64,000 nt of DNA from Salaquimonas pukyongi. Its GTDB lineage: Bacteria; Pseudomonadota; Alphaproteobacteria; Rhizobiales; Rhizobiaceae. The notes below the pieces were generated by a model. The model was not told the origin of the DNA and ran no database searches. It saw only the letters and a list, made by a program, of their open reading frames with translations. Positions 1 through 64,000 of the stretch are shown here, in pieces. The stretch is from NCBI RefSeq assembly GCF_001953055.1, contig NZ_CP019044.1, positions 3,265,001-3,329,000 of the forward strand. Direction: 5' to 3'. Every line of letters starts with the position of its first letter. Positions within the stretch are counted from its first letter, which is position 1. The translations under genes and the position numbers were made by a program.

Positions 1-1202
1 ATGATGTAATCGTGGACACCACCATCGATCTCGACCTGCAGAAGAAGGCCGGAGCGCTTGTGCTTGGCAATATCGGCGATTTTGGTGAAAAACTGAACGT
101 CAGCCAGGGAGCGCTCGTCTCCATCGATGGTACCGGCGCCATCCGGGCAATGGTTGGCGGTGCCGAATACGCAGAAAGTCAGTTCAACCGGGCGGTAGAT
201 GCGAAGCGCCAGCCAGGGTCTGCATTCAAGCCGCTGGTTTATCTTGCTGCCATGGAAAGCGGCCTCAATCCCGATTCGGTTCGGGTGGACAGGCCCGTCG
301 CCATCGGTGCATGGAAACCGGAAAACTATGACCGGAAATATCGCGGTCCGGTCACGCTGTCCGAGGCACTGTCGCTCTCGCTCAATACGATTGCCGCCCA
401 GATGATCTCCGAAACCGGAACCGACAAGGTGATCGGTGCCGCAAAACGGCTTGGAATCGGTTCAAAACTCGCACGCAATGCTTCCATTGCACTGGGTACA
501 TCCGAGGTAAGCCTGCTGGAACTGACGGCGGCCTATGCTCCCTTTGCCAATGGCGGATATCTTGCCGAACCCTTCGTCATCAAGCGCGTGACCACCCAGG
601 ACGGCGAGATTCTTTATCAACGCAATCCCGCCGCCGCTGCGCAGGTTGTCGATCCAGTCGCGGTTGGCATGATGAACCAGATGCTGGAGCGTGCTGTTGA
701 AGAGGGCACCGGCAAGGCGGCGCGGGTCAAGGGATGGGATGTTGCCGGCAAGACCGGCACGACGCAGAATTTCCGCGATGCGCTGTTTGTCGGCTATACT
801 GCCAACCTGATCACCGGCGTGTGGTACGGCAATGACGATGGAGAACCCAGCAAGAAGGTAACCGGCGGCGGCCTTCCGGCAAAAACCTTCTCTGCCTTCA
901 TGAGCAAGGCCCATGAAGGGGTACCGGTCGCCGACCTGCCGGGCTTTTATCTGCCCAAGACGGTTGCTGTGATTCCCACGCCACGGCCGGGCAGGGGCAT
1001 TGGCGGCCTGCTGAGTCCGCGCCGTCGGTCGGGAACGTCCATTGCCGCCAATCAGGGTGGCAGACAGCCCTCGGTTAACAGTCAGGTGCGAAAACCACTA
1101 TCGAACATGGACGGCGCACCGAGGCCGGGCGCCGGACTGGAAGGGGCTTCCGGCAGCCAGAAGAAGCGCAGGAACCTGATTGAGCTGTTGCTTGGCGGTT
1201 GA
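1..1202 (+). CDS. Penicillin-binding protein 1A-type transpeptidase, 3' part
   Basis: This is the C-terminal part of a bifunctional class A penicillin-binding protein, which cross-links peptidoglycan at the periplasmic face of the inner membrane. The frame is open to the first base of the window, so the gene starts upstream and its glycosyltransferase half is not seen. Counting from the GTG at base 12, the three transpeptidase motifs are in order: SAFK with nucleophile Ser70, SLN at 123-125, and KTGTT starting at Lys247. After the catalytic domain comes a low-complexity tail rich in Pro, Arg and Gly and ending in a basic KKRRN stretch, as in rhizobial PBP1a proteins. No neighbour is functionally linked; the next gene is convergent. 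Confidence 0.93.
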   Translation, partial: DVIVDTTIDLDLQKKAGALVLGNIGDFGEKLNVSQGALVSIDGTGAIRAMVGGAEYAESQFNRAVDAKRQPGSAFKPLVYLAAMESGLNPDSVRVDRPVAIGAWKPENYDRKYRGPVTLSEALSLSLNTIAAQMISETGTDKVIGAAKRLGIGSKLARNASIALGTSEVSLLELTAAYAPFANGGYLAEPFVIKRVTTQDGEILYQRNPAAAAQVVDPVAVGMMNQMLERAVEEGTGKAARVKGWDVAGKTGTTQNFRDALFVGYTANLITGVWYGNDDGEPSKKVTGGGLPAKTFSAFMSKAHEGVPVADLPGFYLPKTVAVIPTPRPGRGIGGLLSPRRRSGTSIAANQGGRQPSVNSQVRKPLSNMDGAPRPGAGLEGASGSQKKRRNLIELLLGG

Positions 1203-1228
1203 AGGCCACAAGGTGGTTTTGCGGCAGC

Positions 1229-1672
1229 TCAGCCCTTTTCGACGATCTTGCCGAATTTCTTGAAGAATTCACCTGCAAGCTTTTTCGAGGTTGAATCGAT
1301 CAGCCGGCTGCCAAGCTGCGCGATCTTGCCGCCCACATCGGCCTTTGCCTGGTAGCTCAGCAGCGTGGCATTGCCATCCTCTGTCAACGTCACATCCGCA
1401 CCGCCCTTGGCAAAGCCGGCAATGCCGCCCTTGCCCTCGCCGACAATCGTGTAGGAATGGGGCGGGTTGAGATTTTGCAGCTCAACCTCGCCGTTGAATT
1501 TGGCTTTTACCGGGCCGATTTTCAACGTGACCGTGGCCGCCATCTCGGTGTCGGACTTTTTTTCCAGACTTTCACAGCCCGGAATGGAAGCTTTGAGAAC
1601 TTCAGGATCGTTTAACGCCTCCCAGACCCGGTCGACGCTGGCCTTGATCCGCTGCTCACCCGACATTTTCAT
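1229..1672 (-). CDS. CoxG-family SRPBCC protein (carbon monoxide dehydrogenase subunit G-like)
   Basis: A 147-residue protein of the CoxG branch of the START/SRPBCC fold. The family signature is clear: an N-terminal segment with VWEALNDPEVLKASIPGCE, then a Gly-rich strand pair (EGKGGIAGFAKGGADV) and a C-terminal helix. Family members are linked to assembly or membrane attachment of molybdenum hydroxylases such as CO dehydrogenase. No coxSML genes lie nearby, so the partner enzyme is unknown and the specific role here is not established. The gene is convergent with the PBP gene (26 bases between) and divergent from kbl. Confidence 0.85.
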   Translation of the reverse strand: MKMSGEQRIKASVDRVWEALNDPEVLKASIPGCESLEKKSDTEMAATVTLKIGPVKAKFNGEVELQNLNPPHSYTIVGEGKGGIAGFAKGGADVTLTEDGNATLLSYQAKADVGGKIAQLGSRLIDSTSKKLAGEFFKKFGKIVEKG

Positions 1673-1835
1673 CCTGAATTCCTCCTGTACTCGGCGAAGC
1701 GATCATGTTTGATCTTGATAGTTGAACGAAAAATCGTGTCAATTCGAAGCAGACCGCGTCAAACCCTGTTGAAAGGCCGTATCTAACACAGAAACACGTC
1801 GCGCATGATCACTGAACACAGAAAGAGCCGAAGAA

Positions 1836-3050
1836 ATGTCCGCCACTGACAAGCCGCAAGCCGGCAACCGTTTTTCGCAGATGTTGGCCGGGGAAATCGC
1901 CGGGCTGAAGGAGGCAGGCCTCTTCAAGAGCGAACGGGTGATTGTCTCGCCTCAGGCAGGCAGCGTGGAACTGGCGGGCGGGCGCCAGGTCATCAATCTG
2001 TGTGCCAACAACTACCTTGGCCTTTCCGGCAATCCCCAATTGGTGGAAGCAGGCAGGGCGGCGCTCGAAAAATACGGATACGGCATGTCCTCGGTTCGCT
2101 TCATCTGCGGCACCCAGGAAGAACACAAGGAGCTTGAAACCCGTATCGCATCCTTCCTGGGGATGGAGGATGCAATCCTCTACTCTTCCTGTTTTGATGC
2201 CAATACCGGGCTGTTCGAAACCCTGCTCGGCCCCGAAGATGCAATTGTCTCCGACGCTCTCAACCACGCGTCGATCATCGACGGCGTTCGCTTGTGCAAG
2301 GCAAAACGGTTGCGTTATGCCAATTCGGACATGGCCGATCTGGAGGCAAAGCTTGCCGAAGCCGCCGATTGCCGCTTCCGGCTGATCGCTACCGATGGCG
2401 TCTTCTCCATGGATGGTTACATCGCCCGGCTGGAAGAGATCTGCGATCTGGCCGAAAAGCATGATGCCATGGTGATGGTGGACGACAGCCATGCAGTAGG
2501 CTTCATGGGGGATCGCGGCCGCGGCACTCATGAACATTGCGGCGTCATGGGCCGTATCGATATCATTACCGGTACGCTTGGCAAGGCGTTGGGCGGGGCA
2601 TCCGGCGGCTACACGGCAGCATCAGGGGAAATTGTCGAATGGCTGCGGCAGCGCTCCCGCCCCTATCTGTTTTCCAATACGCTTGCGCCGGTCATTGCGG
2701 CAACATCGCTTGCTGTGCTGGACATGCTGGAAAAGGACAATTCGCTTGTGCTGACCCTGCGCCGCAATTCAGAGCACTTCAGAAGCCGCATGTCGGCGGC
2801 GGGATTTGACCTTTTGCCGGGTTCACATCCAATCATTCCGGTGATGCTGGGCGATCCGAAAATTGCCCAGGAACTGGCTGCACGCCTTGACGAAAAGGGC
2901 GTCTATGTCACGGCCTTTTCCTATCCCGTCGTGCCCATGGGAAAGGATCGTATTCGCACCCAGATGTCGGCTGCCCACAGCCTGGAAGAACTTGATCAGG
3001 CGATTGATGCCTTTGTGGAAGCGGGGCGGGAAATGGGGATTATCTCATGA
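1836..3050 (+). CDS. kbl: Glycine C-acetyltransferase (2-amino-3-ketobutyrate CoA ligase)
   Basis: PLP-dependent enzyme of the alpha-oxoamine synthase family. It cleaves 2-amino-3-ketobutyrate with CoA to glycine and acetyl-CoA, the second step of threonine catabolism. At 404 residues it has the usual length. The PLP lysine sits in GTLGKALGG (about Lys250), and [10 protein letters not shown] and the substrate-site [10 protein letters not shown] near residue 60 are intact. The ATG at 1836 follows a purine-rich stretch. The stop overlaps the tdh start by four bases (ATGA), so the two are almost certainly one translationally coupled operon. The assignment over other members of the family (KBL versus BioF or HemA) rests on this pairing and on the sequence. 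Confidence 0.96.
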
Positions 3051-4084
3051 CCAATGAAATGAAAGCCCTGGTCAAAAGCCGCCCCGAACCTGGCTTGTGG
3101 ATGGAGACGGTGCCTGTTCCAGAACCCGGTCCCACCGATGTGCTGATCAAGGTCAGCAAGTCGGCGATCTGCGGTACCGACGTCCATATCTGGAACTGGG
3201 ATGAGTGGGCCGCCTCAACCGTCCCGGTTCCGATGGTGACAGGCCATGAATTCTGCGGCAAGATCGCCGATCTTGGCAGCGCCGTCACCCGGTATGAGCA
3301 GGGTCAGCGCGTTTCGGGTGAAGGCCACATCGTCTGCGGCGTGTGCCGCAATTGCCGTGCCGGGCGCGGCCATTTGTGCCGGAACACGAAAGGGGTCGGG
3401 GTCAACCGGCCGGGCAGTTTTGCCGAATATGTCTGCCTGCCCCAGGACAATGTCGTTCCCATTCCCGATGATGTGCCCGACGAAATCGCCGCCATTTTCG
3501 ATCCCTTCGGCAATGCGGTTCACACGGCACTGTCCTTCGATCTGGTTGGCGAGGATGTGCTGGTCACCGGTGCCGGACCCATCGGCATCATGGGAGCGCT
3601 GGTGGCGGCAAAAGCCGGCGCCCGAAAGGTGGTCATCACCGATATCAACGCCTACCGGCTGGATTTGGCGGAAAGGCTCGGTGTTCCCCATGTGGTCGAT
3701 GCTTCCAGCGAAAACCTTGAAAGCGTCATGAAACGGATCGGCATGAAAGAGGGCTTTGATGTGGGTCTTGAAATGTCGGGCGCGCCGGCTGCCCTGCGCG
3801 ACATGATCCACACCATGAACAATGGCGGCAAGGTCGCGCTGCTCGGCATTGCTCCCAAGGGATTTGAAATCGACTGGCACGAGGTGATCTTCAAGATGCT
3901 CAAGATCAAGGGTATCTATGGACGGGAGATGTTCGAAACCTGGTACAAGATGATCGCCCTGGTCCAGGGCGGGTTGGATTTGGCACCGCTGATCACCCAC
4001 CGTCTGAACATAGATGCGTTTGAAGAGGGGTTTTCCGCCATGCGCTCAGGCGAGGCGGGCAAGGTAGTGCTCGACTGGAATTAA
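3047..4084 (+). CDS. tdh: L-threonine 3-dehydrogenase
   Basis: Zinc-dependent medium-chain dehydrogenase of 345 residues that oxidises L-threonine with NAD+ to 2-amino-3-ketobutyrate, the substrate of Kbl encoded just upstream. Visible features are the catalytic-zinc cysteine in [15 protein letters not shown], the GHEF motif, the four structural-zinc cysteines in [15 protein letters not shown], and the nucleotide-binding [13 protein letters not shown]. The start codon overlaps the kbl stop as ATGA. A GC-rich hairpin follows at 4112-4133 and ends the operon. Confidence 0.97.
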
Positions 4085-4111
4085 GGCGTGTCTTGCTTAT
4101 CGTGAATGAAA

Positions 4112-4140
4112 AGGGCGGCTATCGTGCCGCCCTCATTTGT
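4112..4140. terminator. Hairpin terminator shared by tdh and phaB
   Basis: The arms agggcggc (4112-4119) and gccgccct (4126-4133) pair around a 6-base loop. The hairpin lies between the convergent genes tdh and phaB. It is followed on the plus strand by a short T-rich tract and preceded by an A-rich tract, so it could serve both directions. Confidence 0.7.
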
Positions 4141-4161
4141 TTGTGACCTTGAAGAGCCGGG

Positions 4162-4887
4162 TCAGTACATGTGCTGGCCGCCATTGATCGAAATGGTCGA
4201 CCCGGTAACAAACATGGAATCCTCCCGGCACAGGAACCAGACGGCTCTTGCGATCTCGCTGGCATCGCCGAGGCGGCCGACCGGAATGGTGCCGACGATC
4301 TTGTCAAGAATGTTCTGCGGGACAGCCGCAACCATGTCGGTTGCAACATAGCCCGGCGCCACCGTATTGGCCGTGATGTTGAACCTTGCACCCTCCTGGG
4401 CCAATGCCTTGGTCATGCCGATGACGCCCGCCTTGGCGGCGCAATAGTTGACCTGCCCGTATTGGCCAGCCTGCCCGTTGACCGAGGAAATATTGACGAT
4501 GCGGCCAAAATTCTCTTCGACCATATGGGCCCAGGTTCCCTTGCACATGTTGAACACCGAAGTCAGGTTTGTCTGGATAACATTCATCCAGTCGTCGTAA
4601 CTCATGCGCTTCAGCGTTCCGTCGCGGGTGATGCCTGCATTGTTGACCAGCACGGTCGGATTGCCGTGAGAAGCCGAAATTGCCTCGATCGCTTCCTGGC
4701 AGGCGTCGAAATCGGCAACGTCCCATTTTCGGGTTTCGATACCGGTTTCCTCTGAAAACTTTGCGGCGGCTTCCTCATTGCCGGCATATCCGGCAACCAC
4801 GTCATAGCCCTCCTCCTTCAAAAGTTCGCAGATACCGCGTCCGATACCACGTGTTCCTCCTGTCACGACTGCCGTGCGTTTTTTCAT
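4162..4887 (-). CDS. phaB: Acetoacetyl-CoA reductase
   Basis: Short-chain dehydrogenase of 241 residues that reduces acetoacetyl-CoA with NADPH to (R)-3-hydroxybutyryl-CoA, the monomer for PHA synthase. The cofactor loop GGTRGIGRGIC is at residues 10-20, followed by NNAG, then the catalytic Ser in NISSVNGQAG and the YCAAK Tyr/Lys pair. The C-terminus ends with GGQHMY, as in PhaB proteins. FabG is the main alternative, but the PhaB-like sequence and its place beside phaZ, phaC, phasin and phaR support PhaB. No phaA thiolase is in the window, so acetoacetyl-CoA must come from a gene elsewhere. Confidence 0.93.
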   Translation of the reverse strand: MKKRTAVVTGGTRGIGRGICELLKEEGYDVVAGYAGNEEAAAKFSEETGIETRKWDVADFDACQEAIEAISASHGNPTVLVNNAGITRDGTLKRMSYDDWMNVIQTNLTSVFNMCKGTWAHMVEENFGRIVNISSVNGQAGQYGQVNYCAAKAGVIGMTKALAQEGARFNITANTVAPGYVATDMVAAVPQNILDKIVGTIPVGRLGDASEIARAVWFLCREDSMFVTGSTISINGGQHMY

Positions 4888-5069
4888 GGCTCTCCCTTTC
4901 TTGCATTAACACGATAAGGCGAACTCCTCCCGCCCATCATCTCCATACAACATGAAGATGATGGCAAGATACAAGACAATTGTAGGGTTGAGTGTCCCCG
5001 TTGCGATCGGAGCAAGGCACCAAACGGCGAATGGGGGGACCGGTCCGCCGGCAACCGGCAGCCGGCAAA

Positions 5070-6305
5070 TCAGCTATGCTTGCCGATGAACTCCAGCACG
5101 ACCGGGCGGATGTTCTCATGCCAGGCCCTGCCTGAAAAGATACCGTAATGGCCGGCATCCGGTTCCAGGTGATGTGCCTTCATCGCATCGGGCAGCCCCG
5201 TGAGAACATCAAGCGCGGCAGCACATTGCCCGGGGGCGGAAATGTCGTCCCGTCCGCCTTCGACGATCTTCGTTGGAACTGAGGTGATTTTCGTCAGATC
5301 AACCTTCTTGCCGTCAATGGCAAAATCGTTTCTGGCGATTTCACGCGTCTTGAAGATGCGCTCCACGGTGGAAAGGTAAAACTCGGCCGGCATGTCCATG
5401 ACCGCCAGGTATTCGTCATAGAATGTATTATGGCGATCCAGATCGCCCGCCTCATCGCGAACCGTGCGGATGATCTGGTTGGCAAATGCCTTCGCATGCT
5501 TGTCCCAGTTCATCGCCATGAACGAGAAAAGCTGCATGCTGCCGGGATAAACCTTGCGCCCCACGCCGGGATGATTGAGGCCGACCGTTTGGATGACGGA
5601 ATGTTCGAGCTGGCCCATGGTAACCCGGCGGCCGAAGTCGGTTACCTCGGTGCGGTTGGCATCGGGATCGACCGGTCCGCCGATCAGCGTCATCGAGGCG
5701 GGCTGCGCGTCAGGTTCGTTTTCGGCAAGCCATGCGACAGCAGCCAGGGTCAGGGGGACAGGCTGGCAAACGGCGATCACGTGGGTTCTGGATCCGGCTA
5801 CCTTGAAAAACTCCACCAGATGCTTGGTAAAGTCTTCCACATCGAACTTGCCCTTTGACACGGGCACGTTGCGTGCATTGCGCCATTCGGTAATCAGTAC
5901 GTCGCAATCGGGTAGCAGGCTGACGACGGTATTGCGCAGCAGCGTGGCATAATGGCCGGACATCGGGGCGATCAAAAGCACTTTGGGACGGCTTTTGGCC
6001 GGGCGTTTGACCTTGAATTCCAGCAACCGGCCGAAGGAGAGTTCCATTACGGTTTCGACCGAAACCAGACAGTCCCTTCCGCCGCTTACAACGGAAGCAA
6101 TGCCCCAGTCCGGCTTTACGGTAAGGCGCTGGAATGCCCGCTCGCTTACTTCGCCCCAGGCGGCAAATGCCGCCGGCAATGGATTGGAAGACAGTCCGAA
6201 AACTGGATTTTTCCAGAAGGTCTTTGCCGTTGCGGCCACCCAGAGGCTGGCCAGGCGCGCCGATTCCGTGGCGTCATAGGCGGTATAGGTATACGGGTTG
6301 GCCAT
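5070..6305 (-). CDS. phaZ: Intracellular polyhydroxyalkanoate depolymerase
   Basis: A 411-residue alpha/beta-hydrolase-like enzyme expected to break down native PHA granules inside the cell. The nucleophile motif is VIAVCQPVPL with Cys at residue 180. A cysteine in a VCQP context is typical of the PhaZa1 type of intracellular depolymerase, as opposed to the serine lipase box of secreted depolymerases. The C-terminal DAGHYGIFSG carries the likely catalytic His. No signal peptide is visible, consistent with a cytoplasmic enzyme. It is transcribed away from phaC, with 157 bases between the two starts for divergent promoters. Confidence 0.94.
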   Translation of the reverse strand: MANPYTYTAYDATESARLASLWVAATAKTFWKNPVFGLSSNPLPAAFAAWGEVSERAFQRLTVKPDWGIASVVSGGRDCLVSVETVMELSFGRLLEFKVKRPAKSRPKVLLIAPMSGHYATLLRNTVVSLLPDCDVLITEWRNARNVPVSKGKFDVEDFTKHLVEFFKVAGSRTHVIAVCQPVPLTLAAVAWLAENEPDAQPASMTLIGGPVDPDANRTEVTDFGRRVTMGQLEHSVIQTVGLNHPGVGRKVYPGSMQLFSFMAMNWDKHAKAFANQIIRTVRDEAGDLDRHNTFYDEYLAVMDMPAEFYLSTVERIFKTREIARNDFAIDGKKVDLTKITSVPTKIVEGGRDDISAPGQCAAALDVLTGLPDAMKAHHLEPDAGHYGIFSGRAWHENIRPVVLEFIGKHS

Positions 6306-6462
6306 TAAATGCCCCTTTAGTTGGCTTGAAGCGGATGTGAATCAACCCTACAAACATCCGCAGGGTTGTACCCTTGGGCGGTTGCAAGGGCAAGCTATCC
6401 TTAAGTGGGTGGATAAACGGCCAGAATCAACAGCAGGCTAAAGCCTGCAACGGAAGGCGATC

Positions 6463-8244
6463 ATGGAAAAGTCTGCATACGATCCACAGGTCCTCAAGGG
6501 CAATCTGGACAAACTTGAAGACCTGACGGTTCGCCTGGTAAATGCCATCGCCAACCGGCGCGAGAGCGACCCCGCAATGCAGGGGCCCGGCTATAATCTC
6601 TATGCCAAGGCCGCGGCCGCCTATTATGCCGAGATGATGGCGCGGCCGGAAAAGATCATCGAGCAACAGGTGCAGTTCTGGCGGAAGAGCCTGGAAAATT
6701 TTTCCAACGCCCAGACGCTTCTTAATGAAGACGAGCAGAAAGAGCCTGCGGCAAAGAAGGGGCCGGGCGACCGGCGCTTCAAGAATCCTCTGTGGGCCAG
6801 CAATCCCTATTTCAATTTTGTCCGTGACCAGTATCTGCTTTCCACCGAGATGATCGACCAGACCGTTACCGGGCTGGAGGAAATCGACGACAAGGAAAAG
6901 AGGCGGGTTCAGTTTTTCGCCCGTCAGCTGGTGGATTTGTTTTCGCCGTCCAATTTTTTCGGGACCAATCCCGATGCCCTGGAAAAAGCGCTGGAAACCA
7001 ACGGCCAGTCGCTGGTTGACGGTCTTGCCAATCTGGTGCGCGATCTCGAGGCCAATGATGGTGAGCTTTCGGTCACGCTGGCCGATCCAAAGGCATTCGA
7101 AGTGGGTGGCAACATTGCGACCAGCCCGGGTGACGTTGTTTTCCGCAACCGGATGTTTGAGCTGATCCAGTATGCGCCGGCAACAAAGGAGGTCCACAAG
7201 ACCCCCCTGGTCATTTTCCCGCCCTGGATCAACAAGTTTTACATTCTCGACCTGAAGGAGAAAAACAGCTTCATCCGCTATGCGGTCTCTCAGGGCTATA
7301 CGGTATTCGTCGTATCCTGGGTCAATCCCGATGAAAATTATCGCGATGTGGGCATCGACACCTATGTCGAGGAAGGCGCCCTTGCCGCCATCAATGCAGT
7401 TCAGGACATTACCGGCAGCAAGAAGGTCAATGCCATCGGCTATTGTATCGGCGGCACCCTTCTGACGATTACCCTGGCGCTGATGGCTGCAAATGGCGAC
7501 GACAGGGTAAAAAGCGCTACTTTCTTCACCACGCTCACCGACTTCTCCGAGGCCGGCGATCTCGGTGTCTTCATTGACGAGGATTTTCTTACGGCAATCG
7601 AGACCGAGGTGGACAAGCGCGGCTTCCTCGACAGTTTTTACATGTCCAAGACATTCTCCTATTTACGGGCCAACGATCTGGTCTACGGTCCTGCGGTACG
7701 GTCCTACATGATGGGAGAAGCGCCTCCGGCCTTTGACCTCCTGTTCTGGAATGGCGATTCCACCAATCTCCCTGCCCGCATGGCGAAGGAGTATCTGCGC
7801 CACCTCTACGCTGAAAACAAGCTCATCAAGGGCGAGTTCGAAGTCAACGGCACCGTCATAGACATGTCGAAGATCGATTTGCCGATTTATGTGGTGGCAA
7901 CGGAATCCGACCACATAGCGCCGTGGAAATCCTCCTTTACGGGCCTGTCCACCACGTCGGGCGAAAAACAGATGGTGCTTTCCGAAAGCGGTCATATTGC
8001 CGGCATCGTCAACCCGCCGGAAGCCGGCAAATATGGCTATTGGCTCAATGATGAAGCCTGCACGGATCCGGACGAGTGGCACAAGGCGGCCGAACATCAT
8101 GACGGAAGCTGGTGGCCGCACTGGTCAAACTGGCTTTCTGAACGGTCCGGCAAGATGGTTGAGGCCCGCCAGCCAGGCAGCAAATCCCACCCTTCCCTGG
8201 CTCCCGCGCCGGGAACCTATGTGGTCGCCGAGCGGAAAAAGTAA
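6463..8244 (+). CDS. phaC: Class I polyhydroxyalkanoate synthase
   Basis: A 593-residue PHA synthase, the usual class I length, which polymerises (R)-3-hydroxyacyl-CoA at the granule surface. The lipase-like box GYCIGG supplies the nucleophile Cys328. Asp483 in TESDHIAP and His511 in SESGHIAG complete the expected Cys-Asp-His triad. The N-terminal domain contains the PHA-synthase motif PWINKFYILDL. No phaE or phaR-subunit partner is needed for class I, and none is present. The ATG at 6463 has a ggaagg ribosome site. A strong inverted repeat and the phasin promoter follow immediately downstream. Confidence 0.97.
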   Translation: MEKSAYDPQVLKGNLDKLEDLTVRLVNAIANRRESDPAMQGPGYNLYAKAAAAYYAEMMARPEKIIEQQVQFWRKSLENFSNAQTLLNEDEQKEPAAKKGPGDRRFKNPLWASNPYFNFVRDQYLLSTEMIDQTVTGLEEIDDKEKRRVQFFARQLVDLFSPSNFFGTNPDALEKALETNGQSLVDGLANLVRDLEANDGELSVTLADPKAFEVGGNIATSPGDVVFRNRMFELIQYAPATKEVHKTPLVIFPPWINKFYILDLKEKNSFIRYAVSQGYTVFVVSWVNPDENYRDVGIDTYVEEGALAAINAVQDITGSKKVNAIGYCIGGTLLTITLALMAANGDDRVKSATFFTTLTDFSEAGDLGVFIDEDFLTAIETEVDKRGFLDSFYMSKTFSYLRANDLVYGPAVRSYMMGEAPPAFDLLFWNGDSTNLPARMAKEYLRHLYAENKLIKGEFEVNGTVIDMSKIDLPIYVVATESDHIAPWKSSFTGLSTTSGEKQMVLSESGHIAGIVNPPEAGKYGYWLNDEACTDPDEWHKAAEHHDGSWWPHWSNWLSERSGKMVEARQPGSKSHPSLAPAPGTYVVAERKK

Positions 8245-8270
8245 TTAATTCATAGGCTTATAATTTTTTT

Positions 8271-8312
8271 GCCGCGCTGCAGCATTTTTTCCTTGAAATG
8301 CTGCAGCGCGGC
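8271..8312. promoter_or_regulatory. Perfect 17-bp inverted repeat, probable PhaR operator at the phasin promoter
   Basis: The arm gccgcgctgcagcattt (8271-8287) is repeated exactly as its reverse complement at 8296-8312, separated by 8 bases. The right arm lies across the start of the spacer of the phasin promoter. TGC-rich palindromes with CTGC and GCAG halves are the known type of target for the PHA regulator PhaR in Paracoccus and Rhodobacter. Here phaR is two genes downstream. The hairpin could also act as the phaC terminator, but it is not followed by a T run on the plus strand. Function is inferred; the symmetry is seen directly. Confidence 0.7.
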
Positions 8313-8321
8313 ATGTATATA
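8293..8321 (+). promoter_or_regulatory. Sigma70-type promoter of the phasin gene
   Basis: A -35 box TTGAAA (8293-8298), a 17-base spacer and a -10 box TATATA (8316-8321) give near-consensus spacing and sequence. This would start a transcript about 65 bases upstream of the phasin ATG. The -35 box and most of the spacer lie in the loop and right arm of the inverted repeat, so a protein bound to the repeat would block RNA polymerase. Confidence 0.72.
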
Positions 8322-8393
8322 TCTGTTGCACAAGGCGCAGAAAGCGCTGACTGATTAATCGAATTCTGACATTCGGACATAAAGGTTCCTCCC

Positions 8394-8807
8394 ATGACCA
8401 AGACCATCGACTACACCAAAACCTTCCAGGACATGTTTGCCGGCAAATTCGCTGACGTGAACGCTGTTAACGACCTGGTTCGCGACGCCGCTGAATTCGG
8501 CGCCAAATTCAACAAAATCGCTCTCGACGCAGCTGAGAAAAACGTCGAACTGTCCAACGCATGGATGAAAGACAGCCTTGGCAAATACGGCGCTTTCACC
8601 AAGGTTCAGTCCGAGCCTGCTGAATATGCAAAAGTTGCTGCTGATGTCGCTTCTGCCCAGGCGCAGGCTGCTCCTGAGCACTTCGCCAAATTTGCCGAAG
8701 TAGCAAAATCCGCGCAGATGGCAACGGTTGAGCTGGTAATGGCTGCCGGTAAAGAATTCCAGGCTGATGCCGTTAAAGCTGCCAAGTCGGCTGTAAAGGC
8801 TGCCTAA
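8394..8807 (+). CDS. Phasin (PHA granule-associated protein)
   Basis: A small (137 residues), Ala/Lys-rich, largely helical protein without Cys or Trp-rich cores, matching the phasin family that coats PHA granules and controls their size. It begins with TKTIDYTKTFQDMF and contains long amphipathic helices around residues 20-60 and 80-135, ending in KAAKSAVKAA. It sits between phaC and phaR. It has its own strong promoter and its own terminator, as expected for a very abundant protein regulated by PhaR. Codons lean toward AAA for lysine and GCT for alanine, unlike the neighbours, which fits high expression. Confidence 0.88.
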   Translation: MTKTIDYTKTFQDMFAGKFADVNAVNDLVRDAAEFGAKFNKIALDAAEKNVELSNAWMKDSLGKYGAFTKVQSEPAEYAKVAADVASAQAQAAPEHFAKFAEVAKSAQMATVELVMAAGKEFQADAVKAAKSAVKAA

Positions 8808-8864
8808 CCGGCCTTTGAAATAAGAGATTTACTTCTCCTCCCAACCGCTTTTTCGCGGTTTCTT

Positions 8865-8891
8865 GAGCGGGTCCCTGACCCGCTCTTTTTT
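8865..8891 (+). terminator. Rho-independent terminator after phasin
   Basis: The arms gagcgggtc (8865-8873) and gacccgctc (8877-8885) enclose a three-base loop and are followed directly by six T. This is a textbook intrinsic terminator closing the phasin transcript before phaR. A smaller hairpin (aaccgc/gcggtt) sits just upstream. Confidence 0.88.
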
Positions 8892-8974
8892 GTTGGAGCA
8901 GCAAATCAGCCGATTTTTTTCTGTACCAGCCAGATCAAAGGCCTATAGTTCTTAAGATTGCTTGGGAGTGCGAT

Positions 8975-9625
8975 GTGAGCAAAAGAAGCAAGCCGGACGG
9001 CGAACCAATCGTTATCAAGCGTTATGCAAGCCGGAAACTGTACGATGCTGACGCAAAGGTTTACGTCACTCTCGAGGACATAGCACGCTATATACGCGAA
9101 GGCCGGGAAGTCCAGATTATCGACAAGGGCACCGGCGAAGACCTGACCCGTCAATATCTGGTTCAGATTATCGCCGACTTCGAAAGCCAGGGCGAAAGTG
9201 CGCTGCCGCTCAATATCCTGACCGACCTCGTACGCCATTATCAGGAACAGGCAAACTCAGTCACCAGCACCTTTGCCGGGGCCATGACCCCCGCATTTCT
9301 GGGTCAGATGTTCGAAGCATACAAGGAACAGCAGGAAAAGGCGCTCAGCGAACTGGGCGAACTTGGCGGCAAGGCAATGGACCCGGAGAAGATGATGGGT
9401 ACCATGAACGATACCATGCGCGACTGGCAGGAAAAGCAGAGTGAGTTTTTCTCTCAAGCCATGGCCCAATGGGGTTTTGGCCTGCCGCAGCAAAGCCCCG
9501 CCGGCGAACGCGAAACTGAAGGCGAGTCCGGCCCCCCGCCGGAACCGGCTCAAAAGGAAGCCAAGATCAAGGCCATTGAGGAAAATCTGGAAGCGCTGCA
9601 GGAGCAGCTCAAAAAACTTCGCTAG
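8975..9625 (+). CDS. phaR: PHA synthesis repressor PhaR
   Basis: A 216-residue regulator of PHA metabolism that represses phasin genes and is released by binding nascent PHA. The N-terminal 65 residues are the PHB/PHA accumulation regulator DNA-binding domain (IKRYASRKLYDADAKVYVTL). A second PHB-accumulation domain at about residues 67-110 is followed by a Gln/Glu-rich C-terminus that is probably coiled coil. The start is GTG: the ATG four bases upstream runs straight into a TGA. The palindrome at 8271-8312 is the obvious candidate target. Confidence 0.95.
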   Translation: MSKRSKPDGEPIVIKRYASRKLYDADAKVYVTLEDIARYIREGREVQIIDKGTGEDLTRQYLVQIIADFESQGESALPLNILTDLVRHYQEQANSVTSTFAGAMTPAFLGQMFEAYKEQQEKALSELGELGGKAMDPEKMMGTMNDTMRDWQEKQSEFFSQAMAQWGFGLPQQSPAGERETEGESGPPPEPAQKEAKIKAIEENLEALQEQLKKLR

Positions 9626-9857
9626 ATGTTAAGCCTTCTGGGCTGCCCGCCTCCTTGCAGCCTGCCATATCCTCCAATTTGCCTGAGCTGCAATACTACC
9701 CGAAAATTTGATTGAGTGAAGCGGAAGGCAGGGTATGGACCCAAGCGTGCCTGCCGTGCTTTAAGCAGCAAAACCGCTGTGGCTGCCATGGGTTGCCGTA
9801 TGCGGTATTTTTGAGGCCTGTAACGCACATCGTGCACAAGCGCTATTGGAGACCGGC

Positions 9858-11300
9858 ATGCGTGAAGAACGCCAATTCTACATTAATGGCAAATGGACTG
9901 ATCCAGTCGAAGGCACGGACTTTGCGGTAATCGACCCATCAACGGAAGAAGCGTGCGCAACGATTTCGCTCGGCGGCAAGGCGGATGCTGAAGCGGCGAT
10001 TTCTGCAGCAAAAGCGACCTTTCCCAAATGGTCGCTTTCCAGCAAGCAGGAACGGCTCGATCTTCTACGCAGCATTCTGGAAGCCTATACCCGCAACAGG
10101 GATGCCATGGGCGAAGCAATCTCGCAGGAAATGGGTGCGCCCATCGATATGGCCCTGGCCGCCCAGTTCGGCGCCGGATTTGAGCACATCCACGATTTTA
10201 TCAATACGCTGGAAGCTTTCGAGTTCGAAGAGGAAAAACAGCCCGGCACGGAGAACGACCGGATCCTGCACGAGCCGGTGGGCGTCTGCGGCCTGATCAC
10301 CCCGTGGAACTGGCCAATGAACCAGATTACCCTCAAGGTGATCCCGGCTCTTGCGGCAGGCTGCACCATGGTGCTCAAGCCCTCCGAGCAATCGCCCCTT
10401 TCGGCCATTCTTTTCTCCAGAATACTGGATGAAGCGGGCGTTCCCGCCGGGGTTTACAACATGGTCAATGGCGACGGTCCTGGCGTGGGGACCGTGCTTT
10501 CAGGCCATCCCGACATTGACCTGGTTTCCTTTACCGGCTCCACCCGCGCCGGTATTGCCATTTCAAAGAACGCTGCAGACACCATCAAGCGCGTTTCCCT
10601 GGAGCTTGGCGGCAAGGGCGCCAATATCGTGTTTGCCGATGCGGACGAAAAGGCGGTCAAACGCGGCGTTCTGCATTGCTTCAACAATTCCGGTCAGTCC
10701 TGTAATGCGCCCACCCGCATGCTGGTCGAGCGTTCGCGTTATGATGAGGCTGTCGAGCAGGCCCGCGAAACAGCCGAGAAAATGACGGTGGATGTTGCTT
10801 CCAAATCTGGCCGCCACATCGGCCCGGTGGTCAATGAGGCGCAGTTCAACAAAATTCAGGGCCTGATCGAGGCAGGCATCAAGGAAGGTGCCCGGCTTGT
10901 CGCAGGCGGCATTGGCCGCCCCGAAGGCCTCAATCGTGGCTTCTTCGTCCGCCCGACCGTGTTTGCAGACTGCACCAACGACATGACCGTCATGCGTGAG
11001 GAAATATTCGGTCCGGTTCTTTCCATGATGCCGTTTGACAATGAAGAGGAAGCGATCGCCATTGCCAACGACACGCCATACGGATTGACCAATTACGTGC
11101 AGACCGGGGACGGCGCCAAGGCAAACCGTGTGGCCCGCCAGCTTCGCTCTGGCATGGTGGACATGAACGGCAAGTTCCGTTCCTCCCCGTCACCTTTTGG
11201 GGGCTACAAGCAGTCCGGCAATGGCCGTGAAGGCGGCCGCTGGGGTCTGGAGGAATTCCTCGAAATCAAGGCAGTTGGCGGCTGGGCACCCGGCAAATAG
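9858..11300 (+). CDS. NAD(P)+-dependent aldehyde dehydrogenase family protein
   Basis: A 480-residue aldehyde dehydrogenase of the classic superfamily, oxidising an aldehyde to the acid. Landmarks are TPWNWPMNQ, GFTGSTRAG-like SFTGSTRAG, the general-base Glu in LELGGKGAN, and the nucleophile Cys282 in NNSGQSCNAPTRML. The long N-terminal and C-terminal arms are intact. A TTG lies in frame at 9846, but the ATG at 9858 has ggag six bases upstream and is preferred. The substrate cannot be read from the sequence. The downstream flavin reductase is only 38 bases away and may be co-transcribed. Confidence 0.92.
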   Translation: MREERQFYINGKWTDPVEGTDFAVIDPSTEEACATISLGGKADAEAAISAAKATFPKWSLSSKQERLDLLRSILEAYTRNRDAMGEAISQEMGAPIDMALAAQFGAGFEHIHDFINTLEAFEFEEEKQPGTENDRILHEPVGVCGLITPWNWPMNQITLKVIPALAAGCTMVLKPSEQSPLSAILFSRILDEAGVPAGVYNMVNGDGPGVGTVLSGHPDIDLVSFTGSTRAGIAISKNAADTIKRVSLELGGKGANIVFADADEKAVKRGVLHCFNNSGQSCNAPTRMLVERSRYDEAVEQARETAEKMTVDVASKSGRHIGPVVNEAQFNKIQGLIEAGIKEGARLVAGGIGRPEGLNRGFFVRPTVFADCTNDMTVMREEIFGPVLSMMPFDNEEEAIAIANDTPYGLTNYVQTGDGAKANRVARQLRSGMVDMNGKFRSSPSPFGGYKQSGNGREGGRWGLEEFLEIKAVGGWAPGK

Positions 11301-11338
11301 GCCGCAGACTGTCAGGATCGCAACGGGAGCCGGAATCA

Positions 11339-11923
11339 ATGCGCAAACCTGCAATTCTTGTCTTCGCCGGTTCAATCCGGTCAGGCGCCTACAGCCAGCA
11401 GGCTGCCGATGCCTATTGGGCGCAACTGGCGGTGATGGAAGGTGAGGTAACCCGCATTACGCTGGCCGACTACCCGTTGCCGATCATGGATGAGGATCTG
11501 GAAGCGGAAAAGGGCATTCCCGAAAACGCCGTCAAACTGGCCCGCCTGTTTGACCACCACGATGCGGTTGTCATCGTAACGCCGGAATACAATGGCTCGC
11601 TGCCGCCGCTTTTGAAAAATGCCATCGACTGGGTAAGCAGGGTCTCGGCCGATGGCGAAAAACCGCTTTCACCCTACAAGGACAAGCTGGCACTGATCGG
11701 TTCTTCTTCGCCCGGTGCCATGGGCGGGTACTCCGCCCTTACCCATCTAAGACACATTCTGGTGCGCCTTGGCATGCAGGTCCTGTCGGAACAGATGGCC
11801 CTTGGCCGGGCAAAAGCCGCGTTTGACGACATGGGCCGGCTCTCCGGTGAACGGGAAGCCCGCATGCTGGAAAATGCCTGCCGTTCGCTGATCGAAAAAG
11901 CTACCTTGCTCAGCCGGGTATAA
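11339..11923 (+). CDS. NAD(P)H-dependent FMN reductase family protein
   Basis: A 194-residue flavodoxin-fold reductase of the NADPH-dependent FMN reductase family (ArsH/ChrR/azoreductase group). The phosphate-binding loop [15 protein letters not shown] is at the N-terminus, and the family motif [17 protein letters not shown] lies near residues 82-98. It also has [10 protein letters not shown]. It would pass electrons from NAD(P)H through FMN to quinones or other acceptors; the true acceptor is unknown. It lies between an aldehyde dehydrogenase and pyrF, each within about 40 bases, suggesting a small operon. Confidence 0.88.
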
Positions 11924-11943
11924 ACCGTACGAAAGGCCGCTTC

Positions 11944-12651
11944 ATGCCGGTATCGGATAGTCTTCGCTCCAGACTGATCGTGGCGCTGGATGTGCCGGAT
12001 GTTGCACAGGCTCAACAGGTGGTAAGCGCGCTTGATGGCGAGGTTCACTTCTTCAAGATCGGGTATCAGCTTGTCTTTGCCGGCGGGCTTGAACTTGCCC
12101 GTGAATTGAAGCGTGAAGGCTTCAGGGTCTTTCTGGACATGAAACTTCTCGACATCGACAACACCGTCGAAAAGGGCGTTGCCAACATCGCCGCCATGGG
12201 TTTCGACATGCTTACGCTGCATGCCTATCCCAAGACCATGCGCGCAGCGGTCAGGGCAGCACAGGGTTCGGACTTGTGCCTGTTGGGCGTGACAGTCCTG
12301 ACTTCGATGGACGACGATGATCTTACCGCCGCCGGATACGGTACTTCCGCCAAAGAACTGGTAATGACCCGTGCGAAGGACGCTGCCGCTGCTGGCATGG
12401 GCGGCGTCGTTGCCTCGGCGCTTGAAGCCCGGGCCATCCGCCGGGAAATCGGCCCGGATATGGCGCTGGTAACCCCCGGAATTCGCCCCGCAGGCGCCGA
12501 GGCCGGGGACCAGAAACGGGTCATGACGCCCGCCAGGGCGATTGCCGCAGGCGCCTCGCATCTGGTGGTGGGCCGCCCGATTGTTGCTGCTGCAGACCGC
12601 AAGCAGGCGGCAAGGAACATACTTCAGGAAATGGCAGAAGCTGCTGCCTGA
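11944..12651 (+). CDS. pyrF: Orotidine 5'-phosphate decarboxylase
   Basis: A TIM-barrel enzyme of 235 residues that converts OMP to UMP in the last step of pyrimidine synthesis. It shows the N-terminal [10 protein letters not shown] and the catalytic cluster [13 protein letters not shown], which holds the Lys and Asp residues that drive decarboxylation. It also has the phosphate-binding [11 protein letters not shown] and the C-terminal [11 protein letters not shown]. It begins 20 bases after the flavin reductase and is probably in the same transcript. Confidence 0.97.
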
Positions 12652-12837
12652 TCTTGGTACATCACCATAACATTCTGATTTAGAACAGTTTTATTTGAAT
12701 TGCGAAATCGTAATCTGTCGGCAATCTGTATCTTCCTTGAAAGCGGGTGTTGAAATTCTTACGTAACAGGAGCGGCGGATTGTCCACCGTGTCCGGCGGA
12801 AGGGTTCCGTCATCCATTGTTGAGAGGGCCAACACAT

Positions 12838-13320
12838 ATGAACACCAGCCAATCAAGCAGTGCCCCCTATCGGGGTCATCACAACGCCTGGATACGTCCG
12901 GCATGGACCCCGATCACGATCGCCATGATGATCGTCGGTTTCATGATTTTCTGGCCGCTCGGCCTCGCCATGCTGGCCTATATTCTGTGGGGCGACCGGC
13001 TTGAAGAATTCAAATCCGGCGTAAACCGCACCACGGACGGTTTTGCACGGAACTGGTCCTGCGGCCGCGGTCCCCGTTCCAGCACCGGCAATGTCGCTTT
13101 TGACGACTGGCGCAATGCTGAAATCGAGCGTCTGCGTGAGGAGCGCCGCAAGCTGGAAGAAATGCGTGCCGAGTTCGAGGCCCATCTTCGTGAGTTGCGC
13201 CGCGCCAAGGACCAGGATGAATTCGACGCCTTCATGTCTGCCTACAAGCGCAAGACCGGCAAAAAGGAAGGTGACGGCAAAGCGTCGAAATCGCGCCGCA
13301 AATCGGTTCCCGATAGCTGA
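12838..13320 (+). CDS. DUF2852 membrane protein
   Basis: A 160-residue protein of the DUF2852 family, common in Rhizobiales and of unknown function. One membrane segment (about residues 27-46, TIAMMIVGFMIFWPLGLAML) is followed by the family motif AYILWGDRLEEF. Then comes a linker and a charged coiled coil (about residues 86-135, rich in Glu, Arg and Lys) with a basic tail. A TTG start is possible 21 bases upstream, but the ATG at 12838 matches the family start better. A strong terminator follows, so it is probably a single-gene unit. Confidence 0.85.
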   Translation: MNTSQSSSAPYRGHHNAWIRPAWTPITIAMMIVGFMIFWPLGLAMLAYILWGDRLEEFKSGVNRTTDGFARNWSCGRGPRSSTGNVAFDDWRNAEIERLREERRKLEEMRAEFEAHLRELRRAKDQDEFDAFMSAYKRKTGKKEGDGKASKSRRKSVPDS

Positions 13321-13348
13321 TTGCTCATCGGCAGAACAAACACCATGC

Positions 13349-13373
13349 AACGGGGTCCGCCGGACCCCGTTTT
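13349..13373 (+). terminator. Rho-independent terminator after the DUF2852 gene
   Basis: A 9-bp perfect stem (acggggtcc with ggaccccgt) around a three-base loop, with flanking A and T pairs that extend it, is followed by a short T tract. It lies 29 bases after the DUF2852 stop. Confidence 0.82.
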
Positions 13374-13470
13374 GCTGTCTGCCCCAGGAAGAAGAGTTTA
13401 CCGGCTTTGTCTTGACCTGTATTTTCGGCTGCCTTTGCATTTGACCAGCGGAATCAGATAAAGAGCCACC

Positions 13471-14232
13471 ATGGCAAACCGCCTGCTATCCAGATTTTCC
13501 CGCAGCGGCGAACCCCGCAACCGCGACCGGCATGTCGAGATCGACGGCTGGATGCTTCCGGTGCGTGTCATCGAACACCCCACATCACGGCGCATTACCC
13601 TGCGCCTGATGCCGGGCGGTGACGGGCTGAAAGTCACCATGCCGCCCCATGTCAGCGATGATGAACTCGAAGAGTTCCTGGAGCGCAACCGGCAATGGGT
13701 TTCAGTGCGCCGGGCACGACTGCCGAAGACCGTATCGCTGGGAGTCGGGGCGATCATTCCGTTCAGGGGTATTGATCACCGCATTGTTCATCTTGACCGC
13801 CTGCGGGGGATCGTGGAGGCGAAAGAGGTTGCTGGTGAACCATCTCTTCTGGTGCCGGGCGAGCCTTCCCGGATTGGCCGCCGGGTTGTCGATTTCATGA
13901 AGAAACAGGCCCGCAGCGCACTGGACGAGGCTGTAGCACGCCACGCTTCGGCGCTGGGCGTAAGGCCGCGCCAGATCCGCATCACCGATACCACGTCACG
14001 CTGGGGTTCCTGTTCCACGACCCGCACGCTTTCCTTTTCCTGGCGCATCATTATGGCCCCCCCCCAAGTGCTTGATTATCTGGCAGCGCATGAAGTGGCC
14101 CACCTGCGGGAAATGAACCATTCGGACCGTTTCTGGTCGCATGTACGCAGTCTGTGTCCGGACATGGAGAGCCACAAGGCCTGGCTGCGCCGCAATGGTT
14201 CGGGGCTTCATGCGATCAGCGTCAATGCGTAA
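13471..14232 (+). CDS. YgjP-like (DUF45, SprT-type) metal-dependent hydrolase
   Basis: A 253-residue protein of the YgjP/DUF45 family of zinc-dependent proteases. Its C-terminal half has SRWGSCSTTRTLSFSWRI, the zinc motif HEVAH (HExxH) near residue 208, and a downstream His in MNHSDRFW, which together form the metal site. The N-terminal half is the family's beta-rich domain (RRITLRLMPGGDGL). Homologues near replication origins are of unclear role. It is 65 bases upstream of trpF, in the same direction. Confidence 0.86.
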   Translation: MANRLLSRFSRSGEPRNRDRHVEIDGWMLPVRVIEHPTSRRITLRLMPGGDGLKVTMPPHVSDDELEEFLERNRQWVSVRRARLPKTVSLGVGAIIPFRGIDHRIVHLDRLRGIVEAKEVAGEPSLLVPGEPSRIGRRVVDFMKKQARSALDEAVARHASALGVRPRQIRITDTTSRWGSCSTTRTLSFSWRIIMAPPQVLDYLAAHEVAHLREMNHSDRFWSHVRSLCPDMESHKAWLRRNGSGLHAISVNA

Positions 14233-14297
14233 ATCCGGTAGACTCCGGCACTTCCGCCATGCTCTAACCGGTCGCAAAGCGTCCAGCGAATTTTGCT

Positions 14298-14987
14298 ATG
14301 CCTGTCGAGATCAAGATATGCGGTCTTTCCACCCCCGAAGCGCTTGAAGCCAGCGCCGCGGCCGGTGCCGATTTGGCTGGATTTATCTTCTTCAAAAAGA
14401 GCCCGCGCAATGTGGCACCTGAACAGGCAGCCGGACTGGCACAATTTGCCCGCAGTATTGCCCGCCCGCTTGGCACCGTGGCAGTGACCGTCAACGAGGA
14501 CGATACTGCCCTGGATGCAATTGTTGCTGCCATGGCGCCGGATTTTCTGCAACTGCACGGCAGGGAAACGCCGGACAGGGTTGCCGACCTCAAACAGCGC
14601 CATGGCCTGCCCGTCATCAAGGCATTTGCCATTCGGGACGAAAGCGATCTTGAAAAGCTGGTGCCTTATGAAGGAATTGCCGACCGGTTTCTGCTCGATG
14701 CCAAGGCGCCGGAAGGTTCCGATCTTCCTGGCGGCAATGGCGTTTCCTTCGACTGGAAGCTGCTGCAGTCGCTCCACACACAAACCCCCTGGATGCTTTC
14801 GGGCGGGCTCGATGCGGAAAATATTGGTGAAGCACTGACCATATCGGGCGCTACCGCCATCGATGTTTCATCGGGTGTTGAGATGGCCCCCGGACGAAAA
14901 GACATTGCAAAGATAGCTGCTTTCATTAAGACCGTGCGGGAATTGCCGCCCGGCAGTGCAGACGGCAAGATCGCCGCCGCCGGATAG
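14298..14987 (+). CDS. trpF: Phosphoribosylanthranilate isomerase
   Basis: A 229-residue TIM-barrel enzyme that isomerises phosphoribosylanthranilate in tryptophan synthesis. The catalytic Cys is in KICGLSTPE at the N-terminus, and the catalytic Asp is in the FLLDAKAP segment. Phosphate-binding glycines (LSGGLDAENI) and DVSSGVEMAPGRKD near the end are diagnostic. It starts the trpF-trpB-cutA-trpA run, 17 bases before trpB. Confidence 0.97.
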   Translation: MPVEIKICGLSTPEALEASAAAGADLAGFIFFKKSPRNVAPEQAAGLAQFARSIARPLGTVAVTVNEDDTALDAIVAAMAPDFLQLHGRETPDRVADLKQRHGLPVIKAFAIRDESDLEKLVPYEGIADRFLLDAKAPEGSDLPGGNGVSFDWKLLQSLHTQTPWMLSGGLDAENIGEALTISGATAIDVSSGVEMAPGRKDIAKIAAFIKTVRELPPGSADGKIAAAG

Positions 14988-15004
14988 CGCAGGAGTAGGA
15001 TACC

Positions 15005-16225
15005 GTGAACAAGCAAGCCCGGCCGAATTCCTTCCGTACAGGCCCCAACGAAGCGGGCCATTTCGGCATTTTCGGTGGCCGCTATGTCGCCGAAACGCTC
15101 ATGCCGCTCATTCTGCAGCTTGAGGAAGCCTACAAGACTGCCAAGGAAGATCCTGAATTTGCTGCCGAGCTTGCCTATCTCAACAAGCACTATACGGGCC
15201 GCCCTTCACCGCTCTATTTTGCCGAGCGGCTGACCCGGCATCTTGGCGGTGCAAAAGTCTATTTCAAGCGCGACGAACTCAACCATACCGGTTCCCACAA
15301 GATCAACAATTGCCTCGGCCAGATCCTGCTTGCCAAGCGGATGGGCAAGACCCGTATCATCGCAGAAACCGGCGCAGGCCAACATGGTGTGGCATCGGCC
15401 ACCGTTGCCGCCCGGTTCGGTTATCCGTGTGTCGTTTACATGGGCAAGACCGATGTGGAGCGCCAGTCGCCCAATGTCTTCCGCATGAAGCTGCTCGGCG
15501 CCGAGATCGTTCCGGTGACCGCTGGCGCCGGAACGCTGAAGGACGCAATGAACGAAGCCCTGCGTGACTGGGTCACCAATGTAAAGGACACCTATTACCT
15601 GATTGGCACTGCAGCAGGCCCTCATCCCTATCCCGAACTGGTGCGCGATTTTCAGTCGGTAATCGGCAACGAGGTCAGAGGCCAGCTGATGGAAGCCGAA
15701 GGCCGGGGACCGGACATGCTGGTCGCAGCAGTTGGTGGCGGCTCCAATGCCATTGGGCTGTTCCACCCCTTCCTGGACGACAAGGACGTGAGGATTGTCG
15801 GGGTTGAAGCTGGCGGGCATGGCTTGAAGGGCAAGGAGCATTGCGCTTCGCTCACCGCCGGCCGGCCGGGCGTACTGCACGGCAACCGGACCTATCTTCT
15901 GCAGGACAAGGACGGACAGATTTTCGAGGGGCATTCGATCTCGGCCGGTCTCGACTATCCGGGCATTGGTCCCGAGCACTCCTGGCTGAAGGAAACGGGC
16001 CGGGTCGAATATGTTCCGATCATGGATGATGAAGCGCTGGAAGCCTTCCAGTTGTTGTGCCGTCTGGAAGGCATCATTCCCGCGCTGGAGCCGTCCCATG
16101 CGCTTGCAGAAGTCGTCAAACGCGCCCCGAAGATGAAGAAGGATCAGATCATCGTCATGAACCTCTGCGGCCGTGGCGACAAGGATGTTTTCACCGTGGG
16201 CCAGCATCTGGGCGTCGACCTCTGA
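15005..16225 (+). CDS. trpB: Tryptophan synthase beta subunit
   Basis: A 406-residue PLP enzyme that condenses indole with serine. The PLP lysine is Lys99 in HTGSHKINN. The phosphate-binding GGGSNAIG and the C-terminal HALA and NLCGRGDKD motifs are intact. It partners with TrpA to channel indole. The start is a GTG at 15005 preceded by an aggag-like site. Unusually, cutA rather than trpA follows. Confidence 0.97.
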
Positions 16226-16233
16226 GCATCGCG

Positions 16234-16548
16234 ATGATCGAGTTCCACGTTACCTATGCATCCAGGGTTGAGGCGGCTCAAATTGCCCGCGAGGCGGTGG
16301 AATTGCGCCTTGCTGCCTGTGTCAATCTGCTTGGCAACGTGCGTTCCATCTATCGCTGGGAAGGGGCAATTGAGGATGACATTGAAACCCTTGCCGTGTT
16401 CAAGACCTCACAAACAAGGGCCGGCGAACTGAGTGACTTCCTGGAGGTTTCCCACCCCTACGATACGCCTGCAATTATTCGCCATGACAATGTCAGCGCC
16501 AATGCAGACTATGCGCGCTGGATCGAGGAAGAAACGAAAACCGCATGA
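16234..16548 (+). CDS. cutA: CutA1 divalent-cation tolerance protein
   Basis: A 104-residue protein of the CutA1 family, small trimeric proteins with a ferredoxin-like fold linked to metal tolerance. The family core is clear: [19 protein letters not shown] in the middle and [14 protein letters not shown] near the end. The start used here is the ATG at 16234, eight bases after the trpB stop; the longer open frame runs back inside trpB and is not real. Its stop overlaps the trpA start as ATGA. It is therefore embedded and translationally coupled between trpB and trpA. Confidence 0.92.
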
Positions 16549-17369
16549 AAACCCGCATCGATACGCGCTTTACAGAACTGAAATCGGAAGGTCGCCCTGC
16601 ATTGGTAACCTTCGTCATGGCTGGTGATCCCGACCATGAAACCGCACTGGAAATCGTCAGGGCACTGCCCGCAGCCGGTGCGGACCTGATCGAGATCGGC
16701 ATGCCGTTTTCCGACCCGATGGCCGACGGGCCGGCCATTCAGGCTGCCGGGCAGCGGGCGCTTAAAGGCGGCGAAACCCTGCGCAAGACACTGTCCCTCG
16801 TTCGTGCGTTCCGCAAAGAGGACACGAAAACCCCCATCGTGCTGATGGGGTATTACAATCCCATCTACATCATGGGCACCGAACAGTTCCTGAAGAAGGC
16901 CAAATCGGCAGGCGTCGACGGGTTGATCGTGGTCGATCTGCCGCCTGAGGCCGACGACGAATTGTGCATTCCTGCCGGAAAAACCGGTATCAATTTCATC
17001 CGACTTGCAACGCCCACAACCGATGCCAAGCGCCTTCCGAAGGTGCTGAACAACACGTCCGGCTTTGTCTATTATGTCTCGATTACCGGCATTACCGGCG
17101 CCGCCGCTCCCGATCCGAAGGCGGTGGCGAAGTCCGTTGCCCACATCAAGGCAAAGACCGAACTGCCGATTGCCGTCGGCTTTGGGGTAAGGACCGCAGA
17201 GCAGGCCGCCGCGATTGGCAAGGCCGCAGATGGTGTCGTTGTTGGCACGGCGATCGTAAAAGCGGTGGAAGACAGCCTTGATAGCAAGGGTGAAGCTACG
17301 AAAAAGACCGTCAAAGCGGTCGCCAATCTGGTCAGGGAACTTGCACAAGGTGTGCGTTCGGGAAACTAG
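16545..17369 (+). CDS. trpA: Tryptophan synthase alpha subunit
   Basis: A 274-residue TIM-barrel subunit that releases indole from indole-3-glycerol phosphate. The catalytic Glu and Asp are in [16 protein letters not shown]. The phosphate-binding region is recognisable in [10 protein letters not shown] and in [12 protein letters not shown]. The YYNPIY loop and the TGITG segment are present. The start codon overlaps the cutA stop. The accD gene follows after 91 bases. Confidence 0.97.
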
Positions 17370-17460
17370 TGCAGCATGTGTTTCAACGAAATTGGCGAAG
17401 TTCTTTCACAATGACTATCTTTAGGGGAATTCAGGCCGGACAAATCGGGGCAAAACAAGC

Positions 17461-18510
17461 ATGAACTGGATTACCAACTACGTCAGGCCCAAGCTCAACT
17501 CCTTCCTGCAACGCAAGGAGATGCCCGAGAATTTGTGGATCAAGTGTCCACAAACCGGGGAGATGATTTTCCACAAGGATCTGGAAGCCAATATGGGTGT
17601 CATCCCCACATCCGGCTACCACATGAAAATCCCGGCCAGGCAGCGGCTTTCCTATTTCTTCGATGATGGTGCATTTGAGTTGCTTCCCCTGCCGCAAGTG
17701 GCGCAGGACCCGCTGAAATTCCGTGACCAGCGCAGATATACCGACCGCCTGCGCGACAACCGTGCCAAGACCGGGCTTGAAGATTCCATCATCAACGCTG
17801 TTGGAAAGCTGCACGGCATGCAGATAACGGTCTGCATTCACGACTTTGCTTTCATGGGCGGTTCACTGGGGATTGCTGCCGGTGAGGCGATCATTCGCGC
17901 GTTTGAAAAGGCCATAGAACTGAAATCACCCCTGGTTCTTTTTGCCGCCTCCGGCGGCGCGCGCATGCAGGAAGGCATTTTGTCACTGATGCAGCTTCCG
18001 CGTACCGTGGTCATGGTCGAGCGTTTGAAGGAAGCGGGCCTTCCCTACATCGTCGTGCTGACCAACCCGACCACGGGCGGTGTGTCTGCTTCCTATGCCA
18101 TGCTGGGGGACATCCATATCGCGGAGCCGGGCGCCGAAATCGGCTTTGCCGGCAAGCGGGTGATTGAACAAACCATCCGAGAACGCCTGCCCGATGATTT
18201 CCAGACCTCCGAATACCTGCTTGAGCACGGCATGGTGGACATGGTGGTGCCGCGCAAGGAGTTGCGGGATACCATCGCCAACCTGCTGCATATCCTCATG
18301 AAACAGCCCGGCTTCGAACGCACCGATATAGAAGAGGACCTGCCACCGCTTCTTGCCCATGCCAAGGAGCAGGAATTATCGGATGAAGATGAAGCCATCG
18401 CCGCCGTGGAAGCGCACGCGGAAGAAGTGCCGGCAGATGAACCGGTTGAATCGTCTGCAGAAGTAGCCGGTGAGGCGGCCGACACTGCGGAAGATGGCAA
18501 GCCGGCTTAA
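17461..18510 (+). CDS. accD: Acetyl-CoA carboxylase carboxyltransferase beta subunit
   Basis: A 349-residue subunit of the carboxyltransferase that makes malonyl-CoA for fatty acid synthesis. The crotonase-like core is clear, with [21 protein letters not shown] and [11 protein letters not shown]. In most bacteria the N-terminus is a four-cysteine zinc ribbon. Here the matching segment (residues 24-50) keeps only the first Cys ([10 protein letters not shown]) and has VIPTSGYHM where the second Cys pair should be, as in other Rhizobiales. The last 50 residues are an acidic Glu/Ala-rich tail. It sits upstream of folC, a common pairing. Confidence 0.96.
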
Positions 18511-18560
18511 ATCCTGCCGGCAGAAAGCCGCCTTCAAACCCATTCCATCAGGGTCTGCCC

Positions 18561-19892
18561 ATGAGCGCTGAATCCGCGATCAACCGGTTGCTCGAAATCC
18601 ATCCGAAGGGCTTTGATCTTTCGTTGGGCCGCATAACCGTGCTGCTTGATAAACTGGGCAATCCCCATCTTGCCATTCCGCCCGTATTTCACATCGCCGG
18701 CACCAACGGAAAGGGATCGACGGCAGCTTTCCTGCGCGCCATTCTGGAAGCGGCAGGAAAATCTGTGCATGTGCACACGTCACCCCATCTTGTCAGCTGG
18801 ACGGAGCGCTACAGGCTTGGAGCGCCGGGGGGTGGAAGCCTGGTCAGCGACAGGGAACTTGAAACGGCGGTAAACCGGGTGGCAGAAGCCAATGAGGGAA
18901 AACCGATCACGGTCTTTGAAATCATGTCCGCTGTCGGGTTTTTGCTGTTCAGTGAGCATCCCGCTGACTATGCCATCCTCGAAGTTGGCCTGGGCGGCCG
19001 TTTCGATGCCACCAATGTGATCGGCAAACCCGCAGTTTCCATCATTACACCCATTGATTTCGACCACATGGCCCATCTGGGTAATACGGTTGAAAAAATC
19101 GCATTTGAAAAAGCCGGAATCATCAAGCGCGATGTTCCTGTCATTGTTGCTGAACAGCAGGATGCAGCGCTCGATGTCATCTGCTCGCGGGCAGAGGAGC
19201 TGAATGCGCCTGTAACGGTGGCAAGGCAGGACTTTGATTGGTACGAACAGGCTGGTCGGCTGATCTTCCAGGATGAAGGCGGGCTGTTGGATATTCCCCT
19301 GCCGCGGCTGGCTGGCGCCTACCAGATGGCCAATGCGGCAACCGCAATCGCTTCCTGCCGCAAAGTTCTTCCCCAGCTCGGAAACACGGTGTTTGAAGAG
19401 GCCATGAAGGCCGTTCGGTGGCCGGGCCGGTTCGAGCGTTTGCCGGAAGGGCGCCTTACCAAGGCGCTATCGGAGAAAATTCCGGACAATAGCATGCCGG
19501 AGATCTGGATCGATGGTGGCCACAATCCCCAGGCCGCCGCCATGCTGGTTTCCGAACTCGGAAAACTGCGCGAGCGTGATGCAAGGAAGTGTTGCTTGTT
19601 GGCTGGCATGCTGACCACCAAGGAGCCTGCGGAATATTTTTCAGCGTTTGAAGGACTTGCGGATTTTGTCGTCACAGTGCCGGTGCCCGACAGTGAGGCA
19701 GGGTTTTCCCCGGGGGAGCTGGCTGCCATCGCCGCTGATTGCGGCCTGCCGGCGGAACCGGCAGAAAACATTCAAGAAGGCCTCCAACGGTGCGCCGACA
19801 GGGTGCAGGATGAGCCTTGCCGCATTCTTGTCTGCGGGTCGCTCTATCTGATCGGCGAGGTATTAAGGCAGAACGCAACGCCGCCGCTGTGA
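18561..19892 (+). CDS. folC: Bifunctional folylpolyglutamate synthase / dihydrofolate synthase
   Basis: A 443-residue Mur-ligase-like enzyme that adds glutamate to dihydropteroate and to folates. The ATP loop HIAGTNGKGST (about residues 50-60) is followed by the folate-site segment HTSPHLVSWTERYR. The magnesium-site Glu is in AILEVGLGGRFDATN, and the C-terminal domain has WIDGGHNPQAA. It is 50 bases after accD on the same strand. A palindromic hairpin and mobile-element debris follow it. Confidence 0.95.
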   Translation: MSAESAINRLLEIHPKGFDLSLGRITVLLDKLGNPHLAIPPVFHIAGTNGKGSTAAFLRAILEAAGKSVHVHTSPHLVSWTERYRLGAPGGGSLVSDRELETAVNRVAEANEGKPITVFEIMSAVGFLLFSEHPADYAILEVGLGGRFDATNVIGKPAVSIITPIDFDHMAHLGNTVEKIAFEKAGIIKRDVPVIVAEQQDAALDVICSRAEELNAPVTVARQDFDWYEQAGRLIFQDEGGLLDIPLPRLAGAYQMANAATAIASCRKVLPQLGNTVFEEAMKAVRWPGRFERLPEGRLTKALSEKIPDNSMPEIWIDGGHNPQAAAMLVSELGKLRERDARKCCLLAGMLTTKEPAEYFSAFEGLADFVVTVPVPDSEAGFSPGELAAIAADCGLPAEPAENIQEGLQRCADRVQDEPCRILVCGSLYLIGEVLRQNATPPL

Positions 19893-19900
19893 GGCTGCAA

Positions 19901-19932
19901 AAAAGTGCCGGGGTATCCACTGGATACCCCGG
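19901..19932. terminator. Hairpin between folC and the IS relic
   Basis: A perfect 11-bp stem, ccggggtatcc (19908-19918) with ggataccccgg (19922-19932), and a 3-base loop. The six-base A run just upstream means it would be an intrinsic terminator for leftward transcripts. On the folC strand only two T follow, so termination there would be weaker. Confidence 0.65.
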
Positions 19933-19970
19933 TTACTCGATTGATCCGCAAACAGGTTGTGGCGGCGCCT

Positions 19971-20017
19971 TAGAGCGTGTCCTGTTTAGATGGAATCGTT
20001 TGAACGCCGGTTACCGG
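19971..20017 (-). repeat. Solo end of a dispersed repeat (same family as 27685-27995)
   Basis: This 47-base segment, beginning TAGAGCGTGTCCTG and ending CGCCGGTTACCGG, matches the reverse complement of 27949-27995 at 43 of 47 positions. The similarity stops abruptly at the point where the IS481-type transposase sequence begins. It appears to be the end of the repeat element that cut off the transposase gene. The far end of this copy is missing. Confidence 0.82.
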
Positions 20018-20352
20018 TTCAGGCCGTGGCGCACAAGGATGCGAGCAGCCGTTGCACGCGACAGGCCGGTCTCGGCGGCAATCCGGTCATAAATGCGCTT
20101 GTCGCGGCGTAGCGCCACGACCCGTGTCTCGACGCTGGCCGGCGTGCGGGACGGGCTGGAAAACGGGCGTGAGGAACGGTCGTCAAGACCAGCACGGCCA
20201 TGCAGGCGGTAACGCTGCCGCCATTTGTAGACTGTGCGTATGCTCACCCCCATCGCGCAGGACACCTCGCGAGGATGTTCTCCGCGCTCAAGGCGCTCGA
20301 TCAATATCTCTCGACCTTTCGGCGTCAAACGGGCATTCTTGTGGATGTTCAT
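20011..20352 (-). pseudogene. Truncated IS481-family transposase, N-terminal HTH part
   Basis: From the ATG at 20352 the frame encodes 113 residues beginning MNIHKNARLTPKGREILIER. Two helix-turn-helix units can be seen: GEHPREVSCAMGVSIRTVYKW and the later GLSRATAARILVRHG. The HGRAGLDDRSSRP linker is diagnostic of IS481 transposases. The DDE catalytic domain, about two thirds of a full protein, is absent. The frame ends in the neighbouring repeat sequence. It cannot be an active transposase. Confidence 0.85.
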
Positions 20353-20436
20353 TCGGTCCCTCTCCTGATCACTGATGGTTTGCAACTTCAGCTTTTCAGA
20401 ATGGGTTCGAGTGAACAACCTGGTGAGAACTCACAG
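20018..20436 (-). mobile_element. Relic of an IS481-family insertion sequence
   Basis: What remains is one terminal repeat and the 5' part of the transposase gene. Reading leftward, the end begins TGTGAGTTCTCACC at about 20435, typical of IS481-type ends. It abuts the tetranucleotide CTAG (20437-20440), the target preferred by IS481 itself. The insertion point coincides with the trxA stop codon. The other end has been lost to the repeat fragment at 19971-20017. Confidence 0.75.
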
Positions 20437-20757
20437 CTAGCTCGCCGATTTGATCCAGTCGGCCAGCGCGCTCTTCGGTTTTGCACCGACCTGCATGCCG
20501 GCAGGTTCGCCATTCTTGAACAGCAGCAGCGTGGGAATGGATCGAACGCCGAACTGGGCTGCCAGGTCGGGATTTTCATCGATATTCAGCTTGGTGATCT
20601 TCACATCGCCAGCCATCTCGTCGGAAAGCTCCTCAAGGCTCGGGCCGATCATCTTGCAGGGGCCGCACCATTCGGCCCAGAAATCGACGACGGTTGGAAC
20701 ATCGGACTCCATCACCTCGGTTTGAAAATTGCTGTTGTCCACCTTAACGGTTGCCAT
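20437..20757 (-). CDS. trxA: Thioredoxin
   Basis: A 106-residue thioredoxin with the active-site WCGPCK near residue 31 and the cis-proline loop [13 protein letters not shown]. It reduces protein disulfides in the cytoplasm. Length and fold are standard. The last codons (KSAS, stop) lie directly against the IS481 relic, and the TAG stop is part of the CTAG target, so the original C-terminal codons or stop may have been altered slightly. It lies 92 bases downstream of addA, as in other Rhizobiales. Confidence 0.96.
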
Positions 20758-20849
20758 GAGGTTGTCCTTCCTTTGAATGAAATTGCCTTTTGATGTTGCA
20801 AAAGGGGCATCGTGTCTTTCCTTTGAGGTAGAAACTCACAGCGCCGACG

Positions 20850-23800
20850 TCAAGACGGTGGATGCCGGCCGATGGCGAGTCTCTCAAGGATGTGATCAAG
20901 CAATGGGTCGTCAAGCTCCATGATTGTGGGCCCTGCAGTCCAGATCAGCCGGGAGATGATCTTGCGGCCAGGAAACAGCGGCTTCAGGATTTCCCGGTAG
21001 AGTGCCATTTGCGCCAGGTATTCAAGCGGTGCTGCGTCCGGTGATTCGGGTATTTGAGACCCGCTCTTGTAATCAGCAACGATTACCTGCCCCTCCATCA
21101 CCGATAGCCGGTCGATCTTGCCGTGAACCGTACGTTCGGCACCCGAAAGCACGATCTTGCCCATGATTTCGACTTCTGCACGGCTGTTGGGCCCAAAAAG
21201 GTCCGCCATGGCCGGATTTTGCAGCAAAGCGGGTATGTCGCTGGCGATTTTGTCCTGCATTTCCCTGGGCAGTTGCCCGGTAAGTGTGCGAAACCGGGAT
21301 GCAGCAAAATAGCGCCGAACCGCATCGGTTCGCTTGTCGGGTGCAATTTCCGGCAGGATCTGCAGCAGGTGATGGATCACCGTGCCCCGGACCATGGCGC
21401 CATCGCCGCCACCGGTGACAACTGGCGCGGAAGGCTCGCCGATTTCCAGCACCTGAAGGACACCTGAGGGAGAAAGCGGGCGTGGTGGCGAGGGTTCTTG
21501 TCTGACCGGCGCAATCCAGACGGGCAGCGCCGTCACGTCTGAAAGGTCCTTTTCCGCGTCTTCTTCAGGCTTCACTGCCTTTCCGCTGCTGGCATGATCG
21601 ATTTTCCAGCGCCATGCGGGATGGCCGTGATCGTCGAAGGCCTCAAGCCTGCCGTTGAGTTTGGCGTCCAGCGGCGGGGCTTCCAGGCCACGTTTCACCA
21701 TGGCATGCCAGTTCTCGGCTGATTGATGGCGTTCGCTGGTATACCCGCAAACAATCAACCGGTCGGCTGCCCGCGTCATGCCCACATAGAGCAGCCTGCG
21801 ATACTCTTCTTCCGCTGCGCGTTCGGCTTCGGTGAAGAACCGGTCGCTGAGACCAATGCGGTGTTCGCTTTTGGCAATCCAAAGGGGCGCATCATCTTCC
21901 GTCCAGGCGATCTTTGGCCGGTGGCTGGCACTGTAGGCAGGCCCGCCGGGATCAACCAGAAACACCACTGGTTTTTCAAGCCCCTTGGCGGAATGGGCGG
22001 TGATGACGCGAACCTCATCGCTTTCCAGTTCGATTTCGCGTTTTATTTCAGGCTCTGCCGAGGCAAGGGTTTCGATAAATGCCTGCAGGCCGAGCCCTGA
22101 ATTGGCGTCATGATCGAGCGCGGCTTGCAGAAACCCGTCCAGAATCTCCTCAACCTCGTGCCCGAGCCGGGCCACATAGCGTCTTCGAAGATCGAGATGG
22201 GCACACAGCCGGGCATAGAACCCGTAAACGGACAGCGTACCGGCAATCCCGATTATCCACTCAATCTGACTTGCCGCCGGTGCCCAGCGGGAATCGGGAT
22301 CGGCCGCGGCTCGCTCGGCCAGGGTGTCGTACAGAAGCCTGCCTTTGCGGCCATGGGCGAGTTGAAAGAGTTCATCCTCGCTGAAATCAAAGATCGGACT
22401 TTTGAGAACGCCGGCAAGAGAAAGGTCATCAATCCGGTTGATAGCAAAACGGCCCAGCGCCAGCAGGTCTTCTGTCAAAATGTGCTCGGTGAGTTTCAAC
22501 CGGTCGGCACCGGCGGTCGGCAGGCCTTTCTCCTTCAGCTTGCGGATCATTGCGCGGACAAACCGGTCGCGCTTTCTGACCAGGATCAGAACATCCCCGC
22601 AGCGTATGGGCCGGTCATGGCCCGGCAGGCGTTCGCCACGCATTACCCAACGGTCAATGGTGTCGGCAATCCGCCCGGCAAGGCGCAGCTCCGCGTCACC
22701 CGTCTGTTCGGAAGGATCGTCCAGCCAGCTTTCAGGTTCATTGCGTTTGGGCTTTACCATCATGTCCCACACGATGACGTCGCCGGAATGGGAAAACCGG
22801 TTGGCCACATGGCGGGTTGTTGCCGTTTCTCCCAATCCCCGGGCATTTTCCGGCAGGGAAAAAACCTGGTCCACCGCGCTCAGCACTTCCGGCACGGAGC
22901 GGTAGGAAAGGCTCAGACTGTCTTCAGGCGTTGCTTTTTGGCCTGCTGATTGGACCCGGCGGCGAAACTGCCGTTTCTGCTGGTCGAACTCCCGAATGTC
23001 GGCGCCCTGAAACGAATAGATCGACTGTTTTTCATCGCCGACGACAAAGAGCGTCCTGGTTTGTGAATGGCTGCTTTCGCCGGCGAAGAAATCCTGCGTT
23101 ACCGCCTCGATGATTTTCCACTGCAGCGGACTTGTATCCTGCGCCTCATCCACCAGCACATGTGAAATTCCATAGTCGAGTTTGTAGCGCACCCACGCCC
23201 CGATACCCTCGCGCGACAGTAGATTGCAGGTCTTGGTAATGAGATCGTCGAAGTCGAGCCGGCCCCGGCTGTGTTTCAGATAATCATATTCGGCCAGCAT
23301 GGCCTCAAGAACAGTAAAGAGGGCCTGACTCGCTTTCAGCACGTCAAAGGTTCGCAGGCGGTGATACTGCGCCTTGACGAGCAGGCCTTCCTTCGCCAGC
23401 AGCTCTGCCTGAACCGGTTCGTTGTTCAGGAACGAGGCGTGCACCAAAGATGGCCTTGGCGTGTCCTTGTCCTTCAGAAAAATTTGCCGGCGGACATCAA
23501 AAACCACGCCGGGATCTGTGGTGGAAAGAATGATTTCCAGCTTGTCGGCCAATTCATCATAGCGCGGTGAATTTTTTGCCCTGGCCAGCGCCGCAAGTTC
23601 CTCAAGCTGTAGCTTACTATACACCGTTTCGGACAAGAAACCTTCAAGCAGCGTCGAGCGATCCATATCCCGGTCGAGATTTTCGGTTTCCCAGAGGGGT
23701 GCCATTGCAGACTTGATTGAACCGCCGCCCTGTTCCACCCAGCTTCGGAATTCATGGGCTTGGGAAAGCACTTCGCGAACGGCCTGTTCAATCGCCTCTT

Positions 23801-24431
23801 CGCTGGCATGGGCCCGCATGGTTTGGAACCCATCGGCAAGCGCGCCGCTTTGCGGCCGATGGGCTGCAGGTGGAAGCTGCCCGATGGCGGCAAGTTCGAC
23901 CCGTTGCCTGGCTTCGGCAATGAAGGCAGTCTGTTCGGGGGTATCCAATAGCTGAAAGTGACCGGGAACATTTGCTTCCAGGGCGAACTGATGCAGCAGG
24001 GATTCGCAAAAAGCATGAATGGTTTGAATGCGCAGACCGCCAGGCGTGTCGAGGGAAAGCGCAAACAGCTTGCGTGCCCTGGTCATTTCCTTTCCGGTGG
24101 GAGAGTGCCCCAGCAGGTTGGCAACTTCCCGTGAAAGCTCTGCCTGGTTCATCAGGCTCCACTCACCGAGTATTCCGAAAACCCGGTTGGACATTTCCGC
24201 GGCGGCGGCCTTGGTAAAAGTCAGGCAAAGAAGTTCGGACGGACTGCTGCCCTCCAGCAGCAATCGGATGACACGGCGCGACAGCAGATAGGTTTTGCCC
24301 GAACCGGCATTGGCGGAAACCCAGATACTGTGTGCAGGATCGGTTGCCCGCGAAAGCTTGGCGCTGGCATAGTTTTTCCGCGAGGCTGTTTCATCGGAAA
24401 CGATTTCCTCCCGGGGAGCAGGGCCGGTCAT
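20850..24431 (-). CDS. addA: Double-strand break repair helicase-nuclease AddA
   Basis: The large UvrD/Rep-type helicase-nuclease subunit of AddAB, which resects double-strand DNA ends for RecA. Taking the ATG at 24431 gives 1193 residues. Motifs in order are Walker A SANAGSGKTYLLS near the N-terminus, DEAQDTSPLQW, GDEKQSIYSFQGA, the C-terminal helicase motif VFLVDPGGP/AHSAKGLEKP, RRLLYVGMTRAADRL, and the RecB-type nuclease motif VIVADYKSG. The start overlaps the addB stop as ATGA, so addB and addA are coupled. Confidence 0.95.
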   Translation of the reverse strand: MTGPAPREEIVSDETASRKNYASAKLSRATDPAHSIWVSANAGSGKTYLLSRRVIRLLLEGSSPSELLCLTFTKAAAAEMSNRVFGILGEWSLMNQAELSREVANLLGHSPTGKEMTRARKLFALSLDTPGGLRIQTIHAFCESLLHQFALEANVPGHFQLLDTPEQTAFIAEARQRVELAAIGQLPPAAHRPQSGALADGFQTMRAHASEEAIEQAVREVLSQAHEFRSWVEQGGGSIKSAMAPLWETENLDRDMDRSTLLEGFLSETVYSKLQLEELAALARAKNSPRYDELADKLEIILSTTDPGVVFDVRRQIFLKDKDTPRPSLVHASFLNNEPVQAELLAKEGLLVKAQYHRLRTFDVLKASQALFTVLEAMLAEYDYLKHSRGRLDFDDLITKTCNLLSREGIGAWVRYKLDYGISHVLVDEAQDTSPLQWKIIEAVTQDFFAGESSHSQTRTLFVVGDEKQSIYSFQGADIREFDQQKRQFRRRVQSAGQKATPEDSLSLSYRSVPEVLSAVDQVFSLPENARGLGETATTRHVANRFSHSGDVIVWDMMVKPKRNEPESWLDDPSEQTGDAELRLAGRIADTIDRWVMRGERLPGHDRPIRCGDVLILVRKRDRFVRAMIRKLKEKGLPTAGADRLKLTEHILTEDLLALGRFAINRIDDLSLAGVLKSPIFDFSEDELFQLAHGRKGRLLYDTLAERAAADPDSRWAPAASQIEWIIGIAGTLSVYGFYARLCAHLDLRRRYVARLGHEVEEILDGFLQAALDHDANSGLGLQAFIETLASAEPEIKREIELESDEVRVITAHSAKGLEKPVVFLVDPGGPAYSASHRPKIAWTEDDAPLWIAKSEHRIGLSDRFFTEAERAAEEEYRRLLYVGMTRAADRLIVCGYTSERHQSAENWHAMVKRGLEAPPLDAKLNGRLEAFDDHGHPAWRWKIDHASSGKAVKPEEDAEKDLSDVTALPVWIAPVRQEPSPPRPLSPSGVLQVLEIGEPSAPVVTGGGDGAMVRGTVIHHLLQILPEIAPDKRTDAVRRYFAASRFRTLTGQLPREMQDKIASDIPALLQNPAMADLFGPNSRAEVEIMGKIVLSGAERTVHGKIDRLSVMEGQVIVADYKSGSQIPESPDAAPLEYLAQMALYREILKPLFPGRKIISRLIWTAGPTIMELDDPLLDHILERLAIGRHPPS

Positions 24432-27400
24432 TCGCCGTCCCCGCTTTCTTCGGCGCCGATTGACCATTCCTTGATCCGTGCCAAATGATCGTAGTCGCCG
24501 GGATAGGCCTGATTGGGCACCGGTGCCCGCTGGGAGACATATGGGGTATCAGGTCGGGCAAAGGCAGCGATGTAGTCGGCAAGCTCATCATAGGCTTTCT
24601 CGGCCAGTGCGGCGGCGGACAGGTCCTGCCTGGACGTAATGTCATCGATCTTGAAGGCATTTCCTTCCCGCAGGCGGACATGAAGCAGCGCCGTGATGTT
24701 GCCGGACGGGACGCCATTGAAGGCGCCGCGAGCCGCCAGCGCCCCTTCCAGTGCCAGTTGCGGTGACAGGGTTCGCGCCTCCCGGTTCGAGGGCCGTGGT
24801 CCGGTTTTATAGTCGATCACGGTAACCGACCCGTCGCGGTGGAGGTCGATTCGGTCGGCGCGCCCTCTCAGGCAAAACCCAGTCTTGCCGATTTTGGTGC
24901 CGGTCCTGACCTCCTTCTCGCAGTGACTTTCTGCAAGGGTGTGATGGCGGGTAATCTCCCAATCCACAAACCCTGCCGCAATCTGTCCGAATCGCTGTTT
25001 CCAGCCGGCGGCAATTTCCGGCGGCAGCGCTTCGGCCTCAAGCCGATCTTCGGCAAGCTTCGCCATGCATGACAGTGCAGCGTTCCGCTGAAGTTCCCCC
25101 AGCGGGCCTTCCCACTGCTCGATGAATGCCGCAACGATGTCGTGATATACCGTTCCCCGCTGCGCCGCATCAGAAGGCAGGACAAGTGGCGGGAGAGAAT
25201 GGAGTTCGAGGATATGCTTGGCGTGTATGGCGTATGGATCGCGGATCCAGGTCTCGATCTCCGTAATCGAAAGACTTTTGGGCCGCGTCTCGACCGGTGG
25301 CGCGTAACTGGCGCGTAACGCCGGTTTTGGCGGCCCGTCAGTGGCATCGATCAGCCTTGCATAGGCAAGATACCGTTCGCCTCTCGCTGTCAGTGCCTTT
25401 CCCTGTCCGTCTCCCAGATAGGTTAGCAATCGCTGCAGCCAGCGCGAGGCAATCGCGGGACTGCCGCCAGCACGTTTTGCACGGGCATAGATGATCCTCG
25501 GCGCGCCGGAAAGCTGGCTGAAATCGTGTGCGGCGAGGCCGATCCGCTGCTCGGGCAGGGGAAGCGACAGAGCCGATCGCATGGGCCGGTTCAGGAACGG
25601 ATCATTGTTGGCGCTGGAGGGCCAGGTGCCTTCATTGAGCCCGCCAAGGATCATGAGATCGTGGTGCTGCAAACGGGCTTCCAGGGTTCCGTAGATGTGC
25701 AGTCTGGGATGGCGGCGCCCCGGCTTCCTGACACGAATGGGCGCAATCAGCGCCTCGAACACCGCTGCCGCCTGTGATGGGGGAAGGGTAAACCCCGACC
25801 TCTCCTTTTTCGCCGCCGCTTCGAGCAGGGTCTTCAGTTCCGCGCCTCCGGCCTCGTCAAAGGCAAGGCTCTCTCCCTGCGTGTTTGCTGTACACAGGAT
25901 CGCCGCCTCAAACAGGGCACTGCAGAAATGCTCGACCGGCATCTCCGCTTCATCCTGCAAGAGATCGCGCAAGGGTTTGAGCGCTGTGTCGATGCGGCTG
26001 GCAAGTGCTGACAGATTTTCCCATTGCGCTGCTTCCAGCCGCCGCAACTGGCCCGGCGCATATCGCGATTTTCCGGTCTGCCGGCGTGCCAGAACCACGC
26101 GCTCGTTCCATGTACCGGTCTTGGGCGCGGACCGGAAAAACCGCAACGCGGCAAGTTCCAGCAATTCACCAGCCTTTTGTACTTCGCCGCCAAACAGCAG
26201 CCTGTCCTTGACCAGGGATGCCCTTGCAACCGGATCGGCATTGGGGCCAAGGCTGACGATCAAGACCTTCACAAACCGGGCGAGGCCGGTGCCGGCAAGC
26301 GGCAGGCCCGCGCTGTCGTCGATTTCGATGCCAAAGCGTTCAAGTTCGGACGAAACTCGCCGGGCAAGGTTGCGGTCGGGAGTAACGAGCGCTGCGCTAT
26401 GCTCGGTGTTTTCAACAGCCTCTCTCAGGGCAAGGGCGATCGCCAGCGCTTCCTGGCGCTCATTGGCAGCTTCCAGGACGGCCACACCCTCAAAGGCCTT
26501 CCGCAATTCGTCTTCGTTTTGTTTCGTGCGGCTTTCGACCCAGGATGAGGAATTATCGGCGGGCAGCAAGGCAGCGTGGATGACTCCTTCACGAACAGTC
26601 TGCATGTCACGGTTCACTACAAGGGTTTTCACCTGATCATGCCGTATCCGTAATGTTTTCAGCAGCCGGCACAAGCCATACTGTGCATGGGTGCTGGCAA
26701 CGCTCTCCCTGCCGTGTTCCTCACCTTCCTGCAATTGCCGGACAACGTCATCCGGCAATCCGGTATCAAGACCTGGCAGGACCACCGCACCATTAGGCAA
26801 TCTGGTAATTGCGGCAAGCAGCCGGCTGGTTGACGGAACGGACCCGGTGGTGCCGGCGGCAAGAACCAGCCCGCCGGGCGGGCTTTCCTCAAGCAGGCGA
26901 ATGCGCAGATCGGCAAGATTGGCCCGATGACGGGCTGGATTGACAAGGCCAAGTTCGCCGAGATGTTCCGGCCATGCTTCCATCACGATGTTAAGAAAGG
27001 CCAGCGTTACCTGCCACCATTCTGCGTGTTCTTCAGGCAGCAATTGCCGGATCGCCGACCAGTCAACCTCTTCGGTTTCCACCTGGTCCATAAGCCTTGC
27101 CAGGTCCTCGGCAAGCCACAGCGCGTCCGCCGCAGATGCCGGAAGAATGATCTGCTCCTCGCCATAGCGTTCGAGCAGGGCGGGCTGAAGGGATTTGACC
27201 CAGTGTTGCGTCAGGCGCGCCAGCACCAGCTTTCGCTGCAGCATATCCACCGGTTCGGTGCTATCCAGCAAAATCCCGGCCTCAGCGGCATCCGGTGAAA
27301 GGCTGGCAAGAAACTCCGTTTCATCAGGATCGCCGAGCGTGGCAATTTTCGGCAGGGCAATGCTTGCATGTCCGGCCATCTCGCGGGCAGCGTCAAGCAA

Positions 27401-27610
27401 AGCCACACCGAAACTGCGCGCTGCTCTGCGCGTTGGCAGAAAGATCATGCTGTCGGCCAGGCCCAGGGGATGTTCCAGCGGGTCGAAACTGTCTGACAGT
27501 TCGCCTGACAGGATAGACCTGGCAAGCGTTGGCAGAAAGGGCTGCGAGGGCGGGATAGTGAATACCCTGCCCGGCGGTATCTTTTTACTGTCCCCTCCGG
27601 CGGCACCCAT
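24428..27610 (-). CDS. addB: Double-strand break repair protein AddB
   Basis: The second AddAB subunit, 1060 residues from the ATG at 27610. The N-terminal part is a degenerate helicase fold (IFLPTRRAARSFG), and the C-terminal nuclease domain has VTVIDYKTG and ends DYDHLARIKEWS, typical of alphaproteobacterial AddB. The open frame continues 660 bases upstream through the MITE-like repeat into the nucleotidyltransferase gene, but that stretch has no AddB similarity and is rejected. The repeat lies only about 75 bases before this start and may have changed its promoter. Confidence 0.92.
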   Translation of the reverse strand: MGAAGGDSKKIPPGRVFTIPPSQPFLPTLARSILSGELSDSFDPLEHPLGLADSMIFLPTRRAARSFGVALLDAAREMAGHASIALPKIATLGDPDETEFLASLSPDAAEAGILLDSTEPVDMLQRKLVLARLTQHWVKSLQPALLERYGEEQIILPASAADALWLAEDLARLMDQVETEEVDWSAIRQLLPEEHAEWWQVTLAFLNIVMEAWPEHLGELGLVNPARHRANLADLRIRLLEESPPGGLVLAAGTTGSVPSTSRLLAAITRLPNGAVVLPGLDTGLPDDVVRQLQEGEEHGRESVASTHAQYGLCRLLKTLRIRHDQVKTLVVNRDMQTVREGVIHAALLPADNSSSWVESRTKQNEDELRKAFEGVAVLEAANERQEALAIALALREAVENTEHSAALVTPDRNLARRVSSELERFGIEIDDSAGLPLAGTGLARFVKVLIVSLGPNADPVARASLVKDRLLFGGEVQKAGELLELAALRFFRSAPKTGTWNERVVLARRQTGKSRYAPGQLRRLEAAQWENLSALASRIDTALKPLRDLLQDEAEMPVEHFCSALFEAAILCTANTQGESLAFDEAGGAELKTLLEAAAKKERSGFTLPPSQAAAVFEALIAPIRVRKPGRRHPRLHIYGTLEARLQHHDLMILGGLNEGTWPSSANNDPFLNRPMRSALSLPLPEQRIGLAAHDFSQLSGAPRIIYARAKRAGGSPAIASRWLQRLLTYLGDGQGKALTARGERYLAYARLIDATDGPPKPALRASYAPPVETRPKSLSITEIETWIRDPYAIHAKHILELHSLPPLVLPSDAAQRGTVYHDIVAAFIEQWEGPLGELQRNAALSCMAKLAEDRLEAEALPPEIAAGWKQRFGQIAAGFVDWEITRHHTLAESHCEKEVRTGTKIGKTGFCLRGRADRIDLHRDGSVTVIDYKTGPRPSNREARTLSPQLALEGALAARGAFNGVPSGNITALLHVRLREGNAFKIDDITSRQDLSAAALAEKAYDELADYIAAFARPDTPYVSQRAPVPNQAYPGDYDHLARIKEWSIGAEESGDGE

Positions 27611-27684
27611 GCTGGCTCCTGGCTGCTGATTCTGTACAACCAGCTTGGCATGAGGGATGGCAAACTGAAAGCGCCGGTTGATAC

Positions 27685-27995
27685 TAGAGCGTGTCCTGGT
27701 TAGTTGGAAGCAGTTTGAATGGATGGATTTTTCGCCTCTGGCAAGGAGAAGACCGCAGAGCGATGCGATGGCATCGGACGAGGATTTCGACGAAGCCAGG
27801 GCGCAAAAGACACCACAGCTAATGCAATGCCATGTTGAATAGCTTTTGTTTTCTGCAATCGCCTGAACCTGGTTCCCGGGCCTTCGGGCTGCGTTGCAAA
27901 ACGCTGACAGTGCCTGCACTGCCGCGCTTTTTGCGCCTTGCCGAAGTCCCGGTAACCGGCGTTCAAACGAACCCATCCAACCAGGACACGCTCTA
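27685..27995. mobile_element. MITE-like element with terminal inverted repeats
   Basis: A 311-base non-coding element bounded by TAGAGCGTGTCCTGGTT at the left (27685-27701) and its exact reverse complement at the right (27979-27995). Weaker inverted similarity extends to about 35 bases. TA sits at both outer edges, as in Tc1/mariner/IS630-type duplications; CTAG also flanks both ends. There is no transposase inside, and the centre contains small hairpins. It is placed between the murU-like gene and addB and is related to the segment at 19971-20017. Confidence 0.82.
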
Positions 27996-28019
27996 GGCGA
28001 GGCGCATCCGGAAGGGCGG

Positions 28020-28772
28020 TCAGGCAGCACTCCGGGCGATGGCGGTTTCAGCCTCGCCAATCGATTCCGGCGTACCCACATGCAGCCAGAGGCCGTCGAG
28101 GCGCATCCCGTAGAGCCGCCCGGCTGCAGCAGCCCGATCGAACAGCATATTGACCGAAAACGGCTCATCCGGCGTGTCGTCGAAGATGCGCGGGTGAAAG
28201 ACCGCTGCGCCGCAGTAAACAAAGGCCGCAATCTTGCGTTCCCGGCGCCGGGAAAGCCGGCCATCGGCATCCATGTCGAAATCGCCGCTGCCCTGATAGC
28301 CGACGGCCTGCTGCATGCCGCTCAGGAGCAGCAGAAAGTCCATTTTCGATCCATCCCACTGGCGGGCCATTGCCGGAAGATTGGGACAGACCCCTTCCAG
28401 CCAGAAGGAATCGGCGTTGAGCACATAGGAAGGCCTGTCATCGAGCTGGCCGAGCGCCTTTTTGATGCCACCGCCTGAATCCATCAGACAGGCGCGTTCA
28501 TCGGAGATGGCTATTGCCGGCGGGTTGCGTCCGTCAAGATGGGCTTCCACCTGGTCAGCAAGGTGGTGAACATTAACTACCGCTTTTTTGACGCCAGCGT
28601 TGGCGAGCGCGTCAAGTCCATGGTCGATCAACGCCTTGCCGCACACTTTTATCAGCGGTTTCGGTGTCTGATCGGTAATGGGCCGCATCCGCATGCCAAG
28701 TCCGGCCGCCAGCATCATGCCTTGCCGGATATCTGCGCCATCTGAATTCGTTCCAGTATTTTGTTTTGTCAT
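28020..28772 (-). CDS. Sugar-phosphate nucleotidyltransferase, MurU-like
   Basis: A 250-residue nucleotidyltransferase of the GlmU/RmlA fold. The signature MLAAGLGMRMRPITDQTPKPLIKVCGKALIDH is followed by the metal-site Asp in VLNADSFW and ends with HVGTPESIGEAE. In Pseudomonas the enzyme pair AmgK-MurU recycles N-acetylmuramic acid to UDP-MurNAc, bypassing the fosfomycin-sensitive step. Here the upstream gene carries an AmgK-like kinase domain, so a MurNAc-1-phosphate uridylyltransferase role is likely. The biochemical substrate is inferred from family and context. Confidence 0.85.
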   Translation of the reverse strand: MTKQNTGTNSDGADIRQGMMLAAGLGMRMRPITDQTPKPLIKVCGKALIDHGLDALANAGVKKAVVNVHHLADQVEAHLDGRNPPAIAISDERACLMDSGGGIKKALGQLDDRPSYVLNADSFWLEGVCPNLPAMARQWDGSKMDFLLLLSGMQQAVGYQGSGDFDMDADGRLSRRRERKIAAFVYCGAAVFHPRIFDDTPDEPFSVNMLFDRAAAAGRLYGMRLDGLWLHVGTPESIGEAETAIARSAA

Positions 28773-28823
28773 ATCCGTTGTTCAATCTGTGATTTGCCGC
28801 CGCACATTTCGTTGTTTCATGTG

Positions 28824-30467
28824 TCAGCGCCGTGACAATTCCTCCGTTTGAAAGGCAACGCCGTTCTTTCCGAACATCTGCTCATACCATTGCCGGTAAT
28901 CAGCAAGCGCCGGATGGGAAAAACTACGGTAAAGATAGTTTTGCAGCCTGGGCAGATGGCGAAGATAGCCTGGCTTGCCATCGCGCTCATCCAGCCGCAC
29001 GAAAATGCCGAGAATCTTGGTTGCCCGCTGGGCCGCCATGATCGCATAGTCCTGCCTGAAGGACGTTTCGTCAAATGCGCCGGCGGTTTTCCGTTGAGCA
29101 CAATAATGATCGAGCAAGTCGGTTTCCAGTTCCCTACTGACGTCCGTGCGGGCATCCTGTGCCAGGGAAGCAAGATCATAGGCTGAGGGGCCGACTACCG
29201 CATCCTGGAAATCGATCAGCCCAACCCGGTCGCTGCCCTGATGGTTTTCGCGCCAGATGATGTTGGGTGAGTGAAAATCGCGGCAGCAAAGCCGTTTTTC
29301 ACTCTCTGCCAGCCGATCGATCAGCGCATTCCAGATTTCCAGAAACGCATCCCGCTCCGCTTGCGTTGCCGGATTGCCGCGAAACCGGGGAAGAAACCAG
29401 TCGATCAGCAGCTCTGTTTCGATAAGCATGGCGCCGCGATCATAGGCCGGCACCTCATACACGGTGCCGTTTGGCAATTCCTGCCGCGTCACCAAAGGCT
29501 CTTGGTGAAATTCTGCAAGCATCGCCGCGCTGGCAAGATAGCGCTCCCGGACGGGCAGACGATCTTCATTGACAATCGTTCCTTCGCCGAGATGTTCCAA
29601 CAGGATCAGCCCCGCTTCAAGGTCGCAGGCATAAAGGCGCGGAACGGCAAGGCCTGCTGAATGCAAAATTCTGGCAACACCGGCAAAGGCGCTTACATCC
29701 TCAGCCAGATGCGCAATCCGGCTGTAGGGCTTGCCGTCACGGACCGGTGGCCCGTCGGGTTGTTTGGGTGCATCCATTAAAATCCGGGTCTCACCGCCAG
29801 CGTCAGCAGTTTCGTAACGGCGGGTTGAGGCGTCTCCCTGAAACCTTCGGCGGCCAACGCCTTTTTTCCAGCCGGTATCGAGAAACCGCCGGACCGAAAG
29901 GCTGCGGCCGATTGCGGCAAGCGCGTCCATCTGTCCGGTGATCCTCACGCTGCGAAGCTCGGCGCCGCCGGTCCCCGGTTCTTCAACGGTTATTTCCACA
30001 TCAGCGGCAGGGAGCTCGCCTTCTCCCTTTTCCGGCCATTCGATGAGGGCGAGCGTATCATCATCGGCAGAGTTCAGGCCGAGCTCGTTACATTCGGCGG
30101 GATCGGCAATGCGATAAAGGTCGGCGTGAAGGATCTCGACAGATCCATGGCGCGGGGAGGCCGTATAGGATTGGACCAGCGAGAATGTAGGGCTCGGCAC
30201 TTCAAGCGCAGTGTCATCGCAAAGCTGCCGGATCATGGCTCGGGCAAGAACCGACTTCCCGCTGCCAAGATCTCCTTTCAGATATATCACCCCATGACGA
30301 AGCGTCATGGCGATATCCTGGCCCAACTGCCGGGTTTCAGATTCCGAATGGGTGGTCACTTCAAGCAATGTATCCGGCAAACCGTTCATGCCCTCATGCA
30401 GGTTGATAGCAGCCTCCACGGGAGGAAAGTTCACCGCTTTCCCCGGCATGGATTGGCCGCCCCACAT
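28824..30467 (-). CDS. TsaE fused to an AmgK-like phosphotransferase
   Basis: A two-domain protein of up to 547 residues. The first about 165 residues are TsaE, the ATPase that supports the TsaBD complex in making the t6A modification of tRNA; Walker A is YLKGDLGSGKSVLARAM and a later motif is LIEWPEKGE. From about residue 190 an aminoglycoside-phosphotransferase fold follows (RRFQGDASTRRYE) with catalytic RDFHSPNIIW and metal-binding LIDFQDAV. This half resembles AmgK sugar kinases. The fusion is typical of Rhizobiales. The start could also be ATG at 30449 or 30389. The MurU-like gene follows after 51 bases. Confidence 0.92.
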   Translation of the reverse strand: MWGGQSMPGKAVNFPPVEAAINLHEGMNGLPDTLLEVTTHSESETRQLGQDIAMTLRHGVIYLKGDLGSGKSVLARAMIRQLCDDTALEVPSPTFSLVQSYTASPRHGSVEILHADLYRIADPAECNELGLNSADDDTLALIEWPEKGEGELPAADVEITVEEPGTGGAELRSVRITGQMDALAAIGRSLSVRRFLDTGWKKGVGRRRFQGDASTRRYETADAGGETRILMDAPKQPDGPPVRDGKPYSRIAHLAEDVSAFAGVARILHSAGLAVPRLYACDLEAGLILLEHLGEGTIVNEDRLPVRERYLASAAMLAEFHQEPLVTRQELPNGTVYEVPAYDRGAMLIETELLIDWFLPRFRGNPATQAERDAFLEIWNALIDRLAESEKRLCCRDFHSPNIIWRENHQGSDRVGLIDFQDAVVGPSAYDLASLAQDARTDVSRELETDLLDHYCAQRKTAGAFDETSFRQDYAIMAAQRATKILGIFVRLDERDGKPGYLRHLPRLQNYLYRSFSHPALADYRQWYEQMFGKNGVAFQTEELSRR

Positions 30468-30470
30468 CCG

Positions 30471-33011
30471 CTATTCCGCTGCCTGGCGGCTGGCGGCCGG
30501 TTTATACGGGAATACGCAGACAAAGCGAGCACCCCGTTTTTCGCCTTGCTCTATCCGTACTTCACCGCCGTGAAGTTCAACAAGGCTGCGCACGATTGCA
30601 AGGCCAAGCCCGGCGCCGCGCTTCTGGCCCTCGCCGTTTTCAAAGCGCTCGAAAATCGCCGCCAATTTGTTCTTGGGAATACCCGGGCCTTCATCCTGGA
30701 CGCTCAGTTCAACCGCGTCATCCTGTCTGCGAACCTCGATGCATATGGTGGAGCCATCCGGAGCGGCATCAATGGCATTGGCGAGCAGATTTTGCAGTAC
30801 CTGGCGGATTCTCGCCGGATCGCCCGTCATGCCCTCTGCGGCAGGGTCGACAAAATTGCCGGTTTTCAGGCCGAACCGCTTCAGCTTGTCGGCCTGCATG
30901 GCAATGCAGTCCTCAATCACCGATTCGAAATGCACCGTATCCAGATCGAGTACCATGGCCCCTGCGTCGATGGTGGCAAGATCAAGCACGTCGTCAATCA
31001 GTGCCTTGAGGACATCGGATGCTTGCGAGATATATCCAAGATATTCTCTCTGCTTGCCGTTGAGCTCGCCCGGTACATCGCTCGACAAAATCTCCGCAAA
31101 GCCGGCAATGCTGGTCAGCGGTGCCCGCAGTTCGTAGGAAACATGCTGCAGGAAACGGTTCTTCAGGGCGCCCGATTCCTCAAGCGCATCGTTTCGCTCC
31201 TTAAGGGCCCGCTCCACATTGGCAGCGGCTGTCATGTCAGCAAAGGTCAGCATGGACTGACCTGCGGGAAGATGAACCAGATGATAGTCGAGGATCATGC
31301 CGGTATTGAGTTCAAGCCGGTCAACCAGGTCATCGCGGGTGTCGCGTACCCCGGTAATTTCGAGCCGAAGGGATTCCCATCGCTCTGCATCGTCAAGAAA
31401 CGGCTTGATTCGGGTTGAAAGCTCGTTGACGTGCTCACCCGCGATATCCTCCGGTTTTTCAACGCCCCACAAGGTGAGAAAGGCAGGGTTGGTCAGCCGG
31501 ACCCTGCCGTCAGAGCCAAACACCGCAACGGCCTCATTCAGGTGATCCAGGGTCTCGCCCTGGGTTCGCATCAGCGAATTGTAATCGCTTCGAAGCGCCA
31601 GTTCCTCGGTGACGTTTTCAAACACCCAGCTTGTGCCGCCCTGGTTCTGCGGGTTTATGATGACGCGCAAGGTGCGGCCGTCGGGAAGATGCCAGGACTC
31701 TTCCTTTGCCTCGGTGGACTGATAGGTAGCCAGCAGACCTTCCTTCCACCTCTTCCAGTCGGGCGTCTCCGGGAGTTTCCGGTTGGAACGCAGCATCTCC
31801 AGCAGATCACCATTGGACGGATTGTCTTCAACATCGCCGGCGGCAAGGTCCCACAATTGCTGGAAAGCGGAATTGTGGAACTGAAGCTTCTGCCGGGAAT
31901 CGAAAATGGCGATTGCGGTTGTCAGATGATCGAAGGTTTGCTCGTGACTTGCGATGGTGTGTTTGAGCGTTGCCCTGACAGCCTCAACTTCGCTTCTGTC
32001 AATGGCGATTCCGGCAACACCATTTTCATTGGCGGCACATGAAGCGTCCATCATCCGCCGGTCGCCGGCGACCACAGCCGGCAGCTGCCCGAAAAAATGC
32101 TTGCCTTCCTCGAGCGCCGATTGGATGATCTGGCGTTCCTTCTTGTCGAAAAGCGGCCGGTTTTCCGCGATGGCCTTGTCGGGATCGTCAAGTTCCACCG
32201 CTTTGGCATAGGCAGGGTTGGCATAGGCAAGCTTGCCGTCACGGCCATTTATCCAGAATGCCTCGGGGAGTTTTTCCAGCAGTGCATCAAGCAGGGAAAA
32301 GCGCCTGCCCAGCCTGTCATGTTCGGCTTCAAGCCGCGCCAGTTCCGAACGCATGGAATCAAGCGGCAGAAAACGCACAAAGGCATGTCCGCCCGAAACG
32401 CGGCCCTGGGCCTCGAACATGCTGCCCTTGGCGGTTTCAAGGCTCAGGTCGAATTGGTTTCCGTCTTTCCGCAGCACTGCAATGGCGGCATCAAGCCTTC
32501 CTGCACTGTCCGCGTTGAGCCATCCACCGAAGGCAAGAAAGCTGTCGGGCTCTGCGGGGGCATCTTCCGACTGGGCGAGTTGGCCGATCACCTTCGGCTT
32601 TTCCGCCGAACCGTCCCAAACGACGATGCGCTGATCCTTGACCTCCACCAGTGCTGCCAGCCGGTCCCGGTCGGCGCGCAGGCTGGAGAAGTTTGCCCGC
32701 AATTCGGCGTTTTCCTCCCCGGTGCGCGCCCGCTCCCGAATAAGCCAGAACGCTGAAAGAAGGGCAAAGGACAGCGCACCGCCGAAAATCCCCAGCGGCA
32801 AAACCGATGCATCATCAATGGTAAATGGCGCAGCAGCCGCGCCGCCGGGCAGCCCCGCCAGACCGGCCAGCGCCAAGCCGGCTGCGGCACGGCGCCGGAA
32901 TACAATGGCGCAGCTTGAATACAGGCCGCGCCTTATCCCTTCCAGCCGTGATACAACGCCTGTAACTCCCGCATTGACTGCGGGTCCTCGTAGTCGGGTT
33001 TCCCCAGGCAT
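30471..33011 (-). CDS. divL: DivL-like PAS sensor kinase with Tyr in the H-box
   Basis: An 846-residue membrane kinase-like protein. A hydrophobic N-terminus with two likely membrane segments (residues about 42-60 and 72-90) is followed by a coiled coil. Three or so PAS-like regions follow (one has FWINGRDGKLAYANPAYA), then a dimerisation helix and a HATPase domain with NLLANAIDAA, DEGPGIP and GAGLGLAIVRSL. The phospho-acceptor position reads HVSYELRAPL: Tyr626 replaces the usual His. This is the hallmark of DivL, the cell-cycle factor that controls CckA through DivK. Its site beside tsaE and ahcY matches rhizobial divL. It should not be assumed to autophosphorylate. Confidence 0.87.
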   Translation of the reverse strand: MPGETRLRGPAVNAGVTGVVSRLEGIRRGLYSSCAIVFRRRAAAGLALAGLAGLPGGAAAAPFTIDDASVLPLGIFGGALSFALLSAFWLIRERARTGEENAELRANFSSLRADRDRLAALVEVKDQRIVVWDGSAEKPKVIGQLAQSEDAPAEPDSFLAFGGWLNADSAGRLDAAIAVLRKDGNQFDLSLETAKGSMFEAQGRVSGGHAFVRFLPLDSMRSELARLEAEHDRLGRRFSLLDALLEKLPEAFWINGRDGKLAYANPAYAKAVELDDPDKAIAENRPLFDKKERQIIQSALEEGKHFFGQLPAVVAGDRRMMDASCAANENGVAGIAIDRSEVEAVRATLKHTIASHEQTFDHLTTAIAIFDSRQKLQFHNSAFQQLWDLAAGDVEDNPSNGDLLEMLRSNRKLPETPDWKRWKEGLLATYQSTEAKEESWHLPDGRTLRVIINPQNQGGTSWVFENVTEELALRSDYNSLMRTQGETLDHLNEAVAVFGSDGRVRLTNPAFLTLWGVEKPEDIAGEHVNELSTRIKPFLDDAERWESLRLEITGVRDTRDDLVDRLELNTGMILDYHLVHLPAGQSMLTFADMTAAANVERALKERNDALEESGALKNRFLQHVSYELRAPLTSIAGFAEILSSDVPGELNGKQREYLGYISQASDVLKALIDDVLDLATIDAGAMVLDLDTVHFESVIEDCIAMQADKLKRFGLKTGNFVDPAAEGMTGDPARIRQVLQNLLANAIDAAPDGSTICIEVRRQDDAVELSVQDEGPGIPKNKLAAIFERFENGEGQKRGAGLGLAIVRSLVELHGGEVRIEQGEKRGARFVCVFPYKPAASRQAAE

Positions 33012-33173
33012 GTCCGGGTCCTCTGCCGCTTGGTTCCCTAGACCGCCCTGCCGAATATCCCGGTTTTCTACCGGGTATGGTTTTGATTCGGTCTACATTA
33101 CAACATTTGCCGAATCGCCCGGTAGCAAAAAAAGGCCACAGACAAATCTTGCCAGATCTGTCAACGGCCAAAA

Positions 33174-33187
33174 CACAATATATTGTG
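33174..33187. other. Perfect palindrome cacaatatattgtg downstream of ahcY
   Basis: A 14-base perfect palindrome lies 16 bases after the ahcY stop, in the ahcY-divL gap. A second imperfect hairpin (acagacaaatct with agatctgt, 33138-33161) is next to it. It could be a protein-binding site for the divL promoter or a weak end signal for ahcY. No T run follows on either strand. Confidence 0.45.
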
Positions 33188-33203
33188 GGTAGGGGAGGAA
33201 AAA

Positions 33204-34601
33204 TTAATACCGGTAGTGTTCCGGCTTATAGGGGCCTTCCGGCGTTACACCGATATAGTCTGCCTGTTCTTCCGACAGGCGGGTCAGTTTCACACCGATC
33301 TTGTCCAGATGCAGCCGGGCAACCTTTTCATCAAGGTGTTTGGGCAGGATATAGACCTGGTTGTCGTACTCCCCGCCCTTGGTCCACAATTCGATCTGGG
33401 CCAGAACCTGGTTGGTAAAGGATGCCGACATGACAAAGCTGGGATGCCCCGTCGCATTGCCAAGATTAAGCAGCCGGCCTTCCGACAACAGGATCATGCG
33501 ATTGCCGGACGGCATTTCGATCATGTCCACCTGGTCCTTGATGTTGGTCCATTTGTGGTTTTTCAGCGCGGCCACCTGAATTTCATTGTCGAAATGGCCG
33601 ATATTGCCGACGATTGCCATGTCCTTCATCTCACGCATGTGCTCGATGCGGATGACATCCTTGTTGCCGGTTGTGGTGATGAAAATGTCTGCGGTCTTCA
33701 CTGCATCTTCCAGCTGAACAACCTCGAAACCGTCCATTGCGGCCTGCAGGGCGCAGATCGGATCGATCTCGGTAACCTTGACCCGCGCGCCTGCACCGCG
33801 CAGCGAGGCTGCCGACCCCTTGCCCACGTCGCCATAACCGCAGACGACGGCAGTCTTGCCTGCCATCATCGTATCGGTGGCCCGGCGAATGCCGTCGACG
33901 AGAGACTCTTTGCAGCCATACTTGTTGTCGAATTTCGACTTGGTGACAGAGTCGTTTACATTGATCGCCGGGAAGGGAAGATGGCCCTTTTCCATCATCT
34001 TGTAGAGGCGGTGTACGCCGGTGGTCGTTTCCTCCGACACGCCCTTGATTGCATGGCGCTGCTGAACGAACCAGCCGGGGCTTTCCTGCATCCGTTTCCT
34101 GATCTGGGCGAACAGGGCTTCTTCTTCCTCCGAAGCCGGGTTCCCGATCAGCTCTGTTTCACCTTCCTCAACCCGCGCGCCCAGCAGAATGTACAAGGTG
34201 GCATCGCCTCCATCGTCGAGGATCATGTTTGCCGTACCCTCGGGGAAGTGGAAAATCCGGTCGGCATAGTCCCAGTATTCCGGCAGGGTTTCGCCCTTGA
34301 CGGCAAAAACCGGAACGCCGGCTGCCGCGATGGCCGCCGCGGCGTGGTCCTGGGTTGAGAAAATGTTGCACGAAGCCCAGCGCACCGATGCACCAAGGGT
34401 AACGAGGGTTTCGATCAGAACGGCGGTTTGCACGGTCATGTGCAGGGAACCGGCGATCCGGGCGCCCTTCAGCGGCTTGGAGGTTCCAAACTCCTCGCGA
34501 AGTGCCATCAGGCCAGGCATTTCCGTTTCTGCAATATCAAGCTCCTTGCGGCCGTAATCGGCAAGCTCGATATCCTTGATGATGTAATCTTTGTCAGCCA
34601 T
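33204..34601 (-). CDS. ahcY: Adenosylhomocysteinase
   Basis: A 465-residue NAD-dependent hydrolase that splits S-adenosylhomocysteine into adenosine and homocysteine, keeping SAM methyltransferases active. Signatures are [15 protein letters not shown], the NAD-binding [20 protein letters not shown], and the C-terminal KPEHYRY. The length matches the longer proteobacterial form. About 140 bases of leader separate it from the HPr gene. No known SAM or SAH riboswitch consensus was recognised there. Confidence 0.97.
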
Positions 34602-34744
34602 GAAACCATTCCGCTGTTGGCAATATCAATTGGCCCCGCTTTGGCCCGCAGGGACATCCGGCGGACCCTTTATCAGGACACCGGACAAGAATCAACGGCA
34701 TATAAAGATATTGTTATGTGTTAATGAGCAGAGCCCAGGGTCAT

Positions 34745-35026
34745 CTACTCATCTTCGCCGAAGCGCTCTTCCACCAGATTCCGCAGCGCCTCAAGCGCCT
34801 GCGATGATTGTGGGCCGGATGCGGAGATATGGATCGTGCAGCCCGGACTTGCCGCCAGCATCATCAGCCCCATGATCGAGGTTCCGCCGACGACATGGCC
34901 ATCCTTGGAAACACGGATATCGGCGTCGAACTGTTCCGCACATTTTACAAATCGTGCCGATGCCCTGGCGTGCAGGCCGCGCTTGTTGATGATTTTGATT
35001 GCACGGGTTTGCGCGTCTTCACCCAT
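34745..35026 (-). CDS. HPr-family phosphocarrier protein
   Basis: A small PTS phosphocarrier. The phospho-His is in NKRGLHARASARFVK, and the regulatory Ser site is in GGTSIMGLMMLAA, the target of HPr kinase encoded two genes upstream. The ATG at 35026 gives 93 residues and has ggaaag upstream. An earlier ATG at 35050, overlapping the EIIA gene, would give 101. There are no sugar permease genes nearby, so this is the regulatory PTS branch of alphaproteobacteria, acting through HPr, EIIA-Man and HprK. Confidence 0.92.
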   Translation of the reverse strand: MGEDAQTRAIKIINKRGLHARASARFVKCAEQFDADIRVSKDGHVVGGTSIMGLMMLAASPGCTIHISASGPQSSQALEALRNLVEERFGEDE

Positions 35027-35039
35027 TGGCGGCTTTCCG

Positions 35040-35441
35040 TCAGCTTCCATCCAGAAGTGCGCTCGCCACATTGATGTATTTGCGGCCCGATTCCTGGGCG
35101 GCGGAAACCGCATCCGCCAATTCCGCGTTCTCGCGGATGCTGGCCAGCTTGATCAGCATGGGCAGGTTGACGCCCGCGATCACCTCGACGATTCCCGCCT
35201 GCATGACGGATATGGCAAGGTTGGACGGCGTGCCGCCGAACATGTCGGTAAGGATGATAACCCCTTCCCCACGATTGACTTCCGCGACCGCATCCAGAAT
35301 GTCCTGGCGGCGTTTTTCGACATCATCGTCAGGACCGATTGCGATGGTGGCAATATGCTCCTGCGGACCAACCACGTGTTCGACAGCCAGCAGGAATTCA
35401 TGAGCGAGCTGCCCATGGGTGATGAGTACGATTCCGATCAT
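35040..35441 (-). CDS. PTS EIIA component, mannose family
   Basis: A 133-residue EIIA of the mannose (ManX) type. The phosphorylated His is in IGIVLITHGQLAHEF at the N-terminus, and TDMFGGTPSNLA is the family motif. It lacks the EIIB, EIIC and EIID parts, so it is a regulatory rather than a transport protein. In Rhizobiales this protein accepts phosphate from HPr and reports on the nitrogen and carbon state. It lies between the HPr gene and hprK. Confidence 0.93.
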   Translation of the reverse strand: MIGIVLITHGQLAHEFLLAVEHVVGPQEHIATIAIGPDDDVEKRRQDILDAVAEVNRGEGVIILTDMFGGTPSNLAISVMQAGIVEVIAGVNLPMLIKLASIRENAELADAVSAAQESGRKYINVASALLDGS

Positions 35442-35564
35442 CTTGCTATGCGATATCCCGTGCTGTGAGCAATGCAGTTTCCTTGCGGTCAGCGCGCCGG
35501 ATTGTCAACGCACATGGTGCGATGTGGTTTTGGCAAGGCAAAATCCGGATGTCCCACCACCCAT

Positions 35565-36074
35565 TCAAACCCTCAGTCCAAATCTGTTTTCCAGCACCGC
35601 CATCACAATGCGAACGCTCTGTGCCTCATGGCGTCTGGGCAGAAGGTATAACGGTATTGGAGAACAAAGCACCAGATCGCCAATATGGTCCAGATCGTTC
35701 TGCCCCGGCATGCGCTCCACCTGTTCATCATCCACCAGCCGGACAACAAGGTGGACCACCGCCGAGTTCTTGAAAGGCAGCGCAGCAATGCCGTAGCCGC
35801 GGATTTCCGCCATGCCGCGGATCGCCTCCGGTGCAACCGCTTTCAATCCGCCCTCGCTGCAAGCCAGCAACGCCTGATCGTCGGCAACAAGGGCACTTTC
35901 GACCCCTCTGGCCTTGCAGCGCTCCAGCAAGCCAAGCGCCAGCGATGTCTTGCCGCTGCCGGAGGGGCCCTCGATCAGAACTCCGAACCCGCCGATCTCC
36001 ACCACGCTGCAATGGTGATTGCAGGCAGGCTTTGGACACTTTTCCTTGTCTGGATCAACTGTAGCTGCCGTCAT
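35565..36074 (-). CDS. hprK: HPr kinase/phosphorylase, short alphaproteobacterial form
   Basis: A 169-residue protein with only the C-terminal catalytic domain of HprK, as is usual in alphaproteobacteria; Firmicute HprK is about 310 residues. The P-loop is GPSGSGKTSLAL. VADDQALL holds the metal-binding acid, and RGYGIAALPF matches the HprK/P loop. It phosphorylates the Ser of HPr. The start overlaps the chvG stop as ATGA, coupling PTS control with the ChvGI envelope-stress system. Confidence 0.92.
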   Translation of the reverse strand: MTAATVDPDKEKCPKPACNHHCSVVEIGGFGVLIEGPSGSGKTSLALGLLERCKARGVESALVADDQALLACSEGGLKAVAPEAIRGMAEIRGYGIAALPFKNSAVVHLVVRLVDDEQVERMPGQNDLDHIGDLVLCSPIPLYLLPRRHEAQSVRIVMAVLENRFGLRV

Positions 36075-38059
36075 GGGCGGGACGCTGCCTCCCCGGCCCT
36101 GATACGCCTTTGCTGCAGTAGGGGAAGCTGAAGAATGAAAAGGGCACCCCTTTCATTCCCGGAACGGTTTTCCGCGCGAATGGTGCCGCCATGGGCCTCG
36201 ACGATTTGCCGCGAGATTGACAGGCCAAGACCCGAATTCTGTCCAAATCCCTGGGATTCCGGCCGATCCGTATAAAAGCGCTCGAAGATACGGTCGACCT
36301 TTTCGGCGGAAATTCCCGGACCGTTATCGGCAATGCGCAGGACAAGCTGGTCGCGGTCACGCTCCAGCGTCACCTCAATCCTGCCGCCATCTGATGGCGC
36401 AAAAGACTTGGCGTTGTCGATGATATTGATGATGACCTGCGCCAGCCGGTCTTCGTGGCCCTTTACCACAAAGGGCTTTGGTTTGCCGTTAGGCTGTCCG
36501 GAAGGGGTACGGATGTCGAGATGGATTTCGGGCATCGCGCTGTCCGCCTCCTTCGACGGCGTGTCGCGGGCCATGGAGACAATATTGGCGACCAGGGCTG
36601 CAAAATCGACGGTATCGGCCTGTTCGCGGGCCAGTTCCGCATCCAGGCGTGAAGCATCCGAGATATCGGTGATCAGCCGGTCCAGACGTTTCACGTCGTG
36701 CTGGATCACGCCGTAGAGCCGGGTTTTGGCTTCGTCGGTTTTGGCAAGGGGCAGGGTTTCAACCGCGCTGCGCAGGGACGTCAGCGGGTTCTTCAACTCA
36801 TGGCTGACATCGGCGGCAAAGCGTTCGATGGCGTCGATGCGCGAATACAATGCCGCCGTCATGGAGCGGATTGAAGCTGAAAGCGTTCCGATCTCGTCTT
36901 GGCGGTTGGAGAAATCCGGAATTTCCTCGCGGGATTCAACGCCCTTGCGAACCCGGTTGGCCGCTTCCGACAGCTTGCGCAGCGGGGTGGCGATGGTGCC
37001 GGCCAGAAGCACGGACAGCACGATCAGCACGATGGCGGCAACGAGAAAGATGCGCAGGATCGCCAGGCGCTCTTCGGTAACGATCTTGTCGATCTCATTT
37101 CCCTCGGAGGAAAGCAGCAATACACCCGATATCACCCGCAGGCGCTGAATGGGAACGGCGACGGAAATCACCTGTTCCCCTCTCTGGGTCATGCGAACCA
37201 CGGTCGACGGCGAACCGGTCAATGCCGAAACGACTTCCGGATAGTGAATGCCTGTATTGGGATGTTCCACATAGGTTGGCAGGTCGCGGCGCTGCAGAAG
37301 CCGGTTGAGAAAGTTTCCGATGCGCGAAATCATCCCCTCCGGCTCGTCCTCCTGCAGGGCCGGAAGGTTGTAGCGGAGTACCTTGCCTCCGGCATACAGA
37401 AACTTGGTGTCCAGCACGAGAATGCCGTCCTGATCATAGACCCTGGCCCGGGTACGCGCAGGTTGCACCAGGGAGCGCAGCAAGGGCGCCACCACTTCAG
37501 GGTTTACCGGAGAGGCCAGATCGTCGAGCGGCGAAATGGTCGGCGAGGTGGATTCGCCTGCCTGCAACTCCAGCAGCTTGTCGGGATCGACGGTAATCGT
37601 GCCGATTTCCATGGTTGCCTGTGAGGCAATGGCACCGGCGATGATCTTGCCCTGGGCAACGAGGCTGTCCTTGTAGGCTTCGACCAGACCTTCGCGAAAC
37701 TGGTTGAGATACAAAATGCCCGACAGCAGCACGGCAAGTGCCGACAGATTGAGGAAAACGATGCGCCTTGTCAGTGATGAAAAGAGCAACTGCCGCGCCC
37801 GCTGAAAAATGCGGTTGGCATCGCCGGAACCTTCGACCCGTTGCGCAGGTTCGCCGCTGTCCGCGTTTGCGGGATGTTCATCATCTACAGGTTTTTTGCC
37901 ATCGCCTTCTTCGGTTGCGGCCTTCGCAACAGTATCCTGCTCCGTCTTGTCGCCGCGCGCTTTCCGTCCCCGATAAGAGGCAGAGCTCTCGTCGGGCATC
38001 GTATCGCTGTCTTCGCCAGCGGAAGCATGGGGCGGCTGCTTGTTTGGGCCGAGTTCCAT
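36071..38059 (-). CDS. chvG: Sensor histidine kinase ChvG/ExoS
   Basis: The sensor of the ChvG-ChvI (ExoS-ChvI, BvrS-BvrR) system for acid and envelope stress, 662 residues from the ATG at 38059. The frame also allows a TTG start 90 bases earlier. A charged cytoplasmic N-terminus precedes the first membrane helix (VFLNLSALAVLLSGILYL). The periplasmic sensor region is followed by the second helix (IFLVAAIVLIVLSVLLAG), HAMP, an H-box FAADVSHELKNPLTSL, and a HATPase with IIDNAKSFAPSDGG and GLGLSISRQIV. In rhizobia the periplasmic repressor ExoR binds this domain; exoR is not in the window. Confidence 0.95.
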   Translation of the reverse strand: MELGPNKQPPHASAGEDSDTMPDESSASYRGRKARGDKTEQDTVAKAATEEGDGKKPVDDEHPANADSGEPAQRVEGSGDANRIFQRARQLLFSSLTRRIVFLNLSALAVLLSGILYLNQFREGLVEAYKDSLVAQGKIIAGAIASQATMEIGTITVDPDKLLELQAGESTSPTISPLDDLASPVNPEVVAPLLRSLVQPARTRARVYDQDGILVLDTKFLYAGGKVLRYNLPALQEDEPEGMISRIGNFLNRLLQRRDLPTYVEHPNTGIHYPEVVSALTGSPSTVVRMTQRGEQVISVAVPIQRLRVISGVLLLSSEGNEIDKIVTEERLAILRIFLVAAIVLIVLSVLLAGTIATPLRKLSEAANRVRKGVESREEIPDFSNRQDEIGTLSASIRSMTAALYSRIDAIERFAADVSHELKNPLTSLRSAVETLPLAKTDEAKTRLYGVIQHDVKRLDRLITDISDASRLDAELAREQADTVDFAALVANIVSMARDTPSKEADSAMPEIHLDIRTPSGQPNGKPKPFVVKGHEDRLAQVIINIIDNAKSFAPSDGGRIEVTLERDRDQLVLRIADNGPGISAEKVDRIFERFYTDRPESQGFGQNSGLGLSISRQIVEAHGGTIRAENRSGNERGALFILQLPLLQQRRIRAGEAASRP

Positions 38060-38173
38060 CCGAATCAAGCCTGTCCTGCCGGCGGGCACCGCCACGCGGC
38101 GCCAATGACCGGGCCGTATATAGATAATGGGCTTTGTTCCGGCGTGCAATCAAGCAAGGCTAAAGCAGATGGC

Positions 38174-38881
38174 TCATGATTCCCTGAAGCGATAACCGAC
38201 GCCATACAGGGTTTCGATCATCTCGAAGTCGTCATCATGCGCCTTGAACTTCTTGCGCAGCCGTTTGATGTGGCTGTCGATCGTCCGGTCGTCCACATAC
38301 ACCTGATCGTCATAGGCTGCGTCCATCAGCGCATCGCGGCTCTTGACGACACCGGGACGCTGCGCCAGCGCATACAGAATGAGGAACTCCGTCACGGTCA
38401 GCGTGATCGGCTTGCCCTTCCAGGTGCAGGTATGGCGTTCCTGGTCCATGGCCAGGTGCCCGCGCTCCAGAAGCTTTGCTTCACCGCCACTGCCGCTGCG
38501 CGATCCACCTTCGTTGATCGCTGCCGCCCGCCGCAGCACCGCCTTGACCCGCTCGACCAGAAGCCGCTGGGAAAACGGTTTCTTGATGAAGTCGTCGGCA
38601 CCCATCTTGAGGCCGAACAGTTCATCGATCTCGTCATCTTTTGAAGTGAGGAAAATCACCGGCAGATCAGACTTCTGCCGCAGGCGCCGCAGCAGTTCCA
38701 TGCCATCCATGCGTGGCATCTTGATGTCGAAAATGGCAAGGTCCGGCCTGCGGGCCATCAGCCCGTCCAGGGCAGAGGCACCATCGGTATAGGTTTCGAC
38801 CCGGTACCCCTCGGACTCCAGCGCGATGGAAACCGAAGTCAGGATGTTGCGGTCGTCGTCGACAAGGGCAATGGTCGGCAT
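38174..38881 (-). CDS. chvI: Response regulator ChvI
   Basis: A 235-residue OmpR-class regulator. The receiver domain has VDDDRN at the N-terminus, the phospho-acceptor Asp in [11 protein letters not shown], and the Lys in FIKKPFSQ. The winged-helix domain occupies residues about 135-232 and ends with [12 protein letters not shown]. It is transcribed with chvG, 114 bases away. It is divergent from pckA, as known in Agrobacterium and Sinorhizobium. Confidence 0.97.
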
Positions 38882-39328
38882 TTCGGGATCGGCTCCGGTA
38901 AGAGTTTATTTCCCGCTATACAGGGAAAGGAATTTCGTTGCGCAGTTCTTTCAAAAATACGCGCAAATTGTGACGCCGGACAACCTGCTTCAATATCCTT
39001 CATCAAGGTAAACGGCAAAATCATTGAAACCAAACCGTCTGCGGCCCGCCACATTTGCGGCCCAAGGCGCTGACTTGCAAGGAAAAATCGGCCTCAATAC
39101 CGTGCACCGTGATGGCACGGATTTCAATCGTTTAAAAATTTTAAACCGATTAATAAACTGATTTATTTGAGTAATCCTGCACCGTTTATTGTCTGAAAAC
39201 AGGTTTTAAAGTATGAGAACGGACCTCCGATATCACGGCAGGAAGGAAGGCAGCTTGGCTGGGCAGAACCCGTCAGCGCGACAGAGGCTTATTCTAAGGG
39301 TGTGCGGCGGCATGCCGGGAGACAGTTC
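38882..39328. other. Divergent control region between chvI and pckA
   Basis: A 447-base gene-free stretch. Its right half is AT-rich compared with the window and holds the inverted repeat at 39130-39146 and TA-rich blocks near 39148-39170 and 39185-39210. I see no small ORF with a good ribosome site and no tRNA. Both chvI and pckA promoters should be here. Confidence 0.7.
39130..39146. promoter_or_regulatory. Inverted repeat GTTTAAAA-a-TTTTAAAC upstream of pckA
   Basis: Two 8-base arms form a perfect inverted repeat around one base, with aatc and cgatt as further flanking symmetry. It lies about 180 bases upstream of the pckA start. It could be an operator for a dimeric regulator or an AT-rich upstream element. 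No binding protein can be named from the sequence. Confidence 0.5.
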
Positions 39329-40939
39329 ATGAAACAGATCGGTACATACAACACCAGCCACGATCTTTCTGCATTCGGCTTTTCCGGTCTGAAGGCCGTC
39401 CGCTGGAACTTGACAGCGCCCGCGCTGTACGAAGAGTCGGCCCGGCGCAATGAAAGCCGAATTGCCGAAGGTGGTGCACTTGTGGTGGAGACAGGACAGC
39501 ACACAGGCCGCTCGGCAGCGGACAAGTTCGTCGTTCGCGATGCTTCCACCGAGGACACGATCTGGTGGGACAACAACAAACCACTGCCGCCTGAGGCATT
39601 TGAAATTCTCAAGCAGGACATGCTGCATCATGCCGAAGGCAAGGAGCTCTTCGTTCAGGACCTGTATGGTGGCGCCGACCCGGCCAATCGCATCAAGGCA
39701 CGGGTGGTGACTGAATATGCGTGGCATTCCCTGTTTATCCGCAATCTTCTGATCCGGCCGGAGTTTTCCGAACTTGCCGGTTATGTTCCCGATATGATGA
39801 TCGTCGATCTGCCAAGCTTTAAAGCAGATCCCGCCCGTCATGGCTGCCGGTCCGAAACCGTCATCGCCTGCGATCTGACGAGCCGGATCGTTCTGATCGC
39901 CGGAACTTCCTATGCCGGCGAAATGAAGAAATCGGTATTTACGGCGCTCAACTATACGCTGCCTGAAAAGGACGTCATGCCGATGCACTGTTCGGCAAAT
40001 GTGGGCGATGAAGGTGATACGGCCGTTTTCTTCGGTCTGTCGGGCACCGGAAAGACAACGCTTTCCGCCGATGCTTCCCGCACCCTTATCGGCGATGACG
40101 AGCACGGTTGGGGTGAAGATGGCATCTTTAACTTCGAGGGCGGTTGCTATGCCAAGACCATTCGTCTTTCACCGGAAGCCGAACCCGAGATTTTTGCAAC
40201 GACACAGCGTTTCGGCACCGTTCTGGAAAACGTTGTGCTGGACGAAAACCGCATTCCCGATTTCGATGACGGGTCGTTGACGGAAAATACCCGCTGCGCC
40301 TATCCGCTGGATTTCATTCCGAATGCCTCGCAAAGCGGCCGAGCGCCACATCCCCGCAACATCATCATGCTGACGGCCGATGCTTTCGGTGTTCTGCCGC
40401 CAATTTCACGCCTGACCCCCGCTCAGGCAATGTTCCATTTCCTTTCAGGCTACACCGCCAAGGTTGCCGGCACCGAAAAGGGCGTGACAGAACCGGAGGC
40501 AACCTTCTCCACCTGTTTCGGCGCGCCGTTCATGCCCCGTCATCCCTCCGAATATGGCGATCTTCTGCGCAATCTCATTGCACGTCATGGCGTAAGCTGC
40601 TGGCTGGTCAATACCGGCTGGACCGGTGGCGCTTACGGCATTGGTTCGCGGATGCCGATCAAAGTTACCCGCAAGCTGCTTTCAGAAGCGCTGAACGGCA
40701 ATCTCAACAATGCCGAATTCCGCGTCGATCCCAATTTCGGCTTCGAGGTACCGGTTTCGGTCGACGAGATTGATGACAGCATTCTCGATCCGCGCTCGAC
40801 CTGGGCTGACGGCAGCGAATATGATGCGCAGGCCCGAAAACTGGTCAACATGTTCCGCCAGAACTTCGTCAAGTTCGAAGACCATGTCGATCAGGAGGTG
40901 CTGGCTGCTGCCTCGGTGGCGCTTCAGGCTGCGGAATAG
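39329..40939 (+). CDS. pckA: Phosphoenolpyruvate carboxykinase (ATP)
   Basis: A 536-residue ATP-dependent PEPCK that converts oxaloacetate to PEP for gluconeogenesis on organic acids. The kinase-1 loop [17 protein letters not shown] is intact, with [15 protein letters not shown] near the N-terminus and [14 protein letters not shown] near the end. The ATG at 39329 follows a gggag site; the earlier in-frame ATG at 39302 has none. Linkage with chvGI is conserved in Rhizobiales. A strong terminator follows. Confidence 0.97.
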
Positions 40940-40974
40940 TCTTTCGATACTGAAAGCTATCTGGTTGAAGTTCA

Positions 40975-41004
40975 AAAAAAAGCCCGGCAGCAGGCCGGGC
41001 TTTT
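40975..41004. terminator. Bidirectional terminator after pckA
   Basis: The arms aaaagcccggc and gccgggctttt pair around a five-base loop. An A run before and a T run after make it functional in both directions, serving pckA and the convergent DUF1150 gene. Confidence 0.9.
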
Positions 41005-41031
41005 GATTATCCGTGTGCGGTCAAAATAAAA

Positions 41032-41319
41032 TCAGTGAAGCCGTACCGGCATCAACTGGTTGTCCATGGCGTAGGCGGCGGCGGTTTCCAGATCAGGGCA
41101 GACTGCCAGCAGATTGCCCCGGGCGGAAAAAACGCCCAGACCGGACACGGTTTTTGCAGATGGCACGCCGGCGGCGTATTCTTCACCGCTCACCGGACGG
41201 AAATAGGCAAGCTGGCCTTCGCCGAGAAGCAACAGTTCTCTTGCGGCAACCTCATCCAGCGACTGCTTCCAGGCTTCGGCTTCCGCCGTATTTTCCGGTT
41301 TTTGATTATCATCCAGCAT
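41032..41319 (-). CDS. DUF1150 family protein
   Basis: A 95-residue acidic protein of the DUF1150 family, whose members usually lie directly downstream of a small heat-shock protein gene in alphaproteobacteria, as here (13 bases). Conserved features are LLLLGEGQLAYFRPV and the C-terminal AAAYAMDNQLMPVRLH. No domain of known function or membrane segment is visible. It probably shares the heat-shock transcript. Confidence 0.85.
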   Translation of the reverse strand: MLDDNQKPENTAEAEAWKQSLDEVAARELLLLGEGQLAYFRPVSGEEYAAGVPSAKTVSGLGVFSARGNLLAVCPDLETAAAYAMDNQLMPVRLH

Positions 41320-41331
41320 GGCGGCTACTCC

Positions 41332-41753
41332 TTACTTGCTGTTGCCGATCTTGATCTTCTTGACCTTGAGCTCCGGCTCAAGGTGAACCAGATCGACCGA
41401 CAACAGGCCGTTCATCAATTCCGCGCTTTTGACTTCAATGCCGTTTGCCAGAACGAAGCTCTTTTGAAACTGCCGTGCGGCAATACCGCGGTGAAGAAAC
41501 TCTCTCGACGGATCGGGCTCCTGCCTGCCGGTGATTGTCAGCTGGTTGTTCTCCAGCGCAATGTCCAGCTCGTCTTCCGAAAATCCGGCAACGGCGAGGG
41601 TGATCCGCAACAGGCTCTCTTCCTCGCCTGTGATGCGCTCAATGTTGTAAGGGGGTAGCCGTCGCCATTGCTGCGGGCGATTTTTTCAGCCATGCGCTCG
41701 ATTTCCTCGAAACCAAGCATGAGCGGGCTGCCGAAATGAGATACGCGATTCAT
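41332..41753 (-). pseudogene. Hsp20-family small heat-shock protein gene with a frameshift
   Basis: Two overlapping frames together make one small heat-shock protein. The first begins MNRVSHFGSPLMLGFEEIER at 41753 and runs to GDGYP. The second continues YNIERITGEEESLLRITLAV and carries the alpha-crystallin domain to QFQKSFVLANGIEVKSAEL and KKIKI. They join if the run of five C (41651-41655 as G on the plus strand) had six, restoring YPPYNIER. Either the gene is newly broken or one base was lost in sequencing. The rest of the gene is well conserved, which suggests recent loss or error. Confidence 0.85.
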
Positions 41754-41835
41754 GGTCCTGTCCGATCCCTGTTCGGAAGATGACTTCCGGTTGGCAATCT
41801 TGCATGCGGCCCGATGGCACCGCATTCAAGTCAGG

Positions 41836-41864
41836 ATATGGGGTCAAACTTCGAAGGGTTCAAG
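41836..41864 (-). promoter_or_regulatory. RpoH (sigma32) heat-shock promoter of hsp20
   Basis: Reading leftward, CTTGAA (41864-41859), a 15-base spacer and CCCCATAT (41843-41836) match the sigma32 consensus almost perfectly. The transcript would start about 75 bases before the hsp20 ATG. This places hsp20 and the DUF1150 gene in the heat-shock regulon. Confidence 0.82.
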
Positions 41865-41985
41865 GCAGGATCAAGGGATGACAAATGCGGCGGCTGTGAT
41901 TATCAAGCGCTGACACAATTTCAATTGCGTTGAAGTAACCAGGTTCGCCGGCATTGGCGGGCGGCGAATTTTCCGGAGAAAACTG

Positions 41986-44166
41986 ATGAATGCAGCAAAA
42001 ACTGCCGAGCGGGTGAAGGCCGGCAGCCTGAACGTTGACAAAAAACTCTATGAATTTGTCAACAAGGAAGTCCTGCCTGGAACCGGTGTGCGGGAGAAAG
42101 CTTTCTGGCCGGGTTTCGGCAAGATCGTGGATGCCCTGACGCCGAAAAACCGCGAACTGCTGGCCCGCCGGGAGGAACTGCAGGAACAGATCGACCGGTG
42201 GCATCTCGACAATCCCGGAAAGCACTCCGATTTGAAGGCCTACAAATCCTTTCTGAAGAAAATCGGCTATATTGTACCGGAAGGAAAGCCGTTCTCGGTA
42301 ACCACTTCAAGAGTGGATGACGAGCTTACCACCATTGCCGGGCCGCAACTCGTGGTTCCTGTCATGAATGCTCGCTATGCCCTCAATGCCGCCAATGCAC
42401 GCTGGGGATCTCTCTACGATGCGCTCTACGGCACCGATGTCATACCGCAGACCGGTGGGGCCGCGCCTGGCAAGGGCTACAACCCGGTTCGCGGCAAGAA
42501 GGTAATCGCCTGGGGCCGCAAACTGCTGGACCGCATGGCGCCGCTCAAAGACGGCAAGCACGCTCAGGTCAAGGCCTATCGTGTGAAGGGCGGCAAGCTG
42601 GCCGCTGAACTTGCCAAGGGCGAGACAACGCTGGCTGACCCCAAGCAGTTCGCAGGCTTCACCGGCGAACCGGGGAACCCGGACTCCATTTTGCTGGTCA
42701 ACAATGACCTGCATGCGGAAATCATTGTCGATCCGGACCATCCTGTCGGCAAGGACGACAAGGCGGGGGTTTGCGATATCGTTCTGGAGTCCGCTGTTTC
42801 CACCATCATGGATTGCGAGGACTCCGTTGCCGCCGTCGATGCGGAAGACAAGGTCGTGGTTTACCGCAACTGGCTTGGCCTGATGAAGGGTGATCTTGAA
42901 GACACCTTTGAAAAGGGCGGCAAAAGGGTCACCCGCAGCCTCAATCCCGACAAGGCCTATAAAAAGCCGAATGGCCGGCCGGCGGCGCTGCACGGCCGTT
43001 CGTTGATGTTTGTGCGCAATGTCGGGCACCTGATGACCAATCCTGCCATTCTCGACCGCAATGGCGACGAGGTGTTCGAGGGTATCCTGGATGCGGTGAT
43101 CACCTCGCTTTGCGCCCTGCACGACATTGGCCCCAAGGGCCGGCACCTAAATTCCCGCAAGGGGTCGGTCTACATCGTCAAGCCGAAGATGCACGGGCCT
43201 GAGGAAGTTGCCTTCGCAAACGAGCTGTTTGCTGCGGTCGAAGACCTGCTGGGCATGAAGCGGAACACCCTGAAAATGGGCATCATGGATGAAGAGCGGC
43301 GAACCACTGTTAATCTGAAGGAATGCATTCGTGCCGCCAAATCGCGGGTGGTGTTCATCAATACCGGCTTCCTGGACCGCACCGGCGACGAGATTCACAC
43401 GTCCATGAAGGCCGGTCCGATGATTCGAAAAGGCGACATGAAGTCGTCGACCTGGATTACGGCCTATGAAAACAACAATGTTGATGTCGGGCTAAATTGC
43501 GGCCTTTCCGGCAAGGCGCAGATCGGCAAGGGAATGTGGGCGGCCCCCGACATGATGGCCGATATGCTGAAGCAGAAAATCGGGCACCCGAAATCCGGCG
43601 CCAATACCGCCTGGGTTCCTTCTCCCACAGCTGCCACGCTGCACGCGACCAATTATCATGAGGTGAATGTCAAAGCGGTTCAGAAAAAGCTGGCAAGACG
43701 CAAGAAGGCGAAACTGGACGACATTCTGAACGTGCCGGTGGCGATACGCCCCAATTGGGACAAGGCCGCGATCCGGCAGGAACTCGACAACAACGCCCAG
43801 GGCATTCTCGGCTATGTGGTCCGCTGGATCGACCAGGGCGTCGGCTGCTCCAAGGTGCCGGACATTCACGATGTCGGACTCATGGAGGACCGCGCGACCC
43901 TGCGCATTTCCTCCCAGCACATGGCAAACTGGCTTTATCACGGGGTCTGCAGGAAATCCGACGTCATGGCATCATTGAAGCGCATGGCAAAGGTCGTCGA
44001 CAAGCAGAACAAGGGTGATTCCGCCTATCGTAACATGGCCCCGGACTTTGAAAGTTCCGTTGCCTTCCAGGCTGCCTGCGACCTGGTGCTGTTGGGCACC
44101 GAGCAGCCTTCAGGTTATACCGAGCCGGTTCTTCACCGCCGCCGCCGCGAACTGAAGGGCAGCTGA
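41986..44166 (+). CDS. glcB: Malate synthase G
   Basis: A 726-residue single-chain malate synthase, the G-type length. It condenses glyoxylate with acetyl-CoA to malate. Landmarks are [26 protein letters not shown], the catalytic region [35 protein letters not shown] and [12 protein letters not shown]. The ATG at 41986 has a ggagaa site. No isocitrate lyase is in the window. With pckA nearby this supports growth on C2 compounds and on acetyl-CoA released from PHA. Confidence 0.97.
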
Positions 44167-44233
44167 TCTCAATCAGGTGTGCTCCAGCCGGTTCTTGCGG
44201 TTCCGTCAAAAGCGACATCGCATTCAAGACACG

Positions 44234-44257
44234 AAAAAACCCGCCGGATGGCGGGTT
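44234..44257 (-). terminator. Rho-independent terminator of the L,D-transpeptidase gene
   Basis: The arms aacccgcc and ggcgggtt pair around ggat. On the minus strand the stem is followed by a run of T (seen as A at 44234-44239), 27 bases after the stop of the leftward gene. Confidence 0.85.
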
Positions 44258-44283
44258 CATCATGCTCTGCAATATGGGCTGTC

Positions 44284-44988
44284 TTACTGGATCACCACCA
44301 CCTTGGCGCGGCCCTTCACACGGTCGTAAAGATCGATGATGTCCTGATTGATCAACCGGATGCAGCCGGAAGATGCTGCCGTGCCGATGGATTTCCACTG
44401 CGGCGTACCATGAAGGCGGTAGAGCGTATCCTTGCCGTTCTTGAACAGGTAGAGCGCCCGCGCACCCAGGGGATTGTTCAGGCCAGGCTCCATGCCGCCA
44501 TTGTCAGCGCTGTATCTTGCCAGTTTGGGCTGCCGGCGAATCATTTCAGAAGGCGGCGTCCAGGTTGGCCACTTCTTCTTCCAGCCGATATAGGCAGTAC
44601 CCTGCCACTCAAAGCCCTGGCGGCCAACGCCGACACCATAGCGCATTGCCGTACCGCCGTCCTCGACCAGATACAGAAACCGCTTGGATACATCAACGAC
44701 GATGGTGCCCGGCTTCTCATTGGTCACGTAGGGAACGCGCTGACGCAAATACTGCTTGTCCATCTTTTCAACGGGAATGCGGGGCAGTTCATAGCCTTCG
44801 TCGACCACGGCTGCATATTGCAGTCGCGGATTGGGGCCGCTGCGGCGTGTAAAATTGAACTTCGGAAAATTCGCAACAAAGGCCGCACGGTCAAATGTGG
44901 GCATTTCCGGCTGAAAACCGGTGGAACTGCAGCCTGCAAGCAACACCGCAGCCATTGCCGCGAGAAAGAGTCGAGAGAGTTTTTTCAT
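44284..44988 (-). CDS. L,D-transpeptidase (YkuD domain), probable lipoprotein
   Basis: A 234-residue envelope enzyme from the ATG at 44988. The N-terminus is a lipoprotein signal (MKKLSRLFLAAMAAVLLAGC), with the lipobox LLAG-C giving Cys20. The YkuD catalytic motif with nucleophile Cys is SSGCIRLINQDI near residue 205, preceded by HGTP. Such enzymes make 3-3 peptidoglycan cross-links or attach envelope proteins to peptidoglycan; Rhizobiales carry many. A longer frame upstream lacks a signal sequence and is rejected as the start. Confidence 0.93.
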   Translation of the reverse strand: MKKLSRLFLAAMAAVLLAGCSSTGFQPEMPTFDRAAFVANFPKFNFTRRSGPNPRLQYAAVVDEGYELPRIPVEKMDKQYLRQRVPYVTNEKPGTIVVDVSKRFLYLVEDGGTAMRYGVGVGRQGFEWQGTAYIGWKKKWPTWTPPSEMIRRQPKLARYSADNGGMEPGLNNPLGARALYLFKNGKDTLYRLHGTPQWKSIGTAASSGCIRLINQDIIDLYDRVKGRAKVVVIQ

Positions 44989-45213
44989 GGGATTCCGCCG
45001 TTTTGGGAGGCCCGTTCGTACCTCGGATTTGAACGAGCGGCCATTCTGCTTCCGTTTGCGCGATAACAGAGTGGGCATTCTGCCAGCAAGCAAAATAAGA
45101 AAATGACTTTAGGTAATGCCGCGATGTTGCAAATATGGCACGTTCAGCAGACATGTTTTCATGCCGCCGGGAGCTTGCTACGATGGGCAATTCCAGCTTG
45201 AATCGGATGTATC

Positions 45214-45732
45214 ATGCCCATTGTCCAGATCGCCGGCAACAATCCGCTCGTTGACGGGCGGCAGTCTGAAAAAGCGCTGATGGTCCAGCGTGGCATGATA
45301 CGCCACCTGGAAGATGCCGGCCATGCCGTTCTGCCGGAGTTTCCGCTTGCCAATGGCCGCCGTGCGGACCTGCTTTGCCTGGACCGGAAGGGCAGGTTCA
45401 CACTCATTGAGATCAAGTCGTCGGTGGAAGACTACAAGGTTGACCGCAAATGGCCTGAATATTCCGGCTTTTGCGACTATTTTGCCTTTGCCACCTGGTC
45501 TGGTGTGCCGGCAGGCATCTTTCCCCAAACCACGGGTCTTTATGTTGCCGATGCCCACTATGCGGAGTTGCTGCGTGAGCCGCCGGAGCAGACGATGCAT
45601 GCCGCCAGCCGAAAGGCACTCACACTGCGCTTTGCCCGTCTGGCTGCCCAACGGGCTGAGCGCATTGCCCGCTTTGCCGAAGCCGGCGATCTTGCTTTCG
45701 ACCGGCTGGACTTCGATAAATCAGCGGATTGA
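45214..45732 (+). CDS. MmcB family DNA repair protein
   Basis: A 172-residue protein of the MmcB family, linked in Caulobacter to damage-induced mutagenesis and mitomycin C resistance. A PD-(D/E)XK-like core can be seen: ADLLCLDRKGRFTLIEIKSS (Asp then ExK), followed by KWPEYSGFCDYF. It is convergent with actR, with seven bases between stops. No obvious SOS box was found in its upstream region. Confidence 0.87.
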   Translation: MPIVQIAGNNPLVDGRQSEKALMVQRGMIRHLEDAGHAVLPEFPLANGRRADLLCLDRKGRFTLIEIKSSVEDYKVDRKWPEYSGFCDYFAFATWSGVPAGIFPQTTGLYVADAHYAELLREPPEQTMHAASRKALTLRFARLAAQRAERIARFAEAGDLAFDRLDFDKSAD

Positions 45733-45739
45733 ATGATCT

Positions 45740-46300
45740 TCAGCGCGGTGCCCGTTTGGCCAGAATGCGTTGCAGGGTACGGCGATGCATGTTGAGCCTG
45801 CGCGCTGTTTCAGAGACGTTGCGGTCGCACAGTTCATAAACCCGCAAAATATGCTCCCAGCGGACCCGGTCCGCTGACATCGGATTTTCCGGTGGTTCGG
45901 CCTTGTCTTCCGGCTTGCGCATCAGCGCCGCATAAACCTCATCGGCATCAGCCGGTTTTGCCAGATAATCCACCGCCCCCAGCTTTACCGCGGTGACCGC
46001 CGTGGCGATGTTGCCGTATCCGGTCAGAACGATGGCGCGGCAATCGGGCTTTGCCTTGCGGATAACCTCGATCACATCAAGGCCGTTGCCGTCCGACAGG
46101 CGCATGTCCACCACCGCGAAGTCAGGCGGATTTGCCTTCACAAGGGCAACCGCGCTGGCCATGGTTTCCGCCATGTCCACCTCAAAGCCGCGTGCTTCCA
46201 TGGCGCGGCCGAGCCGCGTCAGAAACGGCCGGTCATCGTCCACCAGCAGCAGCCGCCGGTTTTCGGGCATGTCTGCCTCGATCTGTGTATCCTGTGTCAT
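45740..46300 (-). CDS. actR: Redox response regulator ActR/RegA
   Basis: A 186-residue response regulator of the RegA/ActR/PrrA type. The receiver has LLLVDDDRPFLTRLGRAM, the acceptor Asp in FAVVDMRLSDGNGLDV, and Lys in LAKPADADE. A short linker with prolines leads to a Fis-type helix-turn-helix (VSETARRLNMHRRTLQRIL), which is highly conserved in this family. It controls genes for respiration, redox balance and carbon or nitrogen fixation. It follows actS after 55 bases. Confidence 0.94.
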   Translation of the reverse strand: MTQDTQIEADMPENRRLLLVDDDRPFLTRLGRAMEARGFEVDMAETMASAVALVKANPPDFAVVDMRLSDGNGLDVIEVIRKAKPDCRAIVLTGYGNIATAVTAVKLGAVDYLAKPADADEVYAALMRKPEDKAEPPENPMSADRVRWEHILRVYELCDRNVSETARRLNMHRRTLQRILAKRAPR

Positions 46301-46355
46301 CAGCCTAATTTAGGGTCCATGCGGCAATTGGAAAAGGAAAACTTTTGCCGCAACT

Positions 46356-47669
46356 CTATTGTGCGGATTTTGGCGAAGCCTGTTCGAAGTCGGCGCGGTT
46401 CCAAACCACTTCGACCGCTGCACCGCCTTTGGCCGGCTTGTTTCGGAAGGTGAGCATCGCGCCACTGCGTTCAAGCAGGGTTTTTGCAATAAACAGCCCC
46501 AGCCCCAGCCCGCCGCCGGTATCCATGTGGGAAGCGGAGTGGTGGGAGATGAACGGTTCGCCGATATGCTCCAATACGGCAGGCGAAAATCCCTTTCCGT
46601 CATCCGAAATTGTGATGGCAACTTTCTGCTGGTTCCAGCTGGCGGAAAACGTCACACGGGTTTCTGCAAAGTCCACGGCGTTTTCCAGAAGATTGCCGAG
46701 ACCGTAGATAATGGCCGCGTTGCGCCTTGCCACTGGCAGCGGCGGTTCGCCTTCCAGGCGGATATCGATTACCGCATCTCCCAGCCGGTAGGGCGCAGCG
46801 ACCTCTTCCAGCAGGACGCCAATGGAAAGCGTGGTGATATTTTCATCTTCCTCGGAAGAAAGGGTGGATATCTTTCGCAGGATTTCCCGGCAGCGGTCTG
46901 CCTGACTGTGCAACAATTCCATATCTTCCTTGAGACTGCTTCCCGTTTCCGCTTCACGCAGCATTTCCTTGGTCACCAGCGAGATGGTCGCCAGCGGCGT
47001 TCCCAGTTCGTGGGCCGCCGCCGCCGCCAGGCCGTCCAGGTTCGAGATGTGCTGTTCGCGCTGCAAAACCAGCTCGGTCGCCGCAAGGGCATCGGCAAGT
47101 TTGCGCGACTCGTCGGCCATCCGGAACATGTATACCGCAGTGAAGGCCATGGTAGACGCAATGGCCACCCATATGCCGGCCTTGATCTCCAGTGGCAGGA
47201 CAATTCCACCAGGCTCGAACCATGGCAGCGGCTGGTGAAAGAAAACCAGCAAGCTTGTTGCAGCAAGTGCCAAAACAAACAGTAGCGCTGTATACTTCGC
47301 GCGTTGTGTCGCAGCCGAAACGATAACGGGCACCACCAGCAGGATTGAAAACGGATTCTGAATGCCTCCGGTCAGATACAACAGCGAAGCAAGCTGCAAA
47401 ATGTCATAGGCGAGCAGTCCCATGACCGCTGGCCCGCGCCAGCGCACATTGCCCGGATAGCGAACCCGCAGGAACAGGTTGAGCCAGGCAGACATGGCGA
47501 TCACCAGCAGGCACGGTAACAGCAGCATGTCGAAGCCCATCACGAAATGGATGAACAGCACGGCAACGGTCTGACCAACGATGGCAAGCCAGCGGATACG
47601 AATGGTCGTGTTCAGGCGAACGGCCAGGCTGTCGCCATTGCCGGGCGAGGTACTGGTTTCCGTCAGCAT
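46356..47669 (-). CDS. actS: Redox sensor histidine kinase ActS/RegB
   Basis: The membrane sensor partner of ActR, about 437 residues from the ATG at 47669 (the ATG at 47687 is also possible). Six membrane helices fill the N-terminal half. The conserved quinone-site heptapeptide GGIQNPF lies between helices. The H-box is AAAHELGTPLATIS, and the redox-sensing cysteine is in QADRCREILRKIS, as in RegB. The HATPase has GLGNLLENAVDFA and GLGLGLFIAKTLL. The longer open frame upstream overlaps hrpB and is not coding. Confidence 0.93.
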   Translation of the reverse strand: MLTETSTSPGNGDSLAVRLNTTIRIRWLAIVGQTVAVLFIHFVMGFDMLLLPCLLVIAMSAWLNLFLRVRYPGNVRWRGPAVMGLLAYDILQLASLLYLTGGIQNPFSILLVVPVIVSAATQRAKYTALLFVLALAATSLLVFFHQPLPWFEPGGIVLPLEIKAGIWVAIASTMAFTAVYMFRMADESRKLADALAATELVLQREQHISNLDGLAAAAAHELGTPLATISLVTKEMLREAETGSSLKEDMELLHSQADRCREILRKISTLSSEEDENITTLSIGVLLEEVAAPYRLGDAVIDIRLEGEPPLPVARRNAAIIYGLGNLLENAVDFAETRVTFSASWNQQKVAITISDDGKGFSPAVLEHIGEPFISHHSASHMDTGGGLGLGLFIAKTLLERSGAMLTFRNKPAKGGAAVEVVWNRADFEQASPKSAQ

Positions 47670-47721
47670 TCTATTTCGTTGCAACATGGCGCTCTGTATG
47701 TGCCGGGAAACCGGTCCCGTG

Positions 47722-50229
47722 TTACCGTGGTTTCGTTCTGACCGTCGCCTGCGCAGTTGCCGGATCTTCCGGCCAGTAGTGCTTGGGATAGCGCCCGCGC
47801 ATTTCCTTCCGCACGTCCTGCCAGCTGCCCGCCCAGAAACCCGGCAGATCGGTGGTGGTCTGGACCGGGCGCATGGCCGGCGACAGCAGTTCGAGCGTAA
47901 CCGGTAGCGGTTGCGGCAGCAATCGGCTTGCAATTGCCGGATGCCGGGTGAGGCCATAAAGCTCCTGTACCCTTGCCCGAAGCACCACCTTTCCGCCACC
48001 CTCATAGTCAAGGCGCTGTTGGCGGCCGGTCGGTAGGGGCCAGTTTTCAGGGGCGATCTGCAAAAGACAGGTCATGGCATCGTGCCCTGAATAAAGATAC
48101 AGGCCATCGGTGATCTTGCCTGCCTTGATGTCCGAAGGGCTCTTCGCCCCGGACAACAGCGGCAAAAGCCAGTCTTCCATGCTTTCCTGAAGCGATGCTT
48201 CATCAACGGGAGGAAATTTTTCTGGCAGATGATGACGGGCAAACGCCATTCGCGCAAGCAGCGCGGGCACCGCGCCTTCGCGAAAAGCTGGCAGGGCGGA
48301 AAAAAGCCCCTCCTTCCGGATCAGGCCGGCAATGGCTTCTTCCAGCCGGTCACCGGCTTTCAGGGGAACGGTTCGGGAAGAAAGCTCGAGGCGATCCAGT
48401 TGCTCAACCATACGCGCCCGAAAAGTGCCGCTGGCCTGGTCAAGTTCGATCACCCGGTTCTGTTTGATGCGCGCTTCGTGGAGGGCTCTGATTTCGGTGG
48501 GCTCGATGGCCACAGCACGCAACACGCGTGCTGAAGCCGCTGTCCCCTGAAGGTCTGCCACCACGATGTGTTTTTCCTGCGACAGAGGATCGGCTGCATC
48601 AAGGCGTGCACGCCTGCCATTGGCAAGACGAAACGATATCGAACCATCTGCGCTCTGGCCCATATTGGCGGCAATGCGGTCGGGATAGGCGAGGGAAAGC
48701 AGTCCGCCGACAGTTGTATCGTTCGGCAACTTGACGGCCGGTCTTCCCTCATGGGCTATCGCTTTATCCGCCAATCTCCGCGCTGCTGACTTGATGCGTT
48801 TTGCGTACGGCCCTTTATCATTCCGCAACCGGTTCAAGCTGTTCTCAAGATCGGTACCTTTGCCACCAAGGCTCGGCTCTTCGATCAGCAGGGCTGAAAG
48901 TGCGGCAAGCTGGAGAAGAGCGGAAGAGGTCGCAGACAATACCATATTGGCAAGCCGCGGTCTTGCGGGCAGCTCACGCATTGCGCGGCCCTTCGCGGTG
49001 ATAATGCCGTTTTTGTCCAGCGCGCCCAATTGCTGCAATGCGGTCAGCGACGCCTGCCAGATGGCAGCAGGCGGCGGATCAAGCCATTTCAACGTCAGGG
49101 GATCGGTTACCCCCCAATCGGCCAGATCGAGCACCAGATTTGAGAGATCGCTCTCCAGTATTTCCGGCCGCTCGAATTCGGCAAGGGAAGCAGTCTGGCT
49201 TTCATGCCATAATCGGATGGCCCTTCCCGGAGCAGTCCTGCCCGCTCTGCCGGCGCGCTGTGTCACAGAGGCAAGCGATGCGCGCACCGTTTCGAGCCGA
49301 GAAACCCCGGCAGCAGCATCATAGCGCGATACCCGGGCAAGGCCGCAATCGATGACAGTGGTAACGCCTTCGATGGTAAGGGAGGTTTCGGCAATCGATG
49401 TCGCCAGGACGATTTTCCGCCTGCCTGGCTTCGGCGCCGCGATGGCGGCAAACTGATCTTTGGGATCAAGCGCACCATAGAGCAGGTGAATGTCGACATC
49501 ATCCGGCAAATTGACCGGTTGCAGCAACCGGTCATGCACGCGGTGAATCTCCCGCTGGCCCGGCAGAAAGCAAAGCAGGCTGCCGGCATCCTCCTGCAGG
49601 GTCTTGCGGATCGCCGAGGCCATGGCCTGGTCAAGGTGTTCGTCGGCCTGGCGGGTTCGGTAGGAAATCTCCACCGGAAAGGACCGGCCGGCACTTTCGA
49701 TGACCTTCGCACCGTCAAGCAGTTCAGCCACCCGTGCGCCATCCAGCGTTGCGGACATGGGAACAAGGCGCAGATCCGGCCGCAGCGCTTTCTGGCTGTC
49801 CAAAGCCAGGGCCAGGCCGAGATCGTTATCGAGACTGCGTTCGTGAAATTCGTCGAACAGCACGGCGCCAATGCCTGCAAGTTCCGGATCGGCGACGATC
49901 ATGCGGGTAAAAATGCCCGATGTGACAAATTCGATCCTCGTCTGCGGGGAAACCTTCGTTTCGTGCCGGACACGATACCCCACACGCCTGCCAACGGGCT
50001 CACCCAGCAGGGAGGCGACATGAATGGCGGCAGACCGGGCGGCCAATCGTCTCGGTTCCAGCACAAGAATTCTGCCATCGCGAAGCCAGTTGCAGGAAAG
50101 CAGGGCCGGCGGGACGCGGGTCGTCTTGCCTGCACCCGGCGCTGCCACCAATACGGCGCATGAAGCGTGTTCAAGCACGTTGAGCAAATCCGGCAGTACA
50201 TCATCGATCGGCAGTCTGCCGGCATTCAT
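47722..50229 (-). CDS. hrpB: ATP-dependent helicase HrpB
   Basis: An 835-residue DEAH-box helicase of the HrpB family. Walker A is LVAAPGAGKTTRVP, motif II is FDEFHERSLD (the DEFH variant typical of HrpB), then SATLDG, and later QRAGRAGRTAPG (motif VI). The C-terminal HrpB domain ends RGRYPKHYWPEDP. The family acts on RNA, but its substrate in most bacteria is unknown. The gene precedes actS on the same strand. Confidence 0.95.
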   Translation of the reverse strand: MNAGRLPIDDVLPDLLNVLEHASCAVLVAAPGAGKTTRVPPALLSCNWLRDGRILVLEPRRLAARSAAIHVASLLGEPVGRRVGYRVRHETKVSPQTRIEFVTSGIFTRMIVADPELAGIGAVLFDEFHERSLDNDLGLALALDSQKALRPDLRLVPMSATLDGARVAELLDGAKVIESAGRSFPVEISYRTRQADEHLDQAMASAIRKTLQEDAGSLLCFLPGQREIHRVHDRLLQPVNLPDDVDIHLLYGALDPKDQFAAIAAPKPGRRKIVLATSIAETSLTIEGVTTVIDCGLARVSRYDAAAGVSRLETVRASLASVTQRAGRAGRTAPGRAIRLWHESQTASLAEFERPEILESDLSNLVLDLADWGVTDPLTLKWLDPPPAAIWQASLTALQQLGALDKNGIITAKGRAMRELPARPRLANMVLSATSSALLQLAALSALLIEEPSLGGKGTDLENSLNRLRNDKGPYAKRIKSAARRLADKAIAHEGRPAVKLPNDTTVGGLLSLAYPDRIAANMGQSADGSISFRLANGRRARLDAADPLSQEKHIVVADLQGTAASARVLRAVAIEPTEIRALHEARIKQNRVIELDQASGTFRARMVEQLDRLELSSRTVPLKAGDRLEEAIAGLIRKEGLFSALPAFREGAVPALLARMAFARHHLPEKFPPVDEASLQESMEDWLLPLLSGAKSPSDIKAGKITDGLYLYSGHDAMTCLLQIAPENWPLPTGRQQRLDYEGGGKVVLRARVQELYGLTRHPAIASRLLPQPLPVTLELLSPAMRPVQTTTDLPGFWAGSWQDVRKEMRGRYPKHYWPEDPATAQATVRTKPR

Positions 50230-50255
50230 TGTGTAGCCGCCTGTGAGTACATGGC

Positions 50256-50927
50256 TTACCCTGTCAGCTCGATGACCCTGCCGCCTGCCGCCGCCGCATC
50301 GGCGGGGTCGTGGGTTACCAGCAATACCGGTAACCGGCGGCTTCGGGCTTCGGCGAAGACGAAATCCCGGATTTGCTGGCGCAGGTCCGAATCAAGTTTC
50401 GAAAACGGCTCATCCAGCAGCAGTGCCGATGGTTGTGCAAGCAGCACCCGCATCAGCGCCACGCGTGACTGCTGACCACCGGAAAGGGTTGCCGGGTCCC
50501 GGTCGGCCATGCCCGCAAGGCCGGCTTCTTCCAGTGCCGCATCAATGCGGTCCCTGCGCGCGCTGGAATCCAGTGCCGGATCATGGGGCAGGGCAAAGGA
50601 AAGATTGCCGCCAACGCTCATATGCGGAAACAGCAAGGCATCCTGAAACAGCAATCCCACCCTGCGGTTTTCCGCGGGCATGCTTGTGATGTCATTGCCG
50701 CCGAGCGTCACGCCCCCCGCCGCTGTAAAAGCCGGGTCGAGAAAACCGGCGACATAGGCAAGCAGGCTGGATTTCCCGCAGCCTGATGGCCCCATCACCG
50801 TCAGCACTTCGCCAGGTTCGATACAGCCATCAAGATCGATCAGGCGGCGTCCGGCAAGTTCGATCTTCACGGCGTGAAAACACAGGGAACTGGCGGCAGC
50901 CGCGTTACGCTTTGTTTCAACGGTCAT
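50256..50927 (-). CDS. ABC transporter ATP-binding protein, YnjD-like
   Basis: A 223-residue ATPase of an ABC importer. Walker A GPSGCGKSSLL, Q-loop region LLFQDALLFPHMSV, signature LSGGQQSRVALMRVLL, Walker B ALLLDEPFSKLD and the switch His in LLVTHDPADA are intact. The start overlaps the permease stop as ATGA. With the permease and binding protein it forms a complete YnjBCD-type system. Confidence 0.9.
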   Translation of the reverse strand: MTVETKRNAAAASSLCFHAVKIELAGRRLIDLDGCIEPGEVLTVMGPSGCGKSSLLAYVAGFLDPAFTAAGGVTLGGNDITSMPAENRRVGLLFQDALLFPHMSVGGNLSFALPHDPALDSSARRDRIDAALEEAGLAGMADRDPATLSGGQQSRVALMRVLLAQPSALLLDEPFSKLDSDLRQQIRDFVFAEARSRRLPVLLVTHDPADAAAAGGRVIELTG

Positions 50928-52603
50928 CCGGTTTTCATGCCCTTGCGCCTTGCGAAGAGCAAGGCCGGTACAAGGGTAGCCACCAGAAAACCGGCGAAAG
51001 GAAGCGCCATCTGCAGGAAGGCATAGACCCCGATCACCCTGCGGTCACCACCTGCGGCAAGTCCGACGGCTTCTGTCGTCAGGGTCGGCCAGCGCCCCGC
51101 GCCAACGAGCAAAGTGGGTAGGTATTGGCCGATGGAAACGGCAAAACCGATCGCGGCCGCCGCAAGGATGGCCCGCAGCATCATCGGCATGCGGATACGC
51201 CAGAAGATGCGGTTGGCCGTCGCCCCAAGCGAGGTGGCAATCTGTCCGTAGCGCCCGTCCAGCGCACGCCACGGGTCTGACAGGGATAAAAAAACATAGG
51301 GCAGGACAAAGACAATGTGGACCATGACCACTGCCCAGAACCAGCCATTGAGGCCCACCGCCAGAAACAGCATCTGCAGGCCGAAGAGAAATGCAGGTTG
51401 CGGCACCAGCAAGGGCAGATAAACGATTCCAAGTGCTCTAGTGCCGCCGCTGCGGCCAAGCCGTGTTTCGCGCTCCAGGCAAGCCAGGGTCAGGCAAACA
51501 GCAGCAAGGGTGGCGATGAAGGCAATGTTGACGGTTATTGAAAGCGGCACGCCGACTGCCTGAAGGTGACGCGACCATGTTTTCATGCTCCAGGATGCAG
51601 GCAGGGCATCGGGAAATGCCCAGTAGCCGGCAAACGACCACAGGGCAAGCGCACCGAGGCCAGCGAACACCAGTCCTGCCGCAAGACTCATGGCTGTGCC
51701 GGCAGCGATCCGGGCCGTCCGGTCGCGCCGCCAGCGCCGGCCCGACGCAGAAAATCGCGCTGCAATGGCGCTGCCAATGCGTTCAAGCATGAGCCAGATC
51801 AACAAGGCGGCAGCGGTTAGCAGAAACTGCAACACGGCACCGGCAGATGCCATGAAGCGGCGGGTCAGATCCGGATCGTTCATCCAGTCGACCAGGCGCA
51901 CGGCCAGCGGTGCGGGGTTGGTCGGCCCCAGGATAAGCGCTACATCCACCACCGAACTCGCATAGGCGATCACTGCAAAAACGGCGAGGCGAATCTGGCG
52001 GTAGAGCGGCGGGCCAAGCACCAGCAGAAAGCCCGCCATGCGGCCATATCCCAGGCCGGTGGCGATCTTCTGATGAGCATCGGGCTTTACCTGGGGCAGG
52101 GCCGCCAGCAAAACCAGAAAAAGGAACGGGACCTCCTTGATCACCAATCCGGCCATCATGGCAAAACCCCAGGGGTCGTTGAGAATCTGAACATCCGGCG
52201 GACGGGTGAGCCCGGTAAGTTCCGGCGAGATCAAACGCATCAGCCAGCCTGACGGTGCGATCATGAAGGCAAAGCCGAAGGCTGCAGCGGCATGGGGAAT
52301 GGAAAGGAGTGGCGAAACCAGATGCTGCACCCGGGCAAAAAACCGCGTATTCGACCATGCTGCAAAGAACGCCATGACAAGGCAAAGCGATATGAGCGTG
52401 GTTATCAGACCTGCCGACAGGCTGATCCAGGCCGAACGCCAAAGCCCCGGCTGGGCAAAAAGGGAAGAAAAATGTTCGGTGGTGAATTGATGTCCGCCAA
52501 GGGCAGGAAAAATGCCAATTGCCGGCAGCAAGGTTGCCAGTATTCCGCACAGTATCGGGCCAGCAAGCATGAAAATGGCAAGATGCGGAGCATATCGCAG
52601 CAT
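50924..52603 (-). CDS. ABC transporter permease with two fused domains, YnjC-like
   Basis: From the ATG at 52603, 559 residues with about 12 hydrophobic helices. It carries two copies of the BPD_transp_1 fold, one in each half, each with an EAA-like loop (GLGYGRMAGFLLVLGPP and SLGATANRIFWRIRMPM). One gene thus supplies both permease halves, as in YnjC and ThiP. The longer frame running into the binding-protein gene lacks membrane features and is rejected. Confidence 0.9.
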   Translation of the reverse strand: MLRYAPHLAIFMLAGPILCGILATLLPAIGIFPALGGHQFTTEHFSSLFAQPGLWRSAWISLSAGLITTLISLCLVMAFFAAWSNTRFFARVQHLVSPLLSIPHAAAAFGFAFMIAPSGWLMRLISPELTGLTRPPDVQILNDPWGFAMMAGLVIKEVPFLFLVLLAALPQVKPDAHQKIATGLGYGRMAGFLLVLGPPLYRQIRLAVFAVIAYASSVVDVALILGPTNPAPLAVRLVDWMNDPDLTRRFMASAGAVLQFLLTAAALLIWLMLERIGSAIAARFSASGRRWRRDRTARIAAGTAMSLAAGLVFAGLGALALWSFAGYWAFPDALPASWSMKTWSRHLQAVGVPLSITVNIAFIATLAAVCLTLACLERETRLGRSGGTRALGIVYLPLLVPQPAFLFGLQMLFLAVGLNGWFWAVVMVHIVFVLPYVFLSLSDPWRALDGRYGQIATSLGATANRIFWRIRMPMMLRAILAAAAIGFAVSIGQYLPTLLVGAGRWPTLTTEAVGLAAGGDRRVIGVYAFLQMALPFAGFLVATLVPALLFARRKGMKTG

Positions 52604-52673
52604 CAGCTGGAGCCCGATGCGTTGTAGGGCCGGTAAGCGGACACAGCGGCGGCGGGTATTGCAGCCGGCCCGA

Positions 52674-53882
52674 TCAGTTGGCCACCCCGTAGCGGCGCAT
52701 CCATTCCTTCTCCAGCTCCTCCATCCAGGAAGCATGCGGCTCGTTAAGCGTCGGCCCGAGTTCCGATGGCTTTAGCGTGGCAATACCCAGATCGAGCTCG
52801 TCGAATTGCAGGCGGTAGGTTTCCGGCAGGCTGCTGATATCCAGCACGGTAGGATCGCCCCAAACGGCGGGGTCTTGCTTGCGTGCCTGGGCTTCCGGTG
52901 AAATCAGGAAATTGGCAAAGACGAGCGCGCCTTCCTTTGCTGCCGCATTGTAGGGAATGGTGACGAAGTGCGTGTTGCCGAGCGTTCCGCCGGAAAAAAC
53001 GAAGGAGCGCACGCTGTCTGGCAGTTCATTGTTTGCAATGGCGTTGGAGGCTTCCGCCGGTGAAAAGGCGAAAGCGATGTCAATTTCATTGTCGGCAAGA
53101 AGTTGGCGGAGCGCTTCCTTGTTCTTTGGAAAGGTCCTGCCGCTGCGCCACAAGTTGGGGTGCATGCGGTCCAGTGCGGCGAACAGTGGTTCCACGGTCG
53201 TCTCGTAGTTTTCCGGATCAACCGGTTTCAGCAGCGCCGAAGGGTCGGCAACGCTCTCCGTCAGCGCCTGTTTCAGGAAAGAAGAGCCAACAAAGTCCGG
53301 CGGCGCGGGGTAGGTAAAACGCCCCGGGTTCTTTTCCGTCCAGGACACCAGTTCGGCAAACGAATCCGGCATCTGAAGGCCGCGTGCCGTGTCGTGGAAA
53401 AACACCATCTTGGCCATTCCCCAGGGCGATTCCAGACCGTCGGTGGGTTCAGTGAAGTCGGTCAGGATGGTAGGCTTGTTCTTCCAGTCGACATACTGCC
53501 AGTTGGGCAGTTTCTGAGCCCAGCCAGTTTCAAGCAACAGGCCCTGCTTCTTCATGTTGACGAAGTTTTCGCCATTGATCCAGATGAGATCGATGTCGCC
53601 ATTTTCATCCACACCAGCGGCCTTGGCGGCAACAACGGCGGAAACGGCATTGGCGGTGTCGTCGAGTTTGGTGTGCACGACAGTCACCCCGTAACGCTCT
53701 TTCACCGCATCGCCGGCCCAGCGGATGTATTCGTTGATGTTCTGCGCGCCACCCCAGGCATTGAAATAGACGGTCTGGCCGCGCGCCGCCTCTTCTATGC
53801 CTTTCCAATTATCCAGATCGAGCGCTTTTGCGCCGGTGGCCGTCATTGCCAGCATAACAATAGCTGTCAGAAGCTTTTTCAT
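52674..53882 (-). CDS. ABC transporter substrate-binding protein, YnjB-like
   Basis: A 402-residue periplasmic protein with a clear Sec signal (MKKLLTAIVMLAMTATGAKA). The sequence ARGQTVYFNAWGGAQNINEY and LIWINGENFVNMK are typical of the YnjB group of extracellular solute-binding proteins. The ligand of YnjB systems is not settled, and a thiamine- or metal-like role is only a guess. The permease starts 71 bases after the stop. Confidence 0.9.
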   Translation of the reverse strand: MKKLLTAIVMLAMTATGAKALDLDNWKGIEEAARGQTVYFNAWGGAQNINEYIRWAGDAVKERYGVTVVHTKLDDTANAVSAVVAAKAAGVDENGDIDLIWINGENFVNMKKQGLLLETGWAQKLPNWQYVDWKNKPTILTDFTEPTDGLESPWGMAKMVFFHDTARGLQMPDSFAELVSWTEKNPGRFTYPAPPDFVGSSFLKQALTESVADPSALLKPVDPENYETTVEPLFAALDRMHPNLWRSGRTFPKNKEALRQLLADNEIDIAFAFSPAEASNAIANNELPDSVRSFVFSGGTLGNTHFVTIPYNAAAKEGALVFANFLISPEAQARKQDPAVWGDPTVLDISSLPETYRLQFDELDLGIATLKPSELGPTLNEPHASWMEELEKEWMRRYGVAN

Positions 53883-53979
53883 CCGAGCAATCCCCTTTTG
53901 CGGACGCGTTTACCGGTTTCTAGCGACCGGTGCGCCAGGCGGCAAAACACGGTAGCGTGAACGGGTTCACCGGCTTCGG

Positions 53980-54975
53980 TCAGCGCTCCATATCCACGGC
54001 CACACGCCCGCGCACCTTGCCATCGACGATATCCTGGGCCGTGGAAATGATGTCGTCAAATCCTATGACCGAGGTAATATCCTCCAGCTTGCCCATGTTG
54101 AGATCCTGTGTGATCCGTTCCCACGCCTCGATGCGCCGTTCCTTCGGCTGCATGACAGAGTCGACGCCAAGCAGCGCTACATTGCGCAGGATAAACGGCA
54201 TAACGGTTGCCGGCAGGTCAAAGCCCTGGGCAAGGCCGCATGCCGCCACTGCGCCGCCATAGCTTGTCTGGGCAAGCACATTTGCAAGGGTGTGGCTTCC
54301 CACCGCATCAACGCCGCCGACCCAGCGCTCCTTGCCAAGCGGCTTGCCCGGTTCGGAAAGCTCCTTTCGGTCGATGATCTCGGCTGCTCCAAGATTTGTC
54401 AGGAAATCGGCCTCTTCGGGCCGGCCCGTCGAAGCGATAACATGGTAGCCAAGCTTGGCAAGAATGGTGATGGCAACGGAACCGACGCCGCCATTGGCAC
54501 CAGTGACCACGACGGGGCCGGATTCCGGTTTAATGCCGCGTTCCTCCAGTGCCATGACGCAAAGCATAGCGGTATAGCCTGCCGTGCCGACTCCCATGGC
54601 CTGGAGCGGGCTCAACTGCTTGGGAAGGGGAATGAGCCAGTTGGCGGAAAGACGGGCAAGTCCCGCATAGGCCCCCCAGTGGGTTTCGCCAACGCCGAAA
54701 CCGTTGAGCAGTACCTTGTCACCCGTCTTGAAGGCGGAATTTTCGGAATTGACCACCGTTCCGACGAGGTCGATGCCGGGCACCATTGGCCAGTGACGGA
54801 CGACGGGGCTCTTGCCGGTTATCGCCAAACCATCCTTGTAATTGACGGTGGTTGCCTCAACTCGGACCGTGACGTCTCCTTCCATCAGGTCCTCTTCGTT
54901 GAGTTCAACGACATCGACGCTTTGTTTCTTCTCGTCATCACGGGAAACAAGAATGGCCCGAAAGCTCGCGCTCAT
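53980..54975 (-). CDS. MDR-family oxidoreductase, AcuI/YhdH (acryloyl-CoA reductase) type
   Basis: A 331-residue NADPH-dependent medium-chain reductase without zinc cysteines. Family marks are RVEATTVNYKDGLAITGKSP, MVPGIDLVGTV, GVGETHWGAYAGLARL and the cofactor loop VTGANGGVGSVAI. AcuI enzymes reduce toxic acryloyl-CoA to propionyl-CoA, for instance in DMSP or 3-hydroxypropionate metabolism. No other genes of those pathways are near, so the substrate is inferred from family only. It ends just before the ynjB start region and lies seven bases after lspA. Confidence 0.92.
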   Translation of the reverse strand: MSASFRAILVSRDDEKKQSVDVVELNEEDLMEGDVTVRVEATTVNYKDGLAITGKSPVVRHWPMVPGIDLVGTVVNSENSAFKTGDKVLLNGFGVGETHWGAYAGLARLSANWLIPLPKQLSPLQAMGVGTAGYTAMLCVMALEERGIKPESGPVVVTGANGGVGSVAITILAKLGYHVIASTGRPEEADFLTNLGAAEIIDRKELSEPGKPLGKERWVGGVDAVGSHTLANVLAQTSYGGAVAACGLAQGFDLPATVMPFILRNVALLGVDSVMQPKERRIEAWERITQDLNMGKLEDITSVIGFDDIISTAQDIVDGKVRGRVAVDMER

Positions 54976-54981
54976 CGCCGG

Positions 54982-55488
54982 TTACTCCTTTTTCGGTTTC
55001 TCTTTTTCCGATTGCCGTGCAGAGGTTTGCAGCGACCACAGCACCTCGTCCAGAAAGATTGCCACTGCCCCGGCGGTAATGAAGGCATCAGCCAGATTGA
55101 AAACCGCAAATGACCAGTTGCCCCAGTGGAACAGGATATAATCAACCACATGCCCCAGAAATACACGATCGACCAGGTTTCCGATGGCGCCACCCGTCAC
55201 GCAGGCAAATCCGATCTGGGCCAGCCAGCGGCTGCGCGGCGTGCGTTTCCACAGCCAGAAGATGAACAGCAGTATCCCGACCACCATGGCCGCCAGGATA
55301 CGCTCGTCCAGAAAGGTCAGAAAGGAAAAGGCGATGCCTTCGTTCCAGGTGCGGAACCAGGAAAGGAACGGCAGGACAGGAACCGGTTCTTGAAAGGGAA
55401 GCGACGTTTCCACCTTGTTTTTGACGGCAAGATCAAGCGCGACAATGGCGGCGGCCAGCAATACGGCAGAACGTCGGCGTATCTTCAT
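54982..55488 (-). CDS. lspA: Lipoprotein signal peptidase II
   Basis: A 168-residue aspartic protease of the inner membrane that cleaves prolipoprotein signal peptides. Four hydrophobic helices are visible, and the catalytic Asp residues are in GAIGNLVDRVFLGHVVDY and FAVFNLADAFITAG. A charged Lys/Glu tail follows. The start overlaps the stop of the TrmH-type gene as ATGA. Confidence 0.96.
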   Translation of the reverse strand: MKIRRRSAVLLAAAIVALDLAVKNKVETSLPFQEPVPVLPFLSWFRTWNEGIAFSFLTFLDERILAAMVVGILLFIFWLWKRTPRSRWLAQIGFACVTGGAIGNLVDRVFLGHVVDYILFHWGNWSFAVFNLADAFITAGAVAIFLDEVLWSLQTSARQSEKEKPKKE

Positions 55489-56372
55489 GCGCTCGAAACC
55501 CCTTCGGCACCCTCGATTGTTCTCATTACCAGATTATCGCGCCGTGCCTCAAACAGAACAATTCCCGTGGCGACCGCAAGGTTGAGCGAGTCTGCCTGTC
55601 CGGCCATGGGGATGAAAACCAGTTTGTCACAGGCGCCTGCGAGATTGGTCGTAAGCCCCTGCTGCTCATTGCCCATTACGAGAATGACGGGTTTTTCCTG
55701 CCATGCAATGCTGCGGTAGTCCACGGCACCCTGCAAGTGTGTTCCGGCGATCTGCACGCCGCCAGCTGCCTTTAAGGCCATCGCCACGAATTCGTCCTCA
55801 CTCAACCGGGCAATGGGCACGTGAAACAGCGAACCCATGGTGGCGCGAACCGCTTCCAGTGAAAACGGATCGGTGCATTCGCCGATCAACAGGATGCCTT
55901 TTGCCCCAGCAGCATCAGCGGCCCGGATGATGGTGCCCAGATTACCGGGATCACGCACCCGGTCGAGGGCAATGACGATGTCACCAGGCGCCTTGAGCGA
56001 ACCGGCTATGTGGTTTGCTTCTTTCCAGCGCTGGCGGATTACGGCGATCACCGTTTGCGGATTGTCGCGGCGGGAAATGGCACCCAGCACCTTGCCGTTG
56101 ACTTCAAGTATATCGGCGCCCGTAGCGCGGCATCTGGCTGCGGTTGCGGCAAAACCCGGATCGGCGGCCATTTCGCTCGAACAAACCACCGTTTCGATCT
56201 GCCAGCCCTGTTCCATCGCGTCGGTCAACAGCTTGCGTCCCTCGGCCAGAAATACGCCCTCGCGGTCGCGGTTCTTCTTCATGGCCAGCGCCTTGATCTG
56301 CTTGACCAGAGGGTTGGCCGTCGAGGTAACCGACTTTACCTTGCCGGCGGTTTTTACGGCGGCATCAGCCAT
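55485..56372 (-). CDS. TrmH/SpoU-family RNA 2'-O-methyltransferase
   Basis: A 295-residue SPOUT methyltransferase from the ATG at 56372. An N-terminal substrate-binding domain (TANPLVKQIKALAMKKNRDR) is followed by the SPOUT core with the conserved LDRVRDPGNLGTIIRAADA, the Gly-rich knot loop VILVMGNEQQGL, and MAGQADSLNLAVATGIVLFE. The target (tRNA or 23S rRNA) cannot be told; RlmB-like or TrmH-like activity is possible. It overlaps the upstream methyltransferase gene by eight bases. Confidence 0.92.
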   Translation of the reverse strand: MADAAVKTAGKVKSVTSTANPLVKQIKALAMKKNRDREGVFLAEGRKLLTDAMEQGWQIETVVCSSEMAADPGFAATAARCRATGADILEVNGKVLGAISRRDNPQTVIAVIRQRWKEANHIAGSLKAPGDIVIALDRVRDPGNLGTIIRAADAAGAKGILLIGECTDPFSLEAVRATMGSLFHVPIARLSEDEFVAMALKAAGGVQIAGTHLQGAVDYRSIAWQEKPVILVMGNEQQGLTTNLAGACDKLVFIPMAGQADSLNLAVATGIVLFEARRDNLVMRTIEGAEGVSSA

Positions 56373-57477
56373 CGCTTCCCTCCCGGGCGGGTGTGCCGGG
56401 CCTGGCCGTACCAGCGGTCCATCGGCTGAACATGGAGGTTGAGATGCGGCGCTCCGAGCCACGGGTGGCAATCGTCAGTTCACCCGATTCCAAAAGCCCG
56501 CCCCTGTCGCCGAAAACTTCCTGCATAAGCTCATGGATGGCAAGAAAGGACGCGCGGATCGTATAGGCGGTCAGAACAACGAAGCCTGCCCGGGGCGAAA
56601 CCAGCTCCCGGCACAGATCAGCCATATGCGGCAGGTTTTCGAAAAGCTGCCAAACCTCGCCTTTCGGACCTCGGCCATAGGCGGGCGGATCGAGCAGAAT
56701 GCCTTCATACCGGTTGCCGCGGCGCACTTCCCTTTCGCAAAATCTGACGGCATCCTCGCAAATCCAACGGATGGGTTTTTCACTAAGCCCGGCTCTTTCC
56801 TGGTTTTCCCGTGCCCAGCCAATGGCCTTCTTCGATGCATCCACATGGGTGACATGGGCACCGGCGCGCGCCGCGACCAGAGAGGCAAGACCGGTATACC
56901 CAAACAGGTTGAGCACCCGGGGCGGGCCGTCTTGACCGTCAAGGCGGGCGAGCTGCTGCTCCATGAACCGCCAGTGGGCGGCCTGTTCGGGAAAGACCCC
57001 GGTATGCCGGAAGGAAGTAAAACGGCCCCAATACTGCAGGCCGTCCCATTCCATGGGAAAGGTCTCGCCTTGCTGCGGGTTTTTAAACTGCCAGCGCCCC
57101 AGGCCCTCTTCGTCGGTATCGCCTGTAAAAACAGCATCGGCGGCTTTCCATCGCTGCGGAGGCAATCGCTTCTGCCAGATCGCCTGCCCCTCCGGCCGCA
57201 CGAGGGTCAACGCACCATATTGTTCCAGCTTCTGGCCGTCACCAGAATCCAGTAGCGCATAATCATTGTCTGGCTCGGCGCTGAGCAGGAGCCCTGTTTT
57301 TTCTGCAAGCCGCGCCTTTGCAGGTGCAAGCCGGGCAGGTGGCGCTGTTTCAACGGGTTGCTGACGGGGCACTGTTCTTTTTGTGGCCGAAGGCTCGCGT
57401 GAATGACGGCGGGCCTTTGCCGGGCCCGGCTGATCCCGGTGGTGCGAGGATTTGGCAGGTTTCCTGTTTCGGGCCAT
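56365..57477 (-). CDS. Class I SAM-dependent methyltransferase, RlmI-like
   Basis: A 370-residue protein. The first about 50 residues are a basic, disordered-looking extension, and the SAM-binding domain follows from about residue 150. It has VLNLFGYTGLASLVAARAGA (SAM loop), HVDASKKAIGWARENQ, and the DPPAYGRGPKGE motif typical of COG1092 rRNA methyltransferases. The full PUA domain of RlmI is not evident. It heads the leftward run methyltransferase-TrmH-lspA, with each pair overlapping. This suggests one operon of RNA modification and envelope genes. Confidence 0.88.
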   Translation of the reverse strand: MARNRKPAKSSHHRDQPGPAKARRHSREPSATKRTVPRQQPVETAPPARLAPAKARLAEKTGLLLSAEPDNDYALLDSGDGQKLEQYGALTLVRPEGQAIWQKRLPPQRWKAADAVFTGDTDEEGLGRWQFKNPQQGETFPMEWDGLQYWGRFTSFRHTGVFPEQAAHWRFMEQQLARLDGQDGPPRVLNLFGYTGLASLVAARAGAHVTHVDASKKAIGWARENQERAGLSEKPIRWICEDAVRFCEREVRRGNRYEGILLDPPAYGRGPKGEVWQLFENLPHMADLCRELVSPRAGFVVLTAYTIRASFLAIHELMQEVFGDRGGLLESGELTIATRGSERRISTSMFSRWTAGTARPGTPAREGSDG

Positions 57478-57690
57478 GCGCTTTCCGGGTCAGGTCGATC
57501 CGTGGTGCCTGAGTTCAGGCCTGAAATGCTGTAAAGCAATTACCGCTTTGTGAAAACCGCCCTTTGACCTGCAATTGTGTATGCCGGACCAACGGCGCAA
57601 GTCCAAATACATGAAAGAAAATCAAACAAGGACGATATGAGAACCTGCCAGGCCGGTGTCGCCATCGCCGGGCCTGCTAGCATCGCCACT

Positions 57691-57708
57691 CAAACATGAA
57701 ACGCTCTA
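57691..57708 (-). repeat. Degenerate copy of the TAGAGCGTxTCxTG repeat end
   Basis: Read leftward this is TAGAGCGTTTCATGTTTG, which matches the start of the 19971 copy at most positions (TAGAGCGTGTCCTGTTTA). It begins exactly at the TAG stop of lapA. The match is short, so relationship to the family is likely but not certain. Confidence 0.5.
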
Positions 57709-58071
57709 AGCTGCCCGTTCCGATGCAGGCAGGGATTTCAACTCGGGATGAAGCTCCCGGGTCAGTTCCTCGGCCCGCTTTTTCTGGGCTTCGGCCTCAC
57801 TTTGCCATTTCATCGCCTCAGAGTGTTCCTTGCGCAGTTTCTTGCGATGTTTGCCCTGGGTAAACCAGGTGGCAATGCTGCCGATAACCATGCCCAGCAG
57901 CAGGGCTGCAAAAAGACACGCAAACAGGGGAAGGGTAAACGCGATGGCAGGATCGGTGGCGTTGAACGGGTCCAGGCTCACCTGTACCGGTGCTCGGTTG
58001 GCTACGGACAGCATGATCAGCACTACGGCAACGGGCAGGGCAATAAACAGAAAGACAAGTTTTCTAATCAT
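57706..58071 (-). CDS. LapA-domain (DUF1049) inner-membrane protein
   Basis: A 121-residue protein with two membrane helices (about residues 4-24 and 43-68) and a charged cytoplasmic coiled coil, matching the LapA/YciS family that takes part in lipopolysaccharide assembly control. The motif SVANRAPVQVSLDPF is typical. It lies 76 bases downstream of ihfB, the usual rhizobial arrangement. The stop codon coincides with the start of a repeat-like segment. Confidence 0.88.
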   Translation of the reverse strand: MIRKLVFLFIALPVAVVLIMLSVANRAPVQVSLDPFNATDPAIAFTLPLFACLFAALLLGMVIGSIATWFTQGKHRKKLRKEHSEAMKWQSEAEAQKKRAEELTRELHPELKSLPASERAA

Positions 58072-58147
58072 TGATGCTGGCCTTCGCTTTTCTTGCCGCT
58101 CGCCTCATTCTCTGCGCATGCCTGTCCAAATTCATGTTCCATGGGAG

Positions 58148-58426
58148 TCATGCATTGAGGCGTTCGCGCAATTCCTTGCCCGTTTTGAAAAACGGCACCC
58201 ACTTCTCCTCGACTTCGACGCGCTCACCGGTCTTTGGATTACGGCCGATCCTGGGTTTGCGGTTCTTCACCGAGAAGGCGCCAAAACCCCTCAGCTCCAC
58301 CCGGTCTCCGTTGGCCAGCGCGTCTGTGATTTCGCCGAAAATGGCATTCACGATATTCTCTACATCACGAAGATAAAGATGCGGATTTTTGTCGGCAATT
58401 AATTGAATAAGTTCAGATTTTATCAT
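58148..58426 (-). CDS. ihfB: Integration host factor beta subunit
   Basis: A 92-residue DNA-bending protein. It begins [18 protein letters not shown] and has the HU/IHF core [20 protein letters not shown] with GRNPKTGE, the DNA-intercalating Pro region. It pairs with IhfA (not in the window). The ATG at 58426 is chosen because the upstream extension of the open frame overlaps sppA and has no IHF similarity. It sits 28 bases after sppA. Confidence 0.95.
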
Positions 58427-58454
58427 CGCTTCGTGATAACCCCCTGGTTCGCCT

Positions 58455-59480
58455 TCACCTTCCGAGTGTGCCCGCGCCGTCAATCTGAAGCATGGAAACC
58501 AGCCCGTCAAGAAACAAGCGCTCAGGCAGCATTTCGTAAAGCTCCCCAAGCGGCGCGGCAGGTGTCGCAAGTCCCAATTGAACGGCAAACCAGCGAAGGG
58601 CAGCCGCCGTTTTTCCTGCAGGATTCGACAGGTAAAGGTCGTTGTCGCGATCTGCTTTCCAGGTATGGATTTCAAGGCTGTCGGAAAGCCCCTTTTCCGC
58701 CACCAGCCAGGCACGGGCTGTCTCTTCGTCGCCGATTTCGTCGACCAGCCCGTTTTCCAGACCCTGGGCACCGGTAAAAATACTGCCGTCGGCAAGCAGG
58801 CGTGCCTTTGACGGCGTAAAGCCGCGCCGGTCGGCAACCAGCCCCACAAACCACTGATAACTGTCCTGAACGATCCGGTCGATCATCGCCTTTGCTTCCG
58901 GGGAAGCCGGTTTGAACGGCGAGGGTTCTGCTTTCAGCGGCGAGGATTTGATTTCGTTGACCTCAACCCCGATCTTGTCGAGCAGTTCGGATACCTGGCC
59001 GTACTGAAAGATCACGCCTATCGAGCCGACAATGGAAGAGCGTCGCGCAACGATGTGGTCGGAGCCGGCGGCGATCATGTAACCGGCGGAAGCGGCAAGC
59101 GTCCCAACGCTGGATGCCACCGGTTTTTCTGCGGCCAGATCCCGCACCGCCTCAAAAATAGCCTCGCCCCCAACGGTGGAGCCGCCAGGCGAGGATATGT
59201 CGAGAATGACTGCCTTGACCTGCTCTTTTTCCTTCAGGTCTTCCAGAAGGTCGAGCATCGGCTTGTCATTGGTGATCACGCCGGAAATCTTCACACGGGC
59301 AATGTGGTCGCTGCTGCGCTTGCTCAGCCCCTCGAACGCGCCAAGCGCCCAGAGAATTGAAGCGATGGCTGCGGCAAGCAGCAGCAGGGAAGCGATCCGC
59401 CAGAAGGTGATGCGGCGCTTCATTTTGCGCCGGTCAACGATCTGATCGGCAGAAAGAGCGGATGATACAGAAGCAGCCAT
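58455..59480 (-). CDS. sppA: Signal peptide peptidase SppA
   Basis: A 341-residue S49-family membrane protease that degrades cleaved signal peptides. One N-terminal membrane helix (about residues 29-50) is followed by the protease domain. [20 protein letters not shown] is the conserved strand-loop, and the catalytic Ser is in [31 protein letters not shown] leads to the Lys-bearing helix. This is the short SppA form of about 320-340 residues, with a single protease domain. It follows rpsA. Confidence 0.95.
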
Positions 59481-59635
59481 GGTAATTCTCCTGTCTGACC
59501 GTTCACCAGGCCCGGGTTATACCGCTCCGGGCAGCCCTGACCGCAATGGTCGCTGGTGTTGTTTCAGGGGTGGCACCTTTGAAACGCAAAAATGATCTAA
59601 CAGTGCGGCATGCTTGCTGCAAGCTGTGGCTGGAA

Positions 59636-59673
59636 TCAAAAAGGCCCGCGCCGGATTGACCGCACGGGCCTTC
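59636..59673 (-). terminator. Rho-independent terminator after rpsA
   Basis: On the minus strand a GC-rich stem (aaggcccg with cgggcctt, 59641-59648 and 59665-59672) is followed by a T tract (seen as A before 59641). It lies about 20 bases after the rpsA stop. Confidence 0.82.
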
Positions 59674-59692
59674 TTCTCAGTGTATCCAGCGG

Positions 59693-61396
59693 TTATTTCT
59701 CGCCGGATTTTTCTTTCAGCGCAGCACCAAGAATATCGCCAAGGGATGCTCCGGAATCGGTTGAACCGTACTGTGCGACGGCCTCCTTCTCCTCGGCAAT
59801 CTCCAGCGCCTTGATCGACACGCCCACCTTGCGGTTTTTCTTGTCGAACTGGATGATGCGGGCATCGACCTTCTGGCCGGGAGCGAAGCGCTCGGGGCGC
59901 TGTTCGTCACGGTCACGCGAAAGGTCGGAGCGCTTGATGAAGGTCTGGATGTCGGTATCGGCGATTTTCACCTCAAGTCCGTTATCCTTCACTTCAAGCA
60001 CCTCACAGGTGACCACGGCACCCTTGCGCAGGTCGCCGGAGTCTGCGGCATCGCCGATCGGATCGCCCGAAAGTTGCTTGATGCCCAGGGAAATGCGTTC
60101 CTTCTCGATATCCACATCCAGAACGACAGCATCCACCGTATCGCCCTTGTTGTAGTCCTCGATGGCTTCTTCGCCGGAACGGTTCCAGTCCAGATCGGAC
60201 AGGTGGACCATGCCGTCGACATCGCCTTCCAGGCCGATGAACAGGCCGAATTCGGTCTTGTTCTTGACCTCGCCGGACACCTTGGCGCCGACCGGGAACT
60301 GTTTGGCGAAACCTTCCCACGGGTTTTCCAGGGTCTGCTTGAGGCCCAGCGAGATGCGGCGCTTGGCCGGATCGACCTCGAGAACCTGCACTTCGACTTC
60401 CTGGCTGGTGGAAACGATCTTGCCGGGATGGACGTTCTTCTTGGTCCACGACATTTCCGAAACGTGGATCAGTCCCTCGATACCCGGTTCGATCTCAACA
60501 AACGCACCATAGTCGGTGATGTTGGTGATACGGCCCGTAATACGCGTATGGACCGGGAACTTGGTTTCGATCGATTCCCACGGATCGCTTTCGAGCTGTT
60601 TCATGCCTAGCGAAATACGGTGGGTTTCCTGGTTCACGCGGATGATCTGGACCTTGACGGTCTGACCGATCTGCAGAATTTCCGATGGGTGGTTAACCCG
60701 GCGCCAGGCCATGTCGGTAACGTGCAAAAGGCCGTCAATGCCACCAAGATCGACGAATGCGCCGTAATCGGTGACATTCTTGACCACGCCCTCGACGACC
60801 TGACCCTCTTCGAGGTTCTGGACGATTTCAGAGCGCTGTTCAGCGCGGTTTTCTTCCAGGATGGTGCGGCGCGAAACAACAATGTTGCCGCGGCGGCGGT
60901 CCATCTTGAGAATCTGGAAAGGCTGCGGGTTGTTCATCAGCGGGGTCACGTCGCGGATCGGACGAATATCCACCTGGGAACGGGGCAGGAAGGCGACAGC
61001 GCCGTCCAGATCGACGGTGAAACCGCCCTTGACCTGGTTGAAGATGATGCCTTCGACCTTTTCGTTGTTCTCGAATTTCTCTTCAAGGCGCTGCCAGCTT
61101 TCCTCGCGGCGGGCTTTTTCCCGGCTCAGCATGGCTTCGCCAAGCGCATTTTCGATCCGCTCGACATAGACCTCGACTTCATCGCCCACATTGAGCGAGC
61201 CGTCTTTTGCCTTGGCGCCGAATTCTTTCAGGGGCACGCGGCCCTCGACTTTCAGGCCGACATCGATGACGGCCATGTCTTTTTCGATCGCTGTGATCAG
61301 CCCTTTGACTACCGCGCCTTCTACGACGTCATGGATTTCAAAGGATTCGTTGAGAAGAGTTTCGAACTCTTCCCGGGTAGGGTTCAGACTTTCCAT
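59693..61396 (-). CDS. rpsA: 30S ribosomal protein S1
   Basis: A 567-residue S1 protein from the ATG at 61396, which begins MESLNPTREEFETLLNESFE. Six S1 RNA-binding domains can be followed, with repeated GxVxxxxxxGAFVD-like motifs such as GVVKNVTDYGAFVDLGGIDG and GRITNITDYGAFVEIEPGIE. It binds mRNA leaders during initiation. The open frame extends 71 codons upstream, but that part overlaps the leader and is not conserved. It has its own terminator, as expected for a strongly expressed gene, and lies downstream of cmk. Confidence 0.97.
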   Translation of the reverse strand: MESLNPTREEFETLLNESFEIHDVVEGAVVKGLITAIEKDMAVIDVGLKVEGRVPLKEFGAKAKDGSLNVGDEVEVYVERIENALGEAMLSREKARREESWQRLEEKFENNEKVEGIIFNQVKGGFTVDLDGAVAFLPRSQVDIRPIRDVTPLMNNPQPFQILKMDRRRGNIVVSRRTILEENRAEQRSEIVQNLEEGQVVEGVVKNVTDYGAFVDLGGIDGLLHVTDMAWRRVNHPSEILQIGQTVKVQIIRVNQETHRISLGMKQLESDPWESIETKFPVHTRITGRITNITDYGAFVEIEPGIEGLIHVSEMSWTKKNVHPGKIVSTSQEVEVQVLEVDPAKRRISLGLKQTLENPWEGFAKQFPVGAKVSGEVKNKTEFGLFIGLEGDVDGMVHLSDLDWNRSGEEAIEDYNKGDTVDAVVLDVDIEKERISLGIKQLSGDPIGDAADSGDLRKGAVVTCEVLEVKDNGLEVKIADTDIQTFIKRSDLSRDRDEQRPERFAPGQKVDARIIQFDKKNRKVGVSIKALEIAEEKEAVAQYGSTDSGASLGDILGAALKEKSGEK

Positions 61397-61624
61397 TATT
61401 GCTCCTGGCAGAACGGCGGCCGGATTTCGTGGCGGCTTGCGCCTTGCGATACGCGGTTCTGCATTTGCGCCGGGTTGGTGTTGCGTTTCGGAGAAAAGGC
61501 CTACCATTAAAATGGCATGTGGCGCGAGGGCGTTTTCTCCGGTTTTCTGCCAGCACTTCCCAAAACCAAACAGGGGCAGGTCACCCTGCCATCGCATCCC
61601 GTCTGACAATCGAAAAATGCTGTT

Positions 61625-63749
<2,125 letters not shown>

Positions 63750-63887
63750 TTATGAACGGCGCTGCAAACAGGCGATAATCCCTTGTTGAAATTTGGTTTT
63801 GACAGGAAATGCAGAGGGCTGTATGGGAAGCGCGATTTGTTCCCCTTCATTTGCGTTTGTATCCCTTTGGCAGAAAGAGGCTGACCG

Positions 63888-64000
63888 TGGCTAAAGACAA
63901 ACTAGGAACCAAACGGGTGTGTCCGGATACCGGACGCAAGTTCTATGACCTGAACAAGGATCCGGTGGTTTCTCCCTATTCAGGAAAAAGCTACCCGCTC
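63888..64000 (+). CDS. TIGR02300 (FYDLN acid) family protein, 5' part
   Basis: The first 37 codons of a gene that runs off the window. The GTG start at 63888 follows an agaggc site. It encodes MAKDKLGTKRVCPDTGRKF then YDLNKDPVVSPYSGKSY. The CPDTGRKFYDLN segment defines the TIGR02300 family, small alphaproteobacterial proteins with an acidic C-terminus and unknown function. It is divergent from aroA, the usual arrangement in Rhizobiales. Confidence 0.9.

Follow-up and report, generated by a model that had tools for sequence, protein, structure and literature searches.

An exact inverted repeat on the promoter of a phasin gene raises two questions, i.e., whether its arms are the halves of one operator, two separate operators or the stem of a terminator, and why they should be perfect mirror copies of each other. 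Within the window (the whole 64 kb stretch of DNA analysed here), the repeat spans 8270–8313 and consists of a left arm (TGCCGCGCTGCAGCATTT, 8270–8287) and its exact reverse complement (8296–8313), each of 18 nt, around an 8-nt loop. The original prediction of exact 17-base arms (8271–8287 and 8296–8312) is borne out with one further outer base, and the CTGCAG cores that it named are found in both arms. When the 64 kb were scanned exhaustively, only one other perfect inverted repeat of at least 12 nt (loops of up to 30 nt) was revealed, of 12 nt, while a search with one arm, allowing up to three mismatches, retrieved the two arms as sole matches (0.20 expected by shuffling). Folded as RNA, the palindrome reaches –39.8 kcal/mol (z of –6.6).

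The pha locus and the phasin promoter

The gene order at the locus is phaZ, phaC, phaP, phaR, which we take to be the order of the Rhodobacter sphaeroides pha locus as well. The PHB depolymerase gene phaZ (minus strand, 5070–6305; TIGR01849, 499 bits) is divergent from the class I PHA synthase gene phaC (plus strand, 6463–8244; TIGR01838, 746 bits), which stops 25 nt short of the left arm. Downstream of the palindrome lie the phasin gene phaP (plus strand, 8394–8807, 137 aa; Pfam Phasin_2, E of 7e-5) and the repressor gene phaR (plus strand, 8975–9625, 216 aa; PHB_acc_N, E of 7e-24), the latter being the gene right after the phasin gene and not two genes downstream as had been stated. PhaP scores just under the curated Phasin_2 cut-off as a protein and above it in a genome scan with frame neighbours (25.5 bits), and PhaR scores just under the TIGR01848 cut-off (107.5 vs. 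109.45 bits). A profile search of the genome (one contig of 3,357,577 bases) yielded one PhaR gene (PHB_acc_N), i.e., phaR itself, and one Phasin_2 gene. A terminator-like hairpin with a U-tract is situated at 8865–8885, between phaP and phaR.

The predicted TTGAAA-N17-TATATA promoter could be read directly from the sequence, with a putative –35 box TTGAAA (plus strand, 8293–8298), a 17-nt spacer and a putative –10 box TATATA (plus strand, 8316–8321), which puts the palindrome at the –35/–10 region of the predicted phasin promoter. The pattern CTTGNAATGC stands beside the right arm's counterpart in 125 of 198 Rhodobacteraceae genomes, and [TC]AT.T occupies the place of the –10 box in 171 of 195 promoters of relatives. 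A simple promoter scan did not report this promoter because it demands a –10 box ending in T.

Two predicted PhaR sites around the –35 box

Both arms match the PhaR motif of Sinorhizobium meliloti, WNWDDNYGCRNYGCRNHHWNW (PMC12542648), exactly, i.e., at all 21 positions of a YGCRNYGCR core with AT-rich arms. The left site is the 21-mer TTTTGCCGCGCTGCAGCATTT (8267–8287; core CGCGCTGCA, 8273–8281), and the right site is the 21-mer AAATGCTGCAGCGCGGCATGT (8296–8316), the core of which (TGCAGCGCG, 8302–8310) is the reverse complement of the left core and falls within the –35/–10 spacer. The two sites are 29 bp apart from centre to centre, one on each side of the TTGAAA box, and the only other occurrence of the 21-mer motif in the 64 kb (26136) is inside a long coding gene.

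Since the full 21-mer is present in each arm, each arm holds a whole PhaR site and no half-site. It had been proposed that the 17-bp arms are half-sites built on CTGC/GCAG and together form a single palindromic operator, as their perfection and their symmetry about the –35 box might suggest. Each arm by itself is nevertheless a complete, near-palindromic predicted site with the core CGC-GCT-GCA, and in S. meliloti a single site suffices for PhaR binding (PMC12542648). Moreover, the spacing in relatives ranges from 26 to 30 bp and the centres are non-complementary in 164 of 228 pairs (see below), a variability that rigid half-sites of one operator would not allow. The single long operator was therefore rejected as very improbable.

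That the palindrome merely ends the phaC transcript, independently of PhaR, was rejected as well and appears barely conceivable. Its position 25 nt past the phaC stop codon would suit such a role, but the stem is followed by TGTATATATC, which lacks the U-tract of an intrinsic terminator, each arm carries the full PhaR motif, and the promoter boxes around the arms are conserved.

The layout with two sites flanking the –35 box is known from S. meliloti phaP1 and phaP2 and from Bradyrhizobium diazoefficiens phaP1, for which footprint, gel-shift and mutation data are described (PMC12542648, PMC6201568). As in the S. meliloti promoters, which are controlled by PhaR/AniA, two 21-mers surround the –35 box here, and the site starts are 28 bp apart at S. 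meliloti phaP2 vs. 29 bp in the window (PMC12542648). The S. meliloti pairs are not mirror copies, however, with ACT/AAC and ATT/AGT as centres in our own reading of Table 3 of that paper, whereas the window carries an exact 18-bp inverted repeat. In B. diazoefficiens, the two footprinted sites straddle the –35 box in the same way as the predicted sites do here (PMC6201568).

Two other consensus sequences fit less exactly. The Bradyrhizobium 12-mer TGCRNYGCASMA (PMC6201568) differs from the sites here (CGCGCTGCAGCA) by one letter per arm (11 of 12 matched, C for T at position 1), and a strict scan of the window gave no match; the B. diazoefficiens target table likewise contains sites that begin with C (PMC6201568). 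The R. sphaeroides consensus CTGCNNNGCAG (Chou and Yang 2010, as cited in PMC12542648) shares the GC-N3-GC core on a phasin promoter but mismatches both arms once, with CCGC for CTGC at one end, and its strict matches in the window are elsewhere (14553, 16744, and 28205). We treated CTGCNNNGCAG as a narrower species consensus that does not define the family.

At the genome scale, the stringent 15-mer TGCYGCRNYGCRGCA occurs seven times vs. none for a reversed-pattern control. Two of these occurrences lie on the phasin promoter and form the only double site found with this motif. The remaining five are located before the pyruvate phosphate dikinase gene ppdK (766549–766563, i.e., L019 1501–1515, 55–69 nt upstream of the likely gene start), before the citrate synthase gene gltA (1582847–1582861, i.e., L020 1501–1515, 114–128 nt upstream of the gene), before a gene for a DUF2157 membrane protein, before a gene that matches CHAP weakly, and inside a biotin carboxylase gene. 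Both ppdK and gltA are among the S. meliloti genes listed with PhaR sites (PMC12542648). In a motif scan of the window, the PhaR core was absent from 8311 to 13195 and therefore from 8808–8974, giving no sign of autoregulation at the promoter of phaR itself. Nor was a core detected in the phaZ–phaC intergenic region (6306–6462); in R. sphaeroides, repression of phaZ by PhaR has been reported (cited in PMC6201568).

With the motif in both arms, a single and adjacent PhaR gene, the ppdK and gltA sites, the recurrence in 125 of 198 Rhodobacteraceae genomes, and the footprints and gel shifts from rhizobia, the palindrome is in all likelihood a pair of PhaR operator sites on the phasin promoter. 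The original prediction of a PhaR operator at this place therefore stands, except for its parsing as one operator, and that the palindrome is the main PhaR switch is plausible. By analogy with close homologues, PhaR bound to both sites at a distance of some 29 bp would occupy the –35 box and the spacer and thereby exclude RNA polymerase, and accumulation of PHB would draw PhaR to the granules and allow expression of phaP.

Distribution of the two-site module among relatives

Relatives of the phasin were found in six of 61 searched genomes, all from the genus of the window; the other relatives are in records of Paracoccus and Rhodobacterales, and none was found in a viral collection. A second phasin match in one of the genomes (G003) looks like a Rhodobacterales contaminant contig. 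The combination of CTTGNAATGC and a PhaR core is present in six of seven genomes of the window's genus and in the above-mentioned 125 of 198 Rhodobacteraceae genomes, a family name that was assigned to the latter from their phasin relatives. A stricter form, CTTGAAATGCYGCRNYGCRGCA, is present in two of the order's 297 genomes and in three of the 385 from the class (Rhodobacteraceae account for two of these three), and the contrast is a rough one because the searches use different patterns.

In 123 of 137 places, the core is preceded by a second one, 26–30 bp upstream (28 bp in 44, 29 bp in 37, 26 bp in 16, 30 bp in 15, and 27 bp in 11; one place counted twice), and 116 of these 123 are followed by a phasin ORF. 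The other 14 have no second core, and five of them have a phasin ORF. The two-site phasin promoter module is thus widespread in Rhodobacteraceae, which is new here, and the operator in the window is a further case of a known regulatory layout.

The stretch with phaC, phaP, and phaR (6463–9625) has a rhodobacterial look in a genome that seems to belong to the order Hyphomicrobiales. Relatives of the phasin are confined to the genus of the window, Paracoccus, and Rhodobacterales, and among plasmid sequences PhaC and PhaR are best matched by those of Pseudorhodobacter. It is possible that the pha cluster was horizontally transferred together with its operator.

Concerted change of the two sites and its possible causes

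In order to compare the arms across relatives, the variable letters of each site were taken to be its three central letters (RNY), and expectations were obtained by dealing the right sites out anew. In a first sample (122 promoters, after dropping one duplicate from G809), the two centres were reverse complements of each other in 33 promoters vs. 9.9 expected (z of 7.9), and directly identical in seven vs. 7.9. A second sample (110 promoters from 106 further genomes of other genera, restricted to left sites starting with TGC and thus leaving out those starting with CGC) yielded 32 inverted centres vs. 8.9 expected (z of 8.4) and five direct identities vs. 7.4, so that two samples of different genera agree on the inverted excess. 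Pooled without duplicates, 64 of 228 pairs are inverted vs. 18.3 expected (z of 11.6), while direct identity is not raised (11 vs. 15.1). Among the 16 possible relations between centres, the perfect inverted one stands out with a z of 11.7 and the next reaches 2.5 (pool before duplicate removal), and 13 of the 16 possible inverted centre types were seen.

Relatedness of the promoters was rejected as the source of this excess, which persists when promoters are thinned by phasin identity, i.e., at 80% (145 clusters, 39–40 inverted vs. about 13.6), at 70% (62 clusters, 17 vs. 5.9), and at 60%, where only 14 clusters are left (3–4 vs. 0.7–1.0). Furthermore, 84 disjoint sister pairs contain 47 compensated positions vs. 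19.8. The mirror relation also extends beyond the sites: perfect in-register arms of at least 13 bp are present in 37 of 196 promoters vs. 8.9 expected (largest of 300 shuffles, 19), and arms of at least 15 bp in 20 of 196 vs. 3.2. The longest such arm is one of 18 bp in L098, which the palindrome in the window ties.

Within the genus of the window, mirror centres occur in the window itself and in G001, G004, and G005, in three different sequences, next to non-mirror centres in G006 and both G003 copies. Over the 44-bp palindrome, the window and G001 differ at five positions, four of which are two compensatory pairs. No excess was seen in one other genus (62 genomes, 52 with the element), in which the 30 loci used gave five mirror centres vs. 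4.1 expected and no clear arm conversion; all of these promoters have the GA inner flank, i.e., short arms. Across promoters with the full GCATT inner flank, and thus longer inner pairing, 14 of 19 are inverted vs. 51 of 214 of the others, and for GC vs. GA flank alone the difference is not significant (42 of 127 vs. 23 of 105, p = 0.08).

In related bacteria, the sequences thus suggest that the two PhaR sites tend to change in concert as mirror copies of each other, which is new, the type of switch itself being known. The perfect arms in the window would be explained by this concerted change in many lineages. As a whole, paired PhaR sites around the –35 box, the arms of which have been homogenised in concert, are very probably the best explanation of the palindrome, which judging by its sequence would then be a double PhaR operator with an already known layout and its symmetry one case of a family-wide tendency. 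Of more general bearing than the operator is the concerted change of the two repressor sites. Within the open-licence literature, we found nothing on covarying PhaR sites or on concerted or template-switched operators.

As to the cause, an excess limited to inverted copies speaks against simple matching of site strength and against shared base composition; the latter was rejected since it should raise direct identity too. The excess points to either copying from arm to arm, i.e., template switching, or a selected hairpin, which the sequence tests do not cleanly separate. Selection might also act on the DNA itself, if a PhaR dimer of dimers with its two-fold axis at –35, or a cruciform, worked best with mirror sites. 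The centring of the sites on the –35 box, their near-constant spacing, and the sigmoid binding curve of Ralstonia eutropha PhaR on a phaP promoter, which is read as cooperative in PMC3570403, would be in line with this. Matching of affinity should nevertheless favour direct copies as much as inverted ones, and a fixed optimum would not yield as many paired centres as the 13 of 16 types observed, making selection at the DNA level quite unlikely.

The main rival to template switching is that the arms, while serving as operators in the DNA, are under additional selection to form a stem at the 3′ end of the phaC mRNA (as a terminator or 3′ stabiliser), and that this causes the covariation. The very stable fold of the palindrome speaks for it, as does the position of the phaC stop codon (median of 26 nt before the left core), with phaC upstream in 186 of 196 promoters. 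On the other hand, a U-tract is missing (at least five T in the eight nucleotides after the stem in only 16 of 195), and a terminator scan was empty at the palindrome. Moreover, where two of the three centre positions are paired, the third is a G-U-capable mismatch in 36 cases (vs. about 63 expected) and an A-C mismatch in 19 (vs. about 41), counts of low power that were made conditional because plain wobble counts are uninformative at two-letter positions, where the 2 × 2 table forces equal deviations. Finally, two of the ten promoters without an upstream phaC are still inverted, again with low power, vs. 53 of 186 with phaC; an earlier notion that mirror pairs are restricted to promoters behind phaC (0 of 11 without the phaC tail motif) was dropped after this better phaC search. 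Altogether, selection for such a hairpin seems possible but rather unlikely.

Template switching is known to homogenise inverted repeats, with multi-base compensatory changes that keep the arms perfect (PMC8604942, PMC8794818). The cases described in these papers concern yeast coding DNA and RNA genes, whereas here it would act in a bacterial promoter, on a pair of transcription-factor sites. Being nearly palindromic, the double site might invite such switching during DNA replication and so have its inverted arms homogenised. The corresponding traces, i.e., an excess of mirror arms (64 of 228 vs. 18.3) and multi-base compensatory differences (window vs. G001), are both present, and the inverted pattern by itself would also be compatible with hairpin selection. 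Given that a U-tract is missing, that G-U pairs are not clearly tolerated, and that pairing goes on into sequence without obvious use to PhaR or a terminator, we prefer template switching as the mutational cause of the mirror arms, with roughly even confidence. The wider proposal that, in Rhodobacteraceae and the window's genus, template switching has repeatedly re-copied one operator in reverse complement onto the other, and the pair is thereby shaped by mutation rather than by selection on the single sites alone, is more tentative and falls a little short of an even chance. Where paired sites covary, RNA structure or selection is the usual reading, and simple copying between operators may explain the case here. 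The many natural mirror and non-mirror pairs in otherwise equal promoters make the copying idea testable.

In L098, the 18-bp mirror arms reach the –10 region and the left flank carries a reverse copy of that region, an outward extension that is hard to explain by PhaR binding. Some genomes carry tandem phasin promoters: in L174, L177, and L179 (G809, G848, and G1028, respectively), the first promoter is mirror and the second, which is not directly behind phaC, is non-mirror, while in G1052 (L180) the second is mirror and the first non-mirror.
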